A stretch of 44,845 nucleotides of DNA from NCBI GenBank assembly GCA_002715985.1, contig PBAO01000060.1, positions 1 to 44,845 of the forward strand, read 5' to 3'. Position numbers and translations under genes: made by a program. Shown here piece after piece: positions 1-44,845 of the stretch. The notes under the pieces are model-generated. The model saw only the letters and a program-made list of their open reading frames with translations, did no database searches and had not been told where the DNA came from. Position 1 is the first letter of the stretch. Each line of letters starts with the position of its first letter. The DNA comes from Lysobacterales bacterium (lineage in GTDB: Bacteria; Pseudomonadota; Gammaproteobacteria; Nevskiales; Salinisphaeraceae).

Positions 1-360
1 ATACTTGCCCGGCTTCGCTGGCCAGTACGTCGCCACCTGGGCCGAAAGGCCGTGCGTCATCGCGTTGAATCGAGTACGCCGAGCCTCCTCGGGCGTCGGA
101 TGCCCCGCCAGGTTTTGCCCAGTGGCACGCTTGCCTTCGGCCGACGTCGGGCCTGTAGCTCGGCCGTGGGCTTTGCGCAGATTACGCGACCAAGCCGCCT
201 CGGCGGTCTCGTGCCCACACTCCGGGCACGCCGAAAAATAGTCGTGCGGATCCCAAGACAGATCTGGGTTATCAACGACACGCTCCGGCTCGGCCCGGTA
301 TTTCAGCCGGCACCGCGAGCAATAGAACGGCAGATCTGTCCCCGCCTCGTCTGCAGCCAT
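1..360 (-). CDS. Phage-type zinc-ribbon protein (partial, runs off the left edge)
   Basis: The frame is open on the minus strand from an ATG at 360 to the window edge, giving 120 codons without a stop, so the C-terminus is missing. The translation starts MAADEAGTDLPFYCSRCRLK. It has a CxxC pair near residues 14-17 and a second pair (ACPECGHE) near 45-50, a four-cysteine zinc ribbon. A basic stretch with TSAEGKRATGQN follows, then GHPTPEEARRTRFNAMTHGL near residues 84-103. The 'PEEA..RFNAM.HGL' segment is typical of small phage proteins encoded near terminase genes. I recognise the family look but not a defined function. It lies left of the putative attachment repeat at 429-440 and so may belong to a second, adjacent element. 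Its start has only a weak GGCGGGG stretch upstream. Confidence 0.7.
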   Translation of the reverse strand, partial: MAADEAGTDLPFYCSRCRLKYRAEPERVVDNPDLSWDPHDYFSACPECGHETAEAAWSRNLRKAHGRATGPTSAEGKRATGQNLAGHPTPEEARRTRFNAMTHGLSAQVATYWPAKPGKY

Positions 361-428
361 AAGCCCCGCCAACGCTCCATGCGCGCCGGCCAGCCACCGT
401 GTATCTCACGGTTCACAGAGCGCACGGT

Positions 429-440
429 CCGGGGAGCCAG
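429..440 (+). repeat. Putative left attachment core, 12-bp direct repeat
   Basis: CCGGGGAGCCAG at 429-440 is repeated exactly and in the same orientation at 10328-10339, beside the integrase. At the right end the repeat is part of a 21-bp tRNA-Asn 3' remnant. At the left the match falls away just upstream. Integrative elements commonly leave such direct repeats at both ends. The short length keeps this tentative. Confidence 0.5.
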
Positions 441-472
441 TTTTGTCATTGCTCCAAAAATGACCTGAAATC

Positions 473-496
473 AGGGGCTTACATGGCCCCTTTTTT
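473..496 (+). terminator. Rho-independent terminator
   Basis: AGGGGC (473-478) pairs with GCCCCT (486-491) around a 7-nt loop, and a run of T residues extends to 496. It lies about 33 bp downstream of the left attachment repeat on the same strand. It could end a transcript read from a tRNA reconstituted at that junction. Confidence 0.6.
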
Positions 497-501
497 CGTT
501 G

Positions 502-521
502 TGCACACACACTATGCACAC
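502..521 (+). repeat. Left subterminal repeat (possible integrase arm site)
   Basis: TGCACACACACTATGCACAC matches 10237-10256 (TGCACACACGATATGCACAC) at 18 of 20 positions in the same orientation. Both copies lie on the inner side of the attachment repeats. Each copy holds two TGCACAC half-motifs. This is the arrangement expected of arm-type sites bound by a tyrosine integrase or its accessory factor; the role is inferred. Confidence 0.5.
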
Positions 522-1075
522 TTGGCTAAAGCCAGTCGCTGAGCCATTCAGCCCCCTCTTTGGCTGCCTTCCAGACCCCTCGAAGGACAAACAAGGCTCT
601 CATTAGATTCAGGTACTTCGTGCTTTTCATTGTGCGTACCCATAGTTTCGATTGAGTGCGTAGCTTGACGAGCGTCGCGTGCCATTTGCAGGCAAAAGTG
701 GCACGGCTTTGGCTTCTCCGTTTCTGACCCATCGTCGTTTGGCGTTTCATGCAGCCATGGCCCTGATTGAAGACACACAATGATGGTGTGTGCTGGGTAG
801 GCTCGTCCGCCACGGTCTGGCGCTTTATCGCGCGGTCGCTAGAGCGACGCCTTGTCGCTAGCCATCTGCCTTCTAAATATCGCTCCCCCTTCCTCATGTT
901 TCTTACCAACGCGTGAGTTGCGGCTCTCACAATGCGCACCGGGCTGTCTCAAACACAGGCACAGATGAGACTGTTTCGACGGCGTTGTTGTCGGCATGCC
1001 CAAGATGCGGTGCGGGTCATTTGCGCCTAGCGTTTTGATTCCGTCATCGTTCGCCCCGTTACCACCAAGGGGGAA
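522..1075. other. Stretch without a confident gene
   Basis: This 554-bp stretch has lower GC than its surroundings and no open frame with a convincing start. The best candidate is the minus-strand end of a frame finishing at 526, whose last 34 codons from an internal ATG give a KSTKYLNLMRALF-type amphipathic peptide. No Shine-Dalgarno precedes it and overlapping frames are equally long, so I do not call a gene. Confidence 0.5.
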
Positions 1076-1591
1076 ATGATGAGTAGAACGACCAGCCGGG
1101 CCATCTTCACTGCCTGCATGACCGCCGCACTGACTGCCTGTGCAAGCGGACAAGTCACGCGCCTGACAGCCGAACCAATTAAACAGCCGAAGGTGTTGGC
1201 GTTGGATGCGCCAGACGCGCCGTGGGTATCGAATATCCAACGACGACTTGTCGAGCACGGCTTTACCGTGAAGCGGTGGGGGTCAACGGCAGAGGTCACA
1301 CAGGCGGCAGGAGCGGGCCGCGTCGAACAATACAACGAAGCAACGACGCGATACGTTCTCATCGTCGGCGGTGGAGGCGCGCCGCTTCACTGGTCGGAGC
1401 GTTGTTTCGGAGGGGGCTATAAGTTCGACAGCATCTCGGTCGATCTTGTCGATACGCGCGAGAATGAGACCCTATTAAACGTGAACGGGTCCGGGTATTC
1501 GGAGGGCTGCCCGCCGCTTAGCGGCTCTATATTCCACGATATCGCTGCGGCCGTGGATGATGTTTGGGCCGAACCTGGCTTCAACGGGTAG
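1076..1591 (+). CDS. Hypothetical lipoprotein
   Basis: The 171-residue product starts MMSRTTSRAIFTACMTAALT and continues ACASG. The basic N-region, hydrophobic stretch and LTAC lipobox (Cys 22) predict cleavage by signal peptidase II and lipid anchoring in the envelope. The mature part has no motif I recognise. A glycine run (VGGGGAP) and two later cysteines (SERCFGGG and SEGCPP) suggest a small periplasmic domain with a possible disulfide. A good Shine-Dalgarno (AAGGGGGA) precedes the start, and ATG at 1079 is an alternative. It is a lone gene at the left side of the integrative element, upstream of the Rha-like genes, and could be a lysogenic-conversion style cargo gene. Function unknown. 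Confidence 0.75.
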   Translation: MMSRTTSRAIFTACMTAALTACASGQVTRLTAEPIKQPKVLALDAPDAPWVSNIQRRLVEHGFTVKRWGSTAEVTQAAGAGRVEQYNEATTRYVLIVGGGGAPLHWSERCFGGGYKFDSISVDLVDTRENETLLNVNGSGYSEGCPPLSGSIFHDIAAAVDDVWAEPGFNG

Positions 1592-1618
1592 TTAAGTTGA
1601 CCGGTAACGACACCGAAG

Positions 1619-2023
1619 ATGAACAACCTGACCGATATCCAAACTATGTCCTCGCTCGAAATCGCCGAGGTCACGGGTAAGCAGCACAAGCACGTCATGG
1701 CTGACGTTCGTAAGATGCTGAATGAGCTGGGGGAATCGGACTCCTCATTTTTGAGGAGCCGCCGAAACTCCCAGAACAAAGAGCAAACCTACTTCCTTCT
1801 CGACCACGACCTAACCATGACCCTGGTATCCGGCTACAACGTCAAGCTACGACACGCTGTTATCACCCGACTCCGCGCACTGGAAAACGGCGAGGCAACG
1901 CCCTGGCACTTGCAGGAACCCGAGCCGGAACCCAAGACGCCGGCCCTACCCGACTTCACGAACCCGGCGGAAGCGGCGCGGGAATGGGCTGACCGGGAAG
2001 CAGCACCAAGTAGTCATGCGTGA
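1619..2023 (+). CDS. Phage regulatory protein, Rha family (copy 1)
   Basis: The 134-residue product carries the Rha signature. It starts MNNLTDIQTMSSLEIAEVTG, followed by KQHKHVMADVRKML, then QTYFLLDHDLTMTLVSGYNV near residues 58-77 and a VKLRHAVITRLRALE helix. Rha proteins of temperate phages are small DNA-binding regulators; in some phages the protein interferes with growth in hosts lacking integration host factor. The C-terminal tail (ALPDFTNPAEAAREWAD) is shared with the next gene. The start is fixed by ATG 1619, in frame with the conserved N-terminus. The last codons run into a duplicated segment, so this copy ends in a novel tail (REAAPSSHA). Family assignment is firm; its target is unknown. 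Confidence 0.8.
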   Translation: MNNLTDIQTMSSLEIAEVTGKQHKHVMADVRKMLNELGESDSSFLRSRRNSQNKEQTYFLLDHDLTMTLVSGYNVKLRHAVITRLRALENGEATPWHLQEPEPEPKTPALPDFTNPAEAAREWADREAAPSSHA

Positions 2024-2294
2024 CGTTCGTAAGATGCTGAAAGAATTCGACGAACAATCGGCGCAGTTTTGCGCCGACCGGATTGACGCCTGTGGCAGGA
2101 AGCAAACCTACTTCCTTCTCGACCACGACCTGACGATGACCCTGGTATCCGGCTACAGCGTCAAGCTACTGCACGCTGCCATCGTGCGGTTACGTACGCT
2201 AAACACTGGCGAGGCAAAGCATTGGCACTTGCAGGAGCCCAAGGCACTCGCCTTGCCTGACTTCACGAACCCGGCCGAGGCAGCACGGACGTGA
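2016..2294 (+). CDS. Rha-like protein, N-terminally truncated tandem copy
   Basis: The frame gives 92 residues starting MRDVRKMLKEFDEQSAQFCA, followed by QTYFLLDHDLTMTLVSGYSV, and ends ALPDFTNPAEAART. It aligns with copy 1 from about residue 44 to near its end. In frame upstream of the ATG the DNA still encodes LTGKQHQVV, matching the TGKQHKHV of copy 1. So the copy arose by tandem duplication and lost its first 35 or so codons at the junction. Its ATG overlaps the end of copy 1 by 8 bp, so translational coupling is possible. It keeps the core but lacks the N-terminal helix, and could be a relic or a short modulator of copy 1. Confidence 0.6.
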   Translation: MRDVRKMLKEFDEQSAQFCADRIDACGRKQTYFLLDHDLTMTLVSGYSVKLLHAAIVRLRTLNTGEAKHWHLQEPKALALPDFTNPAEAART

Positions 2295-2336
2295 GCCGAC
2301 CAGCACAAGCGGGCGGATCAAGTAAAAACTTCGGAA

Positions 2337-2510
2337 TCAGGTGTTGTCTTCTTCGTCCGCATCACCAGAATTTTTCGTTAGATCAATTCCATGCTGACAG
2401 TCCGACTTGTTCTTATAACCCTCCCCAGAATCAGCGATAATTTCGCCGTTTCCGGCTTTCAATCTCCAGCGGTACTCATCGGCGGCATCCCGATACATCT
2501 CATACTTCAT
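2337..2510 (-). CDS. YegP-like small protein (DUF1508 domain)
   Basis: Minus-strand reading from ATG at 2510 gives 57 residues. They begin MKYEMYRDAADEYRWRLKAG, continue NGEIIADSGEGYKNKSDCQH and end GIDLTKNSGDADEEDNT. This is one complete YegP/DUF1508 unit: aromatic-rich first strand, RWRLKAGNGEIIA core, SGEGYKNKSDC turn, GI helix. YegP proteins are small alpha-beta proteins of unknown function, often with one or two such units. AAAGGGGTTAGAA just upstream of the ATG supplies a Shine-Dalgarno. The gene faces an AT-rich regulatory stretch (2521-2640) and is convergent with the Rha-like genes. Below average in length but clearly real by motif. Confidence 0.8.
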   Translation of the reverse strand: MKYEMYRDAADEYRWRLKAGNGEIIADSGEGYKNKSDCQHGIDLTKNSGDADEEDNT

Positions 2511-2927
2511 TTCTAACCCCTTTAAAAGTGAGATTTTAAAGTACCAAGAATTAAAAACGTCTTTAAAGTAATACTTTCGTCTGAATTCGAAATATAATTA
2601 CTGCATTTTCGAGCGGGTATTTATATATAGACACGAGCGCGAGATTCCCCCGGTGGCCCCCGCCAACTTATATACAGACCCCCGGCATCAATTTTCGCGG
2701 GGCACCGGGGTGGGTATACCCGGCTGGCCGCGCTGTGTCGTCGCACCCATAGACCACCAACAGCCGACCGAGGCCGGGCCTGTGCCCTCCTACCGCTTAC
2801 CCCATGTGCGCAGCATGAGACGTACACCAAACCCCGGCACCGAGGCGAGCCAGCCGACCAGTGGCGCGCCCGCAGAGCAGCCGCAGCCCGGCCCGCCGGC
2901 TGACCCAAGACCAAGGCCGGCGCTTAC

Positions 2928-3024
2928 CCACAGTACCGCCACAGTACCCGGCCACAGGCAGCGCGCCGTTCACTCACAGTGCGGCAACGGTTTGACCGTG
3001 GGCATCCCTAGCGCCTGCCTTGTG
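2928..3024 (+). repeat. Structured repeat A (iteron-like motifs plus large hairpin)
   Basis: CCACAGTACCG (2928-2938) is followed directly by CCACAGTACCC (2939-2949), with a related TCACAGTGCGG at 2974-2984. TACCCGGCCACAGGC (2945-2959) and the core ACAGTGCGGCAACGG (2976-2990) plus TTTGACC recur, diverged, at 4324-4389. An imperfect outer inverted repeat (CACAGGCAGCGC at 2953-2964 with GCGCCTGCCTTGTG at 3011-3024) encloses the inner hairpin ACGGT-TTG-ACCGT. It may be a structured RNA or a protein-binding DNA array. Confidence 0.5.
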
Positions 3025-3107
3025 TGCGCCGTGTGAGTGTCTTACCGGCTTGTCCGTTCGGCGTCGTCGCGGCTACAGCGTGGCCGTGCTGGCTTGCCCT
3101 GCCGGGC

Positions 3108-3217
3108 CGATACGCCCTGTATCGAAAACCCCACGCGACAACCCAGCCGCAAAGCCTTGATACACCGAGGCCGTGTCGTCTCGATTTGACCGTATCAAAT
3201 ACACATGATTACGATAC
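3108..3217 (+). promoter_or_regulatory. Cluster of GATAC/GTATC sites, possible recombinase res region
   Basis: CGATAC-GCCCT-GTATCG is a perfect palindrome at 3108-3124. Further GATAC or GTATC motifs lie at 3159-3163, 3192-3196 and 3213-3217, the last two facing each other across 26 bp. Five copies in 110 bp, ending 32 bp before the serine recombinase start, resemble the paired half-sites that resolvases bind upstream of their own genes. Confidence 0.45.
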
Positions 3218-3248
3218 ACCTATCAACACACGAGCCAGACACCAGACC

Positions 3249-3854
3249 ATGACCAAGCGCGCCGCTATTTACGCCCGAGTCAGCACCGACACGCAGACGA
3301 CCGACAACCAGCTTGAACAGCTACGCAAGGTCGCCGCTAACAAGGGCTGGGAAATCGTGGCCGAGTACGTGGATAGCGGTATATCCGGGGCCAAGGGCCG
3401 CGACCAGCGCCCGCAGTTCGATGCGCTGCACCGTGCGGCCGTGCGCAGCGAGTTCGACATCATTATGTCGTGGAGCGTGGACAGGCTGGGCCGCTCGCTA
3501 CAAGACCTTGTGGGCTTTCTGTCGGAACTACAGGGCAACGGCGTGGACCTGTTTCTGCACCAGCAAGACGTGAACACGACCACGCCAGCCGGTAAGGCGA
3601 TGTTTCAGATGATGGGCGTGTTCGCCGAGTTCGAGCGTTCCATTATCCGCGACCGAGTGAACGCCGGGCTGGACCGGGCACGGGCACAGGGCAAGACGCT
3701 GGGTCGGCCAAAGACAGGCGACGAACAGACAACCGCCCACGTTATGGCGCTACGCAAGGCGGGTAACAGCTACCGGCAGACCGCGAAGCTGGCCGGCCTG
3801 TCGGTGGGCAAGGTACAGCGCATCGTGAAAGAGCAGGCCGAGGCCGTCATCTAG
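3249..3854 (+). CDS. Serine recombinase of the resolvase/invertase family
   Basis: From ATG 3249 the product is 201 residues, the usual size for small resolvases and invertases. It opens MTKRAAIYARVSTDTQTTDN, with the YARVS motif that carries the nucleophilic serine near residue 12. The conserved SWSVDRLGRSLQDL segment lies near 74-87, then GKAMFQMMGVFAEFERSIIRDR near 117-138. The C-terminus (TTAHVMALRKAGNSYRQTAKLAGLSVGKVQRIV) is a helix-turn-helix DNA-binding domain. I chose ATG 3249 because everything upstream in this frame is non-homologous and the conserved domain begins there. It would resolve or invert DNA at sites such as those at 3108-3217. It stands alone, flanked on both sides by non-coding repeats. 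Confidence 0.92.
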   Translation: MTKRAAIYARVSTDTQTTDNQLEQLRKVAANKGWEIVAEYVDSGISGAKGRDQRPQFDALHRAAVRSEFDIIMSWSVDRLGRSLQDLVGFLSELQGNGVDLFLHQQDVNTTTPAGKAMFQMMGVFAEFERSIIRDRVNAGLDRARAQGKTLGRPKTGDEQTTAHVMALRKAGNSYRQTAKLAGLSVGKVQRIVKEQAEAVI

Positions 3855-4232
3855 GCGCAATCGCCAGCCGGGCTGGAACAGCGAGCCACGACGATGCGAA
3901 AAACGCCTTATTTTTCAAGACAACTATCGGCCGAACGCCTGAAACGCGCTCATGACAGTGATTTTAAGGCGCGGCCAAGACGTTAAAAATGAAACCGCAA
4001 CTTGAAACCCCGCCAGTGGGTAGATAGAAGGTTTTCTTTCCACCGACTAAATTATTTCTCTTTCGACGGTTCGCAACCAATAGCGCTGGGCTGGTATCCC
4101 GTAAAACTACTGGGGGGCAGACGCAGACGCAACGACACATTCCATCGCGTCGGTGTTTCCCAAACCGCTCACGGCTAGTTGCTGTGGGGGGTTTGGGGGG
4201 CACCGCAGACTCTTCTTAGGGTTAATACCATA

Positions 4233-4263
4233 GTAGAGACCTAAGTAGACCCTTAGGTTCTAC
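4233..4263. repeat. Hairpin-forming inverted repeat
   Basis: GTAGAGACCTAAG (4233-4245) pairs with CTTAGGTTCTAC (4252-4263) with one bulged base and a TAGACC loop. There is no T-run, so it is not an intrinsic terminator. The two arms also look like partial direct repeats (GTAGAGACCTAAG, GTAGACCCTTAGG). It may be an operator or RNA element. Confidence 0.45.
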
Positions 4264-4323
4264 CGTGGTCATCCTTGGTCTGGCTGTAGCTTAAAACCGG
4301 ACAGGGGGACATCCCGACAGGGA

Positions 4324-4404
4324 TACCCAGCCACAGGCCACACTCGGGCCAAGCCAAGGACAAGCCGCAGTACAGCAATGGTTTAGACCTTGGCTGGCCC
4401 GAGT
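4324..4404 (+). repeat. Structured repeat B, related to repeat A
   Basis: TACCCAGCCACAGGC (4324-4338) matches repeat A at 14 of 15 bases. GCAGTACAGCAATGG (4367-4381) plus TTTAGACC matches the repeat A core at 18 of 22 bases with one insertion. Here a different stem encloses the core: ACTCGGGCCAAGCCAAGG (4342-4359) pairs with CCTTGGCTGGCCCGAGT (4388-4404) with one bulge and a 28-nt loop. Conserved loop sequence inside unrelated stems is notable. Confidence 0.5.
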
Positions 4405-4465
4405 CAGCCCGCGATGTGGGGCACGTTGTCCGTGCCGCCCGGAATACAGCGCATCACGCGCCCGC

Positions 4466-4708
4466 CTATAGCTCACCCGCTGCCGGACCATGGCCACCAT
4501 TGGCCGCGTCATAGCTGGCCCGTAGCTGTCTCAGCATATCGGCGAACTGGTCAAGATCGGTAAGGAGCAGCCGAACCGTGTTGTCTTCTTCACCGACCGG
4601 ATCGGCCACGTCGATGACAACCCGACCGGATTCGGCTATAGCGCCGTGAAATGACACACCGTCATCGGCCATGAACGACGTGCTGGCTAGTGTGTTGTCT
4701 TCCTGCAT
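4466..4708 (-). CDS. Small acidic hypothetical protein
   Basis: The 80-residue product starts MQEDNTLASTSFMADDGVSF and is acidic with mixed beta/alpha character. A likely strand region (GRVVIDVADPV) and a helix (LLLTDLDQFADMLRQLRASY) precede a short GHGPAAGEL tail. A GAGG motif sits 7 bp before the ATG. I recognise no domain. It is transcribed towards repeat B and away from the HNH-like gene. Size and acidity would suit a phage accessory or anti-restriction type protein, but no evidence points to a function. Confidence 0.55.
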   Translation of the reverse strand: MQEDNTLASTSFMADDGVSFHGAIAESGRVVIDVADPVGEEDNTVRLLLTDLDQFADMLRQLRASYDAANGGHGPAAGEL

Positions 4709-5175
4709 GGGGTTGCCTCGTTGATGATTGAGTGCGGTAGAGAACCAGGCCGGAATCCGACCTGCAACACTTGCGCGGATGGCAAATAATAGTTACCAAT
4801 CAAAAACTTACCGCATCTTACTGACTAGCCTGAACAATCCCGGCACCGACACCGCCCGCAAGGCGCTATAAATCGATGCCGCCATGCCCGCGCCGCGTCT
4901 GGTGAGTGCGCAGCGCGCGGGCTGCGACCGCAACGACAGGCACCGGCTTTCAATGGTTCGGCCTTGGCCTGTACTGCGGTCTGTCTATCCGTGCCCAGAG
5001 CCGAGCCGCTGCGCTCGCGCCTGCCTAATCCGCAGTTCAACGCTTGAGCGCGCCTGTCTGGGCACGGCACGGCGGGATGAACTCGTTACCTATTTTTTCG
5101 CTTTGTCATGTTGGCGCGTGGACGCGTACCACCCAGCTCATCGCAATTTGTCATGTCTTACCCGAGGACCACCCT
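4709..5175. other. Intergenic stretch without a recognised gene
   Basis: The frames crossing this 467-bp stretch read as arginine- and proline-rich out-of-frame peptides. The sequence ATTTGTCATGT occurs near 5148 with a similar TTTGTCATGTT near 5102, a short direct repeat upstream of the HNH-like gene that may be an operator pair. Nothing else stands out. Confidence 0.5.
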
Positions 5176-5586
5176 ATGCAAACCCGAGACCGCCACGACC
5201 TGCCGCCGGTAGTTACCCGCGAGGGTTTCCACCTTGGCACCCGCGTCTACTTCATCGGCCTAACCCGTGGCCACGAAGCTATCGTTGAACCTGCCGACTG
5301 GCACCGCGTGGCCCGCGACTACGGCCAACGATGGGCCGCGACGGCGACCGGCAATCATGTCTATGCCCGTAAGGCTGTGCGTCACGAAAACGGCACGGTC
5401 GGCGTTGTCACGCTGGCTCGCGTCATCACCGGCGCACAACCCGATGAACGTGTCATCGCCGACAACGGCAACGCGCTCGACCTGCGCCGCTGCAACCTGG
5501 AAAAGAAACGATTCCGGGGCCGCGTGGCGCGGGCACGTCTCGACCGATGGCAGCAGCGAGAAAGCCCCCAGCCGACCACGGCATAG
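5176..5586 (+). CDS. HNH-endonuclease-like phage protein, histidine-deficient
   Basis: From ATG 5176 (GAGG 8 bp upstream) the product is 136 residues. The N-terminal half (ARKAVRHENGTVGVVTLARVI) and the motif ADNGNALDLRRCNL near residues 94-107 follow the layout of phage HNH/homing-endonuclease proteins, where the segment normally reads like 'VDHINGDGLDNRRSNLR'. Here the histidine is absent (VIADNGNALDLRR) and the asparagine before RR is also lost, so nuclease activity is doubtful. A basic tail (EKKRFRGRVARARLDRWQQR) could bind DNA. A terminator follows at 5647. An inactive DNA-binding derivative is my reading. Confidence 0.55.
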   Translation: MQTRDRHDLPPVVTREGFHLGTRVYFIGLTRGHEAIVEPADWHRVARDYGQRWAATATGNHVYARKAVRHENGTVGVVTLARVITGAQPDERVIADNGNALDLRRCNLEKKRFRGRVARARLDRWQQRESPQPTTA

Positions 5587-5646
5587 ACCACAGCCGCGCA
5601 GCAGGTAGACCACGGCAAACCAACCGCACCCCCTTACCCGAACCAG

Positions 5647-5669
5647 CCCGCCGACAAGCGGGTTTTTTT
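5647..5669 (+). terminator. Rho-independent terminator
   Basis: CCCGC (5647-5651), a 6-nt loop and GCGGG (5658-5662) are followed by seven T residues. It ends the transcript of the HNH-like gene about 60 bp after its stop codon. Confidence 0.75.
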
Positions 5670-5698
5670 GTGTCTGAAAGAAGGAGGAACCGCCAACC

Positions 5699-5947
5699 AT
5701 GTACCGACCCGACAAGCCACAGACCGCCGTGGCACGGCTGACTGGCCGGCTAGCGCAATGCGCCGGATGCGGCGCGGTCTTCAGCAGTACGAGCGCTTTT
5801 GACCAGCACCGACACGGACGCGCCCGAACGCGTGTCTGCCAAGACCCGGCCGCGTCCGGTCTGGTCATCGGTGAACGCAACACGGGCACGTTCTGGAAGC
5901 ACCCGCCCAGCGCAAGGCTACGCACTCACCTACAGCACGTCGCATAG
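5699..5947 (+). CDS. FDXHR-type putative zinc-binding phage protein
   Basis: The 82-residue product contains CAGCGAVFSSTSAFDQHRHG and ends the motif with RTRVCQDP. The CxxC pair, the AFDQHR box and the later cysteine form the single zinc-finger layout of the small phage 'FDXHR' proteins. Those are of unknown function and are common in mobile elements. The remainder (SGLVIGERNTGTFWKHPP) has an aromatic patch near residues 60-68. A strong Shine-Dalgarno (AAGGAGGAA) lies 9 bp before ATG 5699. First gene of a short operon with the two genes that follow. Confidence 0.7.
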   Translation: MYRPDKPQTAVARLTGRLAQCAGCGAVFSSTSAFDQHRHGRARTRVCQDPAASGLVIGERNTGTFWKHPPSARLRTHLQHVA

Positions 5948-5978
5948 GCCGGCCCGGTAGATCGGCGGAGGCCAAGCC

Positions 5979-6059
5979 ATGAGCGCCGCCACAGTCGCCA
6001 CCGTGAACCCGATAACGACCACTCACCACATCATCACCAACAAGGAACCATCGCCATGA
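5979..6059 (+). CDS. 26-residue small ORF coupled to the next gene
   Basis: ATG 5979 follows GGCGGAGG with good spacing and opens a 26-codon frame (MSAATVATVNPITTTHHIIT, then NKEPSP). Its TGA overlaps the ATG of the downstream gene as ATGA. The downstream gene has only a weak signal of its own (AAGGAACCATCGCC), so the small ORF may serve mainly to deliver ribosomes. The peptide is Thr/His-rich with no known motif. Confidence 0.5.
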   Translation: MSAATVATVNPITTTHHIITNKEPSP

Positions 6060-6409
6060 ATGACAACAACGCCTGTAAGGAAATTGTCGATCTTGTCGCC
6101 GCTTCGCTCGTAGAACGCGACGGCCATACGCACCGCGCCATCTACTTCATGGACATTGCGCTAGCCGAGGCCAAGGCCGAAGCCGCCAGTCTGCAAATGG
6201 AAATAGCCGACATTGAAGCCCGACAAGCCCGCCACGCTTTGGCCGTCGATATGCGCGCCAGTGACACCAAAGTGACCAACGAAACACGAGACGCCCGGCA
6301 CGCCACCTACCGATCGGACTGCCAGCAAGCCACCGTCGATGCCCGCGATTCGCTCGACACGGTGAAGCATCTCATCGGGTTCGTGCAGCAAGCCGGCCAA
6401 CAGATTTAG
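6056..6409 (+). CDS. Hypothetical helical protein
   Basis: The 117-residue product starts MNDNNACKEIVDLVAASLVE and is almost entirely helix-favouring. The stretch ALAEAKAEAASLQMEIADIEARQARHALAV (about 35-65) looks like a coiled coil, and a C-terminal helix reads LDTVKHLIGFVQQAGQQI. There are no catalytic motifs. The start overlaps the stop of the 26-codon ORF. It precedes a terminator at 6443 and the long helical genes. It could be a small virion or scaffold-like protein by context, but that is a guess. Confidence 0.6.
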   Translation: MNDNNACKEIVDLVAASLVERDGHTHRAIYFMDIALAEAKAEAASLQMEIADIEARQARHALAVDMRASDTKVTNETRDARHATYRSDCQQATVDARDSLDTVKHLIGFVQQAGQQI

Positions 6410-6442
6410 CGCCCGACCAGACCACGACCCGCACTCACCAAG

Positions 6443-6479
6443 GCCCGACTACGCCCCGTTGCGTGGCCGGGCTTTTTTT
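6443..6479 (+). terminator. Rho-independent terminator
   Basis: GCCCG (6443-6447) pairs with CGGGC (6468-6472) and inner ACGC (6451-6454) with GCGT (6461-6464). Seven T residues follow. It ends the small operon 34 bp after the previous stop codon. Confidence 0.75.
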
Positions 6480-6502
6480 CGTTTCAAACAGGAACCACAG
6501 CC

Positions 6503-8164
6503 ATGCCAAGAGATAACCGACACGAAGCCAACGCCCGCCAAAGTGTCCGCATCGGCGGCCGGAAGGTCATGAGCCGGGGCGGCATCGTCGGCGCGCGCCC
6601 CGGCCGCACATCGACCGAGGAAAAAGCCGATGCGCTGGTCGCCTTCGCCGATGCCGCGTCGGGCTATGCCGGGCGCCAGTCTGCCGAGATGGAACAGGAA
6701 CAGGCGAAAGCCCAACGCCTACAGGCTTACAAAGACTTCCACGAAGACGGGACACAAGACGTGTCGCGCGAGCAAGCCAAGGAACGCGGCGCGTTCGCCG
6801 ACGCTGACTATGCCCGCACTTACTCGCGTCTAAGCTATGCCGAGAAGGCTAAAGACTTGTCCGAGGACATCCACCAGCACACGCAGACCATGATGGACGA
6901 CCCGACCATCGGCATCGATGAAGTCGAGGCATACATTGACGCGACAACGAGCGGCGCTATTCAGGGCGTTGATGACCCCGACGCGGTGGAAGTCTTCGCT
7001 AACCGGCTTACATCCGATGCCGAACAGCTCAAGACCAAGGCTCGCGGCGTCGCCATTGAACGCCAGAAGCTTGACGGCCGCGCCAAGCTGAACGCCCGGA
7101 TGGACGACATGGCCGCTGAGAACCTGCTAGGCCGGCCCGAGGCCCGCGCCACGCTTGAAGACCAAGGCAAAGCCCTGAATATACCGCAGAGCGACGTACA
7201 CGCCGCCATGACAGACCGGCTTATTCGCAAGGCCGAGGAGGCCAAAGACCCGGCGATGCTGGCACCGCTATTCAAAGAGAATGATGACGGCGTGTCGCTG
7301 GCGGATAACCCCGACCTGCGCTCAACCATTCTGCAAGCCCGCGACGATATCGAGGCCGAGGCCGAGGAACAGACCAGCGCCGCCGAACTGACTCAGCGAT
7401 ATGACCTGCACCGCAAGGTTAATGCAGGCAGCCTGTCGATGCGCGATATTCAATCGCTGAACCGTGAGCATCCAGACTGGTACACGCCCGACCAGCTCGC
7501 CACGATGTTGACCCGCTCGCAATCCAAGGCCCAGGCAGCGGCCAATGAGCGACGAGAGACGACCCGGCTGATGTCTGGCCGTACGTCGCCGGCAAGCCTG
7601 GCCGGAATGCCCAAGTCAGACCGCCTACGCCGACTGGCCAACGTGAAGGCGCGGCTACAGGCGAACCACGAAGACACGCCGGAGGGCCAGAAAGCAGCCA
7701 CACGGGACTATCTAACCTTCCTGGCCGCGCCGGACGGCGGCGGGAACATCGTCACCGATGACCGACTGAAAGACACGCTCACGGCGGGCGCGTTGAGCCG
7801 GTCACAAGACGGCAGTGTTCCCGACCAGTTCAAGCATGCCTACGCCGTGTACCGCATGACCCGCGATAACCCGGAGCTACGCGGTTTAACCGGCAACCTG
7901 TTCGGCTCGGAGGCCGAGGCCAAGCTCAAAGCCTATGACCAACAACGGTCTATCGGCATGGCGGGCAGCGACAACCTGGACGCATCGGCTTATAACGCCG
8001 TGAATCTCGACATGGACAAGCCCATTGATACAAGCAGCCTTCAAACGCGCGAGGCGTACGACGCCATCAACAAGAAGGTCAACGACCTGACCGACACAAG
8101 CACCTGGACAGGCATGCTGCCGGGCGTGTCTGACGGCCCCGGCCTGAACACGGCGGCACGCTGA
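6503..8164 (+). CDS. Long helical protein, phage internal-virion/ejection-like
   Basis: The 553-residue product is highly charged and helix-rich, opening MPRDNRHEANARQSVRIGGR. It has no signal peptide or membrane segment and almost no cysteine. Low-complexity E/A/R/D stretches suggest extended coiled coils (EEKADALVAFADAA near 40-53; EAEEQTSAAELTQRYDLHRK near 288-307). The overall texture resembles internal virion (DNA-ejection) proteins of T7-like podoviruses, which are long, helical and poorly conserved. No lysozyme or transglycosylase motif is visible. It ends 5 bp before the GTG of the next gene in another frame; the two may be halves of one ancestral gene. AGGA precedes ATG 6503. Role uncertain. 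Confidence 0.55.
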   Translation: MPRDNRHEANARQSVRIGGRKVMSRGGIVGARPGRTSTEEKADALVAFADAASGYAGRQSAEMEQEQAKAQRLQAYKDFHEDGTQDVSREQAKERGAFADADYARTYSRLSYAEKAKDLSEDIHQHTQTMMDDPTIGIDEVEAYIDATTSGAIQGVDDPDAVEVFANRLTSDAEQLKTKARGVAIERQKLDGRAKLNARMDDMAAENLLGRPEARATLEDQGKALNIPQSDVHAAMTDRLIRKAEEAKDPAMLAPLFKENDDGVSLADNPDLRSTILQARDDIEAEAEEQTSAAELTQRYDLHRKVNAGSLSMRDIQSLNREHPDWYTPDQLATMLTRSQSKAQAAANERRETTRLMSGRTSPASLAGMPKSDRLRRLANVKARLQANHEDTPEGQKAATRDYLTFLAAPDGGGNIVTDDRLKDTLTAGALSRSQDGSVPDQFKHAYAVYRMTRDNPELRGLTGNLFGSEAEAKLKAYDQQRSIGMAGSDNLDASAYNAVNLDMDKPIDTSSLQTREAYDAINKKVNDLTDTSTWTGMLPGVSDGPGLNTAAR

Positions 8165-8169
8165 ACAAC

Positions 8170-8838
8170 GTGGCCCAGATGCGGACCCAGATGAAACGTC
8201 AGGCCCGCATGAACTATCGCACGTCCAAAGATGCGGCCCAGGCCGCACAGCTTGCCTATGACCAAATTAGCCGGCAGTGGTCCACAGTGCGCGGCACGAT
8301 GGTCCACAAAGCAAGCGAGCGTCTACCGGACAACGCGGACGACATGGTGAACGCCATGCTGCGGGCCAAGCTGCCGCAGATTCAGCGCGAGATGGGCGAG
8401 GACATCACGCTGGACGACCTGGCCATTGATGACGCCCGCCACAACGCCAAACAGACCGACCCGCTCCTTATGTCCGTCCATCTCGGCAACGAAGGCGTGG
8501 CCATCACGTTAGGCGACGACAACCCGGCCCCGCTGGTCTTCACGATGGAAGAAGCGAAAGACGCGCTGCGGGCCGAATCGCTGCGCGAGGCCAACGCCGA
8601 GCGCCCGACCGCCGACGACGTGGAAGCCGCCAAGCCGGCACCGCCGCCCGCACCGGGTTCGCCGGGGGCAATGGCCGATGCGTCCGCAGATGACCGCCGC
8701 GCAACGCGAGACGCCATCGGGCAAGCCGTGGGTTCGGCTGCCAGTTCGACGTGGCAGAGCGTGCGCGACCATCTAGCCGAGGCCCGCGAGCGCCAGCAGG
8801 AGCGCCAGACCCAAGGCGCGCCCGGTAAGGCGTACTAG
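8170..8838 (+). CDS. Helical protein, possible second half of the ejection-like protein
   Basis: The 222-residue frame starts at GTG 8170 (MAQMRTQMKRQARMNYRTSK) with no Shine-Dalgarno of its own. It is helical for its first 60 residues, has a predicted compact middle (DITLDDLAIDDARHNAKQTD, then a strand-rich PLLMSVHLGNEGVAITLG) and a Pro/Ala linker (KPAPPPAPGSPGAM near 157-170). In its frame the DNA upstream reads TLNN before the GTG. One frameshift would therefore join the two products in continuous helix (LNTAARLNNVAQMRTQ). Either stop-restart coupling, a frameshift mutation or a sequencing indel is possible. Function unknown. Confidence 0.55.
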   Translation: MAQMRTQMKRQARMNYRTSKDAAQAAQLAYDQISRQWSTVRGTMVHKASERLPDNADDMVNAMLRAKLPQIQREMGEDITLDDLAIDDARHNAKQTDPLLMSVHLGNEGVAITLGDDNPAPLVFTMEEAKDALRAESLREANAERPTADDVEAAKPAPPPAPGSPGAMADASADDRRATRDAIGQAVGSAASSTWQSVRDHLAEARERQQERQTQGAPGKAY

Positions 8839-8848
8839 ACCACGACAA

Positions 8849-8902
8849 CAGGCAGAGACCGGTAAAGGCTGGGGCTATGGTGCCCCCCGGCCTGCCTTTT
8901 TC
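8849..8902. terminator. Terminator between convergent genes
   Basis: AGGCAG near 8850 pairs with CTGCCT near 8891-8896, with inner GG/CC-rich pairing, followed by TTTTTC. It sits between the end of the helical genes and the stop of the convergent integrase gene and probably serves the plus strand. Confidence 0.6.
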
Positions 8903-8903
8903 G

Positions 8904-10214
8904 TTACACCATGTCGCCGGGTTCGAGGTCTGGATAGTCGAGCTTCACAATCGCCGCGCGCATCGTTTCGCGCCATGACCCGTCTGAATAATAGCCATAG
9001 CTCATCCCGGGCGATTCGTGGCCGGTAATGTCGTCGGTCTGTGCTTCAAGCACGCCGGCATTCACTAGGCACGTCGTCACCGTCCGGCGCAGACTGTGGA
9101 AGACATGCTGTCTGCTAAACTTCTCTTTGCGTTTCAGATGACCAAAGCGCTTACTGATATTCGTGCTGCGGTCGCCGTACTCATCGGGCGCTTCATTCGC
9201 CAACAAGTAACCGTCCGTGCTGTCTTTCACGAGCCGATCGATAGCGGGCTGTAGCTTAGGATGAATCGGCACGTCGCGGATGCCCGCTGGCGTCTTCGCG
9301 TCTCGGATGACCAGGAACCCGTCATCTACGTCGCCGACTTTCAGATGACACAGCTCGCCGATGCGGGCACCCGTGAACATGCAGATGCGGATTAGATCGG
9401 GCAGGTTCTTATCGCCCCGCTTGGCCCCAGCTGCACGCAATAGACCCACGGCCTCCGAGGTGGTGAACCCTTTCCAACGTCTATCCCGCTTGGTGGTGGG
9501 GTTCGGAAAGTACAGCTCATCGAATGGCTTATCGTCTTTCGGGACGACCGCGAGAGACCGGAGAAAACGCCAGTAATCCCGCCATTCGCCTTGCTCTCTC
9601 TTAACCGTCTCGACGCCCGCCCCGGCCTGCATTCTATCGTTCACGTAACGCTGGACCGCATCGCTTGTGACTTCATCCAAGTACGGCAGGCGTTCGGCTA
9701 GACGGCCAATCGTGCCCCGCCGCATCTTGATTGTTTTCGGCTGGCGGAACCCTTCGAGACTCGCTAGATATTCCTCCAGGCGCTCGGCTGTCGGCACCTT
9801 CTTGCCCGTGGCGTACTGGAATGCCCGGACATGCTCGCTGTGTTCTGATGTCTCTCTCGCCGCGTCGAGATCATACGGGTTGAGCCCACGGCGCCGTGCA
9901 GCTTGTCGGTCTCGTTTTTCCAGCTCGTCGGCAAGCAATCCAGTTTGTTCCTGGCGCTCTTCTTCGGTGGCCGAGTTTTCAATCGCTGCACGCCACAGAC
10001 CATATTCACGTTCGAGCCCATCCGGGTCTGCGGCTAGCGCGCGCTGAACCTGCGACCGCCATTTAGCCGACAACAACGCGGCCCGACGTTCGGCCTCCTG
10101 TTTGCTATCCGTGCCCAGGGATTTAACGAACCTGTCCTTGCCAAGAATGGGTCGCGCTTTCTTCGGGATGGAGTGCAAGGCGTACCAAGTTTGGCGGCGT
10201 TTTTCGAGGTACAT
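8904..10214 (-). CDS. Tyrosine recombinase (phage/island integrase)
   Basis: From ATG 10214 the product is 436 residues. The N-terminus (MYLEKRRQTWYALHSIPKKA) matches the short beta-sheet arm of DUF6538-type integrases. The SAM-like core-binding domain spans about 135-230. The catalytic domain shows Arg in MFTGARIGELCHLK (about 284), a Lys in DAKTP (about 307), HSLRR (about 373-377), GHES (His about 399) and the YGYY nucleophile region (about 406-409). A GTG 42 bp further upstream is in frame. I prefer ATG because the domain begins there and the upstream codons run through the 10237-10256 repeat. It lies at the right end of the element beside the tRNA-Asn remnant and should catalyse its integration and excision. 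Confidence 0.93.
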   Translation of the reverse strand: MYLEKRRQTWYALHSIPKKARPILGKDRFVKSLGTDSKQEAERRAALLSAKWRSQVQRALAADPDGLEREYGLWRAAIENSATEEERQEQTGLLADELEKRDRQAARRRGLNPYDLDAARETSEHSEHVRAFQYATGKKVPTAERLEEYLASLEGFRQPKTIKMRRGTIGRLAERLPYLDEVTSDAVQRYVNDRMQAGAGVETVKREQGEWRDYWRFLRSLAVVPKDDKPFDELYFPNPTTKRDRRWKGFTTSEAVGLLRAAGAKRGDKNLPDLIRICMFTGARIGELCHLKVGDVDDGFLVIRDAKTPAGIRDVPIHPKLQPAIDRLVKDSTDGYLLANEAPDEYGDRSTNISKRFGHLKRKEKFSRQHVFHSLRRTVTTCLVNAGVLEAQTDDITGHESPGMSYGYYSDGSWRETMRAAIVKLDYPDLEPGDMV

Positions 10215-10236
10215 GGGAGACGGGTTCGAGTGTTCG

Positions 10237-10256
10237 TGCACACACGATATGCACAC
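10237..10256 (+). repeat. Right subterminal repeat upstream of the integrase
   Basis: TGCACACACGATATGCACAC matches the left copy at 502-521 at 18 of 20 bases. It lies 22 bp upstream of the integrase ATG. It may therefore double as an integrase arm site and as an operator controlling the gene. Confidence 0.5.
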
Positions 10257-10317
10257 ACGCCGACCGGCGCAACACCCTGCATATCAATGGTTTCATGGAC
10301 TTACGAAGAGACCGATA

Positions 10318-10338
10318 CGAGCCCGTCCCGGGGAGCCA
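10318..10338 (+). other. attR: 3' remnant of a tRNA-Asn gene
   Basis: The 21 bases from 10318 fit positions 56 to 76 of a bacterial tRNA: T-loop end CGAGC, T-stem CCGTC, acceptor strand CCGGGGA, discriminator G and encoded CCA. A72 with G73 and CCA (GAGCCA) is typical of tRNA-Asn. Upstream bases no longer pair with the T-stem, so the rest of the gene is missing here and should lie beyond the left end of the inserted DNA. Confidence 0.6.
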
Positions 10339-10342
10339 GATC

Positions 10343-10376
10343 AAAAAAGCCGCGATTCGGATCGCGGCTTTTTTTT
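10343..10376. terminator. Strong bidirectional terminator
   Basis: AAAAAAGCCGCGAT (10343-10356) is perfectly complementary to ATCGCGGCTTTTTT (10361-10374) around a TCGG loop, with T or A tracts on both sides. It would end the original tRNA-Asn transcript from the left and the gspAB-DUF2845 operon from the right. Confidence 0.9.
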
Positions 10377-10393
10377 GTCCTGCTTACGGCGGA

Positions 10394-10984
10394 TCAGCTG
10401 CCGCGATTACCGAGCATCACGTCAACGACGCGGGCGTTGTCGAGCTGAATGAGACGTCGCAGCCGGTTGTTTCCGAAATCATACGTCCAGCGCTCGCGAT
10501 AAACGAAACGCCCGCCGTTGCGCGTCAACGGATAACTAAAGCCGGACTCATAGACGCGTTTGGCGGTGATAAAATAGCCGATCTGCGTCAGCGGTGGCCC
10601 GCAGGCGTGCAGAAGCCGGTACTTGGATAGCCCCGGTGAGATCAAACCCGGATCGCAGTCGCCGCTGGCAGGTATGGCGTCTTCTCGAAACCCGTAGCCG
10701 GCTGTATTGACGCGCACGACACGATCGCCCCGAAACACCACGGTCTGTATCAATCGTCCGGGCCCGGGGTTGTAGGTCCATTCGCTCATCGGCAAGCCAA
10801 AGCCCAGCGCCGAATCGGCAATCCAGCGGTCTGTGAAGTTCGGCGCCCCGCAGGCCGCGATCACGTCGGCCATGGTGTCATCATCACGCACCAGCTGGCC
10901 GTCGCAGCGCAGGGATTGGGCCTGGGCTGCGCTGCAGCAGCCCAGCGTCAGCAGTACAAGCAAACCACCTATCGATGAACGCAT
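10394..10984 (-). CDS. DUF2845-family exported protein in the gspAB operon
   Basis: From ATG 10984 the product is 196 residues with a Sec signal peptide (MRSSIGGLLVLLTLGCCSAA, cleavage after QA near residue 23). The mature part has two related halves. The first reads SLRCDGQLVRDDD, ACGAPNF, EWTYNPGPGRL and VVFRGDRVVRV; the second repeats a HACGPP and ERWTYDFGNNRLRRL pattern. This is the DUF2845 layout of small periplasmic or outer-membrane-associated proteins of unknown function. It begins one base after the gspB stop, so it is translated with gspA and gspB. The context suggests a role around secretin assembly or the periplasm, which is inference. Confidence 0.8.
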   Translation of the reverse strand: MRSSIGGLLVLLTLGCCSAAQAQSLRCDGQLVRDDDTMADVIAACGAPNFTDRWIADSALGFGLPMSEWTYNPGPGRLIQTVVFRGDRVVRVNTAGYGFREDAIPASGDCDPGLISPGLSKYRLLHACGPPLTQIGYFITAKRVYESGFSYPLTRNGGRFVYRERWTYDFGNNRLRRLIQLDNARVVDVMLGNRGS

Positions 10985-10985
10985 G

Positions 10986-11756
10986 TCAACCGGGGCCGTC
11001 CACGCGATATCGCTGGCCTTGATAGCGCAGAACAGCGCCGCTGGGTTCGATCTGCTCCACGGCCGGCCCTGCCGCAAGTCGCTCACCTTCGTGATAGCGA
11101 CGTCCGTCAACCAGAATGAAACTACGCCCGGGCACCGTACTGTAAAGCTGGCCATTGATCGTGATGGCCGGCGCGCTCGTCTGGTCTTGTGACATCAGGG
11201 CCGTGTCATCGGCCTCGGCTGTCGACCGGGGGATCGAAGCGCCATGCGTCGTCTTCCGGGCAACACGCCCTGGCGTGGGCACATCAGGGCCCTGTGCGCC
11301 CGGTACATTGGTCAGCGGCACACTTGAATAAGTTACCTGCCCACCGGCATTGGCTGCGCTGCCGGCCACGGGCCTGGTCACTGTCTGACGTGTGATTGTC
11401 GGTGAAGCCCCAGCGCCGGGCGTTATGGACTGGTTTTGGCCTTCGGCCGAGCCTGCATCAGCGCGCATGTTGTCATTCGTGCTGCTTGTGGCACGTTGTG
11501 CCCCTGCCGACTCGGGCCTCGTCGCCTTGGCTGACGGCGCCGGCTGCTCGGGCGGTGTCGTCATGATCGCCTGCGGTCGCCAGATATAAACGACCAGCGC
11601 AACATTGATGGCGATGAGCCCAGCAAACAGCCACCGCCCATAGCCGGCACTACGCCGACGCGAGGGATCCATGGCCGCGGCGCGGTGCAGGCCATCGGCA
11701 TCCCCGGCGCGGCGTTCGCGCTCTGCTTTTTTCAGTGCGTCGACCAGATACGACAT
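10986..11756 (-). CDS. gspB: Type II secretion accessory protein GspB
   Basis: The 256-residue product begins MSYLVDALKKAERERRAGDA, the signature cytoplasmic N-terminus of GspB/ExeB. One membrane segment follows near residues 41-60 (WLFAGLIAINVALVVYIW), then a Pro/Thr/Ala-rich periplasmic linker of about 125 residues. The C-terminal GspB domain contains TINGQLYSTVPGRSFILVDG, RYHEGERL and LRYQGQRYRVDGPG. GspB partners with the ATPase GspA to thread the secretin through peptidoglycan and help GspD assembly. Its start lies 3 bp after the gspA stop and its stop abuts the DUF2845 gene, so the three form one operon divergent from gspC-N. Confidence 0.92.
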   Translation of the reverse strand: MSYLVDALKKAERERRAGDADGLHRAAAMDPSRRRSAGYGRWLFAGLIAINVALVVYIWRPQAIMTTPPEQPAPSAKATRPESAGAQRATSSTNDNMRADAGSAEGQNQSITPGAGASPTITRQTVTRPVAGSAANAGGQVTYSSVPLTNVPGAQGPDVPTPGRVARKTTHGASIPRSTAEADDTALMSQDQTSAPAITINGQLYSTVPGRSFILVDGRRYHEGERLAAGPAVEQIEPSGAVLRYQGQRYRVDGPG

Positions 11757-11759
11757 CGA

Positions 11760-13592
11760 TCAGCCGTTCTCGACCGTGCCCAACGACGGCGTACCGGGCG
11801 AGGCTACCGCGCCGTTGAGCATCATCTGGGTTCGCGGGCCGGCCAGGCCATCATCCGTCAGGCCTTGTTGTGCCTGAAAGGCACGTAATCGCTGGCCCAG
11901 CGCGGCGTCGTATACCGGTGAAGCCCTGCCCGCCCGAGCCTCCGGATTCTTGCCGTCGATACGATCCAGCCGATTCCTCAGCCATACAACGGCACTGCCG
12001 ACCGAACCGGGCCGTATCAGGCGCACACCGGCATCAGCCCGCCAGACGATACGCACGCGACCGCCCCAGTGCGCTTCCAGCGCCCGGCGAGTGATATCTC
12101 GCGTACCGTCGCTGCCGACAATCGTGGCCTTCTCATCGCCGAGCGCAGTCAACAGCACGGTCTGGCGTTGGCCGTCGACCTCCAGGGTGACCAGTGCAGG
12201 ACGGTTGTAGCGGGCAACGATCGCCAGGCTCGAATCATCATCCAGGCACCGCAGGTCCCCGATCCGCAATCGCTCGCACTGACTCTGTACATCGGCGCCG
12301 AACACCCCCCACAGCCTGAGCAGCTGGCTCATCTTCGCATTGCCTTTGGGCAATGTGTCCTGGCCGGGGTGTTCGTGCGGGCTTGACGCACCGCCCGCGC
12401 CTGTCGTGTCGGGTTGGCCCGCCTGTGGTTGAGCACGCTTGTCTTGTTGGGGCTCGCTGTCGCCAGCCCCGGCATCGTCATCGCCTTCGCTCTCTGATGA
12501 TGTTGTCCTGTCCGGCGCTGGCGCGTCAGCGTCTTGCCCTGCGACGCTCTGGTCCGGCGTGTCATCGCCCGCCGATGGATCTGGCGTATTCTCGTTCGAT
12601 GCGCTGTCCACGACAGGCTTGCTTTCGCTCTCGATGGCCGGCGCGGTATCGGACGTCTTTTCTGCGGCACTGGTCAAGGGTATATCCGGCAGCCACGCCA
12701 GCAGGACCACCGCGATACCGGCGGCCAGCAGGCCGGTGGGCAGCGCCATGCGCCTGCCGCCGCGAATAAGCCGCAGATAGCGCGGCGGCAGGCATTCATA
12801 AGCCGCCCGCAGTACGGTTGCGACACCAATCTGTGAATGATTGTGGGCATAGGCGCCCATAAGCGCCCGCTCGCAGACCATATTGATCAGTCGCGGCACG
12901 CCACCGGTCACCGCTCTGAGACCCACGGTTGCCGTGCTCGTGAACAGATGTTGTGGTCCGTTGGCGCAGGCCAGCCGGTGTTGGACATAGGCTCGTGTCT
13001 CGGCCGTATTCAGCGGCTTGAGTACGAAGCGCGCGGTGATGCGCTGGGATAGCTGGCGCAGGTCGTGACGGGCCAGCAGATCGCCGAGCTCGGGCTGGCC
13101 GACGAGAATGATGCGCAATAGCTTATGGCGGTGTGTTTCCAGATTCGTCAACAGCCGAAGCTGCTCCAGCACATCGCGCGAGAGGTTCTGTGCCTCGTCG
13201 ACGATGAGCACCGTGCGCCGATTGGCCGCATGGGCCTTGAGCAGGTGGGCGTTCAACCGATCGGTCAACGACTTGAGACTGGCCATCGGATCACGGCCAT
13301 TGATCACGCCGAGCTCGTCGCAGATGCTGGCCACGAACTCCCGCACCTCGAGCTGCGGATTCCAGCACAGTGCGATATCCAGATCCGCCAATTCGCTGTC
13401 GAGCACAGCCCGGATCAGGGTGGTCTTTCCGGTGCCGACTTCGCCGATAAGCGAGACGAAGCCGCCATGTTCACCCGCGCCATACAACAGATGTGCCAGC
13501 GCTTCACGATGGCTTTCGCTGAGATACAGAAACGCCGGATCAGGCGTCACTGCAAACGGGTAATCTTCGAATCCGAAATAACGCAGATACAT
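11760..13592 (-). CDS. gspA: Type II secretion ATPase GspA (ExeA)
   Basis: The 610-residue product begins MYLRYFGFEDYPFAVTPDPA, the ExeA family start. The AAA ATPase domain covers about 1-270 with Walker A GEVGTGKTT (50-58) and Walker B VLIVDEAQN. One membrane segment lies near 285-305 (LPTGLLAAGIAVVLLAWLPD), followed by an acidic Ser/Asp/Pro-rich periplasmic linker of about 100 residues. The C-terminal part holds a peptidase-C39-like region and a peptidoglycan-binding domain (YDAALGQRLRAFQAQQGLTD, near 555-595). GspA with GspB remodels or binds peptidoglycan so that the GspD secretin can reach the outer membrane. It is divergently transcribed from gspC. Confidence 0.94.
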   Translation of the reverse strand: MYLRYFGFEDYPFAVTPDPAFLYLSESHREALAHLLYGAGEHGGFVSLIGEVGTGKTTLIRAVLDSELADLDIALCWNPQLEVREFVASICDELGVINGRDPMASLKSLTDRLNAHLLKAHAANRRTVLIVDEAQNLSRDVLEQLRLLTNLETHRHKLLRIILVGQPELGDLLARHDLRQLSQRITARFVLKPLNTAETRAYVQHRLACANGPQHLFTSTATVGLRAVTGGVPRLINMVCERALMGAYAHNHSQIGVATVLRAAYECLPPRYLRLIRGGRRMALPTGLLAAGIAVVLLAWLPDIPLTSAAEKTSDTAPAIESESKPVVDSASNENTPDPSAGDDTPDQSVAGQDADAPAPDRTTSSESEGDDDAGAGDSEPQQDKRAQPQAGQPDTTGAGGASSPHEHPGQDTLPKGNAKMSQLLRLWGVFGADVQSQCERLRIGDLRCLDDDSSLAIVARYNRPALVTLEVDGQRQTVLLTALGDEKATIVGSDGTRDITRRALEAHWGGRVRIVWRADAGVRLIRPGSVGSAVVWLRNRLDRIDGKNPEARAGRASPVYDAALGQRLRAFQAQQGLTDDGLAGPRTQMMLNGAVASPGTPSLGTVENG

Positions 13593-13747
13593 CGGTTTAG
13601 GTGGCGCCGATATTCAGGGCTAGTCTACGCGCCCGGGCTCGGGCGGCAAACACGACCATTGCCCAAGGGAGCAGTCTCGCCAGCCGGGTCATGTCTGGGA
13701 CGTTTGGATACATCGCATTGTCTTATTAGAGCTGTAGACTCAGGAGT
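13593..13747. promoter_or_regulatory. Divergent promoter region between gspA and gspC
   Basis: These 155 bp separate the two secretion operons and must carry both promoters. TTGGAT near 13702 with TAGAGC 17 bp downstream is the best sigma70-like pair I see for gspC and it is weak. CAGGAG lies 6 bp before gspC ATG. I see no clear box for gspA. Confidence 0.4.
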
Positions 13748-14692
13748 ATGGCGTTGGAACTTTCATCGGACGCGCAGCGCTGGCTGTGGCGGCTACCCGA
13801 ATTCATCAATATCGTGTTGGTCGCTGCGCTGGGTCTGGCGCTTGCGCAGTTGTTCTGGCTCGTCTGGCCCGAGCCCGCCCCCGAGGTGATCGCGCCCTCG
13901 AATGCAGGCGCCGCCGCTAGGGCCAAGCCGGCAGAGCGGATCGATGTCTCAGCGATCGCTCGCGCGCATCTGTTCGGTGAGCAGACGGTGGCGAGTGCCG
14001 AACTCGAGCGGCAAAAAGAGCTCAACGCCCCGGAAACCCAGCTTAATCTGGAACTAACCGGCATCATCGCCGACCGTGATGGCAATCGCTCGCGTGCATT
14101 GATCAAGAATCAGAAAGGCGAGCAGGCCGGCTATAGCGTCGGTGAACAGATCGTTTCCGGGGTCAAGCTGCGGGCCATCTATGCAGATCGCGTGATACTC
14201 GATCGGAGTGGACGCCTCGAAACATTGACACTGGAGAGCGTTAAAAAGGCAGAATCCATGATCGGGCTCACGCGCAGCCCGGCCCAACAAACCGGCACAC
14301 GGGCCGCTGCCGCGCCGACTCGTCGGACTGCCACGCCCGATGCCGACCAGGCGGGGGCACAGGATGTTTCGGCAGAGCTAGAGGCCAAGCTGTCCGACGT
14401 TCGCCGCGAGATCCTGGCGAACCCGGCCAATGCACAGCGCTATATCCGCTTGCGGCCGGCTCGACAGGACGGCAGTCTCGTTGGATATCGTATCTTTCCG
14501 GGCCAAGACAACACACTGTTCAAACAGGCAGGGCTACAAAGTGGGGAACTTGTGACTGCGATCAACGGGCAACCGCTCAGTAATCCGGCGGCATCGTTGA
14601 AGATGCTCGGCAATCTCGCCAAAGCCGGCAGTGCCACAATCACCGTCGAAAATGACGGTGCCTCTCGCACGGTCCAAGTGAACTTCCGATGA
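13748..14692 (+). CDS. gspC: Type II secretion protein GspC
   Basis: The 314-residue inner-membrane protein has a short cytoplasmic start (MALELSSDAQRWLWRLPEFI), one membrane segment (NIVLVAALGLALAQLFWLVW, about 21-40) and a Pro/Ala linker. The homology region (VSAIARAHLFGEQ, then NLELTGIIADRDGNRSRALI) is the domain that contacts secretin N0. A PDZ domain occupies about 225-314 (RLRPARQDGSLVGYRIFPGQ, GLQSGELVTAINGQPL). GspC couples the inner-membrane platform to GspD and helps choose substrates. First gene of the plus-strand operon, overlapping gspD by ATGA. Confidence 0.95.
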   Translation: MALELSSDAQRWLWRLPEFINIVLVAALGLALAQLFWLVWPEPAPEVIAPSNAGAAARAKPAERIDVSAIARAHLFGEQTVASAELERQKELNAPETQLNLELTGIIADRDGNRSRALIKNQKGEQAGYSVGEQIVSGVKLRAIYADRVILDRSGRLETLTLESVKKAESMIGLTRSPAQQTGTRAAAAPTRRTATPDADQAGAQDVSAELEAKLSDVRREILANPANAQRYIRLRPARQDGSLVGYRIFPGQDNTLFKQAGLQSGELVTAINGQPLSNPAASLKMLGNLAKAGSATITVENDGASRTVQVNFR

Positions 14693-16923
14693 GCGCAGCC
14701 ACCGTGTCCCGTTATGTCACCGCGCCTTTGCGCCCTGCTGTGATCGGCCTGTCGCTCACGCTAGCGGCGTCGTTCGTGGCGCCGCCGATTGCTTTGGCCC
14801 AGAGCTCCACACCGACCGGGGTCAACACGGTCGACGACGATACCTTCACCCTGAATCTGAAGGATGCAGACATCACCACGCTGATCGCGACCGTCAGTGA
14901 GGTGACCGGGCGTAATTTCGTGGTCGATCCGCGCGTGAAGGGCGATGTGACGGTGCTTTCGAACCAGTCGATGACGCCGGCCGAGCTGTATCAGACATTT
15001 CTCTCGGTACTCGACGTACACGGTTTCTCGGCGATCCGTTCGGGCGAGGTGACCAAGATCATCCCGCAGATCAACGCGAAGCAGGACGGCGGCTTCGGCG
15101 GCTCGGGCGTTGTAACCAACGAGAACGTGGTCACCAAGGTGCTTCACGTCGACAATGTCCCGGCCGATCAATTGGTGCCGATTCTGCGCCCGCTCGTGCC
15201 GCAATACGGGCATCTGGCGGCCTACTCGGCCTCGAACTCGCTCGTGATCTCCGATCGGCAGGCCAACGTCGAGCGCCTGACTCAGATCGTGCGCCGCATC
15301 GACGCCAATGGCGTGTCGAGTGTCGACCAGGTGCAATTGAGCAACGCCAACGCCAGTGATGTCGCCGAGGCGATCGATAAACTCCAGGGCGGCGACAACA
15401 ACGCCGCGACCAACGTGGTCGCCCTGGATCGCACCAACACGCTTCTGATCAGCGGCAACGCCAACGAGCGGGCCAAGATGCGCAACGTGATCCGGCGCAT
15501 GGACACCAAATCGCAGGACGCTGGCGATACCGCGGTCATCTATCTCAACTATGCCGATGCGGAAACGCTGGCGCCGGTACTTCAGGCTTACGCCACAGGC
15601 CAGAGTTACTCCTCGGGCAACTCGCGCAACCGCGGCTTGAGCAGCACCGGCAGCAGCTTCGGTGACGGCGGCGGCTTTGGTGGCGGGAGTGACAGCTCCG
15701 GCTTTGGCAGCAGCAGCGGCATCAATCGACGCTCGGGCGGCAGCGGCGGCAATATTCAGAGCATCTCCGGGGGCGAAGACAGCGATGTTGCCGTCATCGC
15801 CGAATCCGGCGCCAATGCGCTGATCATTCACGCGCCTGCCGACAAGATGGGCAAGATCAAGTACATCATCGACAAGCTTGATATCCGCCGCGGACAGGTG
15901 CTGGTCGAAGGCATCATCGCCGAGATCGGTATTCAGCAGACCAAGAATCTGGGGATCAATATCGCGGCTCTGAAGAACAGCGGCCCGGCCGCGGCCAGTA
16001 TTCTCAGTGCAGACACCTTGACGGCCGTCGGACAGGCGGCGGCCAATGGCACGCCGCTGAACCTGATCCAGCAGGGCCTGAACGTCGCCCTCGGCAGTAC
16101 GAACGGCGATGTCAATTTCGCGCTCCTGGTCAACGCTTTGTCCAACACGGTCGACACCAACGTGCTCTCCACGCCGTCGTTGATCACCCGCGACAACGAA
16201 GAGGCCCAGATCCGGGTGGGCCAACGCGTGCCCTTCGTCACCGGCAGTTTCACCACCGGCGTGAGCGGCGGCAGCGGGGTCAACCCCTTTCAGACGGTTG
16301 ATCGTGAAGACGTCGGCCTGCAGCTGGCCTTCATTCCTCAGATCAGCGCGGGCAACACGATCCAGCTGACGATCGACGAAGAGATATCCAGCATCGCGCC
16401 CAGTACCCAGCAATCGGCACAGGATGCCGGCCTGATCACGAACAGTCGTACGCTGCAGACCGCCGTGGAGGTCAAGAACGGCCAGATACTGGTGCTCGGC
16501 GGCCTGATCGACAACAACCTGAACGTCACGCGCAACAAGGTCCCCGTGCTGGGCGACATACCGCTGCTCGGTGCGTTGTTTCGTTACAACGCCGTCAATC
16601 GCACCAAGCGCAATCTGTTGAACTTCATCCGCCCGACCATTCTGCGCGGCGACGGCGAATCCCGGGCCTACAGCGCCAAGAAGTATCGCTATCTGCGCTC
16701 GCTGCAGCTCGACCAGACTCAAAAGCGCCTGCCGCTCATGGGTAACGAAGAGCGTCGTCCGCAGCTGCCGGAAATGGAGGATTTCGCCGGCGGCACCAAC
16801 GCCTCGGCCCGATTCAACAATGCAGGGGGCAATGATCTGGGCCGGCCGCAATCCCGGCTGCCCGGCGACCGGGGGCGCGAGGATGCGCCGGTCACCGACA
16901 AACGCCGCGGGGATTCGTTCTGA
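14689..16923 (+). CDS. gspD: Type II secretion secretin GspD
   Basis: The 744-residue product has a Sec signal peptide (ALAQS cleavage near residue 39). N0 opens TFTLNLKDADITTLIATVSE. N1 to N3 KH-like domains follow, and the secretin barrel domain runs from about 400 to 655 (LVEGIIAEIGIQQTKNLGIN, RVGQRVPFVTGSF, ILVLGGLIDN). A long Gly/Ser-rich loop (about 304-355, with DGGGFGGGSDSSGFGSSSG) interrupts N3, as in many secretins. GspD forms the multimeric outer-membrane channel. The C-terminal 70 residues are polar and may bind a pilotin, although no pilotin gene is visible. No stop or frameshift; length is normal for the family. Confidence 0.96.
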   Translation: MSAATVSRYVTAPLRPAVIGLSLTLAASFVAPPIALAQSSTPTGVNTVDDDTFTLNLKDADITTLIATVSEVTGRNFVVDPRVKGDVTVLSNQSMTPAELYQTFLSVLDVHGFSAIRSGEVTKIIPQINAKQDGGFGGSGVVTNENVVTKVLHVDNVPADQLVPILRPLVPQYGHLAAYSASNSLVISDRQANVERLTQIVRRIDANGVSSVDQVQLSNANASDVAEAIDKLQGGDNNAATNVVALDRTNTLLISGNANERAKMRNVIRRMDTKSQDAGDTAVIYLNYADAETLAPVLQAYATGQSYSSGNSRNRGLSSTGSSFGDGGGFGGGSDSSGFGSSSGINRRSGGSGGNIQSISGGEDSDVAVIAESGANALIIHAPADKMGKIKYIIDKLDIRRGQVLVEGIIAEIGIQQTKNLGINIAALKNSGPAAASILSADTLTAVGQAAANGTPLNLIQQGLNVALGSTNGDVNFALLVNALSNTVDTNVLSTPSLITRDNEEAQIRVGQRVPFVTGSFTTGVSGGSGVNPFQTVDREDVGLQLAFIPQISAGNTIQLTIDEEISSIAPSTQQSAQDAGLITNSRTLQTAVEVKNGQILVLGGLIDNNLNVTRNKVPVLGDIPLLGALFRYNAVNRTKRNLLNFIRPTILRGDGESRAYSAKKYRYLRSLQLDQTQKRLPLMGNEERRPQLPEMEDFAGGTNASARFNNAGGNDLGRPQSRLPGDRGREDAPVTDKRRGDSF

Positions 16924-16942
16924 TGACGAGGAGCGACCGTCT

Positions 16943-18514
16943 ATGAGTCACAACGCCGAAGAGCTGACCCTGACGCCGCTGGCCGCCGAGACGGCTGACG
17001 CCGGCAATGAGGCCGCTGTCGGCGAGCCGGCCGAGGCCCCGGCCCGCCTGGAGCGGCTGTCGTTCGCGTTCGCACGACGCCATGGCGTCATGCTCGGTGA
17101 CTGGGACGAGGCGAGCGTCAATGTCATCGCACGTGAGCCGGTCGACGCCACCGCCCTGCTGGAGGTGCGCCGCCATACCAGGCGCCGCCTCAAGGTCGAG
17201 CGCGTATCCGCGGCGGCTTTCGAGGCGATGCTCCAGGACGATTACGAAAACCGTGATAACGAGTCCAGTCAGATCGTCGAGGGCATGGACGACGATATGG
17301 ATCTGTCTGATGCCGCGCGGGCGCTGTCCGAGCCGGCCGATCTGCTGGAGTCGTCGGACGATGCGCCGATCATTCGCCTGATCAACGCCCTGCTCACCGA
17401 GGCGATCAAGGAAAACACCTCGGATATTCATATCGAACCGTTCGAGTCACGCCTGACCGTACGGTTTCGCGTCGACGGCGTGCTGCGGGAGGTCCTCAAC
17501 CCGCCACGCCAGCTGGCCCCGCGGCTGATCTCTCGCGTCAAGGTCATGGCCAAGCTGGACATCGCTGAAAAACGTATTCCGCAGGACGGGCGTATTTCAG
17601 TACGTATCGCCGGGCGGCCGGTCGATGTGCGTATATCCACCATTCCGTCGGGCACCGGCGAGCGTGTGGTCATGCGCCTACTCGACAAACAGGCCGGGCG
17701 ACTGGATCTGCCCCATCTCGGCATGCCGCACGACACGCTCGAGGCCGTGGACGAGCTCGTACACAAGCCCCACGGCATCATCCTGGTCACCGGGCCGACC
17801 GGCTCGGGCAAGACCACCACACTCTATGCCGGCATCACGCGGATCAATGACCGCACCCGCAATATCATGACCGTCGAGGACCCGATCGAGTACTACCTCG
17901 ACGGCATCGGCCAGACCCAGGTCAACACCAAGGTCGACATGAGTTTTGCGCGCGGACTGCGGGCGATCCTGCGCCAGGACCCCGACGTGGTAATGATCGG
18001 TGAGATCCGTGATCTGGAGACCGCCGAAATCGCCGTCCAGGCCTCGCTGACCGGTCACCTGGTGCTGTCGACGCTGCATACCAACACCGCGGTCGGGGCG
18101 ATTGCTCGGCTGCGCGACATGGGTGTGGAGCCGTTTCTCTTGTCGTCCTCGATCATCGGCATCATGGCACAGCGTCTCGTGCGAACCCTCTGTCACGAGT
18201 GCAAGACGCCCTACACCGCGGATCGGCGTGAATGCGAGTTGCTCAAGGCCGACCCGGAAAGCCCGCCCACCCTGCACCGTCCCGGCGGTTGCGAAGCCTG
18301 TGGCCACAGCGGCTTCAAGGGTCGAACCGGCATCTATGAACTGGTCGTGGTCGACGACGAACTGCGCAACATGATCCACGAGCAGGCCGCCGAGCACGCC
18401 CTCGAGGCCCAGGCGCGCAAGTCGACGCCGAGTATTCGTGCCGACGGGCGGGCCAACGTGCTGGCCGGCAACACCACGCTTGAAGAAGTGCTGCGGGTCA
18501 CACGTGAAGGGTGA
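16943..18514 (+). CDS. gspE: Type II secretion ATPase GspE
   Basis: From ATG 16943 (GAGGAG 9 bp upstream) the product is 523 residues. The N-terminal domain that binds GspL covers about 1-130. The ATPase core shows Walker A GPTGSGKTTTLY (near 278-289), an Asp box (TVEDPIEYYLDGIGQTQVN), Walker B (QDPDVVMIGEIRD) and the His box (TGHLVLSTLHTN). A four-cysteine zinc module follows (CHEC near 417-420; CEACG near 451-455). GspE powers pseudopilus assembly from the cytoplasm. An upstream in-frame ATG at 16820 overlaps gspD and was not used because it reads non-homologous residues. Confidence 0.96.
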   Translation: MSHNAEELTLTPLAAETADAGNEAAVGEPAEAPARLERLSFAFARRHGVMLGDWDEASVNVIAREPVDATALLEVRRHTRRRLKVERVSAAAFEAMLQDDYENRDNESSQIVEGMDDDMDLSDAARALSEPADLLESSDDAPIIRLINALLTEAIKENTSDIHIEPFESRLTVRFRVDGVLREVLNPPRQLAPRLISRVKVMAKLDIAEKRIPQDGRISVRIAGRPVDVRISTIPSGTGERVVMRLLDKQAGRLDLPHLGMPHDTLEAVDELVHKPHGIILVTGPTGSGKTTTLYAGITRINDRTRNIMTVEDPIEYYLDGIGQTQVNTKVDMSFARGLRAILRQDPDVVMIGEIRDLETAEIAVQASLTGHLVLSTLHTNTAVGAIARLRDMGVEPFLLSSSIIGIMAQRLVRTLCHECKTPYTADRRECELLKADPESPPTLHRPGGCEACGHSGFKGRTGIYELVVVDDELRNMIHEQAAEHALEAQARKSTPSIRADGRANVLAGNTTLEEVLRVTREG

Positions 18515-18638
18515 AGCCGATCACCTGACCGATCAGCGATGGGCCGCCGGCGATGTTCGCCGCGCGGGGCGTCGGCTGTGCTACGCGTATGGTATGGGCC
18601 GTGCAGCGCGTACGGCCTTGCACGGGCACTAGACTTCT

Positions 18639-19859
18639 ATGGCGGCATTCGAATACACGGCCCTGGATACCCGCGGGCGCCAGAAGAAAGGCGTGCTCGA
18701 AGGCGATGCCGCGCGGGCGATCCGAGCCCAGCTCCGTGACAAGGGCCTGACGCCGATCAAGGTCAAGGAAGTCTCGGATCGGCGCACGCCCGGCGCGTCC
18801 AAGCCGTTGTTCTCGTTTCAGCGCGGCATGAAGGTCGTGGAGCTGGCTCTTTTCACGCGCCAGCTGGCCACGCTGGCCCATGCCGGCATGCCGATGGAGG
18901 AATCACTCAAGGCCGTCGCCGAACAGACCGAAAACGATCGGGTGCGCCGCATCATCGTGGGTGTGCGCTCCGAGGTGGTCGAGGGCAATACATTCGCCGA
19001 TGCGCTGGCAGGGTTTCCCAACTCGTTCGATCAGCTGTACCGGGCCACGGCAGCCGCTGGCGAGCAGACCGGGCACCTGGATGAAGTCCTCAACGGCTTG
19101 GCCGACTACGTCGAGGAACAACAGGCCATGCGTCAGAAAATACTGGCGGCGTTGATCTACCCGGCGTTTCTTATCGTGGTCTCGATCGGGATCGTGGTCG
19201 CCCTCCTGTCGACCGTGGTGCCCAAGCTGGTGCATGTTTTCAACAGCGTGCATGCCGATCTGCCCACGCTGACCGTGGTGCTCATATCCATGAGCGATTT
19301 TCTGCGGGATTGGGGGCTACTGCTGGCGATCCTGATCGGCGCTGCCATCACGGGCTTCATCTACGGGCTGCGACAGCCGGCCTTCAAGCGCCGGTTTCAT
19401 GGTCTGGTATTGAGGATACCCCTGATCGGGCGCTTCGTACGCGGGGTCAACACCGCGCGTTTTACCCGAACACTGGCCATCCTGACCAAAAGTGGCGTGC
19501 CTGCACTGGATGCGATGGGCATTGGCGCCGAAGTGGTCACGAACGTTCCGATGCGGGAGGCCATCTCTCGAGCGGCCACTCGTGTTCGTGAAGGTGATGC
19601 CATTCACCGCGCACTGGGTCAGGAGAACCTGTTTCCGGCGATCACACTGCATATGATCGCCAACGGCGAAATGTCGGGCGAGCTGGACATGATGCTGGGA
19701 CGCGCCGCCGACCATCAGGACCGCGAAGTCGAAACACTGCGCGAAGGCGTGATGGGTGTTCTCGGCCCCGCAGTGATTCTGGGCATGGGCGGCGTGGTGC
19801 TGCTGATCGTGCTTGCGATCCTGTTGCCGGTGTTCAATCTCAACCAGCTGGTCCAGTGA
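18639..19859 (+). CDS. gspF: Type II secretion inner-membrane protein GspF
   Basis: The 406-residue product starts MAAFEYTALDTRGRQKKGVL and carries two GspF domains (about 70-195 and 270-395) with three membrane segments near 170-195, 223-245 and 375-400. The typical TRQLATLAHAGMPMEESLKA and RAATRVREGDAIHRAL motifs are present. GspF is the platform protein that links GspE rotation or piston movement to pseudopilin extraction. A 124-bp spacer separates it from gspE and holds a hairpin (GGCCGT/ACGGCC, 18597-18617) but no obvious promoter. Confidence 0.96.
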   Translation: MAAFEYTALDTRGRQKKGVLEGDAARAIRAQLRDKGLTPIKVKEVSDRRTPGASKPLFSFQRGMKVVELALFTRQLATLAHAGMPMEESLKAVAEQTENDRVRRIIVGVRSEVVEGNTFADALAGFPNSFDQLYRATAAAGEQTGHLDEVLNGLADYVEEQQAMRQKILAALIYPAFLIVVSIGIVVALLSTVVPKLVHVFNSVHADLPTLTVVLISMSDFLRDWGLLLAILIGAAITGFIYGLRQPAFKRRFHGLVLRIPLIGRFVRGVNTARFTRTLAILTKSGVPALDAMGIGAEVVTNVPMREAISRAATRVREGDAIHRALGQENLFPAITLHMIANGEMSGELDMMLGRAADHQDREVETLREGVMGVLGPAVILGMGGVVLLIVLAILLPVFNLNQLVQ

Positions 19860-19902
19860 GCGGATCCGTCGTGGTTCCTTTCTTCATTCAGGAGTGATTG
19901 TC

Positions 19903-20373
19903 ATGAAACATACCCATCTTGGCCAGGTCCGGTCGGCGGCCGGCATGCGCGAACAGGGCTTCACCCTGATCGAGATCATGGTTGTTGTCGTGATTCTCGG
20001 CATCTTGGCCGCCATTGTCGTGCCCAACATCATCGATCGACCGGATGCCGCGCGCGCGGCCAAGGCGCACCAGGACATCAAGGCCGTGGATTCGGCGCTG
20101 AAACTCTATCGCCTGGATAATTACCGCTATCCCACCACCGAGCAGGGCCTGGCTGCATTGGTGGAAAAGCCCAACAGCCAGCCCGAGCCGCGCAACTGGA
20201 AATCCGGTGGCTATCTGGACCGGGTGCCGACCGATCCGTGGGGCAATGTGTACCACTATCGAAACCCCGGCCAGCACGGCGCGATCGATATCTACACGCT
20301 CGGACGTGACAATCAGGAAGGCGGCGAAGGCGCCGATGCCGATATCGGCAACTGGAAAGCGGATAACGCCTGA
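19903..20373 (+). CDS. gspG: Major pseudopilin GspG
   Basis: From ATG 19903 (CAGGAG 8 bp upstream) the product is 156 residues. The prepilin signal MREQG precedes FTLIEIMVVVVILGILAAIV, so GspO would cut after Gly 19 and methylate Phe 1. Glu 5 is present. The C-terminal globular part has the GspG hallmarks RLDNYRYPTTEQGLAALVEK, GYLDRVPTDPWGNVYHY and the calcium-site region near DIYTLGRDNQEGGEGADADI. It forms the helical shaft of the pseudopilus. The GspG-specific 'PTTEQGL' box distinguishes it from GspH to GspJ. Confidence 0.97.
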   Translation: MKHTHLGQVRSAAGMREQGFTLIEIMVVVVILGILAAIVVPNIIDRPDAARAAKAHQDIKAVDSALKLYRLDNYRYPTTEQGLAALVEKPNSQPEPRNWKSGGYLDRVPTDPWGNVYHYRNPGQHGAIDIYTLGRDNQEGGEGADADIGNWKADNA

Positions 20374-20381
20374 TCAGTGCC

Positions 20382-21035
20382 GTGAGCCGACCCGCGTGCC
20401 CGACAACAAGGCGTGCCCGCGCGTGCGTCTCGCCCGCGCGTGGCTTCACGCTCATCGAAATTCTCGTGGTGCTGGTCGTTGTCGGCATCACGCTGGCCTT
20501 TGCCACGCTTTCGGTCAATCCGAGCGGGCCGTCGGACCGGCTCAATATCGAGGCGCAGCGCTTGCTGGCCCTGACGCAGGATGCCGCAGACGAAGCCATC
20601 CTGTCGGGGCATACCATCGGCCTGGAAATCAGCAGCGATGGGTACCGCTTCGTCAAGCTCGAGCGTGACGGGTGGGCCGTCATCGAGGGTCCGGACAACG
20701 CCTTGCGCCCGAGGCAGATCGACGACGATCTGCATATCGATCGGCTGGCCACCGACGGCGCGGCCAACGATCGACAAGCCATGATGCAGACCGGCACGCT
20801 CACGCTGCCGCCCTCGCCCGTTCCGCTAACGCCCGGCCAACTCAAGGAGGCCGCCGAGCGCCGCGATGCCGCCGAGGCGGCAGACGCCGAGGTGCCCATC
20901 CCGGCAGCACTGTTTCTTGCAAGCGGTGAGCTGCTGCCCTTCGTATTGCAGCTCTCCGCCGACGATCTCGACCGGGTGTTCGTCATCGCGGGCGCGCCGA
21001 ACGGCGACATCGCCCTGGAGCAACGCAGCCGATGA
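20382..21035 (+). CDS. gspH: Minor pseudopilin GspH
   Basis: The 217-residue product starts at GTG 20382 and has a long, basic 21-residue leader ending ARG before FTLIEILVVLVVVGITLAFA. The C-terminal part (DAADEAILSGHTIGLEISSD, GYRFVKLERDGWAVIE) is the GspH fold. It is longer than usual because of a Pro/Ala/Glu-rich insert near 140-175 (PLTPGQLKEAAERRDAAEAA) between two strands. GspH sits below the tip complex of the pseudopilus. It overlaps gspI by ATGA. Confidence 0.92.
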   Translation: MSRPACPTTRRARACVSPARGFTLIEILVVLVVVGITLAFATLSVNPSGPSDRLNIEAQRLLALTQDAADEAILSGHTIGLEISSDGYRFVKLERDGWAVIEGPDNALRPRQIDDDLHIDRLATDGAANDRQAMMQTGTLTLPPSPVPLTPGQLKEAAERRDAAEAADAEVPIPAALFLASGELLPFVLQLSADDLDRVFVIAGAPNGDIALEQRSR

Positions 21036-21502
21036 ACACGACAGAGCGCGGCTTTACTCTGGTCGAGGTCCTGATTGCCCTGGCCGTACTGGCGATTGCC
21101 CTGACGGCTTTCGTATCGGCCGGGGCCCAGAACGCCGATTACGCGACCTATATCCGTGATCGCACGATCGCCCAGTGGGTGGCTCGCAATCAGCTGGTGG
21201 CGTTTCAGTTGGCGACCGATTGGCCCAGCGTCGGCACACAGGAAGACGATGTACAGATGGCCGGCAGCACGTGGCACTGGCAGGCCGATATTCAGACCTC
21301 GCCTGACCCGGCCGTGCGACGCGTGGACATGCGGGTCTTCGCCGTCGATCCCGACGACGACACCCCGAGCGAGGAGGCGCTGTTGCTGATCAGCGGCTTT
21401 TTGACCCAGCACCCCGAGGCCGCCGACGGGCCCGGCAATACCGAAGACAGCAACAACACAGGCACCAGCGCCAGCGACATCAACCAGGGCAGTGCCTCAT
21501 GA
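21032..21502 (+). CDS. gspI: Minor pseudopilin GspI
   Basis: The 156-residue product starts MNTTERG and continues FTLVEVLIALAVLAIALTAF, with cleavage after Gly 7 and Glu 5 present. The middle shows the GspI pattern RTIAQWVARNQLVAFQLATD and TWHWQADIQTSPDPAVRRVD. The last 30 residues are a Ser/Asn/Thr-rich tail (TEDSNNTGTSASDINQGSAS), probably disordered. It nucleates the GspI-J-K tip complex. ATGA overlaps join it to both neighbours. Confidence 0.93.
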   Translation: MNTTERGFTLVEVLIALAVLAIALTAFVSAGAQNADYATYIRDRTIAQWVARNQLVAFQLATDWPSVGTQEDDVQMAGSTWHWQADIQTSPDPAVRRVDMRVFAVDPDDDTPSEEALLLISGFLTQHPEAADGPGNTEDSNNTGTSASDINQGSAS

Positions 21503-22179
21503 GACGGCACCACGACGATGCAGGCATCCAGCGAGGGTTCACGCTTGTCGAGCTGCTGATCGCGATCGCGGTGTTCGCGGTCATGGCGGCAATCGCCTAT
21601 GGCGGATTATCGTCGGTGATCTCCAGCCGCGAATCCATCGATGCCGCCCTGGAGCGCTCCAAGAGCCTGCAGATGGCGCTATGGCGTATCCAGCAGGATA
21701 TCGAGCAGACCGTTGATCGGCCCGTTCGTGACCGCTTTGGCGATGTGCAGCCGGCCATCTATGGCAGTGCCGGCATCGGGCTGTACGTCACACGGGCCGG
21801 CTGGAACAATCCGCTGGGCGCGCGTCGTTCAACGTTGCAGCGCGTCCACTATGATCTGGACGGCGACGGCCACCTGGTGCGCAGTTATTTCCGGGTGCTC
21901 GATCAGGCCCAGGACAGTGAACCGGTCAATCAGACGTTGCTGTCCGAGGTCACGCAGATGGAATGGCGTTTTCTCGATGCCAACGGGCAGTGGCAGGACC
22001 GCTGGCCGCCGGATGCCAATGCCCAGGCTTTTGCTGCGCCCACGATCAACAACAACGCCAGCGGCTCGAACAACGCTCGGGGCGCCCAGACACCGCCCCA
22101 GGCGATCCAGTTGACGCTGGACACCCGCAACTGGGGCCAGATGCGCCTGCTCTACATGATCCCGGGGGCCCGGCTATGA
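21499..22179 (+). CDS. gspJ: Minor pseudopilin GspJ
   Basis: The 226-residue product carries the signal QRG before FTLVELLIAIAVFAVMAAIA. It continues with the GspJ pattern ALERSKSLQMALWRIQQDIE, RPVRDRFG and VHYDLDGDGHLVRSYFRVLD. A Gln/Asn/Ala-rich loop (near 180-200) precedes the last strands (QLTLDTRNWGQMRLLYMIPG). It is part of the pseudopilus tip. Its stop overlaps the gspK ATG. Confidence 0.93.
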   Translation: MRRHHDDAGIQRGFTLVELLIAIAVFAVMAAIAYGGLSSVISSRESIDAALERSKSLQMALWRIQQDIEQTVDRPVRDRFGDVQPAIYGSAGIGLYVTRAGWNNPLGARRSTLQRVHYDLDGDGHLVRSYFRVLDQAQDSEPVNQTLLSEVTQMEWRFLDANGQWQDRWPPDANAQAFAAPTINNNASGSNNARGAQTPPQAIQLTLDTRNWGQMRLLYMIPGARL

Positions 22180-23123
22180 TGGTTCCGGCCGCTCGTCAAC
22201 GCGGTGTGGCCCTGCTCACGGCAATGCTGATCATGGCGCTGACCGCGATCATCACCACCGGCATGATCGCCAGCATGAATCTGGCACTGCAGCGATCGGG
22301 CAACATCTGGAATGCCCAGCAGAACTGGTGGTATGGCATCGGCATCGAAAACTGGCTCGGCGCCCAGCTGCGAAAAGAGGCCGAGGCCACCGAGATCGAC
22401 TCGCTCGACGAGTACTGGGCCCAGCCGGTCGATTATCTGCCCATCGACGGCGGCTCGATAACCGGCCGGATCGTGGATCTGCAGGGCCGTTTCAATCTGA
22501 ACAATCTCGTTCTCGGCGACAGCGAGGCTGAAATCGCGTACTTCACCCGCCTGATATCGACCGTCGCCGATACCGATCCCGTCACCGCCCAGAGTATCGC
22601 CCAGGCCACAAAGGACTGGATCGACGGTGACAAGGAACCCACACGGCCCTACGGCGCCGAAGACAACTATTATCTGGGCCAGATGCCGGCCTATCGCACC
22701 GGCAACACGCTGATGGTCAGCCCGAGCGAGATCGAAGCCGTACGGGGCATGACGCCGGCAATCTATCGGGCGCTATTGCCCAATATTTCGGCCTTGCCCG
22801 AGGCCACGGCCATCAACGTGAATACCGCCCCCGCTGCGGTGCTGCAGGCCCTGTCGCAGAACATGCCCGCCAGCGCCGGTGAGCAACTGGCCGAACAACG
22901 TCAGGACTCGCCCTGGGAAGACGCTTCCGAGTTTCTCCAGGCCGGGCCGATGGCCGGTCAGGGCGAGGCTCTGAAAGGCATCTCGCTCGACGTGAAGACA
23001 CGGTACTTTCTGGTGGCCGGGCGGATCACCGTGGTCGACAGCCAGACCCAGTTCTATACCGTGCTCGAGCGCGCCGACAACGGCTCCGTGCACGTCGTGC
23101 GACACGCCACCGACGCGTATTGA
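22176..23123 (+). CDS. gspK: Minor pseudopilin GspK
   Basis: From ATG 22176 the product is 315 residues. The signal MMVPAARQRG precedes VALLTAMLIMALTAIITTGM, without Glu at position 5, as is normal for GspK. The large globular domain contains RIVDLQGRFNLNNLV, the alpha-domain, and a helix-hairpin-helix-like segment with ATAINVNTAPAAVLQAL. GspK caps the pseudopilus tip. ATG 22179 is an equally possible start. Confidence 0.94.
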   Translation: MMVPAARQRGVALLTAMLIMALTAIITTGMIASMNLALQRSGNIWNAQQNWWYGIGIENWLGAQLRKEAEATEIDSLDEYWAQPVDYLPIDGGSITGRIVDLQGRFNLNNLVLGDSEAEIAYFTRLISTVADTDPVTAQSIAQATKDWIDGDKEPTRPYGAEDNYYLGQMPAYRTGNTLMVSPSEIEAVRGMTPAIYRALLPNISALPEATAINVNTAPAAVLQALSQNMPASAGEQLAEQRQDSPWEDASEFLQAGPMAGQGEALKGISLDVKTRYFLVAGRITVVDSQTQFYTVLERADNGSVHVVRHATDAY

Positions 23124-23212
23124 GCCAGACCACGAGACCACAACAACTTGCGTTAGACTGCCAACCAGCGCCCGAGCTTGTGCATAGCGGCGCGTGACAA
23201 GAGGGAGACGGC

Positions 23213-24421
23213 GTGGCCCAGAGGCGGACACTCTATTACGACGGCACCACAACACTCTGGCGCGATCCGGTGCAGGGCATCACACGTGCCACGCTGGCCG
23301 AAGCCGGCCAGGCGCTGGCCGATGATGAGATCGTCGCGCTCGTGCCCGCCGAGGATATTCTGCTCACCGACGTGGCCCTGCCGCCCATCCGTCAGGCCAA
23401 ACGCCGCCTGGCCGCCGCCCGTTTCGCACTGGAAGATCGCCTGGCCGGGCGTATCGAGCAACTGCACTTCGCGCTCGGCCCGACCACGCACAGCGGTGAA
23501 ACCCCGGTGGCCGTGGTCGACGAGCTCCAGATGCGCGCCTGGTGTGACGCCTTCGACGCCGCTGGCCTGGACGTCGTAAGAATCCTGCCGGACTGTCTGG
23601 CCCTGCCTGTTCCCGATGCCCACACCTGGCAGATGGCACGCATCGACGAGCGCATACTGCTTCGCACAGCCCCCAGCCACGGCTTTGCCTGCAGCGAGGA
23701 TCTCTGGCCCGTGCTGGCCGGAGCCTTCGACACGCCCGACATCATCGAACTGCACGGCACCTCCAGCGATACCATTCAAGCACTGGACGCCGACGACCTA
23801 TTCGAGACCGCGCCCGAGATCAAGCCTCACTCACATGCCGGCGTGGATGCACTGATCGGGGTTCTGCTCGACCAGGCCGAGACCCACAAGAGCGCGATCA
23901 ACCTGCGCCAGGGCGAATTCGCGCGTCATAATCAGCTCGAATCCCGTTGGCGTCCCTTCATCCTGACCGGGGGCCTGGCCGCCGCGTGGCTGATCGTGAC
24001 AATCGCCGCCCACGGTATCGAAACCTGGCGGCTCCACCAGCAGATCGATGCACTTGAGGCCCAGACACTGACCGCTTTTCGCGACGCGTTCCCTGATGTG
24101 GGCACGATCAACGATCTGCGGGTACAGGCTGAACAGGGCATCGCCAGCCTGCGCGGTGGCTCGGGCAGCGCCGGGCTGTTTCCGGTGCTCGAGGCCACCG
24201 CCGATGTCGCCGGGCAAGACGACAGCCTCGTCGTTCAGGGCATGCAGTATCGAAACGGCACGCTGGATCTATCGATCCGCGGCAAGAACGTGCAATCCGT
24301 TGAAACGCTACGCGCCGGGTTCGCCAGTCAGGCCGGCTTGACGCTATCGGTCCAGAGCGCGGACGCCAATGCCGACGGCGTGCAGATCCGGGCATCAGTC
24401 ACGCAGGGGCAGGCGTCATGA
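23213..24421 (+). CDS. gspL: Type II secretion protein GspL
   Basis: The 402-residue product starts at GTG 23213, preceded by GAGGGAGAC. The cytoplasmic actin-like domain covers about 1-240 (RTLYYDGTTTLWRDP, ALVPAEDILLTDVALPPIRQ). One membrane segment lies near 245-265 (FILTGGLAAAWLIVTIAAHG), followed by a periplasmic ferredoxin-like domain. GspL recruits the ATPase GspE to the inner-membrane platform and pairs with GspM. It is separated from gspK by 89 bp, in which I see no clear promoter. Confidence 0.92.
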   Translation: MAQRRTLYYDGTTTLWRDPVQGITRATLAEAGQALADDEIVALVPAEDILLTDVALPPIRQAKRRLAAARFALEDRLAGRIEQLHFALGPTTHSGETPVAVVDELQMRAWCDAFDAAGLDVVRILPDCLALPVPDAHTWQMARIDERILLRTAPSHGFACSEDLWPVLAGAFDTPDIIELHGTSSDTIQALDADDLFETAPEIKPHSHAGVDALIGVLLDQAETHKSAINLRQGEFARHNQLESRWRPFILTGGLAAAWLIVTIAAHGIETWRLHQQIDALEAQTLTAFRDAFPDVGTINDLRVQAEQGIASLRGGSGSAGLFPVLEATADVAGQDDSLVVQGMQYRNGTLDLSIRGKNVQSVETLRAGFASQAGLTLSVQSADANADGVQIRASVTQGQAS

Positions 24422-24921
24422 ACCAGCTTCGAGAATGGTACGACGGCCTGGCGCCGCGCGAACGAATCATGGTGACGGCCGCCGCCGTGGTGGTTGGCAT
24501 CGCCCTGTTCTATTACATGCTCTGGTCACCGCTGAATAGCGCGCTGGCCGATGCCAGAGCTCAGGTCATCGCCCAGGCCAACGAAACGCGCTGGATGCTC
24601 GGCGTCCGAAACGAAGCCCAGGCCCTGCGCGCAGCCGGTGCAGCAAGCCAGCCCAGCGGCCAGAACGAATCGCTGTTGTCGATCGTGGATACCACCAGCC
24701 GTGCCAATCAGCTGGGCGGTGCCGTGACTCAGATTCAGCCACAGAACGAGGACAAGGCCACCGTGAGCCTGGAAAACGCCGGCTTCGACCAGATGATGTA
24801 CTGGCTGGACACCCTGCAATCCAAATACGGCATCACCGTCAGCGAAGCCACGGTCTCACGGGACAACGACACCGTGGGTGAAGTCGACGCGCGGCTCACG
24901 CTTCTGCGCGGGGCGGCATGA
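24418..24921 (+). CDS. gspM: Type II secretion protein GspM
   Basis: The 167-residue product begins MNQLREWYDGLAPRERIMVT. A membrane segment (AAAVVVGIALFYYMLWSPLN, about 21-40), a periplasmic coiled coil (LADARAQVIAQANETRWMLG) and a C-terminal ferredoxin-like domain (VSLENAGFDQMMYWLDTLQS) follow. GspM dimerises with GspL and stabilises it. It overlaps both gspL and gspN by ATGA. Confidence 0.93.
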   Translation: MNQLREWYDGLAPRERIMVTAAAVVVGIALFYYMLWSPLNSALADARAQVIAQANETRWMLGVRNEAQALRAAGAASQPSGQNESLLSIVDTTSRANQLGGAVTQIQPQNEDKATVSLENAGFDQMMYWLDTLQSKYGITVSEATVSRDNDTVGEVDARLTLLRGAA

Positions 24922-25676
24922 TGGGAGCACGACTGCGTTACGGGCTGATCGGGGCGGTGTTTTTCGTAGTCGGGCTGATTGTCTATCTGCCGGCGTCACT
25001 GGTGACCGGCTGGGTAGCCGGCGCCACCGAATTGCGCTTTGACGGTGTGACCGGCACCGCACTGGACGGCAAGGCGGCCTATGTGTCGTTGCCGGACGGC
25101 GGCGTCGACAACGTCGCGTGGACCATCCATCCCGCCTCGCTGTTGCTGGCCCGGCTGTCGGCCGATGTCTCGGCCGATACCGACCTGTCGGGCATTCAGG
25201 CCAACCTTACGCGTACGCTGTTCGGCAACACCTATATCCGCGACCTGGACGGCGATGCCTCGATCGACTGGCTGGCCCAAATGGCCGGCTATACCTTTGT
25301 TCCCGCGGCCGGTCGTATCGGGCTGTCGATCGATACCCTCGACCTGAACGATGATGGCGAGGTGCTTGGCCTCGTCGGCCGGGTGAATGTGACCAACACG
25401 CGCTACGAACTGCTTCGCCCGCCAATCGAGCTGGGCCAGTTCCAGGCCGATCTCAGCCGCACCGACAACGATACGCTGCGGGCCTCACTGGTCGACAGCC
25501 AGGGCCCGCTGGCGCTGACCGGCGAGGTCGATCTGATCAATCAATCGCGCTACAGACTTGATGTCCGGCTGCGCGCACGCGCCGGCGCTGACGAACGCCT
25601 GGCGCGCATCCTGACCCAGCTGGGCCAGACCGATGACGCAGGCTGGTATCACATCACCGAACGAGGCCGTCTGTGA
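24918..25676 (+). CDS. gspN: Type II secretion protein GspN
   Basis: The 252-residue product starts MMGARLRYGLIGAVFFVVGL. An N-terminal membrane anchor is followed by beta-rich repeats such as GWVAGATELRFDGVTGTALD, VAWTIHPASLLLARLSADVS and GRVNVTNTRYELLRPPIELG. This is the typical GspN pattern, an accessory bitopic inner-membrane protein that many systems lack. The stop overlaps a GTG of the next gene as GTGA. Confidence 0.9.
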   Translation: MMGARLRYGLIGAVFFVVGLIVYLPASLVTGWVAGATELRFDGVTGTALDGKAAYVSLPDGGVDNVAWTIHPASLLLARLSADVSADTDLSGIQANLTRTLFGNTYIRDLDGDASIDWLAQMAGYTFVPAAGRIGLSIDTLDLNDDGEVLGLVGRVNVTNTRYELLRPPIELGQFQADLSRTDNDTLRASLVDSQGPLALTGEVDLINQSRYRLDVRLRARAGADERLARILTQLGQTDDAGWYHITERGRL

Positions 25677-27112
25677 GCTGGACCACAATCGCGCTGTTGG
25701 GCCTGCCCTGGGTGATTCTGGCCGGCTACGGCATCGCCGTACTGTTGTCCACGCCGCGGCGGGCCGGGCCAACCGGTTTCTTCGGCGGTCGTTCGCGCGA
25801 GGGCGACATACCCGGCATCGTGCTGCTGGGCGCATCGGCGGCCATCTCCTGGGTGATGGCCAAGAGCGTCAACAACGCCATGAATCTGGCCGCGGATTTC
25901 GGCTGGATCGGCGGCGTGGCCTACGGAGCCTACTGGCTCGCTTTCATTGTCGTCGGCATCGCGGTCTATTTCATGCGCACGCGCGGCGGTTTCACGTCGT
26001 TGAGCGCATTTCTGAAAACCAAGTACGGCGCCCGCGCGGCCCGCCTGTTCCTGCTCGTGATCGCGATCCGGCTGATCAACGAGGTCTGGTCCAACACCAA
26101 GATCGCGGCCCTGTATTTCGGTGCCGAGGGCAGCAGCGGCTACTGGATCGCGGCCGGCGTACTCACCGGCCTGACGCTGTATTACAGCCTCAAGGGCGGG
26201 CTTCGCAGCTCGATCCTGACCGACGGCCTGCAGATGGTGCTCCTGCTGTTTCTGCTCGTGGTCACGCTGGGCCTCCTGGCGCCGGACGTGTTGCAGATCG
26301 GCATTCCCAGTGCGGCCAGCGGCGCGGTCACACCCGCCATGCAGGCAGGCGGGCTGACGTTTCTGGTGCTCGCGCTCGTGCAAACCCTGTCGTACGGCTT
26401 CCATGACCCGGTGATGACGGACCGGGCATTCGTGAACGCACCGGCCAAGATGGTGGCCAGTTTCGTACTGGCCGCCCTGCTCGGCGGCGTGCTGATCGTG
26501 GGATTCTCGAGCGCCGGGCTGTACGCGCTGGTGCACGACATCGCGCCCCAGCCCTCGGTTGCCGTGGCCGTCCCGCTGGCCATCGGCCTGGGCATGACGC
26601 TGCTGTTCAATGCGGTCATGCTGGCCAGTGCAGGTTCCACGCTGGATTCGGTGATGACCTCCAGCGCGAAATTCGCCGCCCGCGACTGGCCCCACGCAGA
26701 AGGCCCGCCCACGGTGTATCAGCAGGCTACAGGCCGACGCGCAATGTGGGCGATCGCCGTGCTGGGCAATCTGCCTCTGTTGTCGATCTATATCGACGGC
26801 GTGGGGCCGGCCGTGATCGCGGCCACCACGATCAGCGGTACCGCGATCATGGGGCTTGCGCCGATCTTTCTACTCGGCTGGATCAAGCGGGCTGGCCGGC
26901 TGTCGTTCCATCTGGCGCTCTGGCCCGGCGTGATTATCGGCGTGCTCCTGGCGCTCGAGGATATTCTGCATCTGCCCACGATTCCGGCGTTCGTCGGCCT
27001 CGGCGAGGGCCGCTATGCCGAAACGCTGGGCATCAACGTCTACGGCGTCATTCTGTGCTCGGTGCTGTTCGTGGCCGGTGCGTTCATCCGGCCACGGCGG
27101 GGGCTGTTGTAG
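25673..27112 (+). CDS. Sodium:solute symporter family transporter
   Basis: The 479-residue product begins at GTG 25673 with MSWTTIALLGLPWVILAGYG. It has about 12 to 13 hydrophobic helices. SSS-family marks include GIVLLGASAAISWVMAKSVN, the RTRGGFTSLSAFLKTKYGAR loop, LTGLTLYYSLKGGLRSSILT and DGLQMVLL. These resemble proline/pantothenate-type Na+ symporters, but I cannot assign a substrate. It shares a GTGA overlap with gspN and so is translated with the secretion operon. This is an unusual partner that may simply be captured, or may supply Na+-driven uptake of products released by secreted enzymes. Confidence 0.85.
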   Translation: MSWTTIALLGLPWVILAGYGIAVLLSTPRRAGPTGFFGGRSREGDIPGIVLLGASAAISWVMAKSVNNAMNLAADFGWIGGVAYGAYWLAFIVVGIAVYFMRTRGGFTSLSAFLKTKYGARAARLFLLVIAIRLINEVWSNTKIAALYFGAEGSSGYWIAAGVLTGLTLYYSLKGGLRSSILTDGLQMVLLLFLLVVTLGLLAPDVLQIGIPSAASGAVTPAMQAGGLTFLVLALVQTLSYGFHDPVMTDRAFVNAPAKMVASFVLAALLGGVLIVGFSSAGLYALVHDIAPQPSVAVAVPLAIGLGMTLLFNAVMLASAGSTLDSVMTSSAKFAARDWPHAEGPPTVYQQATGRRAMWAIAVLGNLPLLSIYIDGVGPAVIAATTISGTAIMGLAPIFLLGWIKRAGRLSFHLALWPGVIIGVLLALEDILHLPTIPAFVGLGEGRYAETLGINVYGVILCSVLFVAGAFIRPRRGLL

Positions 27113-27134
27113 GCCGGCCACGCCCGACCCCCGA

Positions 27135-28373
27135 TCATCCCACCGAATCCAGCGCCCGCTCGCGGCTGGCGACCATTGCCGATGGCCGGGCCGTGTCGTT
27201 TTCGTATAGATAATCGCGCGTGATCGGTACCGCCTCATTGGCATGGCTGATCTGGACATGGAAGACGATGAGATCGCCGTAACGGAATACCGCCTCGCAG
27301 CCCAGCAGATAGAACTCCCACATACGACAGAAACGCTCCCCCAAGCGTCGAGAGAACAGCTCGCGCTGGGCCTGGAATCGTGTGTTCCATGCCTTGAGGG
27401 TTTCGGCATAGTGGCGACGCCAGACTTCCAGATCGGCCAGTACCAAACCGGAGGTCTCCACGCACGGCGATATTTCGGATAACGACGGAATATAACCGCC
27501 GGGAAAGATATGCTTTTGAATCCATGTGCGGCTGTTCGCCGGCGGCGGGCCGTTGCGGCCGATGGTATGAATCAGGCTGCGCCCGTCGGGCTTGAGCAGG
27601 CGCGAGACCTGGTCGAAGAACGTCTGGTACTGCGGCCGGCCGACGTGCTCGAACATACCCACCGACACGATGGCATCGTAGGCGCCCCGGTGATCGCGAT
27701 AGTCCTGTTTGACGAACGTCACCCGGTGCGACAGCCCGAGCGCTTCGGCGCGTTTGATGGCGTGGGCGTACTGGTCATCGGACAACGTCAGACCCACGAC
27801 CTCCACGTCGTAATGACGCGCCAGATACAGGGCCATGCCGCCCCAGCCACAGCCGATATCGAGCACCTTGTCTCCCGGCGAGAGATTGAGCTTGCGCGCA
27901 ATATGCGCAAGCTTTGCCAGCTGCGCATCGTCCAGCGTCATACCCGGCTGTGACCAGTAGGCACAGGAATACTGCATCTCCGGATCGAGAAACCGCTGGA
28001 ACATATCGTTGTCGATATCGTAATGATGCGCCACGTTACGCGCGCTGCGCAGCTTGCCGTTGACCTCGGTCAAACCGCGCAGCGCGCGTCTTGCAAGCGA
28101 CATCAGGCGACTGCCACCGATATGCTCGGCGTTGGCGAAATATAGCTCGAACACCTTGGCCAGCCCGCCACGTCCCGGCCACCAGTCACCGTCGACATAA
28201 GCTTCGCCGAAAGCCATCTCCGGGTCGGAAAGCAGCCGTGCGATGACACGGCGGTCTTTCAAATGGACATGGGCGACCGGTTCACCCGAGCCATAACGGC
28301 CCTGCTCGCGCTCGCCGATCGACACCACCAGCGTACCTCGCTTAACGAGGCGATCGAACAGTTTGTCTTTCAC
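27135..28373 (-). CDS. cfa: Cyclopropane-fatty-acyl-phospholipid synthase
   Basis: The 412-residue product starts MKDKLFDRLVKRGTLVVSIG. It transfers a methylene group from S-adenosylmethionine to unsaturated fatty acids in membrane phospholipids. The N-terminal lipid-binding region has FGEAYVDGDWW. The methyltransferase part carries HHYDIDNDMFQRFLD, SCAYW, motif I VLDIGCGWGGMALYLAR and VGMFEHVGRPQYQTFF. The C-terminus has EFYLLGCEAVFRYGDLIVFH with the conserved Glu/Tyr residues. Length and motifs are standard. It converges with the symporter gene across 22 bp. It is likely stress-regulated, but no promoter box is evident in the 162 bp upstream. Confidence 0.95.
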   Translation of the reverse strand: MKDKLFDRLVKRGTLVVSIGEREQGRYGSGEPVAHVHLKDRRVIARLLSDPEMAFGEAYVDGDWWPGRGGLAKVFELYFANAEHIGGSRLMSLARRALRGLTEVNGKLRSARNVAHHYDIDNDMFQRFLDPEMQYSCAYWSQPGMTLDDAQLAKLAHIARKLNLSPGDKVLDIGCGWGGMALYLARHYDVEVVGLTLSDDQYAHAIKRAEALGLSHRVTFVKQDYRDHRGAYDAIVSVGMFEHVGRPQYQTFFDQVSRLLKPDGRSLIHTIGRNGPPPANSRTWIQKHIFPGGYIPSLSEISPCVETSGLVLADLEVWRRHYAETLKAWNTRFQAQRELFSRRLGERFCRMWEFYLLGCEAVFRYGDLIVFHVQISHANEAVPITRDYLYENDTARPSAMVASRERALDSVG

Positions 28374-28535
28374 GTTCTATCCCTTGTGCGCGCTCCTGCA
28401 CGCTTCCCCACATCAACGAAACCTAAAGATACACCGCCATCCTCATAGCTGCATCCTGCATCCAATCGTTTCGGCTGGTGCTCTGTTCATCGAACTTTTA
28501 AGGTACACGCGACACCCTGTCCAGCCTGCTATTGC

Positions 28536-29525
28536 ATGTCCTTGTTCTCGGCCCGTGCGCTCTGGCTCGTCCCGCCGCATCACGCGATGATCCGTGAGAT
28601 GCCGCTTGGCGCTCGGCCGGCCGATCATCTGCGTGTACGCACGCTGTATTCCGCTATCTCCAAGGGTACCGAAACCCTGGTCTATTCCGGCCGCGTTCCC
28701 GAAAGCGAGTACGCCCGGATGGCCGCGCCCTTCCAGGCCGGGCAGCTGCCCGAGCCGGTGCGTCACGGCTATGCCAACGTCGGCGTCGTCGAGGAGGGAC
28801 CGGGCGATTGGCCGGGGCGTCATGTGTTCTGTCTGTTCGGCCACCAGAGCCGATTCGATATCCCGCTCGACGCGGCGATCATCCTGCCCGACGATGTGCC
28901 GCCGGCGCGCGCAGTGCTTGCCGCCAATCTGGAGACCGCGATCAACGCGCTATGGGATGCGCCGCCGCGGGTAGGCGATCGGGTCACGGTGGTCGGTGCC
29001 GGTGTGGTCGGCGCTCTCGTGGCGGCTCTGGCCGCCGATATGCCGGGCGTGAGCGTCGAGCTGGTGGATATCGATCGCGACCGCCAGCCGCTGGCCCGGG
29101 CGCTCGGAGTGGATTTCGCCACACCGGACACGGCGGCTCGGGCGCGTGATCTGGTCTTTCATGCCAGTGCGACCGAGGCCGGGCTGAACACCGCCATCGA
29201 CCTGGCGGGGGCCGAAGCCCAGATCACCGAGATGAGCTGGTTCGGCGACAAGCGCCCGGCCATCGCCCTGGGCGGTGCCTTTCATGCCAAGCGCCTGACC
29301 CTGCGGGCCACGCAGGTCGGTACGGTGGCGCCGTCGCAAGCCGCTCGCTGGACACATGCCCGGCGTCTGGCGCTGGCCGTATCACTCTGTAACGATTCGC
29401 GTCTGGATGCCCTGTTCAACGAACGTGATGTCGTATTCGACGCCCTGCCGGGCGTGATGGCCCGCCTGGCCGAGCCGGGCGACCGCAGCCTGTGTCAACG
29501 CGTGACCTATTCGGAGAGTGCCTGA
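28536..29525 (+). CDS. MDR-superfamily oxidoreductase (zinc-alcohol-dehydrogenase-like)
   Basis: The 329-residue product has a GroES-like N-terminal domain (RTLYSAISKGTETLVYSGRV) and a Rossmann domain with VTVVGAGVVGALVAALAADM near 150-169. The catalytic zinc cysteines of classical alcohol dehydrogenases are absent and ISKGTE takes their place, as in BchC-like members. It should use NAD(P)H on an unknown substrate. ATG 28536 follows TATTGC with only weak Shine-Dalgarno character, so the start is not certain. First gene of a four-gene run: its TGA overlaps the ATG of the PTPS-like gene as TGATG. Confidence 0.8.
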   Translation: MSLFSARALWLVPPHHAMIREMPLGARPADHLRVRTLYSAISKGTETLVYSGRVPESEYARMAAPFQAGQLPEPVRHGYANVGVVEEGPGDWPGRHVFCLFGHQSRFDIPLDAAIILPDDVPPARAVLAANLETAINALWDAPPRVGDRVTVVGAGVVGALVAALAADMPGVSVELVDIDRDRQPLARALGVDFATPDTAARARDLVFHASATEAGLNTAIDLAGAEAQITEMSWFGDKRPAIALGGAFHAKRLTLRATQVGTVAPSQAARWTHARRLALAVSLCNDSRLDALFNERDVVFDALPGVMARLAEPGDRSLCQRVTYSESA

Positions 29526-29923
29526 TGTTTCATCTGACCGTTCGCGATCACATGATGATCGCCCACAGCTTCAACAGCCCCACTTTCGGCCCGGCGCAAA
29601 AACTGCACGGGGCGACTTACATCGTCGATGTCACGTTTTATCGGCCCGAACTGGACGCCGACGATCTGGTCGTGGACATCGGGGCTGCCGCGGCCGCTCT
29701 CGGCGAGATCACGCAAACGTTCAATCTCACCAACCTGGATGAGCACGAGGCGTTCGCCGGGCATAACACCACGACCGAGTTCATGGCCCGCGCGGTCTTC
29801 GATGCCATGAAAGCCGCCATCGCCGCCGACAAGCTCGGGCCCGGAGCGCACGGCGTGACGCGTCTGGGCGTGCGCCTGGCGGAGTCGCATATTGCCTGGG
29901 CCGGTTACGAGGCCGATCTGTGA
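29525..29923 (+). CDS. 6-pyruvoyl-tetrahydropterin synthase-like enzyme (altered zinc site)
   Basis: From ATG 29525 the product is 132 residues, starting MFHLTVRDHMMIAHSFNSPT. It belongs to the PTPS/QueD family (T-fold) by length, AHSF near 13-16, LHGATY near 27-32, the NLDEHEAF and GHNTTTEFMA segment and the C-terminal ESHIAWAGYE. The usual zinc ligands are His 14 and the HGH pair; here the pair reads HGA (His 28, Ala 30), so one ligand is missing. Glu 120 matches the conserved C-terminal glutamate that contacts the pterin. The active-site cysteine of PTPS is absent. Substrate and reaction therefore probably differ from biopterin or queuosine synthesis. Translated with both neighbours. Confidence 0.85.
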   Translation: MFHLTVRDHMMIAHSFNSPTFGPAQKLHGATYIVDVTFYRPELDADDLVVDIGAAAAALGEITQTFNLTNLDEHEAFAGHNTTTEFMARAVFDAMKAAIAADKLGPGAHGVTRLGVRLAESHIAWAGYEADL

Positions 29924-30984
29924 CCTCGGTGGTATTCATCGTCGCCGGCGATCCGTCGCAGCTCACCGGCGGCTATATCTATGACGCACGCATCGCAGCC
30001 GGCCTGCAGCGCGCCGGCCACGCCGTTGAAACCATTGGCCTGGCCGGACGTTTTCCGATCGCCGACGGCCGCGCGGAAAACGCCATGGCCGATACGCTGG
30101 CAGCTCTGTCAAACGATGTGCATGTCGTCATCGATGGCCTCGCCCTCGGCACGCTGGGGGGCGTCGTGGCTGCCCATCGCGGCAATCGACGTATCACCGC
30201 GCTCGTGCATCACCCCCTGGCCGACGAGGCCGGGCTGGATGCCGGGCAGATCCAACAACTCGAGACCGCAGAGCGCGCCGCACTGGCCGAGGTCGACCAC
30301 GTCATTGTCACCAGTGCCTTTACCGCGCGTCGTCTGGCCAGCACGTATGACGTAGTCGCCGAGCGCGTCAGCGTGGTCGAGCCGGGCATCCCGCGCCCGG
30401 CCACGCCTGCGCGGGCGCGCCGCGCGCCGCCGAGACGCCTGCTGTGTATCGCCACGCTGATTCCGCGCAAGGGCCACGACACGCTGGTGGCCGCACTGGC
30501 CGAACTGGCCGCACACGACTGGGTCTGTGACTTGATCGGCGATACCACGCGCGATACGGCCCATACCGCGGCCATCACCCGAGCCATCGAAGCCGCGGGC
30601 CTGAGCGAGCGCATCCATCTGCGCGGGGCTCTTGCGCCGGACGCCCTGGCCGAGGCGTATCAGGCCGCCGATCTGTTCGTGCTGGCCTCGCACTACGAAG
30701 GCTATGGCATGGTCATCACCGAGGCCATAAGCCAGGGCCTGCCCGTGGTCACGACCACCGGCGGCGCGCTGGCCGATACGCTGCCGCGCGGTGCAGGGCT
30801 GGCTGTGCCTCCCGGTGATGCGACCGCGCTCGCCGCAGCCCTGTCGCGCTGTCTGGCCGAGCCGGCGACCTACAACGACCTGGCCGCCGGCGCGCAACAG
30901 GCTGCGGCCGGCCTCAACGACTGGGACGCGGCCGGCCAGGCATTCGCCGACGCACTCGGGCTGCCCGCCCGGGCCGGCTCATGA
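29920..30984 (+). CDS. Glycosyltransferase family 4-like enzyme
   Basis: The 354-residue product starts at GTG 29920 (MTSVVFIVAGDPSQLTGGYI). It has the two Rossmann domains of GT-B enzymes. RLLCIATLIPRKGHDTLVAA opens the C-terminal nucleotide-sugar domain, and HYEGYGMVITEAISQGLPVV near 251-270 carries the EX7E pair. It should transfer a sugar from an activated donor to a small-molecule or lipid acceptor; I infer a pterin-like acceptor from the neighbours. Its stop overlaps the methyltransferase ATG. Confidence 0.85.
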   Translation: MTSVVFIVAGDPSQLTGGYIYDARIAAGLQRAGHAVETIGLAGRFPIADGRAENAMADTLAALSNDVHVVIDGLALGTLGGVVAAHRGNRRITALVHHPLADEAGLDAGQIQQLETAERAALAEVDHVIVTSAFTARRLASTYDVVAERVSVVEPGIPRPATPARARRAPPRRLLCIATLIPRKGHDTLVAALAELAAHDWVCDLIGDTTRDTAHTAAITRAIEAAGLSERIHLRGALAPDALAEAYQAADLFVLASHYEGYGMVITEAISQGLPVVTTTGGALADTLPRGAGLAVPPGDATALAAALSRCLAEPATYNDLAAGAQQAAAGLNDWDAAGQAFADALGLPARAGS

Positions 30985-31817
30985 GCGCGCCGGTCGAGGG
31001 GTCCGTATTCGATAGCACTTGGCTGGCCCTACGCGAACCGGTGGATCATGCCAGCCGGGCCCACGGCCTGAGCCGGCTGGCGGCTGGCGCGCTGGCTGCC
31101 CGGGCCACCCCGGAGGTCGTTGATCTGGGCACCGGCTCGGGCTCGAATCTGCGTTATCTGTCGGCTTATCTGCCAGGCAAGACGCGTTGGCGCCTGATCG
31201 ATCACGATGCCGCGCTGTTGGCTCGCGTGGCCGCCCATGCCGGCCATGCCTTGAGCCCGCATGTAACGACCGAAACACGGGATCTGGCGTGCGAGCTCGG
31301 CCCGGCCATCGACGGCGCTGATCTGATCACGGCCTCGGCCCTGCTGGATCTTGTCTCCGATGCGTGGCTGGATACGCTGTGCCGCGGCGCCGCCGCGCAG
31401 CGCTCAGCCGTTCTGTTCGCCCTGAGCGTTGATGGCCGGATTCGCCTGACCGGCCGGATGGACGCCGACGATCAGGCGCTACTGAGCGCCCTGGCTCTGG
31501 ATCAGCGCCGCGACAAGGGGCTGGGTACGGCCCTCGGCACGGCCGCGCCGGCCCATCTGATCAATCATCTGGCCGCTCGTGGCTACGGTGTGACCGCCAT
31601 GCCTGCCATCTGGTATCTCGACGCACGCCGGTCCGACCTCGCGGGCGCTCTGCTGGACGGATGGGCTGCCGCCGCCGGCGCGGCCTGCCCGGCCGAGGCG
31701 CACCGCTTCGATGCCTGGGCCGCGCGTCGTACCGCGGATATCACCGCCGGGCGCAGCGGCCTCGAGGTCGGCCATATCGATGTGCTGGGCCTACCCGGTC
31801 GTTGTCGTACGGCGTAG
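30981..31817 (+). CDS. Class I SAM-dependent methyltransferase
   Basis: The 278-residue product has motif I VVDLGTGSGSNLRYLSAYLP near 46-65 and a post-motif acidic LIDHDAALL near 74-82. Motif IV-like DLITASALLDLVSDAW follows near 113-128. Ring-methylating enzymes of pterin or flavin analogues would fit the context, but the sequence gives no acceptor. It overlaps the glycosyltransferase by ATGA, and its 3' end overlaps the convergent RibD-like gene by 27 bp. Confidence 0.85.
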   Translation: MSAPVEGSVFDSTWLALREPVDHASRAHGLSRLAAGALAARATPEVVDLGTGSGSNLRYLSAYLPGKTRWRLIDHDAALLARVAAHAGHALSPHVTTETRDLACELGPAIDGADLITASALLDLVSDAWLDTLCRGAAAQRSAVLFALSVDGRIRLTGRMDADDQALLSALALDQRRDKGLGTALGTAAPAHLINHLAARGYGVTAMPAIWYLDARRSDLAGALLDGWAAAAGAACPAEAHRFDAWAARRTADITAGRSGLEVGHIDVLGLPGRCRTA

Positions 31818-32627
31818 ATCAAGGTCATAGAGCCGATCCGCGCCCATCGCGTGGTCACGACAGGCCGGCCGGCGCGCCTCGGCCAGCGTCTGGATCTCGG
31901 GTAGCGACAGCCCGGGTCGGCCCGAGCCGATGAGCATCGGGGCGACCACGGTATGCAACCGGTCGATGTGTCCGGCAGCGATGAAGCCGGAAATCGTCTG
32001 TCCGCCGCCTTCGACCAGCACGCGGTGCGCGTCGTGCGCGGCCAATGTCGCCAGAATCGCGGCCGGGGCGAGCCGGCCATCGGCCTCGCGAGCCACGCGC
32101 AGCGTAGTCACACCGGGCAGTGCAGGCACATCGTCGGCGATGACATGCCAGGTGGGCGGCCCGTCGTCGATGAATACACGCCGGCCGGCACTGGCGCGCC
32201 CGTTCGGGTCGAGCACGACGCGCACCGGACTTGTGCCCGGGGCATGACGCACGGTCAGCTGCGGGTCATCGGCCTCGAGCGTGCCCACGCCGACGATCAC
32301 GGCATCCACCAGCGCCCGCAGCCGATGCAGGTGCACCCGGCTGGCCTCGCCGGTCACGTAATGGGAATGCCCGCTGGCGGTTGCGATACGCCCGTCCAGC
32401 GACTGGCCGAGCTGCGCGACAACATACGGCGCACCGCCGCAGGCGACCGGCAACAGCGTATCGAACAGCGCCGCCGCCGCCTCGCTCACCTGATTCGGCC
32501 CGGCCTGCCAGGCGCCGTCGGCCCGGATGTTCAACCCATCGGCCGGGGCAGACGTCTCGTCTGCGCACGTGCGAGCCGCATCGCGAATGATCTGCCAGGC
32601 GTAGTCGGCATCGATTAATGGCATCAT
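31791..32627 (-). CDS. RibD C-terminal-type reductase
   Basis: The 278-residue product has an N-terminal extension of about 65 residues and then the RibD reductase fold: YVVAQLGQSLDGRIATASGH, YVTGEASRVHLHRLRALVDA, VIVGVGTLEADDPQLTVR and VLVEGGGQTISGFIAAGHID. The deaminase domain (HAE and PCxxxC motifs) is absent. By family it should reduce the ribose of a 5-amino-6-ribosylaminopyrimidine phosphate with NADPH. It is divergent from the GTP cyclohydrolase II gene (95 bp apart) and convergent with the methyltransferase. Confidence 0.85.
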   Translation of the reverse strand: MMPLIDADYAWQIIRDAARTCADETSAPADGLNIRADGAWQAGPNQVSEAAAALFDTLLPVACGGAPYVVAQLGQSLDGRIATASGHSHYVTGEASRVHLHRLRALVDAVIVGVGTLEADDPQLTVRHAPGTSPVRVVLDPNGRASAGRRVFIDDGPPTWHVIADDVPALPGVTTLRVAREADGRLAPAAILATLAAHDAHRVLVEGGGQTISGFIAAGHIDRLHTVVAPMLIGSGRPGLSLPEIQTLAEARRPACRDHAMGADRLYDLDLRRTTTTG

Positions 32628-32722
32628 TGCCGCATTCTAGACTGACCGCGCCGGGAACGTGTGGCTGAGCGCCCGCTGTTTCTCCACGCCATTTTTCGCG
32701 CGGGCCAAGCAAGGACTGTCAC

Positions 32723-33844
32723 ATGCATCATGTTGAGCGTGCCATTTTCGATCTGCGTCGCGGTGTGCCCGTACTCATCGAATCCGATGAGGGCAATCGT
32801 CTCGTGGCTCCAGTCGAAGGCCTAGACAGCACGCTGCTTGCCAAATTCTTCGACGGGGCCGCCGAAGCGCCGCGCCTGGTGCTGACCGATCATCGTCTGG
32901 CACGCCTGGGCCATATTCAGCGTGACACGGCCGGCGCCCTGATGCTTGATCCCGTACGCGACAGCCGCGAAGCCATCATCGAACTGGCCTGCGCGCCCTC
33001 GGCCACGCTGGAGCAGGCCCGACCGCTCGAGGCCCTGTCGGCCGGGGATGCGGCGGGTCTGCATTTGATGCGCCGCAGTCTCCTGGTGCCAGCGGCCGTG
33101 GTGGTCGCCCCCTCGCAGCGCATGGCCGACGAACTGGCCGCCCGGGTCGCGGCCAACGACATTCTGGCCGTCACTGCCGACGATGTCGCCTTGCACTACG
33201 ACGCTGTCCCGTCGCTGCTGCGGCGTGTGAGCGAGGCCGACGTACCGCTGGAAACCGCCGAGCGCTCGCGGTTCGTGGTCTTTCGCGAGCCCGATGGCCT
33301 GCGTGAACACATCGCAATACTGATCGGCGACGACACGCACTGGGCCGATCCGGTTCCGGTGCGCCTGCATTCCGCCTGCCTGACCGGCGATCTGTTCGGT
33401 TCGCTGCGCTGCGACTGCGGGCCCCAGCTGCGCGCCAGCGTGGCCGCTATCGCCAAGCGCGGCGGTGGCGTGCTTTTATATCTGGCCCAGGAAGGCCGTG
33501 GCATCGGCCTGGCCAACAAGATGCGGGCCTACCAGATGCAGGACGAAGGCCTGGATACCGTCGATGCCGATCAGGTGCTGGGGTTTGGCAAGGACGAGCG
33601 CGACTATACCGTGGCGCGCGAAATGCTGGCCCAGCTGGCCGTCGAGCACATCGACCTGTTGACCAACAACCCGGCCAAGCTCGATGCGATGAACCAGATG
33701 CCCATCGACGTCGCCGGCCGCAGCAGTGTATTCGGCCCACTCACCGAGCAGAACCGACGCTATCTGGCCACCAAGGCCACCCGGGCCGGTCACTGGCTCG
33801 ATGCCATCCTCGCCGAGCCGGACGACGTGTCTGTGGGCAAGTGA
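32723..33844 (+). CDS. ribA: GTP cyclohydrolase II with a degenerate N-terminal RibB-like domain
   Basis: The 373-residue product has an intact C-terminal GTP cyclohydrolase II. Zinc ligands are in HSACLTGDLFGSLRCDCG (three Cys near 219-232), followed by LAQEGRGIGLANKMRAYQMQ and LGFGKDERDYT with the catalytic Asp and Arg. The tyrosine of KMRAY is kept, matching Tyr 105 of the E. coli enzyme. It would turn GTP into diaminopyrimidine ribosylamino phosphate plus formate. The first 170 residues sit where RibB lies in fused RibBA proteins, but I see none of the acidic or His motifs of DHBP synthase. AAGGA lies 8 bp before ATG 32723. Confidence 0.88.
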   Translation: MHHVERAIFDLRRGVPVLIESDEGNRLVAPVEGLDSTLLAKFFDGAAEAPRLVLTDHRLARLGHIQRDTAGALMLDPVRDSREAIIELACAPSATLEQARPLEALSAGDAAGLHLMRRSLLVPAAVVVAPSQRMADELAARVAANDILAVTADDVALHYDAVPSLLRRVSEADVPLETAERSRFVVFREPDGLREHIAILIGDDTHWADPVPVRLHSACLTGDLFGSLRCDCGPQLRASVAAIAKRGGGVLLYLAQEGRGIGLANKMRAYQMQDEGLDTVDADQVLGFGKDERDYTVAREMLAQLAVEHIDLLTNNPAKLDAMNQMPIDVAGRSSVFGPLTEQNRRYLATKATRAGHWLDAILAEPDDVSVGK

Positions 33845-33878
33845 GCCGTTGTCGGACAACCCGCGGATTGCCAGGCGC

Positions 33879-34724
33879 TCATCGAGCCTTCGGCGCGTTG
33901 CTTTGTGCACGGTCGTCACGGCTCGTCCCCGAGCCCAGCCGGGATAGATCGAACACGGCGGTCTCGTGCCAGATCTGGGCGAGACGCTCGCCGAAGGCCT
34001 CGATGAGAGCCGCGCCTTGTTCGGCGGTGGCACTGGCGGCGTTGCCGGTCACGCCTTGGGCGTTGAGATCCTCGGCGCGCCAAGCGAAGCCGGCATCGCC
34101 TTCCGGCCCGAGCGTGGCCCCGCTTGCCGCGCGCTCGGCGCCGTAGCTGGGGAAATCCGCCAGCGCGTCGCGGCGAACCCGTGCCGGCGCCAGATGCAGC
34201 ATCATCGCGGTTTCCAGTGCCCCGCCGTGCAGGCCGTGCGCCAGTTCGCTGGCGGCCAGCGTGTCGGCCGGCGGCGTGAAGCGGAAATAGCTGGCCTTGA
34301 CGACCAGCAGGCCATGATCGCTTCGCATCTGCAGAGCGGCCATATCGAGGGCGGCCTTGTTGCCGCCGTGGCTGTTGAAGATCACCAGGCGCCTGATACC
34401 GGCGCCGGCCACACCGGCGCCATAGGCCCGCAGCTGGGCCATTGCCTGTTCGCCGGACACACTCAGCGTGCCGGCAAAGCCGGTGTGTTCCAGACTGGCC
34501 CCCAGCGTCATGGCGGGTAGAACGATGATCGGGGCACGATTTTCGGGATAGCCGCGCCCGGCCGCCTCGATCAGCCCTGCACCGATGACGACATCGGTAT
34601 CCAGCGGCAAATGCGGGCCGTGTTGTTCGATCGCGGCCATCGGCAGCACCGCCACGGGATCGGCTTCGGCCAATGCGGCCAGCTCCGGGCCGGTCAGATC
34701 AGCCCAGCGATAAAGTACGCTCAT
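33879..34724 (-). CDS. Creatininase-family amidohydrolase
   Basis: From ATG 34724 the product is 281 residues starting MSVLYRWADLTGPELAALAE. Metal-binding residues are present: IEQHGPHLPLDTD (Glu 33, His 35, Asp 44), NSHGGNKAALDM and HGGALETAMM. The family includes creatinine amidohydrolase, the mycofactocin factor MftE and the archaeal FAPy deformylase ArfB that acts in riboflavin and F420 synthesis. Next to a GTP cyclohydrolase II and a RibD-type reductase, an ArfB-like formamide hydrolysis is the most attractive guess. It is convergent with ribA across 34 bp. The start upstream of ATG 34724 was rejected because the family begins there. Confidence 0.85.
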   Translation of the reverse strand: MSVLYRWADLTGPELAALAEADPVAVLPMAAIEQHGPHLPLDTDVVIGAGLIEAAGRGYPENRAPIIVLPAMTLGASLEHTGFAGTLSVSGEQAMAQLRAYGAGVAGAGIRRLVIFNSHGGNKAALDMAALQMRSDHGLLVVKASYFRFTPPADTLAASELAHGLHGGALETAMMLHLAPARVRRDALADFPSYGAERAASGATLGPEGDAGFAWRAEDLNAQGVTGNAASATAEQGAALIEAFGERLAQIWHETAVFDLSRLGSGTSRDDRAQSNAPKAR

Positions 34725-34801
34725 CAATCGGCAAGTCGTCGAGCAAGTGCTGCCATGATGAACAAAGGCCGCTCGTCTGCCCAGCACGCGATCCGTGCGA
34801 C

Positions 34802-35082
34802 AGGCCCTGTGGCCATGGCATGCCGGCGCCGCTTGCGTCGAGCGTCTGCAGTATCCTGCCCGGCACGAGCCGCCGCTCGTGGCGTGCCACGATCACGGCT
34901 CGCAACGCCGCCGGGCACCCATCGTCAATCTCTGATGAGCGGCCCACCCCGAGGGCCGAGCGCCGTTGCGTATTGATACAGTGCCCGCCCACCGGCGCGG
35001 AATGGCACGCTAGGCAAGCTGCGCCTCGTCTCGAGACACAACAGCGCTCGGCGCGGGCTCGCATGAAACAGCAACAGGCCCT
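34802..35082 (-). repeat. MITE-like dispersed repeat, copy E1
   Basis: About 281 bp on the minus strand are homologous along their full length to 36803-37096 in the opposite orientation. The better preserved end, read inwards on the minus strand, is AGGGCCTGTTGCTGTTTCAT (ending at 35082); the other end is eroded. Interior blocks shared with E2 include GATCGTGGCAC and a TCGTGCCGGGCAGGATACTG-like segment. It has no convincing ORF. It lies between the divergent creatininase and antiporter genes, 40 bp before the latter. Confidence 0.75.
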
Positions 35083-35121
35083 ACGCTTTGGCTCGCACGC
35101 CTTCGCGACCACCCCACGCCG

Positions 35122-36780
35122 ATGACGATCGTTCTGACCAGTCTCATTCTATTGTTCGCCGTGGCGATATCCGGCGTAATGATCGGCGTTCTGCCCTTTC
35201 ATCTGCCGCGCCCGCTGGTCCAGATCGCCCTGGGCGCCGGGCTGGCCGTGCCGAGTTTCGGCATGCACGTGGCGCTCGATCCGGAGATATTCTTCGTGCT
35301 GTTCGTGCCCCCGCTGCTGTTCATCGACGGCTGGCGGATGCCACGGCGCGAGTTTCGGCATCTGGCGATGCCGATCACGGCCCTGGCCCTGGGCCTGGTC
35401 ATGGTCACCGTGGCCGGCGTGGGGTTTTTCATTCATTGGCTGATTCCGGCGATTCCCCTGGCTGCGGGCTTTGCCCTGGGGGCCGTGCTCTCGCCCACCG
35501 ATGCGGTCGCCGTGTCGGCGATCACCGGCGGAGCGTCCATCCCGCCGCGGCTGCTGCATATCCTGCAGGGCGAGGCCTTGATGAACGATGCATCGGGCCT
35601 GGTCGCGCTGCGTTTCGCGATCGCCGCCGCGCTGACGGGCACGTTCTCGATCGGCCAGGCAGGCGTAAGCTTCGTTCTGATCGGCGGCGGGGGCCTGGCC
35701 ATCGGCGTGGCGATCGCCTGGGTATTCGCCCAGGTCCGCCAGCTGATGACGCAGTGGCGCGGAGACGATCCCGCCAGCCATGTCACGCTGCTGGTCCTGT
35801 TGCCCTTCGCAGCTTATCTGCTGGCCGAGCATCTGGGCGTTTCGGGCATTCTGGCCGCCGTGGCGGCCGGCATGACGCTGAACAGCCTGGATACACTCAA
35901 GGGCGAGCTCAACACACGCCTGCAGTCACGCGGCATGTGGCCGATGATCGAGTTCGTGTTCAACGGGCTGATATTCGTGCTGCTGGGCCAGCAGATCCCG
36001 GCGATTCTCTCGCTGGCCGACAATGCTCGCGTGAATATGGAGCTGTCCCGGTTCGAGATCGTGGCTTATCCGCTGGCGTTGTTCGGTCTGCTGCTGGCGA
36101 TTCGATTCGTGTGGGTCGGCGCGCTGCTCAAGCTCGTGGTCTGGCGGGCACGCCGACGCGGCGAGCGTATCCGGCGGGCGTCGAGCCGTGTGGTTGCAGC
36201 GACCACGGTCGCCGGGGTGCGCGGGGCCATCACGCTGGCGGCCGTGCTGTCATTGCCGATCGCCGCGCACGAGGCCAGCGGATTTCCGGCCCGTGGATTG
36301 CTGATCTATTTTGCTGTGTGCGTGATTCTGGCGTCGCTATTGCTGGCCACGTTCGCGCTTCCGCTGCTGCTGCGCGGCATCGAACTGCCCGAGGATGACC
36401 CGCGCGCCGTCGAAGAGCGTCATGCTCGGGCCGAGGCCGCCCGATCCGCGATCCGCCGGCTCGATGACATGCGCGAGCAACGTCGTGAAGAAGCCGATGA
36501 CGAGGACGAGGCCTCGCTGTATTCCGAAGTGGCCGGGCGCATCATGGCGGCCTATCAGCCGTGGCTGGATCCGGATTCTGACGCCGAGGACAAGCAACGC
36601 GCCCGACGCGGTTTCACCATGGAGCGCAGCCTGCGTCTGGCCGCGCTGGCCGCCGAGCGCGACGCCCTCTATCGGCTGCGCCACGAGGGCAATATCAACG
36701 ACATCACCATGCGCCGTATCCTGGCCGATATCGATCTGACCGAAGCCTCGCTGCGTAGCGGGCGGCGTAACAAGTCATAG
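35122..36780 (+). CDS. CPA1-family Na+/H+ antiporter
   Basis: The 552-residue product begins MTIVLTSLILLFAVAISGVM. About 12 membrane helices span residues 1-415. Antiporter signatures are VLFVPPLLFIDGWRMPRREF, ALGAVLSPTDAVAVSAITGG (the TDAVAVS ion-binding helix), LHILQGEALMNDASGLVALR (the ND pair) and AATTVAGVRGAITLAAVLSL. A cytoplasmic tail of about 130 residues is charged and helical, as in YjcE-like members. It exchanges Na+ (or K+) for H+ across the inner membrane. The gene is bracketed by inverted repeats E1 and E2 with 39-bp and 22-bp gaps. Confidence 0.93.
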   Translation: MTIVLTSLILLFAVAISGVMIGVLPFHLPRPLVQIALGAGLAVPSFGMHVALDPEIFFVLFVPPLLFIDGWRMPRREFRHLAMPITALALGLVMVTVAGVGFFIHWLIPAIPLAAGFALGAVLSPTDAVAVSAITGGASIPPRLLHILQGEALMNDASGLVALRFAIAAALTGTFSIGQAGVSFVLIGGGGLAIGVAIAWVFAQVRQLMTQWRGDDPASHVTLLVLLPFAAYLLAEHLGVSGILAAVAAGMTLNSLDTLKGELNTRLQSRGMWPMIEFVFNGLIFVLLGQQIPAILSLADNARVNMELSRFEIVAYPLALFGLLLAIRFVWVGALLKLVVWRARRRGERIRRASSRVVAATTVAGVRGAITLAAVLSLPIAAHEASGFPARGLLIYFAVCVILASLLLATFALPLLLRGIELPEDDPRAVEERHARAEAARSAIRRLDDMREQRREEADDEDEASLYSEVAGRIMAAYQPWLDPDSDAEDKQRARRGFTMERSLRLAALAAERDALYRLRHEGNINDITMRRILADIDLTEASLRSGRRNKS

Positions 36781-36802
36781 GCAGGCGATACCTCGAATCC
36801 TT

Positions 36803-37096
36803 GGGGCCTGTTGTCGTTTCATGCGGGCCCGCGCCAAGCGCTCCATGTCGTGACTATGGGCAGCAACACGAGGCGTCGCCCACTTGGCCTGTCATTCCGC
36901 GCCAGTGGGCTAGGACGTGTCGTCAATTTCAGGGCGCTGGTCCCTTCGGTCGGGCCACCCGAAAAAATTGAAGATGGGCGCCCGGCCGCAGGCGCGTCTT
37001 GATCGTGGCACAGCCAGAGCCGCGACTCGCGCCGTGCAGGACACACTGCAGATTCTCGACGAAAGCGGCGCTCGCGTGAAACGGCAACAGGCCCTA
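36803..37096 (+). repeat. MITE-like dispersed repeat, copy E2
   Basis: A 294-bp element with terminal inverted repeats. The left end is GGGGCCTGTTGTCGTTTCAT. The right end, read inwards, is AGGGCCTGTTGCCGTTTCAC. It aligns along its whole length with E1 in inverse orientation, at roughly 70-75 per cent by eye. It lies 22 bp after the antiporter and 34 bp before the flavin-reductase gene. No ORF of its own is credible. No clear target-site duplication is visible. Confidence 0.8.
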
Positions 37097-37130
37097 GAGT
37101 GTCGTCTACAGATTGTTAGCCGATTGCCCC

Positions 37131-37751
37131 ATGAACCACGATTTTCATTTTTACGAGCCGGCGGCCGGGCACGGTCTGCCGCACGATCCGTTCAATGCGC
37201 TGGTCGCCCCGCGCCCGATCGGCTGGATCTCGTCGGTCGCCGCCGACGGCACCTACAACCTGGCGCCGTACAGCTTCTTCAATGCCTTCAACTACACGCC
37301 GCCGATCGTCGGCTTTGCCAGTGTGGGTTACAAGGACTCGGTGGCCAATATCGAAGCCACCGGCGAATTCGGCTGGAATCTGGCGACCCGTGATCTGGCC
37401 GAGCCGATGAATGAAAGCTGCGCGGCCGTCGATGCCAGCGTCGATGAGTTCGAGCTGGCCGGCCTCACCCCCGCTGCCTCGCGCGTGATCAGCGCCCCGC
37501 GCGTGGCCGAGGCGCCGGTATCCTTCGAATGCCGGGTCAGCCAGGTGCTGCGCCTGACCGGGGCCGATGGCGGCCAGACCGATACGTGGATGGTCTTCGG
37601 CGAAGTCGTCGGCGTCTATATCGCGAAACATCTGCTGGTCGACGGTATCTATGACACCGCGGCCGCGCACCCGATTCTGCGTGCCGGAGGCCCGGCGGAT
37701 TACTTCGACATATCGGCCGATCAGCGCTTTCAGATGCATCGGCCCGGCTGA
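37131..37751 (+). CDS. Flavin reductase-like domain protein
   Basis: From ATG 37131 the product is 206 residues (MNHDFHFYEPAAGHGLPHDP). The split-barrel FMN-binding fold of the flavin reductase/DIM6 family is shown by LVAPRPIGWISSVAADGTYN, LAPYSFFNAFNYTPPIVGFA, NIEATGEFGWNLATRDL, TWMVFGEVVGVYIAKHLL and the closing FDISADQRFQMHRPG. Such proteins reduce flavins with NAD(P)H or bind FMN in other oxidoreductases. Repeat E2 ends 34 bp upstream and may hold its promoter. Partners are not obvious. Confidence 0.88.
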   Translation: MNHDFHFYEPAAGHGLPHDPFNALVAPRPIGWISSVAADGTYNLAPYSFFNAFNYTPPIVGFASVGYKDSVANIEATGEFGWNLATRDLAEPMNESCAAVDASVDEFELAGLTPAASRVISAPRVAEAPVSFECRVSQVLRLTGADGGQTDTWMVFGEVVGVYIAKHLLVDGIYDTAAAHPILRAGGPADYFDISADQRFQMHRPG

Positions 37752-37789
37752 ACCGCCCCCTCTATTCGTTCTATTTTGTGAGTGCTGTC

Positions 37790-38245
37790 ATGACGTCATC
37801 TGTTGTTCGTGTTTCTACCTGCCTGACGAGCTGTGTTCTCGCCGGCGTCGTGCTTGTGGCCTGTGCGCCGAGCACCCTGCCGCAACCGGCCGGCTCGACC
37901 GAGTCGGCCTCACCGGCGATCGGCGGGTCGTTGTCGGGCACGCCCGAACCCGAGCTCACCGAGGCCGGGCAAACCGGGCGCGACCGCCTGACGCGCCGCT
38001 ACGAGTGCAACACGGGTGAAATGATTCGCGTGCGCTATCCCGACGTACAGACCGCGATCGTGGCCTACGACGGCAAGAAGCGCGCCATGCACCTTGCTGT
38101 GGCTGCCGACGGGGCACGTTACGTCGGCCATCGTTACGAGTGGTGGACCCGGGGCTCCGGCCCGCGTGCCAGTGCCACGCTCTATGCCCATGACGCCGAC
38201 AACAGCACCGGGCGCGAACTGTTGCAGTGCCACGAGATCGACTGA
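37790..38245 (+). CDS. mliC: MliC-type lysozyme inhibitor lipoprotein
   Basis: From ATG 37790 the product is 151 residues with a lipoprotein signal (VVLVACAPS, Cys 25). A Pro/Ser/Glu linker follows. The C-terminal domain (YECNTGEMIRVRYPDVQTAI, MHLAVAADGARYVGHRYEWW, a C-terminal Cys in LLQCHE) matches the MliC/PliC fold that blocks C-type lysozyme through a Ser/Lys loop. The pairing Cys near 73 and 147 is as expected. An in-frame GTG at 37778 is a less likely start. It protects the envelope against host or environmental lysozyme by family analogy. Confidence 0.8.
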   Translation: MTSSVVRVSTCLTSCVLAGVVLVACAPSTLPQPAGSTESASPAIGGSLSGTPEPELTEAGQTGRDRLTRRYECNTGEMIRVRYPDVQTAIVAYDGKKRAMHLAVAADGARYVGHRYEWWTRGSGPRASATLYAHDADNSTGRELLQCHEID

Positions 38246-38405
38246 TCGGCGGCCAGGGATGGTTCCCGTCTCGTAAGGGCGCCTGAACATTCACGACACG
38301 CCGGCCATTCAGCGTGGCGGCCCCACGTGGTGATCCGCTGAGAGGGCTCGCCTTGTGCCGGCGGCCCCCCTCGATTTCATGGACGGCCGGGCACACACGC
38401 CAGCC

Positions 38406-39668
38406 CTAGCCCACCAGACGCCAGCCCGCATAGATCAGCGCGAACGCGCTCAGAAAGACCAGCCCGGCCCGGCTCAGCCAACGCATTGCCGGGCCCGGGC
38501 GGGCGCTGGCCGGCACCTGGGCCGAGGTCACGAGCCGATAGTTCAGCCAGGCCAGCACCGGGGCGGTCAGAAACGACAACGTGGTCGCCAGATCGATCAT
38601 GACCGTGAACCGGCTGCCCAGACCATAGAGCACGAGCAGCGAGCAGGCCGGAATGACCAGCAACAGCCCGCGATATAGACCGATATGGGTCTGTAGTGCC
38701 GGCCGGCCGGAAAACTGACCGATCATGTGGCGCATCACCCGCGGATGCGCGTCCAGTACGGTCAAAAGCGTGGAGAACATGGCGGTGAAGGCACAGCCGG
38801 CGATGACCGGCCAGGCCCAGGCGCCCAGGGTCTGTGTATACAACCCGATCAGTTGCTCGGCAAAGGCCGCGCCGTTGTCTGAAAACGGCGTCTCGGTGGC
38901 ATACATGACCAGCGCGCCAAGCAATAGAAAGCCCACGGCCAGTACACAGGTGCCGATATATCCGATATTGAAATCCAGGCGGGCGTGCGACAGGCTCGGG
39001 GCATGGCCGGTCTGACGCGCGCGTTCCAGCGTCCAGAGCGAATGCCAGGCTGCGGCATCGATCGGGATCGGCATCCAGCCCATCAGGGCGATGACAAAGG
39101 CGATCCCGCCGGCTGACCACCAGGCCGTGGGCGATGCCCGCGACCAATCCCCGGCCGGGCCGTGAACGCCGGCCGCCACGACGGCCACGAGCGTACAGGC
39201 CGCCAGCACGGCCACGATCCACTTCACCGCGCCGTCGAGCGTGTCGTAGCGCCCACGAAAGAGAATCGCGGCCGACAGGCCAAGCAGCCCCGCCGCCCAG
39301 ACCAGCGGCGAGCCGGGCAGCCCTGTCATGGCGATCGCCAGATTGGCGGTCACCAGTGCCAATGCCGCCTGAATGGCGAACATCGTGCCCACCGTGAACA
39401 CGAAATAGATGCCCAGCGCATATCGCGACAACGCCCAGTAGCCGTCCAGCATCGAACGGCCGGTGGCCACGGCATAGCGTGGCCCGTACTCCAGAAACGG
39501 ATACTTGAAAAGATTGACCAGCAGCACAGCCCACAGCAGTGTCAGCCCGTAATCCGCCCCGGCCCGCGTGGCCTGAATCAGATGCGATACCCCGATCGCC
39601 GCGGCGGCCAGAAGCAGCCCCGGGCCGAGGCTTGCGCGCAGGTCTTGCAAACGTTGGACGGATTTCAT
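38406..39668 (-). CDS. Divergent Nramp-family transporter
   Basis: The 420-residue product has 11 hydrophobic helices and starts MKSVQRLQDLRASLGPGLLL. The overall helix pattern and GPGLLLAAAAIGVSHL, FKYPFLEYGPRYAVATGRSM and FTAMFSTLLTVLDAHPRVMR segments are Nramp-like. The metal-binding DPGN of helix 1 is replaced by GVSHLIQATRAGADYG, and the MPH motif of helix 6 by MPIPIDAAAWHSLW. Substrate is therefore uncertain and may not be manganese or iron. Divergently transcribed from the M42 aminopeptidase. Confidence 0.85.
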   Translation of the reverse strand: MKSVQRLQDLRASLGPGLLLAAAAIGVSHLIQATRAGADYGLTLLWAVLLVNLFKYPFLEYGPRYAVATGRSMLDGYWALSRYALGIYFVFTVGTMFAIQAALALVTANLAIAMTGLPGSPLVWAAGLLGLSAAILFRGRYDTLDGAVKWIVAVLAACTLVAVVAAGVHGPAGDWSRASPTAWWSAGGIAFVIALMGWMPIPIDAAAWHSLWTLERARQTGHAPSLSHARLDFNIGYIGTCVLAVGFLLLGALVMYATETPFSDNGAAFAEQLIGLYTQTLGAWAWPVIAGCAFTAMFSTLLTVLDAHPRVMRHMIGQFSGRPALQTHIGLYRGLLLVIPACSLLVLYGLGSRFTVMIDLATTLSFLTAPVLAWLNYRLVTSAQVPASARPGPAMRWLSRAGLVFLSAFALIYAGWRLVG

Positions 39669-39744
39669 GACGCTTATGGGCAGTACAGACGGCGCGCGGA
39701 TGATCGCGCGCTGTGGCCGACGACGCCAGTACCGACATCAGTGC

Positions 39745-39773
39745 TTGTCGCACCGCGGGGCGAGGCAGACAAT
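39745..39773 (+). promoter_or_regulatory. Possible sigma70 promoter of the M42 aminopeptidase gene
   Basis: TTGTCG (39745-39750), a 17-bp spacer and GACAAT (39768-39773) match the -35 and -10 consensus at four of six positions each. Transcription would start near 39780, just before a hairpin. Confidence 0.4.
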
Positions 39774-39788
39774 AAGCGTCGAGTATTG

Positions 39789-39813
39789 GCCCGTCGTGGA
39801 CGGGCGCTTTTTA
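39789..39813 (+). terminator. Terminator-like hairpin in the leader of the M42 gene
   Basis: GCCCGTC (39789-39795) pairs perfectly with GACGGGC (39799-39805) and is followed by GCTTTTTA. No plus-strand gene ends upstream, and the next start codon lies only 15 bp further on. It may be an attenuator, or end an antisense transcript from the Nramp side. Confidence 0.5.
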
Positions 39814-39827
39814 TCGCAAGGTGTTTC

Positions 39828-40919
39828 ATGACTGACGTAGCTTCTATCCTGACCGCGGATTCCCTGGCGTTTCTCGAGCGTTATCTCAACAACGCCGCGC
39901 CCACCGGTCACGAATCGGCCGGCCAGACACTGTGGATGGATTATCTGCGCCCGTATGTCGACACCTTCATGACCGATGCCTATGGCACGGCCGTGGGCGT
40001 GATCAACCCCGAGGCCAAGTACAAGGTCGTCATCGAAGGCCATGCCGACGAAATCGGCTGGTACGTGAACTTCGTGACCGACAACGGGCTGATCTATGTG
40101 ATGCGAAACGGCGGCTCGGATCACCAGATCGCCACCTCCAAGGCCGTGCATATCCATACCCAGGATGGCCCGGTGACCGGCGTGTTCGGCTGGCCGGCCA
40201 TTCATACCCGCAACCCGTCGAAGGAAAAGACGCCCACCAAGGACAATATCTTCGTGGACGTTGGCGCAGACTCCAAGGACGAGGTGAACGCGATGGGCAT
40301 CCACCCGGGGTGCGTCATCACCTACCCCGACGAGTTCATGACCCTGGCCGGCGACAAGTTCGTCTGCCGCGCGGTGGACAATCGTATCGGCGGCTTCATG
40401 ATCGCCGAGGTGGCGCGCTTGATGCACGAGGCCGGCGAACGACCGGACTTCGGGCTGTATATCGTCAACTCGGTACAGGAGGAAGTGGGCCTGAAAGGCG
40501 CGCAGATGATCGCTGACCGGATCAAGCCGGATGTGGCGATCATCACGGATGTGACACACGATACCACCACCCCGATGATCGAGCAGACCACGCACGGGCG
40601 CACCAAGATCGGCGATGGCCCGGTCATCGCTTACGCGCCGTCGATTCAGAACAAACTGCGCGAGCATCTGATCGCCGTGGCCGAGCAGCACGAGATCCCG
40701 TTCCAGCGCCAGGCCCGCTCGCCGGCCACCGGCACCGATACCGATGCCTTTGCCTACAGCAACGGCGGTGTGCCCTCGGCCCTCATCGCCCTGGCCCTGC
40801 GCTATATGCACACCACGGTGGAAATGGTTCAGCGCCGTGACGTGGAAAACGTCATCCGTCTGATTCACGAGACGGTTAAATCCATCGAGACCGGCCAGAC
40901 CTTCAGCTACTTCGACTGA
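39828..40919 (+). CDS. M42-family metallo-aminopeptidase
   Basis: From ATG 39828 (AAGGTG 5 bp upstream) the product is 363 residues. Zinc-binding residues of the family lie in EGHADEIGW (His/Asp near 68-70), RAVDNRIGGF (Asp), VNSVQEEVGLKG (two Glu), DVTHD and the final SALIALALRYMHTTVE (His). The PDZ-like or lid domain spans about 75-170. M42 enzymes form dodecameric shells and trim peptides in the cytoplasm; some prefer Glu. Length and metal residues are complete. Confidence 0.93.
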   Translation: MTDVASILTADSLAFLERYLNNAAPTGHESAGQTLWMDYLRPYVDTFMTDAYGTAVGVINPEAKYKVVIEGHADEIGWYVNFVTDNGLIYVMRNGGSDHQIATSKAVHIHTQDGPVTGVFGWPAIHTRNPSKEKTPTKDNIFVDVGADSKDEVNAMGIHPGCVITYPDEFMTLAGDKFVCRAVDNRIGGFMIAEVARLMHEAGERPDFGLYIVNSVQEEVGLKGAQMIADRIKPDVAIITDVTHDTTTPMIEQTTHGRTKIGDGPVIAYAPSIQNKLREHLIAVAEQHEIPFQRQARSPATGTDTDAFAYSNGGVPSALIALALRYMHTTVEMVQRRDVENVIRLIHETVKSIETGQTFSYFD

Positions 40920-41003
40920 TCGGGCGTCGCCGCCTGCCGATCCCCTCGGCGGCCGGCGTATCGCCCGGCATAATAGGCCCGTCATTTTCGTGTCGGGCCT
41001 GTC

Positions 41004-41354
41004 ATGATCGCCTCGATCGCCGCGCTGCTGGTGCTGCAGCTTATCGGCACCATCATCATCCGTCTCACCGGATTGGCGTTTCCCGGTCCCGTGGTGGGCA
41101 TGCTGATACTGTTCGCCTACCTGCTCTGGCGCGGCGCCACGCCGCAGGCGTTCGAAACCACCACGCGCGCGCTGCTGCGCAATCTGGCGCTTCTGTTCGT
41201 GCCCGCCGGTGTCGGCGTCGTGACGTATCTGAAAGCCGTGGCCGATCAATGGCTTGCGTTGTCGATCACATTGATCGCCAGCGCCACCATTTCGATCGTG
41301 GTGACCGGGTTCGTGCTGCACTTTCTGATGCCGCGCGCCGAGCGCCGAGGATAA
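41004..41354 (+). CDS. lrgA: LrgA/CidA-family holin-like protein
   Basis: The 116-residue product has four membrane helices. Typical CidA/LrgA motifs are GLAFPGPVVGMLILF near residues 23-37 and LALLFVPAGVGVVTYL near 61-76. Such proteins act like holins or antiholins in cell-wall turnover, programmed lysis or small-acid transport, together with LrgB. Its stop lies 2 bp before the lrgB start, so the pair is one transcript. The name LrgA rather than CidA is by convention only. Confidence 0.88.
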   Translation: MIASIAALLVLQLIGTIIIRLTGLAFPGPVVGMLILFAYLLWRGATPQAFETTTRALLRNLALLFVPAGVGVVTYLKAVADQWLALSITLIASATISIVVTGFVLHFLMPRAERRG

Positions 41355-41356
41355 CC

Positions 41357-42076
41357 ATGCATTCGCTCGCCGAAATCTGGGTCTATCTCGAAGAGCAGCC
41401 CCTGCTTTGGCTGACGATCACCGTCGGCATATTCTGGCTGTGCCAGCAGCTCTATCGCGCGGCCCACGAGTTTCCGTTGTTGAATCCGGTGCTTGTCAGC
41501 GTGATCGCGATTGTGATCCTGTTGCTGGCCACCGGCACGCCCTACGATGAATATTTCGACGGTGCGCAGTTCATCAGCTTCCTGCTCGGGCCGGCCACGG
41601 TCGCTCTGGCGGTGCCGCTGGCCGCTGAAGCGGCCACGCTCAAGCGTTTGTGGTTGCCGATCACCATCGCATTGAGTGTGGGCTCACTGACCGCGATCCT
41701 GTCGGCGCTGGCCATCGGCATGGCCCTTGGCCTGCACGGCGAAATGCTCGTCTCCATGCTGCCCAAATCGGTGACCACGCCGATCGCCATGGGCATTTCC
41801 GACCAGATCGGAGGCAGCCCGAGCCTGACGGCGGTATTCGTTATTCTGACCGGCATCGTGGGGGCGGCCACGGGCATACCGCTGCTCAAGGCTCTGGGCC
41901 TGCGCGACCCGGTGGCCAAGGGCTTTGCCCTCGGCGTGGGCTCACACGGCATCGGCACCGCCCGGGCCTTCGAGCATAGCGATCGGGCCGGTGCGTTTTC
42001 GGGCCTGGCGATGGGCCTGAACGGGGCCCTGACCGCGATTCTGATCCCGATCGTTGTCTGGCTGTTCGGGCTATAG
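41357..42076 (+). CDS. lrgB: LrgB-family membrane protein
   Basis: From ATG 41357 the product is 239 residues with about seven membrane helices. Family motifs: NPVLVSVIAIVILLLATGTP, FLLGPATVALAVPLAAE, LPKSVTTPIAMGISDQIGGS and GFALGVGSHGIGTARAFEHS. LrgB works with LrgA in murein-hydrolase control, or, in plants and some bacteria, in glycolate/pyruvate export. No other gene follows in the operon: the next start is 95 bp away with a different role. Confidence 0.9.
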   Translation: MHSLAEIWVYLEEQPLLWLTITVGIFWLCQQLYRAAHEFPLLNPVLVSVIAIVILLLATGTPYDEYFDGAQFISFLLGPATVALAVPLAAEAATLKRLWLPITIALSVGSLTAILSALAIGMALGLHGEMLVSMLPKSVTTPIAMGISDQIGGSPSLTAVFVILTGIVGAATGIPLLKALGLRDPVAKGFALGVGSHGIGTARAFEHSDRAGAFSGLAMGLNGALTAILIPIVVWLFGL

Positions 42077-42170
42077 CGCCCGGGAACGCACCAACGCCTG
42101 ACAAACGGTTGATCCATGCACCTTGCGGCTCTATGTTCGATGCATTGCTTTCAACTCGCGCATTGAATTC

Positions 42171-42575
42171 ATGGCCATGGACGATCTCGACAGCTGGATG
42201 TGGGCCGAGGCAGTGGCCCGCCAGGAGCGGGCTGATCGCTTGCAGAAACAGTTCTTCAAGCGGGCGACCCCGCGGCCGCGACGTCAGTGGGAGCCACCGG
42301 TTGATCTGTTCGAAACCCAGGATGCGCTCTACGTGATCGTGGCCCTGCCGGGCGTCTCCGACGCGACGCTGAGCGAACTGGAAGTCCGCGGCGATACCTT
42401 GTTCGTCGCCGGCGACCGGCGGGTGCCCACGCCCGGTCAGGAAGCGGTGCTGCACCGGCTGGAGATTCCGCACGGTCATTTCGAGCGGGCCGTGGCTCTG
42501 CCCTGGCCACGGCTGGCCATCGCCGGCCATGAACTCAAGGACGGCTGTCTGTACCTGACCCTGTCCAAGCGCTAA
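42171..42575 (+). CDS. Small heat-shock protein, Hsp20/alpha-crystallin family
   Basis: From ATG 42171 the product is 134 residues (MAMDDLDSWMWAEAVARQER); ATG 42177 is an alternative. The crystallin domain spans about 40-130 with PPVDLFETQDALYVIVALPG, VEVRGDTLFVAGDR-like strands and HRLEIPHGHFERAVALP. It acts as an ATP-independent holdase for unfolding proteins. It lies 14 bp before lon, so chaperone and protease are probably co-expressed under heat or protein stress. No heat-shock promoter could be identified in the upstream 95 bp. The last residues (KDGCLYLTLSKR) contain the typical LTL motif rather than IxI. Confidence 0.88.
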   Translation: MAMDDLDSWMWAEAVARQERADRLQKQFFKRATPRPRRQWEPPVDLFETQDALYVIVALPGVSDATLSELEVRGDTLFVAGDRRVPTPGQEAVLHRLEIPHGHFERAVALPWPRLAIAGHELKDGCLYLTLSKR

Positions 42576-42589
42576 ATTTCGAGTATTCC

Positions 42590-44845
42590 ATGAGCGAACA
42601 AGACACCAACGCACGCGTCGACGACGTTGCACGCCCCGAGCCGGGCGAGACCATCGAAGGCCCGAGCACGACGCTGGTCTACAACCGCCAGCAGGCCCCG
42701 CGCCCGGAAACCATCCGGGTGCTCCCCATGACCGAGACGGTGATGTTTCCCGAGCTGGTCATGCCCGTGGTGCTCAACCGCCAGACCAATATCAATACGG
42801 CCCAGCGGGCCATGCACGCCGACGAGCCGGTCGGTCTGCTGCTGGGAGACGGCGAGAGTTCGGACACGAACAGCCGCGACGGGCTGCATCGCACGGGCAC
42901 CGTGGTGAACATTCTGCGTTATGTCACCGGTAACGACGGTGCACATCATCTGGTCTGCCAGGGCGTGTCGCGTTTCAAGGTGCGCGAGTTCATCGAAGAC
43001 GAAAACGGCACGCTGAGTGCCAAGATCACATGGATCGACGAGCCCACCTCCGAAGGCGACAAACAGATCGATGCCCGCATGTCGAACCTGCGCGCGCGAG
43101 CGCTGGAGGCCATCGAATTGATGGATCAGCCCTCGCGCGAGCTGGCCAATGCGATCCGCTCGATCGAATCGGCCGCGCTACTGGCCGACGCCACGGCCGG
43201 CTATCTCGGCCTCAAGGCCAAGGAGAAACAACAGATACTGGAAACCGTGGCACTGGACGCCCGCCTGGAGCTGGTTCAGTCGTTCATGGATTACCGGCTT
43301 GAGGTGATGCGCCTGTCGCAAGACATCAACAAGCAGACCCAGGATCGGATGTCCGAGCATCAGCGCAAGGCCATGCTGCGCGAGCAGATGCGCTCGATCC
43401 AGCGTGAACTGGGCGAGGATGACAGCGTGGCCGAGGAGGCCGAGCGCCTGCGCGAGGCCCTGGACAAGGCACAACTGCCCGAAGACGCCGCGGAGCAGAC
43501 CTCGCGCGAGTTGAAGCGTCTCGAGCGCATGTCCGAATCCTCGGCCGAGTACTCGATGGTACGCACCTATCTCGAGCTCATGGCCGAGCTGCCCTGGGAA
43601 CGTCTGTCCACCGACGCCATCGATATCAAGCAATCGCGCGAGATTCTGGACGAGGACCACTATGGCCTCGACAAGATCAAGCGCCGTATCCTCGAGCATC
43701 TGGCGGTGCACAAGCTCAACCCCGAGGGCAAGGCCCCGATTCTGTGTTTCGTCGGCCCGCCGGGCGTGGGCAAGACATCGCTGGGCCGATCGATCGCCCG
43801 ATCGATGAATCGCGAATTCGTGCGGGCAGCACTGGGGGGTGTACACGACGAATCCGAGATTCGTGGCCACCGGCGTACCTATGTCGGCGCCATGCCGGGC
43901 TCGATCATCAGCCAGATCAAGAAAGCCGGCACGCGCAATCCGGTGTTCATGCTCGACGAGATGGACAAGCTGGGCAGCTCGGCCCACGGCGATCCGGCCT
44001 CGGCCCTGCTCGAGGTGCTGGATCCGTCGCAGAATGACACCTTCAACGACCACTATCTGGGCACGCCGTTCGATCTGTCGAAGGTCATGTTCATTGCCAC
44101 AGCCAACGTGCTGGACACCATTCCCGGCCCGCTGCGGGATCGTATGGAAGTGATCGAGGTGCCCGGCTACACGCGCGAGGAAAAGAAACAGATCGCCAAG
44201 CGGTATCTCGTGGACCGTCAGCTCGAACAGTCGGGCGTAACCCGCGAACAGGTCGATATTTCCGATGCCGCGCTGGATACGATCATCGCCGGCTATACCC
44301 GCGAAGCGGGCCTGCGCAACTTCGAGCGCCAGATCGGCGCCATCGCCCGGCACGCCGCGGTCAAGATCGCCGAGGGCGAGCCCGGCCCGGGGCTGATCGA
44401 GCCCGATGACCTCAAGGCCATCATCGGCGCCAAGCGCATGGATGACGAAGTCGCCCTGCGTACGAGCGTGGCCGGCGTGGTCACCGGCCTGGCATGGACG
44501 CCGGCCGGAGGCGACATCCTGTTTGTGGAGGCCTCGCGTTCACCCGGCAACGGCAAGCTGACCATCACCGGCCAGCTGGGCGATGTCATGCGTGAATCCG
44601 CCCAGGCCGCTCTGTCGCTGGTCAAGGCACGAGCAGAAACACTGGGCATCGAGCAAGAGCGATTGGACAAGTCGGATATCCATATCCACGTGCCCGCAGG
44701 GGCGATCAAGAAAGACGGCCCCAGTGCCGGCGCGGCACTCTATACCGCGCTGGTGTCACTGCTGACCGATCGCAAGGTGAAAAACGACGTCGCCATGACC
44801 GGCGAAATCAGCCTGCGCGGGCAAGTGCTGCCTATCGGTGGCGTG
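42590..44845 (+). CDS. lon: ATP-dependent protease Lon (partial, runs off the right edge)
   Basis: From ATG 42590 the frame is open to the window end, 752 codons. The N-terminal substrate domain (VLPMTETVMFPELVMPVVLN) covers about 40-240 and a coiled coil about 240-330. The AAA domain has Walker A GPPGVGKTSLGRS (near 386-398), Walker B VFMLDEMDK and RNFERQIGAIARHA as sensor-2 helix. The protease domain shows KKDGPSAGAALYTALVS with the catalytic Ser; the partner Lys lies beyond the edge. Lon degrades damaged and regulatory proteins. The N-terminal 35 residues are a variable acidic extension. It follows hsp20 directly. Confidence 0.97.
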   Translation, partial: MSEQDTNARVDDVARPEPGETIEGPSTTLVYNRQQAPRPETIRVLPMTETVMFPELVMPVVLNRQTNINTAQRAMHADEPVGLLLGDGESSDTNSRDGLHRTGTVVNILRYVTGNDGAHHLVCQGVSRFKVREFIEDENGTLSAKITWIDEPTSEGDKQIDARMSNLRARALEAIELMDQPSRELANAIRSIESAALLADATAGYLGLKAKEKQQILETVALDARLELVQSFMDYRLEVMRLSQDINKQTQDRMSEHQRKAMLREQMRSIQRELGEDDSVAEEAERLREALDKAQLPEDAAEQTSRELKRLERMSESSAEYSMVRTYLELMAELPWERLSTDAIDIKQSREILDEDHYGLDKIKRRILEHLAVHKLNPEGKAPILCFVGPPGVGKTSLGRSIARSMNREFVRAALGGVHDESEIRGHRRTYVGAMPGSIISQIKKAGTRNPVFMLDEMDKLGSSAHGDPASALLEVLDPSQNDTFNDHYLGTPFDLSKVMFIATANVLDTIPGPLRDRMEVIEVPGYTREEKKQIAKRYLVDRQLEQSGVTREQVDISDAALDTIIAGYTREAGLRNFERQIGAIARHAAVKIAEGEPGPGLIEPDDLKAIIGAKRMDDEVALRTSVAGVVTGLAWTPAGGDILFVEASRSPGNGKLTITGQLGDVMRESAQAALSLVKARAETLGIEQERLDKSDIHIHVPAGAIKKDGPSAGAALYTALVSLLTDRKVKNDVAMTGEISLRGQVLPIGGV

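Follow-up and report, generated by a model that had tools for sequence, protein, structure and literature searches.

A gene set conserved across several phyla that may branch from the first step of riboflavin synthesis towards a glycosylated and methylated product

Several small molecules, among them toxoflavin, roseoflavin and 8-azaguanine, are made from riboflavin-type or GTP-cyclohydrolase intermediates; to our knowledge, none of their pathways combines a SCO6650-type T-fold protein, a GT4 glycosyltransferase and a CDP-alcohol phosphatidyltransferase. Pieces of such a gene set have been studied already in S. coelicolor, namely the structure of SCO6650 and, reportedly, the cyclohydrolase SCO6655. 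A full-text literature search returned no account of the entire gene set or of its product, with a mention in subscription journals possible, and nobody seems to have identified the molecule that the pathway makes. Two bodies of published work touch on its parts. In Sinorhizobium and Brucella, BrbF, a member of the creatininase family, deformylates 2-amino-5-formylamino-6-ribosylaminopyrimidinone phosphate, and S. meliloti requires it for riboflavin (PMC9478397). The described classes of COG0720 proteins are PTPS-I (QueD), PTPS-II (biopterin) and PTPS-III (folate) (PMC5041015).

The locus analyzed here lies in a stretch of 44,845 nucleotides, hereafter the window (GCA_002715985.1 PBAO01000060.1; contig C60 of genome G000). 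The genome is 82% complete and has its nearest matches in Salinisphaera; the host of the cluster is a salt-loving bacterium. All seven open reading frames of a preliminary description were found in their places, and each matches the family it had been given:

28536 to 29525, plus strand: MDR-family dehydrogenase, BchC/polyol-dehydrogenase-like, with serine for the catalytic zinc cysteine
29525 to 29923, plus strand: SCO6650-family T-fold protein (annotated as PTPS/QueD), catalytic residues lost
29920 to 30984, plus strand: GT4 glycosyltransferase, fused to the methyltransferase in Marinobacter
30981 to 31817, plus strand: class I SAM-dependent methyltransferase, AlphaFold model with a methyltransferase fold
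31791 to 32627, minus strand: RibD_C-type pyrimidine reductase without a deaminase domain, glutamine at the Lys151 position
32723 to 33844, plus strand: GTP cyclohydrolase II, equivalents of the zinc cysteines and Tyr105 kept, N-terminal part not recognized as RibB
33879 to 34724, minus strand: creatininase-family amidohydrolase, proposed formamidase (the open frame reaches 34787)

The first four genes share the plus strand and overlap by 1, 4 and 4 bases, the start of the PTPS-like gene and the stop of the dehydrogenase gene having one base in common within TGATG (29523–29527). The reductase, cyclohydrolase II and creatininase genes follow on alternating strands, so the seven genes are not one operon, a point absent from the preliminary description; the tight unit read earlier from overlaps of 1–4 bp holds for the first four genes and fails for the last three. 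RibE, RibH and a RibD deaminase domain are missing from the cluster, as had been claimed, and Pfam finds no RibB domain in residues 1–165 of the cyclohydrolase, whose RibB part had been called degenerate. Genes for a CFA synthase, an antiporter and a flavin reductase adjoin the cluster; they are conserved there mainly in Salinisphaera and were excluded from it.

The PTPS-like protein was used to scan species genomes, and 80 loci, ranked by similarity, were kept from Gamma- and Alphaproteobacteria, Actinomycetota, Acidobacteriota, Gemmatimonadota and Marinimicrobia; seven Streptomyces loci brought the set to 87. In profile searches of these neighborhoods, which were picked for the PTPS gene and ranked by similarity and so are not a census, the window's set was represented by the dehydrogenase (85 of the 87 loci), GT4 (83), the methyltransferase (77), the reductase (70), cyclohydrolase II (57) and the creatininase (44). 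With the PTPS gene as reference, the cyclohydrolase lies on the same strand (57/57), and the reductase (65/70), the creatininase (44/44) and a phosphatidyltransferase that accompanies many of these loci (66/67) lie on the opposite one. At least six phyla carry the cluster, and its gene order and strands are mostly unchanged among them. The genome-neighborhood check of co-occurrence thus takes the set well past close relatives and into several phyla, and conservation across phyla in the 87 loci rules out accidental neighbors. The cyclohydrolase is absent from Kushneria and Marinobacter loci, and the reductase from S. coelicolor-type clusters (five of the seven Streptomyces loci); both absences count against the pathway favored below.

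Among sampled genomes, the PTPS-like gene was present in 67 of 150 from Streptomyces and in 27 of 398 from Pseudomonadota. It also occurs on 20 plasmids, and Rhizobium, Thiodictyon and Microbacterium have the cluster itself on plasmids. Rhizobium sp. SL42 has, in one stretch, genes for a sulfatase, a flippase-like protein, FkbM, the phosphatidyltransferase, ribA, the dehydrogenase, PTPS, GT4, the methyltransferase, RibD and cytochrome b. In Microbacterium, a mobilizable plasmid of 59 kb has a smaller set. A phage origin of the PTPS gene was rejected, as none of 50,697 phage records matched it. Given this spread, the order kept over phyla and the carriage on plasmids, the product of the gene set should benefit the cell.

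Over its full length, the PTPS-like protein is similar to SCO6650 (PDB 3D7J; E 2e-41 and 3.6e-63), which was its only PDB match in a single-sequence search. When aligned by profile to QueD and PTPS, its zinc motif reads HGA in place of HGH (invariant in nine aligned sequences), the region of the catalytic cysteine reads FGPAQ, and other residues stand where PTPS/QueD have LDH. Because one zinc histidine is gone, and the catalytic Cys and His with it, the window protein is, by its sequence, a member of the SCO6650 family and neither a PTPS nor a QueD. The database name "6-carboxytetrahydropterin synthase" is unsupported for the same substitutions, and the expectation that it acts on pterin side chains, as PTPS-like enzymes had been said to do, cannot be transferred to a protein from which the PTPS/QueD catalytic residues are gone. 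A key protein of the cluster is usually annotated as a queuosine enzyme despite its missing catalytic residues.

The cyclohydrolase II of the window gives a Pfam match of 183 bits and has Tyr at position 105 (E. coli numbering, as below). The zinc ligands Cys54, 65 and 67 and the catalytic Asp126 and Arg128 are kept in 65 of 65 cluster cyclohydrolases, and with its zinc, catalytic and Tyr105 residues kept, the cluster enzyme should be a true cyclohydrolase II. A Met-type, formyl-producing enzyme was ruled out for the window by this Tyr. Seven Streptomyces loci have Met at the Tyr105 position, and all seven also have the creatininase; Tyr-type Actinoplanes loci are without it. SCO6655, a Met-type cyclohydrolase, reportedly stops at the formylated pyrimidine, which is released (work of Spoonamore from 2006).

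The window's own cyclohydrolase II is the single copy found in G000 (82% complete). The same holds for five Salinisphaera genomes, each 99% complete, whose one cyclohydrolase II lies in the cluster (G001, G002, G006, G008 and G013, with G008 in one contig). The ribD-ribE-ribH operon of G000 and G008 is without ribBA; in G000, ribB is on another contig, and complete RibD, RibE and RibH are encoded outside the cluster. Other Salinisphaera retain RibBA beside ribD and ribH. Since the cluster cyclohydrolase II is the only copy found, it probably feeds riboflavin synthesis too. The statement that these genes do not make riboflavin is thus right in that the cluster is not the riboflavin operon, and too strong in that the sole cyclohydrolase II found probably supplies riboflavin. 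A dedicated pathway outside the riboflavin operon is supported by the wide conservation of the gene set and by the location of ribD-ribE-ribH and ribB elsewhere in the genome. The Salinisphaera genomes suggest that an enzyme of a specialized pathway can turn into the sole entry to vitamin B2 synthesis.

The creatininase-family protein keeps its metal ligands E54, H56, D65, H140 and E192, which are invariant in 17 creatininase sequences; the window protein shows weak similarity to ArfB and stronger similarity to MftE. Its gene tracks the cyclohydrolase, being present in 49 of 65 loci with the latter and in 2 of 31 loci without it (counts from related loci, some of them incomplete, given with no statistical test). 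As the window cyclohydrolase keeps Tyr105, it should deformylate unaided and the creatininase would be redundant, which counts against a formamidase step.

The reductase consists of RibD_C only, its residues 1–66 matching no Pfam family, and the best PDB match of the cluster reductase is an annotated diaminopyrimidine reductase. Lys151 of B. subtilis RibG, which we take to be the lysine that selects the deaminated substrate, corresponds to Gln in the window reductase and to Gln, Ser or His in 70 of 70 cluster reductases; the RibD of the window's own genome has Lys at this position. Gln in place of the substrate-selecting Lys points to the non-deaminated pyrimidine as substrate. Ribose reduction without prior deamination takes place in fungi and archaea.

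These residues bear on a different reading, by which the cyclohydrolase, creatininase and reductase form a second riboflavin-supply module for special conditions, as proposed for Sinorhizobium BrbF, and the other genes are bystanders. The complete RibD, RibE, RibH and RibB encoded elsewhere in the genome make such a module improbable, as do the lack of a deaminase in the cluster reductase and of the lysine in 70 of 70 loci, even though no cyclohydrolase II other than the window's was found in the genome and S. meliloti needs BrbF for riboflavin (PMC9478397). Moreover, the PTPS-like, dehydrogenase and GT4 genes are the most conserved and are retained where the cyclohydrolase is absent.

Among the matches to the dehydrogenase model are TarJ and the sorbitol and xylitol dehydrogenases, and the protein is polyol/ketose dehydrogenase-like. 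The name "zinc-binding" alcohol dehydrogenase was discarded, the catalytic Cys being Ser and no Cys being invariant. The methyltransferase scores below the Pfam cut-off; a fold search with its AlphaFold model, which has the methyltransferase fold, returned generic methyltransferases only. In 10 Marinobacter loci, GT4 and the methyltransferase are fused.

The reductase and dehydrogenase together would mimic an Amadori step, and a search of G000, G008 and G013 found no FolE (PF01227), as would suit a route to dihydroneopterin for folate that bypasses GTP cyclohydrolase I. Most Salinisphaera genomes, G008 and G013 included, do have FolE2 (PF02649), however, so folate in G008 and G013 is independent of the cluster, and FolE was found in most other cluster holders tested. 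FolE2 rules this folate route out in Salinisphaera, and we regard it as highly improbable.

The lipid-type genes of most relatives were overlooked in the preliminary description. A CDP-alcohol phosphatidyltransferase is encoded in 70 of the 87 loci and an LPG_synthase_TM flippase-like protein in 63; YceI (25/87), sulfatase-like (16/87), FkbM methyltransferase (10/87) and cytochrome b561 (4/87) genes are less common. The phosphatidyltransferase has the motif DG-x2-AR-x8-G-x3-D-x3-D, with D159, G160, A163, R164, G173, D177 and D181 invariant in ten relatives, and it is fused to YceI in two loci (L046, L057), to the flippase-like protein in one (L066) and to FkbM in two (L088, L090). A module of FkbM, flippase-like, sulfatase and phosphatidyltransferase genes occupies a second, unlinked locus in Salinisphaera G001, G009, G010 and G013. 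The lipid-type genes of most relatives suggest a membrane-anchored rather than a free product. No lipid module was found in G000 (82% complete), and a close phosphatidyltransferase homologue was not found in the window or in G000. G008, a genome in one contig, has all seven core genes and no flippase-like gene, its phosphatidyltransferases being distant and probably housekeeping. The module is therefore not essential to the core.

Alternatively, the same front end might yield a soluble pterin or pyrimidine, glycosylated and methylated, that serves as a pigment, UV screen, signal or antibiotic, the lipid-type neighbors being unrelated. Cyanobacteria and green sulfur bacteria are known to have pterin glycosides, and both the window and G008 have the seven genes without the lipid module. 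Against this stand the frequency of the phosphatidyltransferase, its fixed strand pattern over several phyla, and its fusions to flippase-like, YceI and FkbM proteins, and we consider a soluble product possible but unlikely.

On balance, we favor, with moderate confidence, a dedicated branch pathway from GTP that includes the first, second and fourth of the steps below and has a lipid-linked end in most taxa. It would fork from the first step of riboflavin synthesis, where cyclohydrolase II would open GTP to 2,5-diamino-6-ribosylamino-pyrimidinone 5'-phosphate and the creatininase-family protein would serve as formamidase for any formylated intermediate; this step, formamidase included, is likely. 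Second, the RibD_C-type reductase would reduce the ribose with no deamination beforehand, which is fairly probable. Third, and in our view doubtful, the MDR dehydrogenase could turn a side-chain hydroxyl into a ketone, after which the 5-amino group could complete a ring of the pterin type, with the zinc-free SCO6650 T-fold protein perhaps holding it. Fourth, GT4 and the methyltransferase would glycosylate and methylate the product, and there is good reason to expect that they act as a pair. Fifth, in most taxa, the phosphatidyltransferase and flippase-like protein may link the product to a lipid and carry it across the membrane, a step that is plausible, if slightly on the doubtful side. The fusions, the sole cyclohydrolase, the residue changes and the conserved gene content are observations. 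The first steps are based on conserved residues and co-occurrence, whereas closure of the ring and attachment to a lipid are inferred; the order and substrates of steps 2–5 are guesses. It is quite unlikely that, in six or more phyla, a cyclohydrolase II route from GTP ends in a lipid-anchored, glycosylated and methylated pterin-like molecule, with YceI and cytochrome b561 handling it and a possible role as antioxidant or redox carrier in the membrane. The product may add a new class of metabolites derived from GTP and possibly bound to lipid, and its identity would explain the orphan crystal structure of SCO6650.

Compared with the riboflavin pathway (RibA/RibD/BrbF; archaeal ArfA-ArfB-ArfC), the cluster has in common the opening of GTP, deformylation and ribose reduction, but it is without a deaminase, lumazine synthase and riboflavin synthase and has glycosyl and methyl transfer instead. 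The PTPS-like protein shares with the COG0720 classes the T-fold and an invariant Glu near the C-terminus (ESH motif); it differs from them in having HGA for HGH and in missing the catalytic Cys and His, and the SCO6650-type protein falls outside the three functional classes (PMC5041015). The SCO6650-SCO6655 locus of S. coelicolor encodes a PTPS-like protein of the same family (SCO6650, PDB 3D7J). In close relatives of S. coelicolor, with a PTPS 98% identical, a single array holds the phosphatidyltransferase, dehydrogenase, PTPS, GT4, methyltransferase, flippase-like, creatininase and cyclohydrolase II genes. The S. coelicolor-type loci have Met for Tyr105 and are without the reductase, whereas the window keeps Tyr and is without the lipid genes.

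A cyclopropane-fatty-acid synthase gene adjoins the cluster in the window, as at most Salinisphaera loci, and genes with weak similarity to it lie close to the cluster at two Acidobacteria loci (L070 and L075). Elsewhere, CDP-alcohol phosphatidyltransferase is fused to YceI, a lipocalin-like protein that binds lipid, and this fusion hints at a lipophilic cluster product.

Window 27135-28373, minus strand: cyclopropane-fatty-acid synthase
L046 5801-7222: CDP-alcohol phosphatidyltransferase-YceI fusion
L057 5784-7196: CDP-alcohol phosphatidyltransferase-YceI fusion

The cluster arrangement of locus L019 is of the Salinisphaera type, and its record name, Endozoicomonas sp. G2_2, is probably wrong. 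Genome G009 falls in the window's genus according to the genome set's placement. In two Salinisphaera genomes, second copies of the folate-route gene FolE2 are interrupted by in-frame stops.

G001 C11:209144-209894: broken second FolE2 copy
G007 C178:5513-6146: broken second FolE2 copy

Two Streptomyces plasmids encode the PTPS-like SCO6650-type gene without the rest of the cluster, neighbored by MEKHLA, cupin, and MBL-fold genes.

L127 10001-10426: SCO6650-type gene
L128 10001-10399: SCO6650-type gene

At a second Salinisphaera locus (L087, L088, L089, and L090), genes for FkbM methyltransferase, a flippase-like protein, and a sulfatase-like enzyme are present, and the phosphatidyltransferase is either separate or fused to FkbM; this module is the same one that is located within the cluster in other genomes.

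Follow-up and report, generated by a model that had tools for sequence, protein, structure and literature searches.

Two inverted repeats flanking a Na+/H+ antiporter gene in Salinisphaera are probably independent insertions of a dispersed MITE family

The window analysed here, a stretch of 44,845 nucleotides from a Salinisphaera genome, contains a Na+/H+ antiporter gene that is flanked by two repeats in opposite orientation, E1 (34803 to 35081, minus strand) and E2 (36804 to 37094, plus strand; the coordinates cover the bodies of the repeats and leave out the flanking target dinucleotides). Judged from comparisons with related genomes, E1 and E2 are very probably independently inserted copies of a non-coding Salinisphaera MITE which an IS5-type transposase would mobilise, with the antiporter gene not being carried by them.

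When reverse-complemented, E1 aligns with E2 over the whole length at 72% identity and with a score of 238, whereas 300 shuffles average 12.7 (sd 5.6) and never exceed 44, and the direct orientation scores 80; BLASTN yields 71.7% identity over 297 columns (E ~1e-33). The terminal inverted repeat of E2 is 88% complementary (36804-36828 vs. 37070-37094), and comparing terminal repeats between the elements gives 90% for 35043-35081 of E1 and 36804-36842 of E2. The left terminal repeat of E1 is degenerate. E1 lies 39 bp and E2 22 bp from the antiporter gene, and the distance from the repeats to the plus-strand start codons (35122 and 37131) is 34-39 bp. The first-pass annotation had thus described the locus correctly, with regard to the full-length match in opposite orientation, terminal inverted repeats of about 26 bp, gaps of 39 and 22 bp and the placement of both repeats shortly before plus-strand starts. 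Besides E1 and E2, no further copies were found within the window.

The antiporter gene (35122 to 36780, plus strand; PF00999, Pfam E 4.5e-65) belongs to a conserved cluster, with a creatininase-family gene upstream (33879 to 34727, minus strand; PF02633, E 4.7e-63) and a flavin reductase-like gene downstream (37131 to 37751, plus strand; PF01613, E 1.8e-18). E1 occupies the divergent gap between the creatininase and antiporter genes, and E2 the gap between the antiporter and flavin reductase genes. The order of the three genes is kept in S. japonica YTM-1 (genome G013, locus L046), Salinisphaera sp. Q1T1-3 (locus L047) and the genomes G002, G006 and G008, and partly in G009. The elements around these genes differ: the cluster of G002 contains none, S. 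japonica possesses E2 at the same place (82% identical) and lacks E1, Q1T1-3 shows a remnant of about 25 nt where E2 sits, G006 has an upstream 272-nt copy of another subtype and G008 a truncated upstream copy. At the position of E1, S. japonica shows a single TA, and its antiporter gene retains its own 38 bp upstream. These differing sets of elements indicate that E1 and E2 were inserted independently and at different times, with E2 predating the separation from S. japonica and E1 following it; less simply, E1 could have been precisely lost in S. japonica. The antiporter gene is hence a normal resident of the cluster, lying outside of either element and no cargo of the repeats.

The first-pass annotation had likened the locus to a composite mobile cassette, a reading in which E1, E2 and the antiporter gene would travel together. 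While a single gene tightly flanked by inverted copies invites this reading, the same cluster has E2 but not E1 in S. japonica, no element in G002 and another upstream copy in G006, and E1 and E2 are merely 72% identical. In a composite transposon the flanked gene travels with the flanking copies; here, relatives carry the gene with none, one or other copies. The conserved cluster in relatives missing one or both repeats and the differing insertion times of E1 and E2 contradict the proposal, to which we give next to no credence, and the comparison of these loci excludes a composite transposon as the cause of the arrangement. Instead, both gaps of a conserved cluster would have been hit by MITE insertions, leaving the gene flanked and itself uncarried.

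To place E1 and E2 in a genomic context, E2 was used as query against the window's own genome assembly (2.37 Mb, 72 contigs, 82% complete). The search returned 74 matches, among them many full- or half-length copies at distinct places. According to the first-pass annotation, absence of the repeats elsewhere in the genome, together with conservation only at this locus in relatives, would have marked them as local regulatory DNA; with many copies elsewhere this does not apply. In a wider search of 41 genomes, the family was present in all 14 Salinisphaera genomes (the own genome and 13 relatives, the best match being weak in two of them), in one of the three genomes that represent other genera of the taxonomic family, and in none of the 24 genomes sampled elsewhere in the order. 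The one match outside Salinisphaera, in G016, is weak (E 4.3e-8). A 20-base terminal pattern, allowing up to 3 mismatches, was counted 56 times in the own genome, 160 times in S. japonica and 136 times in the complete genome G008, compared to 1, 3 and 6 times, respectively, for the reversed control pattern. Matches in plasmid and phage collections stayed at chance level, revealing no relatives of the MITE there, and literature searches yielded no description of such repeats in Salinisphaera.

The copies are non-coding, 261-322 nt long and end in inverted repeats of about 20-31 bp. Their lengths cluster at 271/272, 285-287, 298-301 and 312-313 nt, which results from four modules being either present or absent, one measuring 3 bp and the others about 14 bp each; 12 of the 16 possible combinations of these hairpin modules were seen. 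G008 additionally contains extremely short derivatives with both terminal repeats kept, namely L166:1476-1563 (88 bp) and L076:1501-1560 (60 bp). In the own genome, the loci L006:1499-2184 and L018:1-661 (contigs C25 and C64) agree at 91% identity over the element and some 390 bp of flanking sequence, reflecting either a duplicated segment or a mixture of strains in the assembly.

Copy ends read TA followed by GGGCCTGTTGCCGTTTCR, and the insertion target is Y-TA-R. Among the 144 ends of 72 full-length copies, TA is found at 103, and the base outside of it is C at 101 and T at 34. The base inward of TA is G at 143 of the 144 ends, even where a 4-bp duplication would demand A. Since this inner G appears irrespective of the opposite outer base, the duplication corresponds to TA within YTAR. 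The S. japonica empty sites corresponding to E1, L004 and L016 contain TA once, and the one corresponding to L014 contains TG once. At L005, L018 and L022, the S. japonica counterparts contain remnants or extra bases and are not clean empty sites; thus, decay or imprecise loss also occurs. For E1, the left target dinucleotide (34801 to 34802) now reads CA, as aligned to the S. japonica empty site G-TA-G, and the right one (35082 to 35083) is TA, in keeping with the TA rule. For E2, the left dinucleotide (36802 to 36803) is TG here and TA in S. japonica, and the right one (37095 to 37096) is TA by sequence and by comparison with S. japonica. Within one copy, the left and right ends match at 0.937, compared to 0.867 (sd 0.004) for shuffled ends.

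A candidate for the mobilising activity is an IS5-family insertion sequence of 859-864 bp that is present in four sister genomes, G001, G003, G006 and G007, with the frame being broken in G003. Its transposase matches PF13340/PF01609 and NF033580 (E 5e-74), and the element may belong to the IS427 group of IS5, as its size and target suggest. Its ends equal MITE ends, reading TAGGGCGTGTTGAGGTTTCA in G006 and TAGGGCGTGTTGCCGTTT in G007 and G003, as does the right end in G001, TAGGGCCTGTTGATGTTTCA, in each case with TA outside. Moreover, the MITE subtypes show the same end variants as the IS5-family elements. Insertion sequence and MITE resemble each other over only about 20 terminal bp, so the MITE core is not a simple deletion product of this insertion sequence. 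The family therefore differs from IS5-derived MITEs whose core arose by internal deletion, a core that is unnecessary for mobilisation in trans. Neither the own genome assembly (82% complete) nor S. japonica or G008 yielded an intact helper, with G008 giving only a weak and interrupted family match. Taken together, the IS5-family insertion sequence is the likely helper. Its transposase would bind the common ends of about 20 bp in trans, mobilise the MITE and insert it at YTAR sites with duplication of TA, after which the copies would decay neutrally.

Other partners were considered. An IS630/Tc1 element, prompted by the TA targets, was rejected as the IS630 elements of G008 and G013 have other ends. 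Two long pairs of terminal inverted repeats in G008 (989 and 2228 bp) were discarded as autonomous elements, with ordinary genes lying inside. Independently of this, a MITE copy in S. japonica is directly followed by the start of an unrelated IS630-type element (L176:1-200, contig C9), and a lone MITE end in G008 has a transposase-like ORF of a different kind right next to it (L136:3002-3781).

In summary, the repeats are short, non-coding and multicopy, possess terminal inverted repeats, leave a target-site duplication evidenced by empty sites and have an autonomous element with the same ends in four sister genomes. The MITE-like nature that the first-pass annotation had assigned to E1 and E2 is hereby confirmed by the dispersed multicopy family, the terminal inverted repeats, the TA target with empty sites and the IS5-family ends. 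We class the family of E1 and E2 as a new one within an established type of element.

As both repeats end close to start codons, they had also been proposed to provide promoters. No sigma-70-like promoter was found between 34700 and 37250 (0.3 expected), leaving this proposal unsupported, and the nearness to start codons is accounted for by insertion into short intergenic gaps. According to a simple home-made gene caller, 60 of 69 copies are intergenic, in gaps of all orientations. A related view holds that copies were co-opted as regulatory DNA, with E1 altering the divergent promoters and E2 serving as mRNA attenuator or processing site. It draws on the position of E1 in the divergent gap, 39 bp upstream of the antiporter gene, where G006 has another copy of the family, on the very stable folds, and on Correia and ERIC elements, which affect transcripts (PMC10969869); transcript or regulatory effects of other MITEs are listed in the same review (PMC10969869). 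The lack of a sigma-70-like promoter in this interval, the reduction of E2 to a remnant in Q1T1-3 and the occupation of gaps of every orientation speak against co-option, as does the lack of terminator-like sites within E1 and E2, the two sites found in 34700-37250 both falling inside the antiporter gene. We therefore regard co-option as unlikely, although E1 may influence the divergent promoters, or E2 the gene that follows it.

The whole MITE can be folded as a branched hairpin, with predicted z values of -6.5 (plus strand) and -4.8 (minus strand) for E2 and -3.6 for E1. Covariation was evaluated in a homogeneous set of 22 copies of 271-272 nt, as the alternative modules misalign among all 72. 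The base pairs predicted for both strands number 103 and are 97.1% paired in this set. Both partners have changed in 23 pairs, whereas shuffling yields 8.6 (sd 1.7) and sliding the partner yields 2-5. Such strong covariation could point to a structured non-coding RNA, or an element acting at the RNA level, with the fold under selection. An RNA under selection tolerates G-U on its strand and does not tolerate A-C. Over the shared pairs of the 22 copies, G-T and A-C mismatches number 28 and 39, and in the terminal repeats of the 72 copies 35 and 33, the cells being non-independent in both counts. This parity speaks against selection for an RNA on one strand. With the terminal TA target, the insertion-sequence-like ends and no Rfam family matching the window at the gathering score, we consider the RNA reading very improbable.

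The parity fits arm matching at the DNA level followed by neutral decay, which is an indication and not a proof. At the hairpin tip, around columns 136-138 of alignment A1, either GAA or its reverse complement TTC is repeatedly found, as if flipping at the DNA level. We tentatively raise the idea, on balance doubtful, that a process acting on DNA and not on RNA keeps the element palindromic throughout, e.g. via a single-stranded or cruciform transposition intermediate or hairpin copying from arm to arm. If true, this would explain the compensatory changes in internal stems, the GAA/TTC tips, the interchangeable modules (12/16) and the absence of a bias of G-T over A-C.

The family of E1 and E2 adds a large, genus-wide MITE family and a candidate helper transposase to the marine, salt-tolerant genus Salinisphaera, and shows that reading an ion-transport gene as the cargo of a composite transposon, however inviting, is mistaken. 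With occupied and empty sites in closely related species, end subtypes shared by insertion sequence and MITE, and internal stems that covary, the family represents a natural data set on MITE palindromes, serving the question why bacterial MITEs remain palindromic past the ends needed by the transposase.

With regard to known systems, the arrangement at the antiporter locus resembles TIMEs and TIME-COMP, in which a gene is flanked by two miniature elements; these Tn3-derived elements are reported to mobilise the intervening DNA (PMC4133298, PMC13367494), whereas synteny shows that the intervening gene is no cargo here. ERIC and Correia elements are likewise intergenic, of high copy number, foldable into long hairpins and present in length variants (PMC10969869). 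They are unrelated in sequence. Apart from a single weak match, the Salinisphaera family was found only in that genus, and it has an insertion sequence as candidate helper. Closest among the described elements is MITEPsy1 of Pseudomonas syringae, an IS5-type MITE of 100 nt with 6 copies, a 4-nt duplication, ends reading GGAAGGTCTGAAAAAGCC and demonstrated transposition into CTAG/YTAA targets (PMC3189936). Compared to MITEPsy1, the family described here has unrelated ends and duplicates 2 nt, TA within YTAR; its copies are longer (261-322 nt), reach tens or more per genome and possess a modular core. Common to both are a non-coding miniature element, IS5-like ends, a CTAG/YTAA target and a related full-length insertion sequence.
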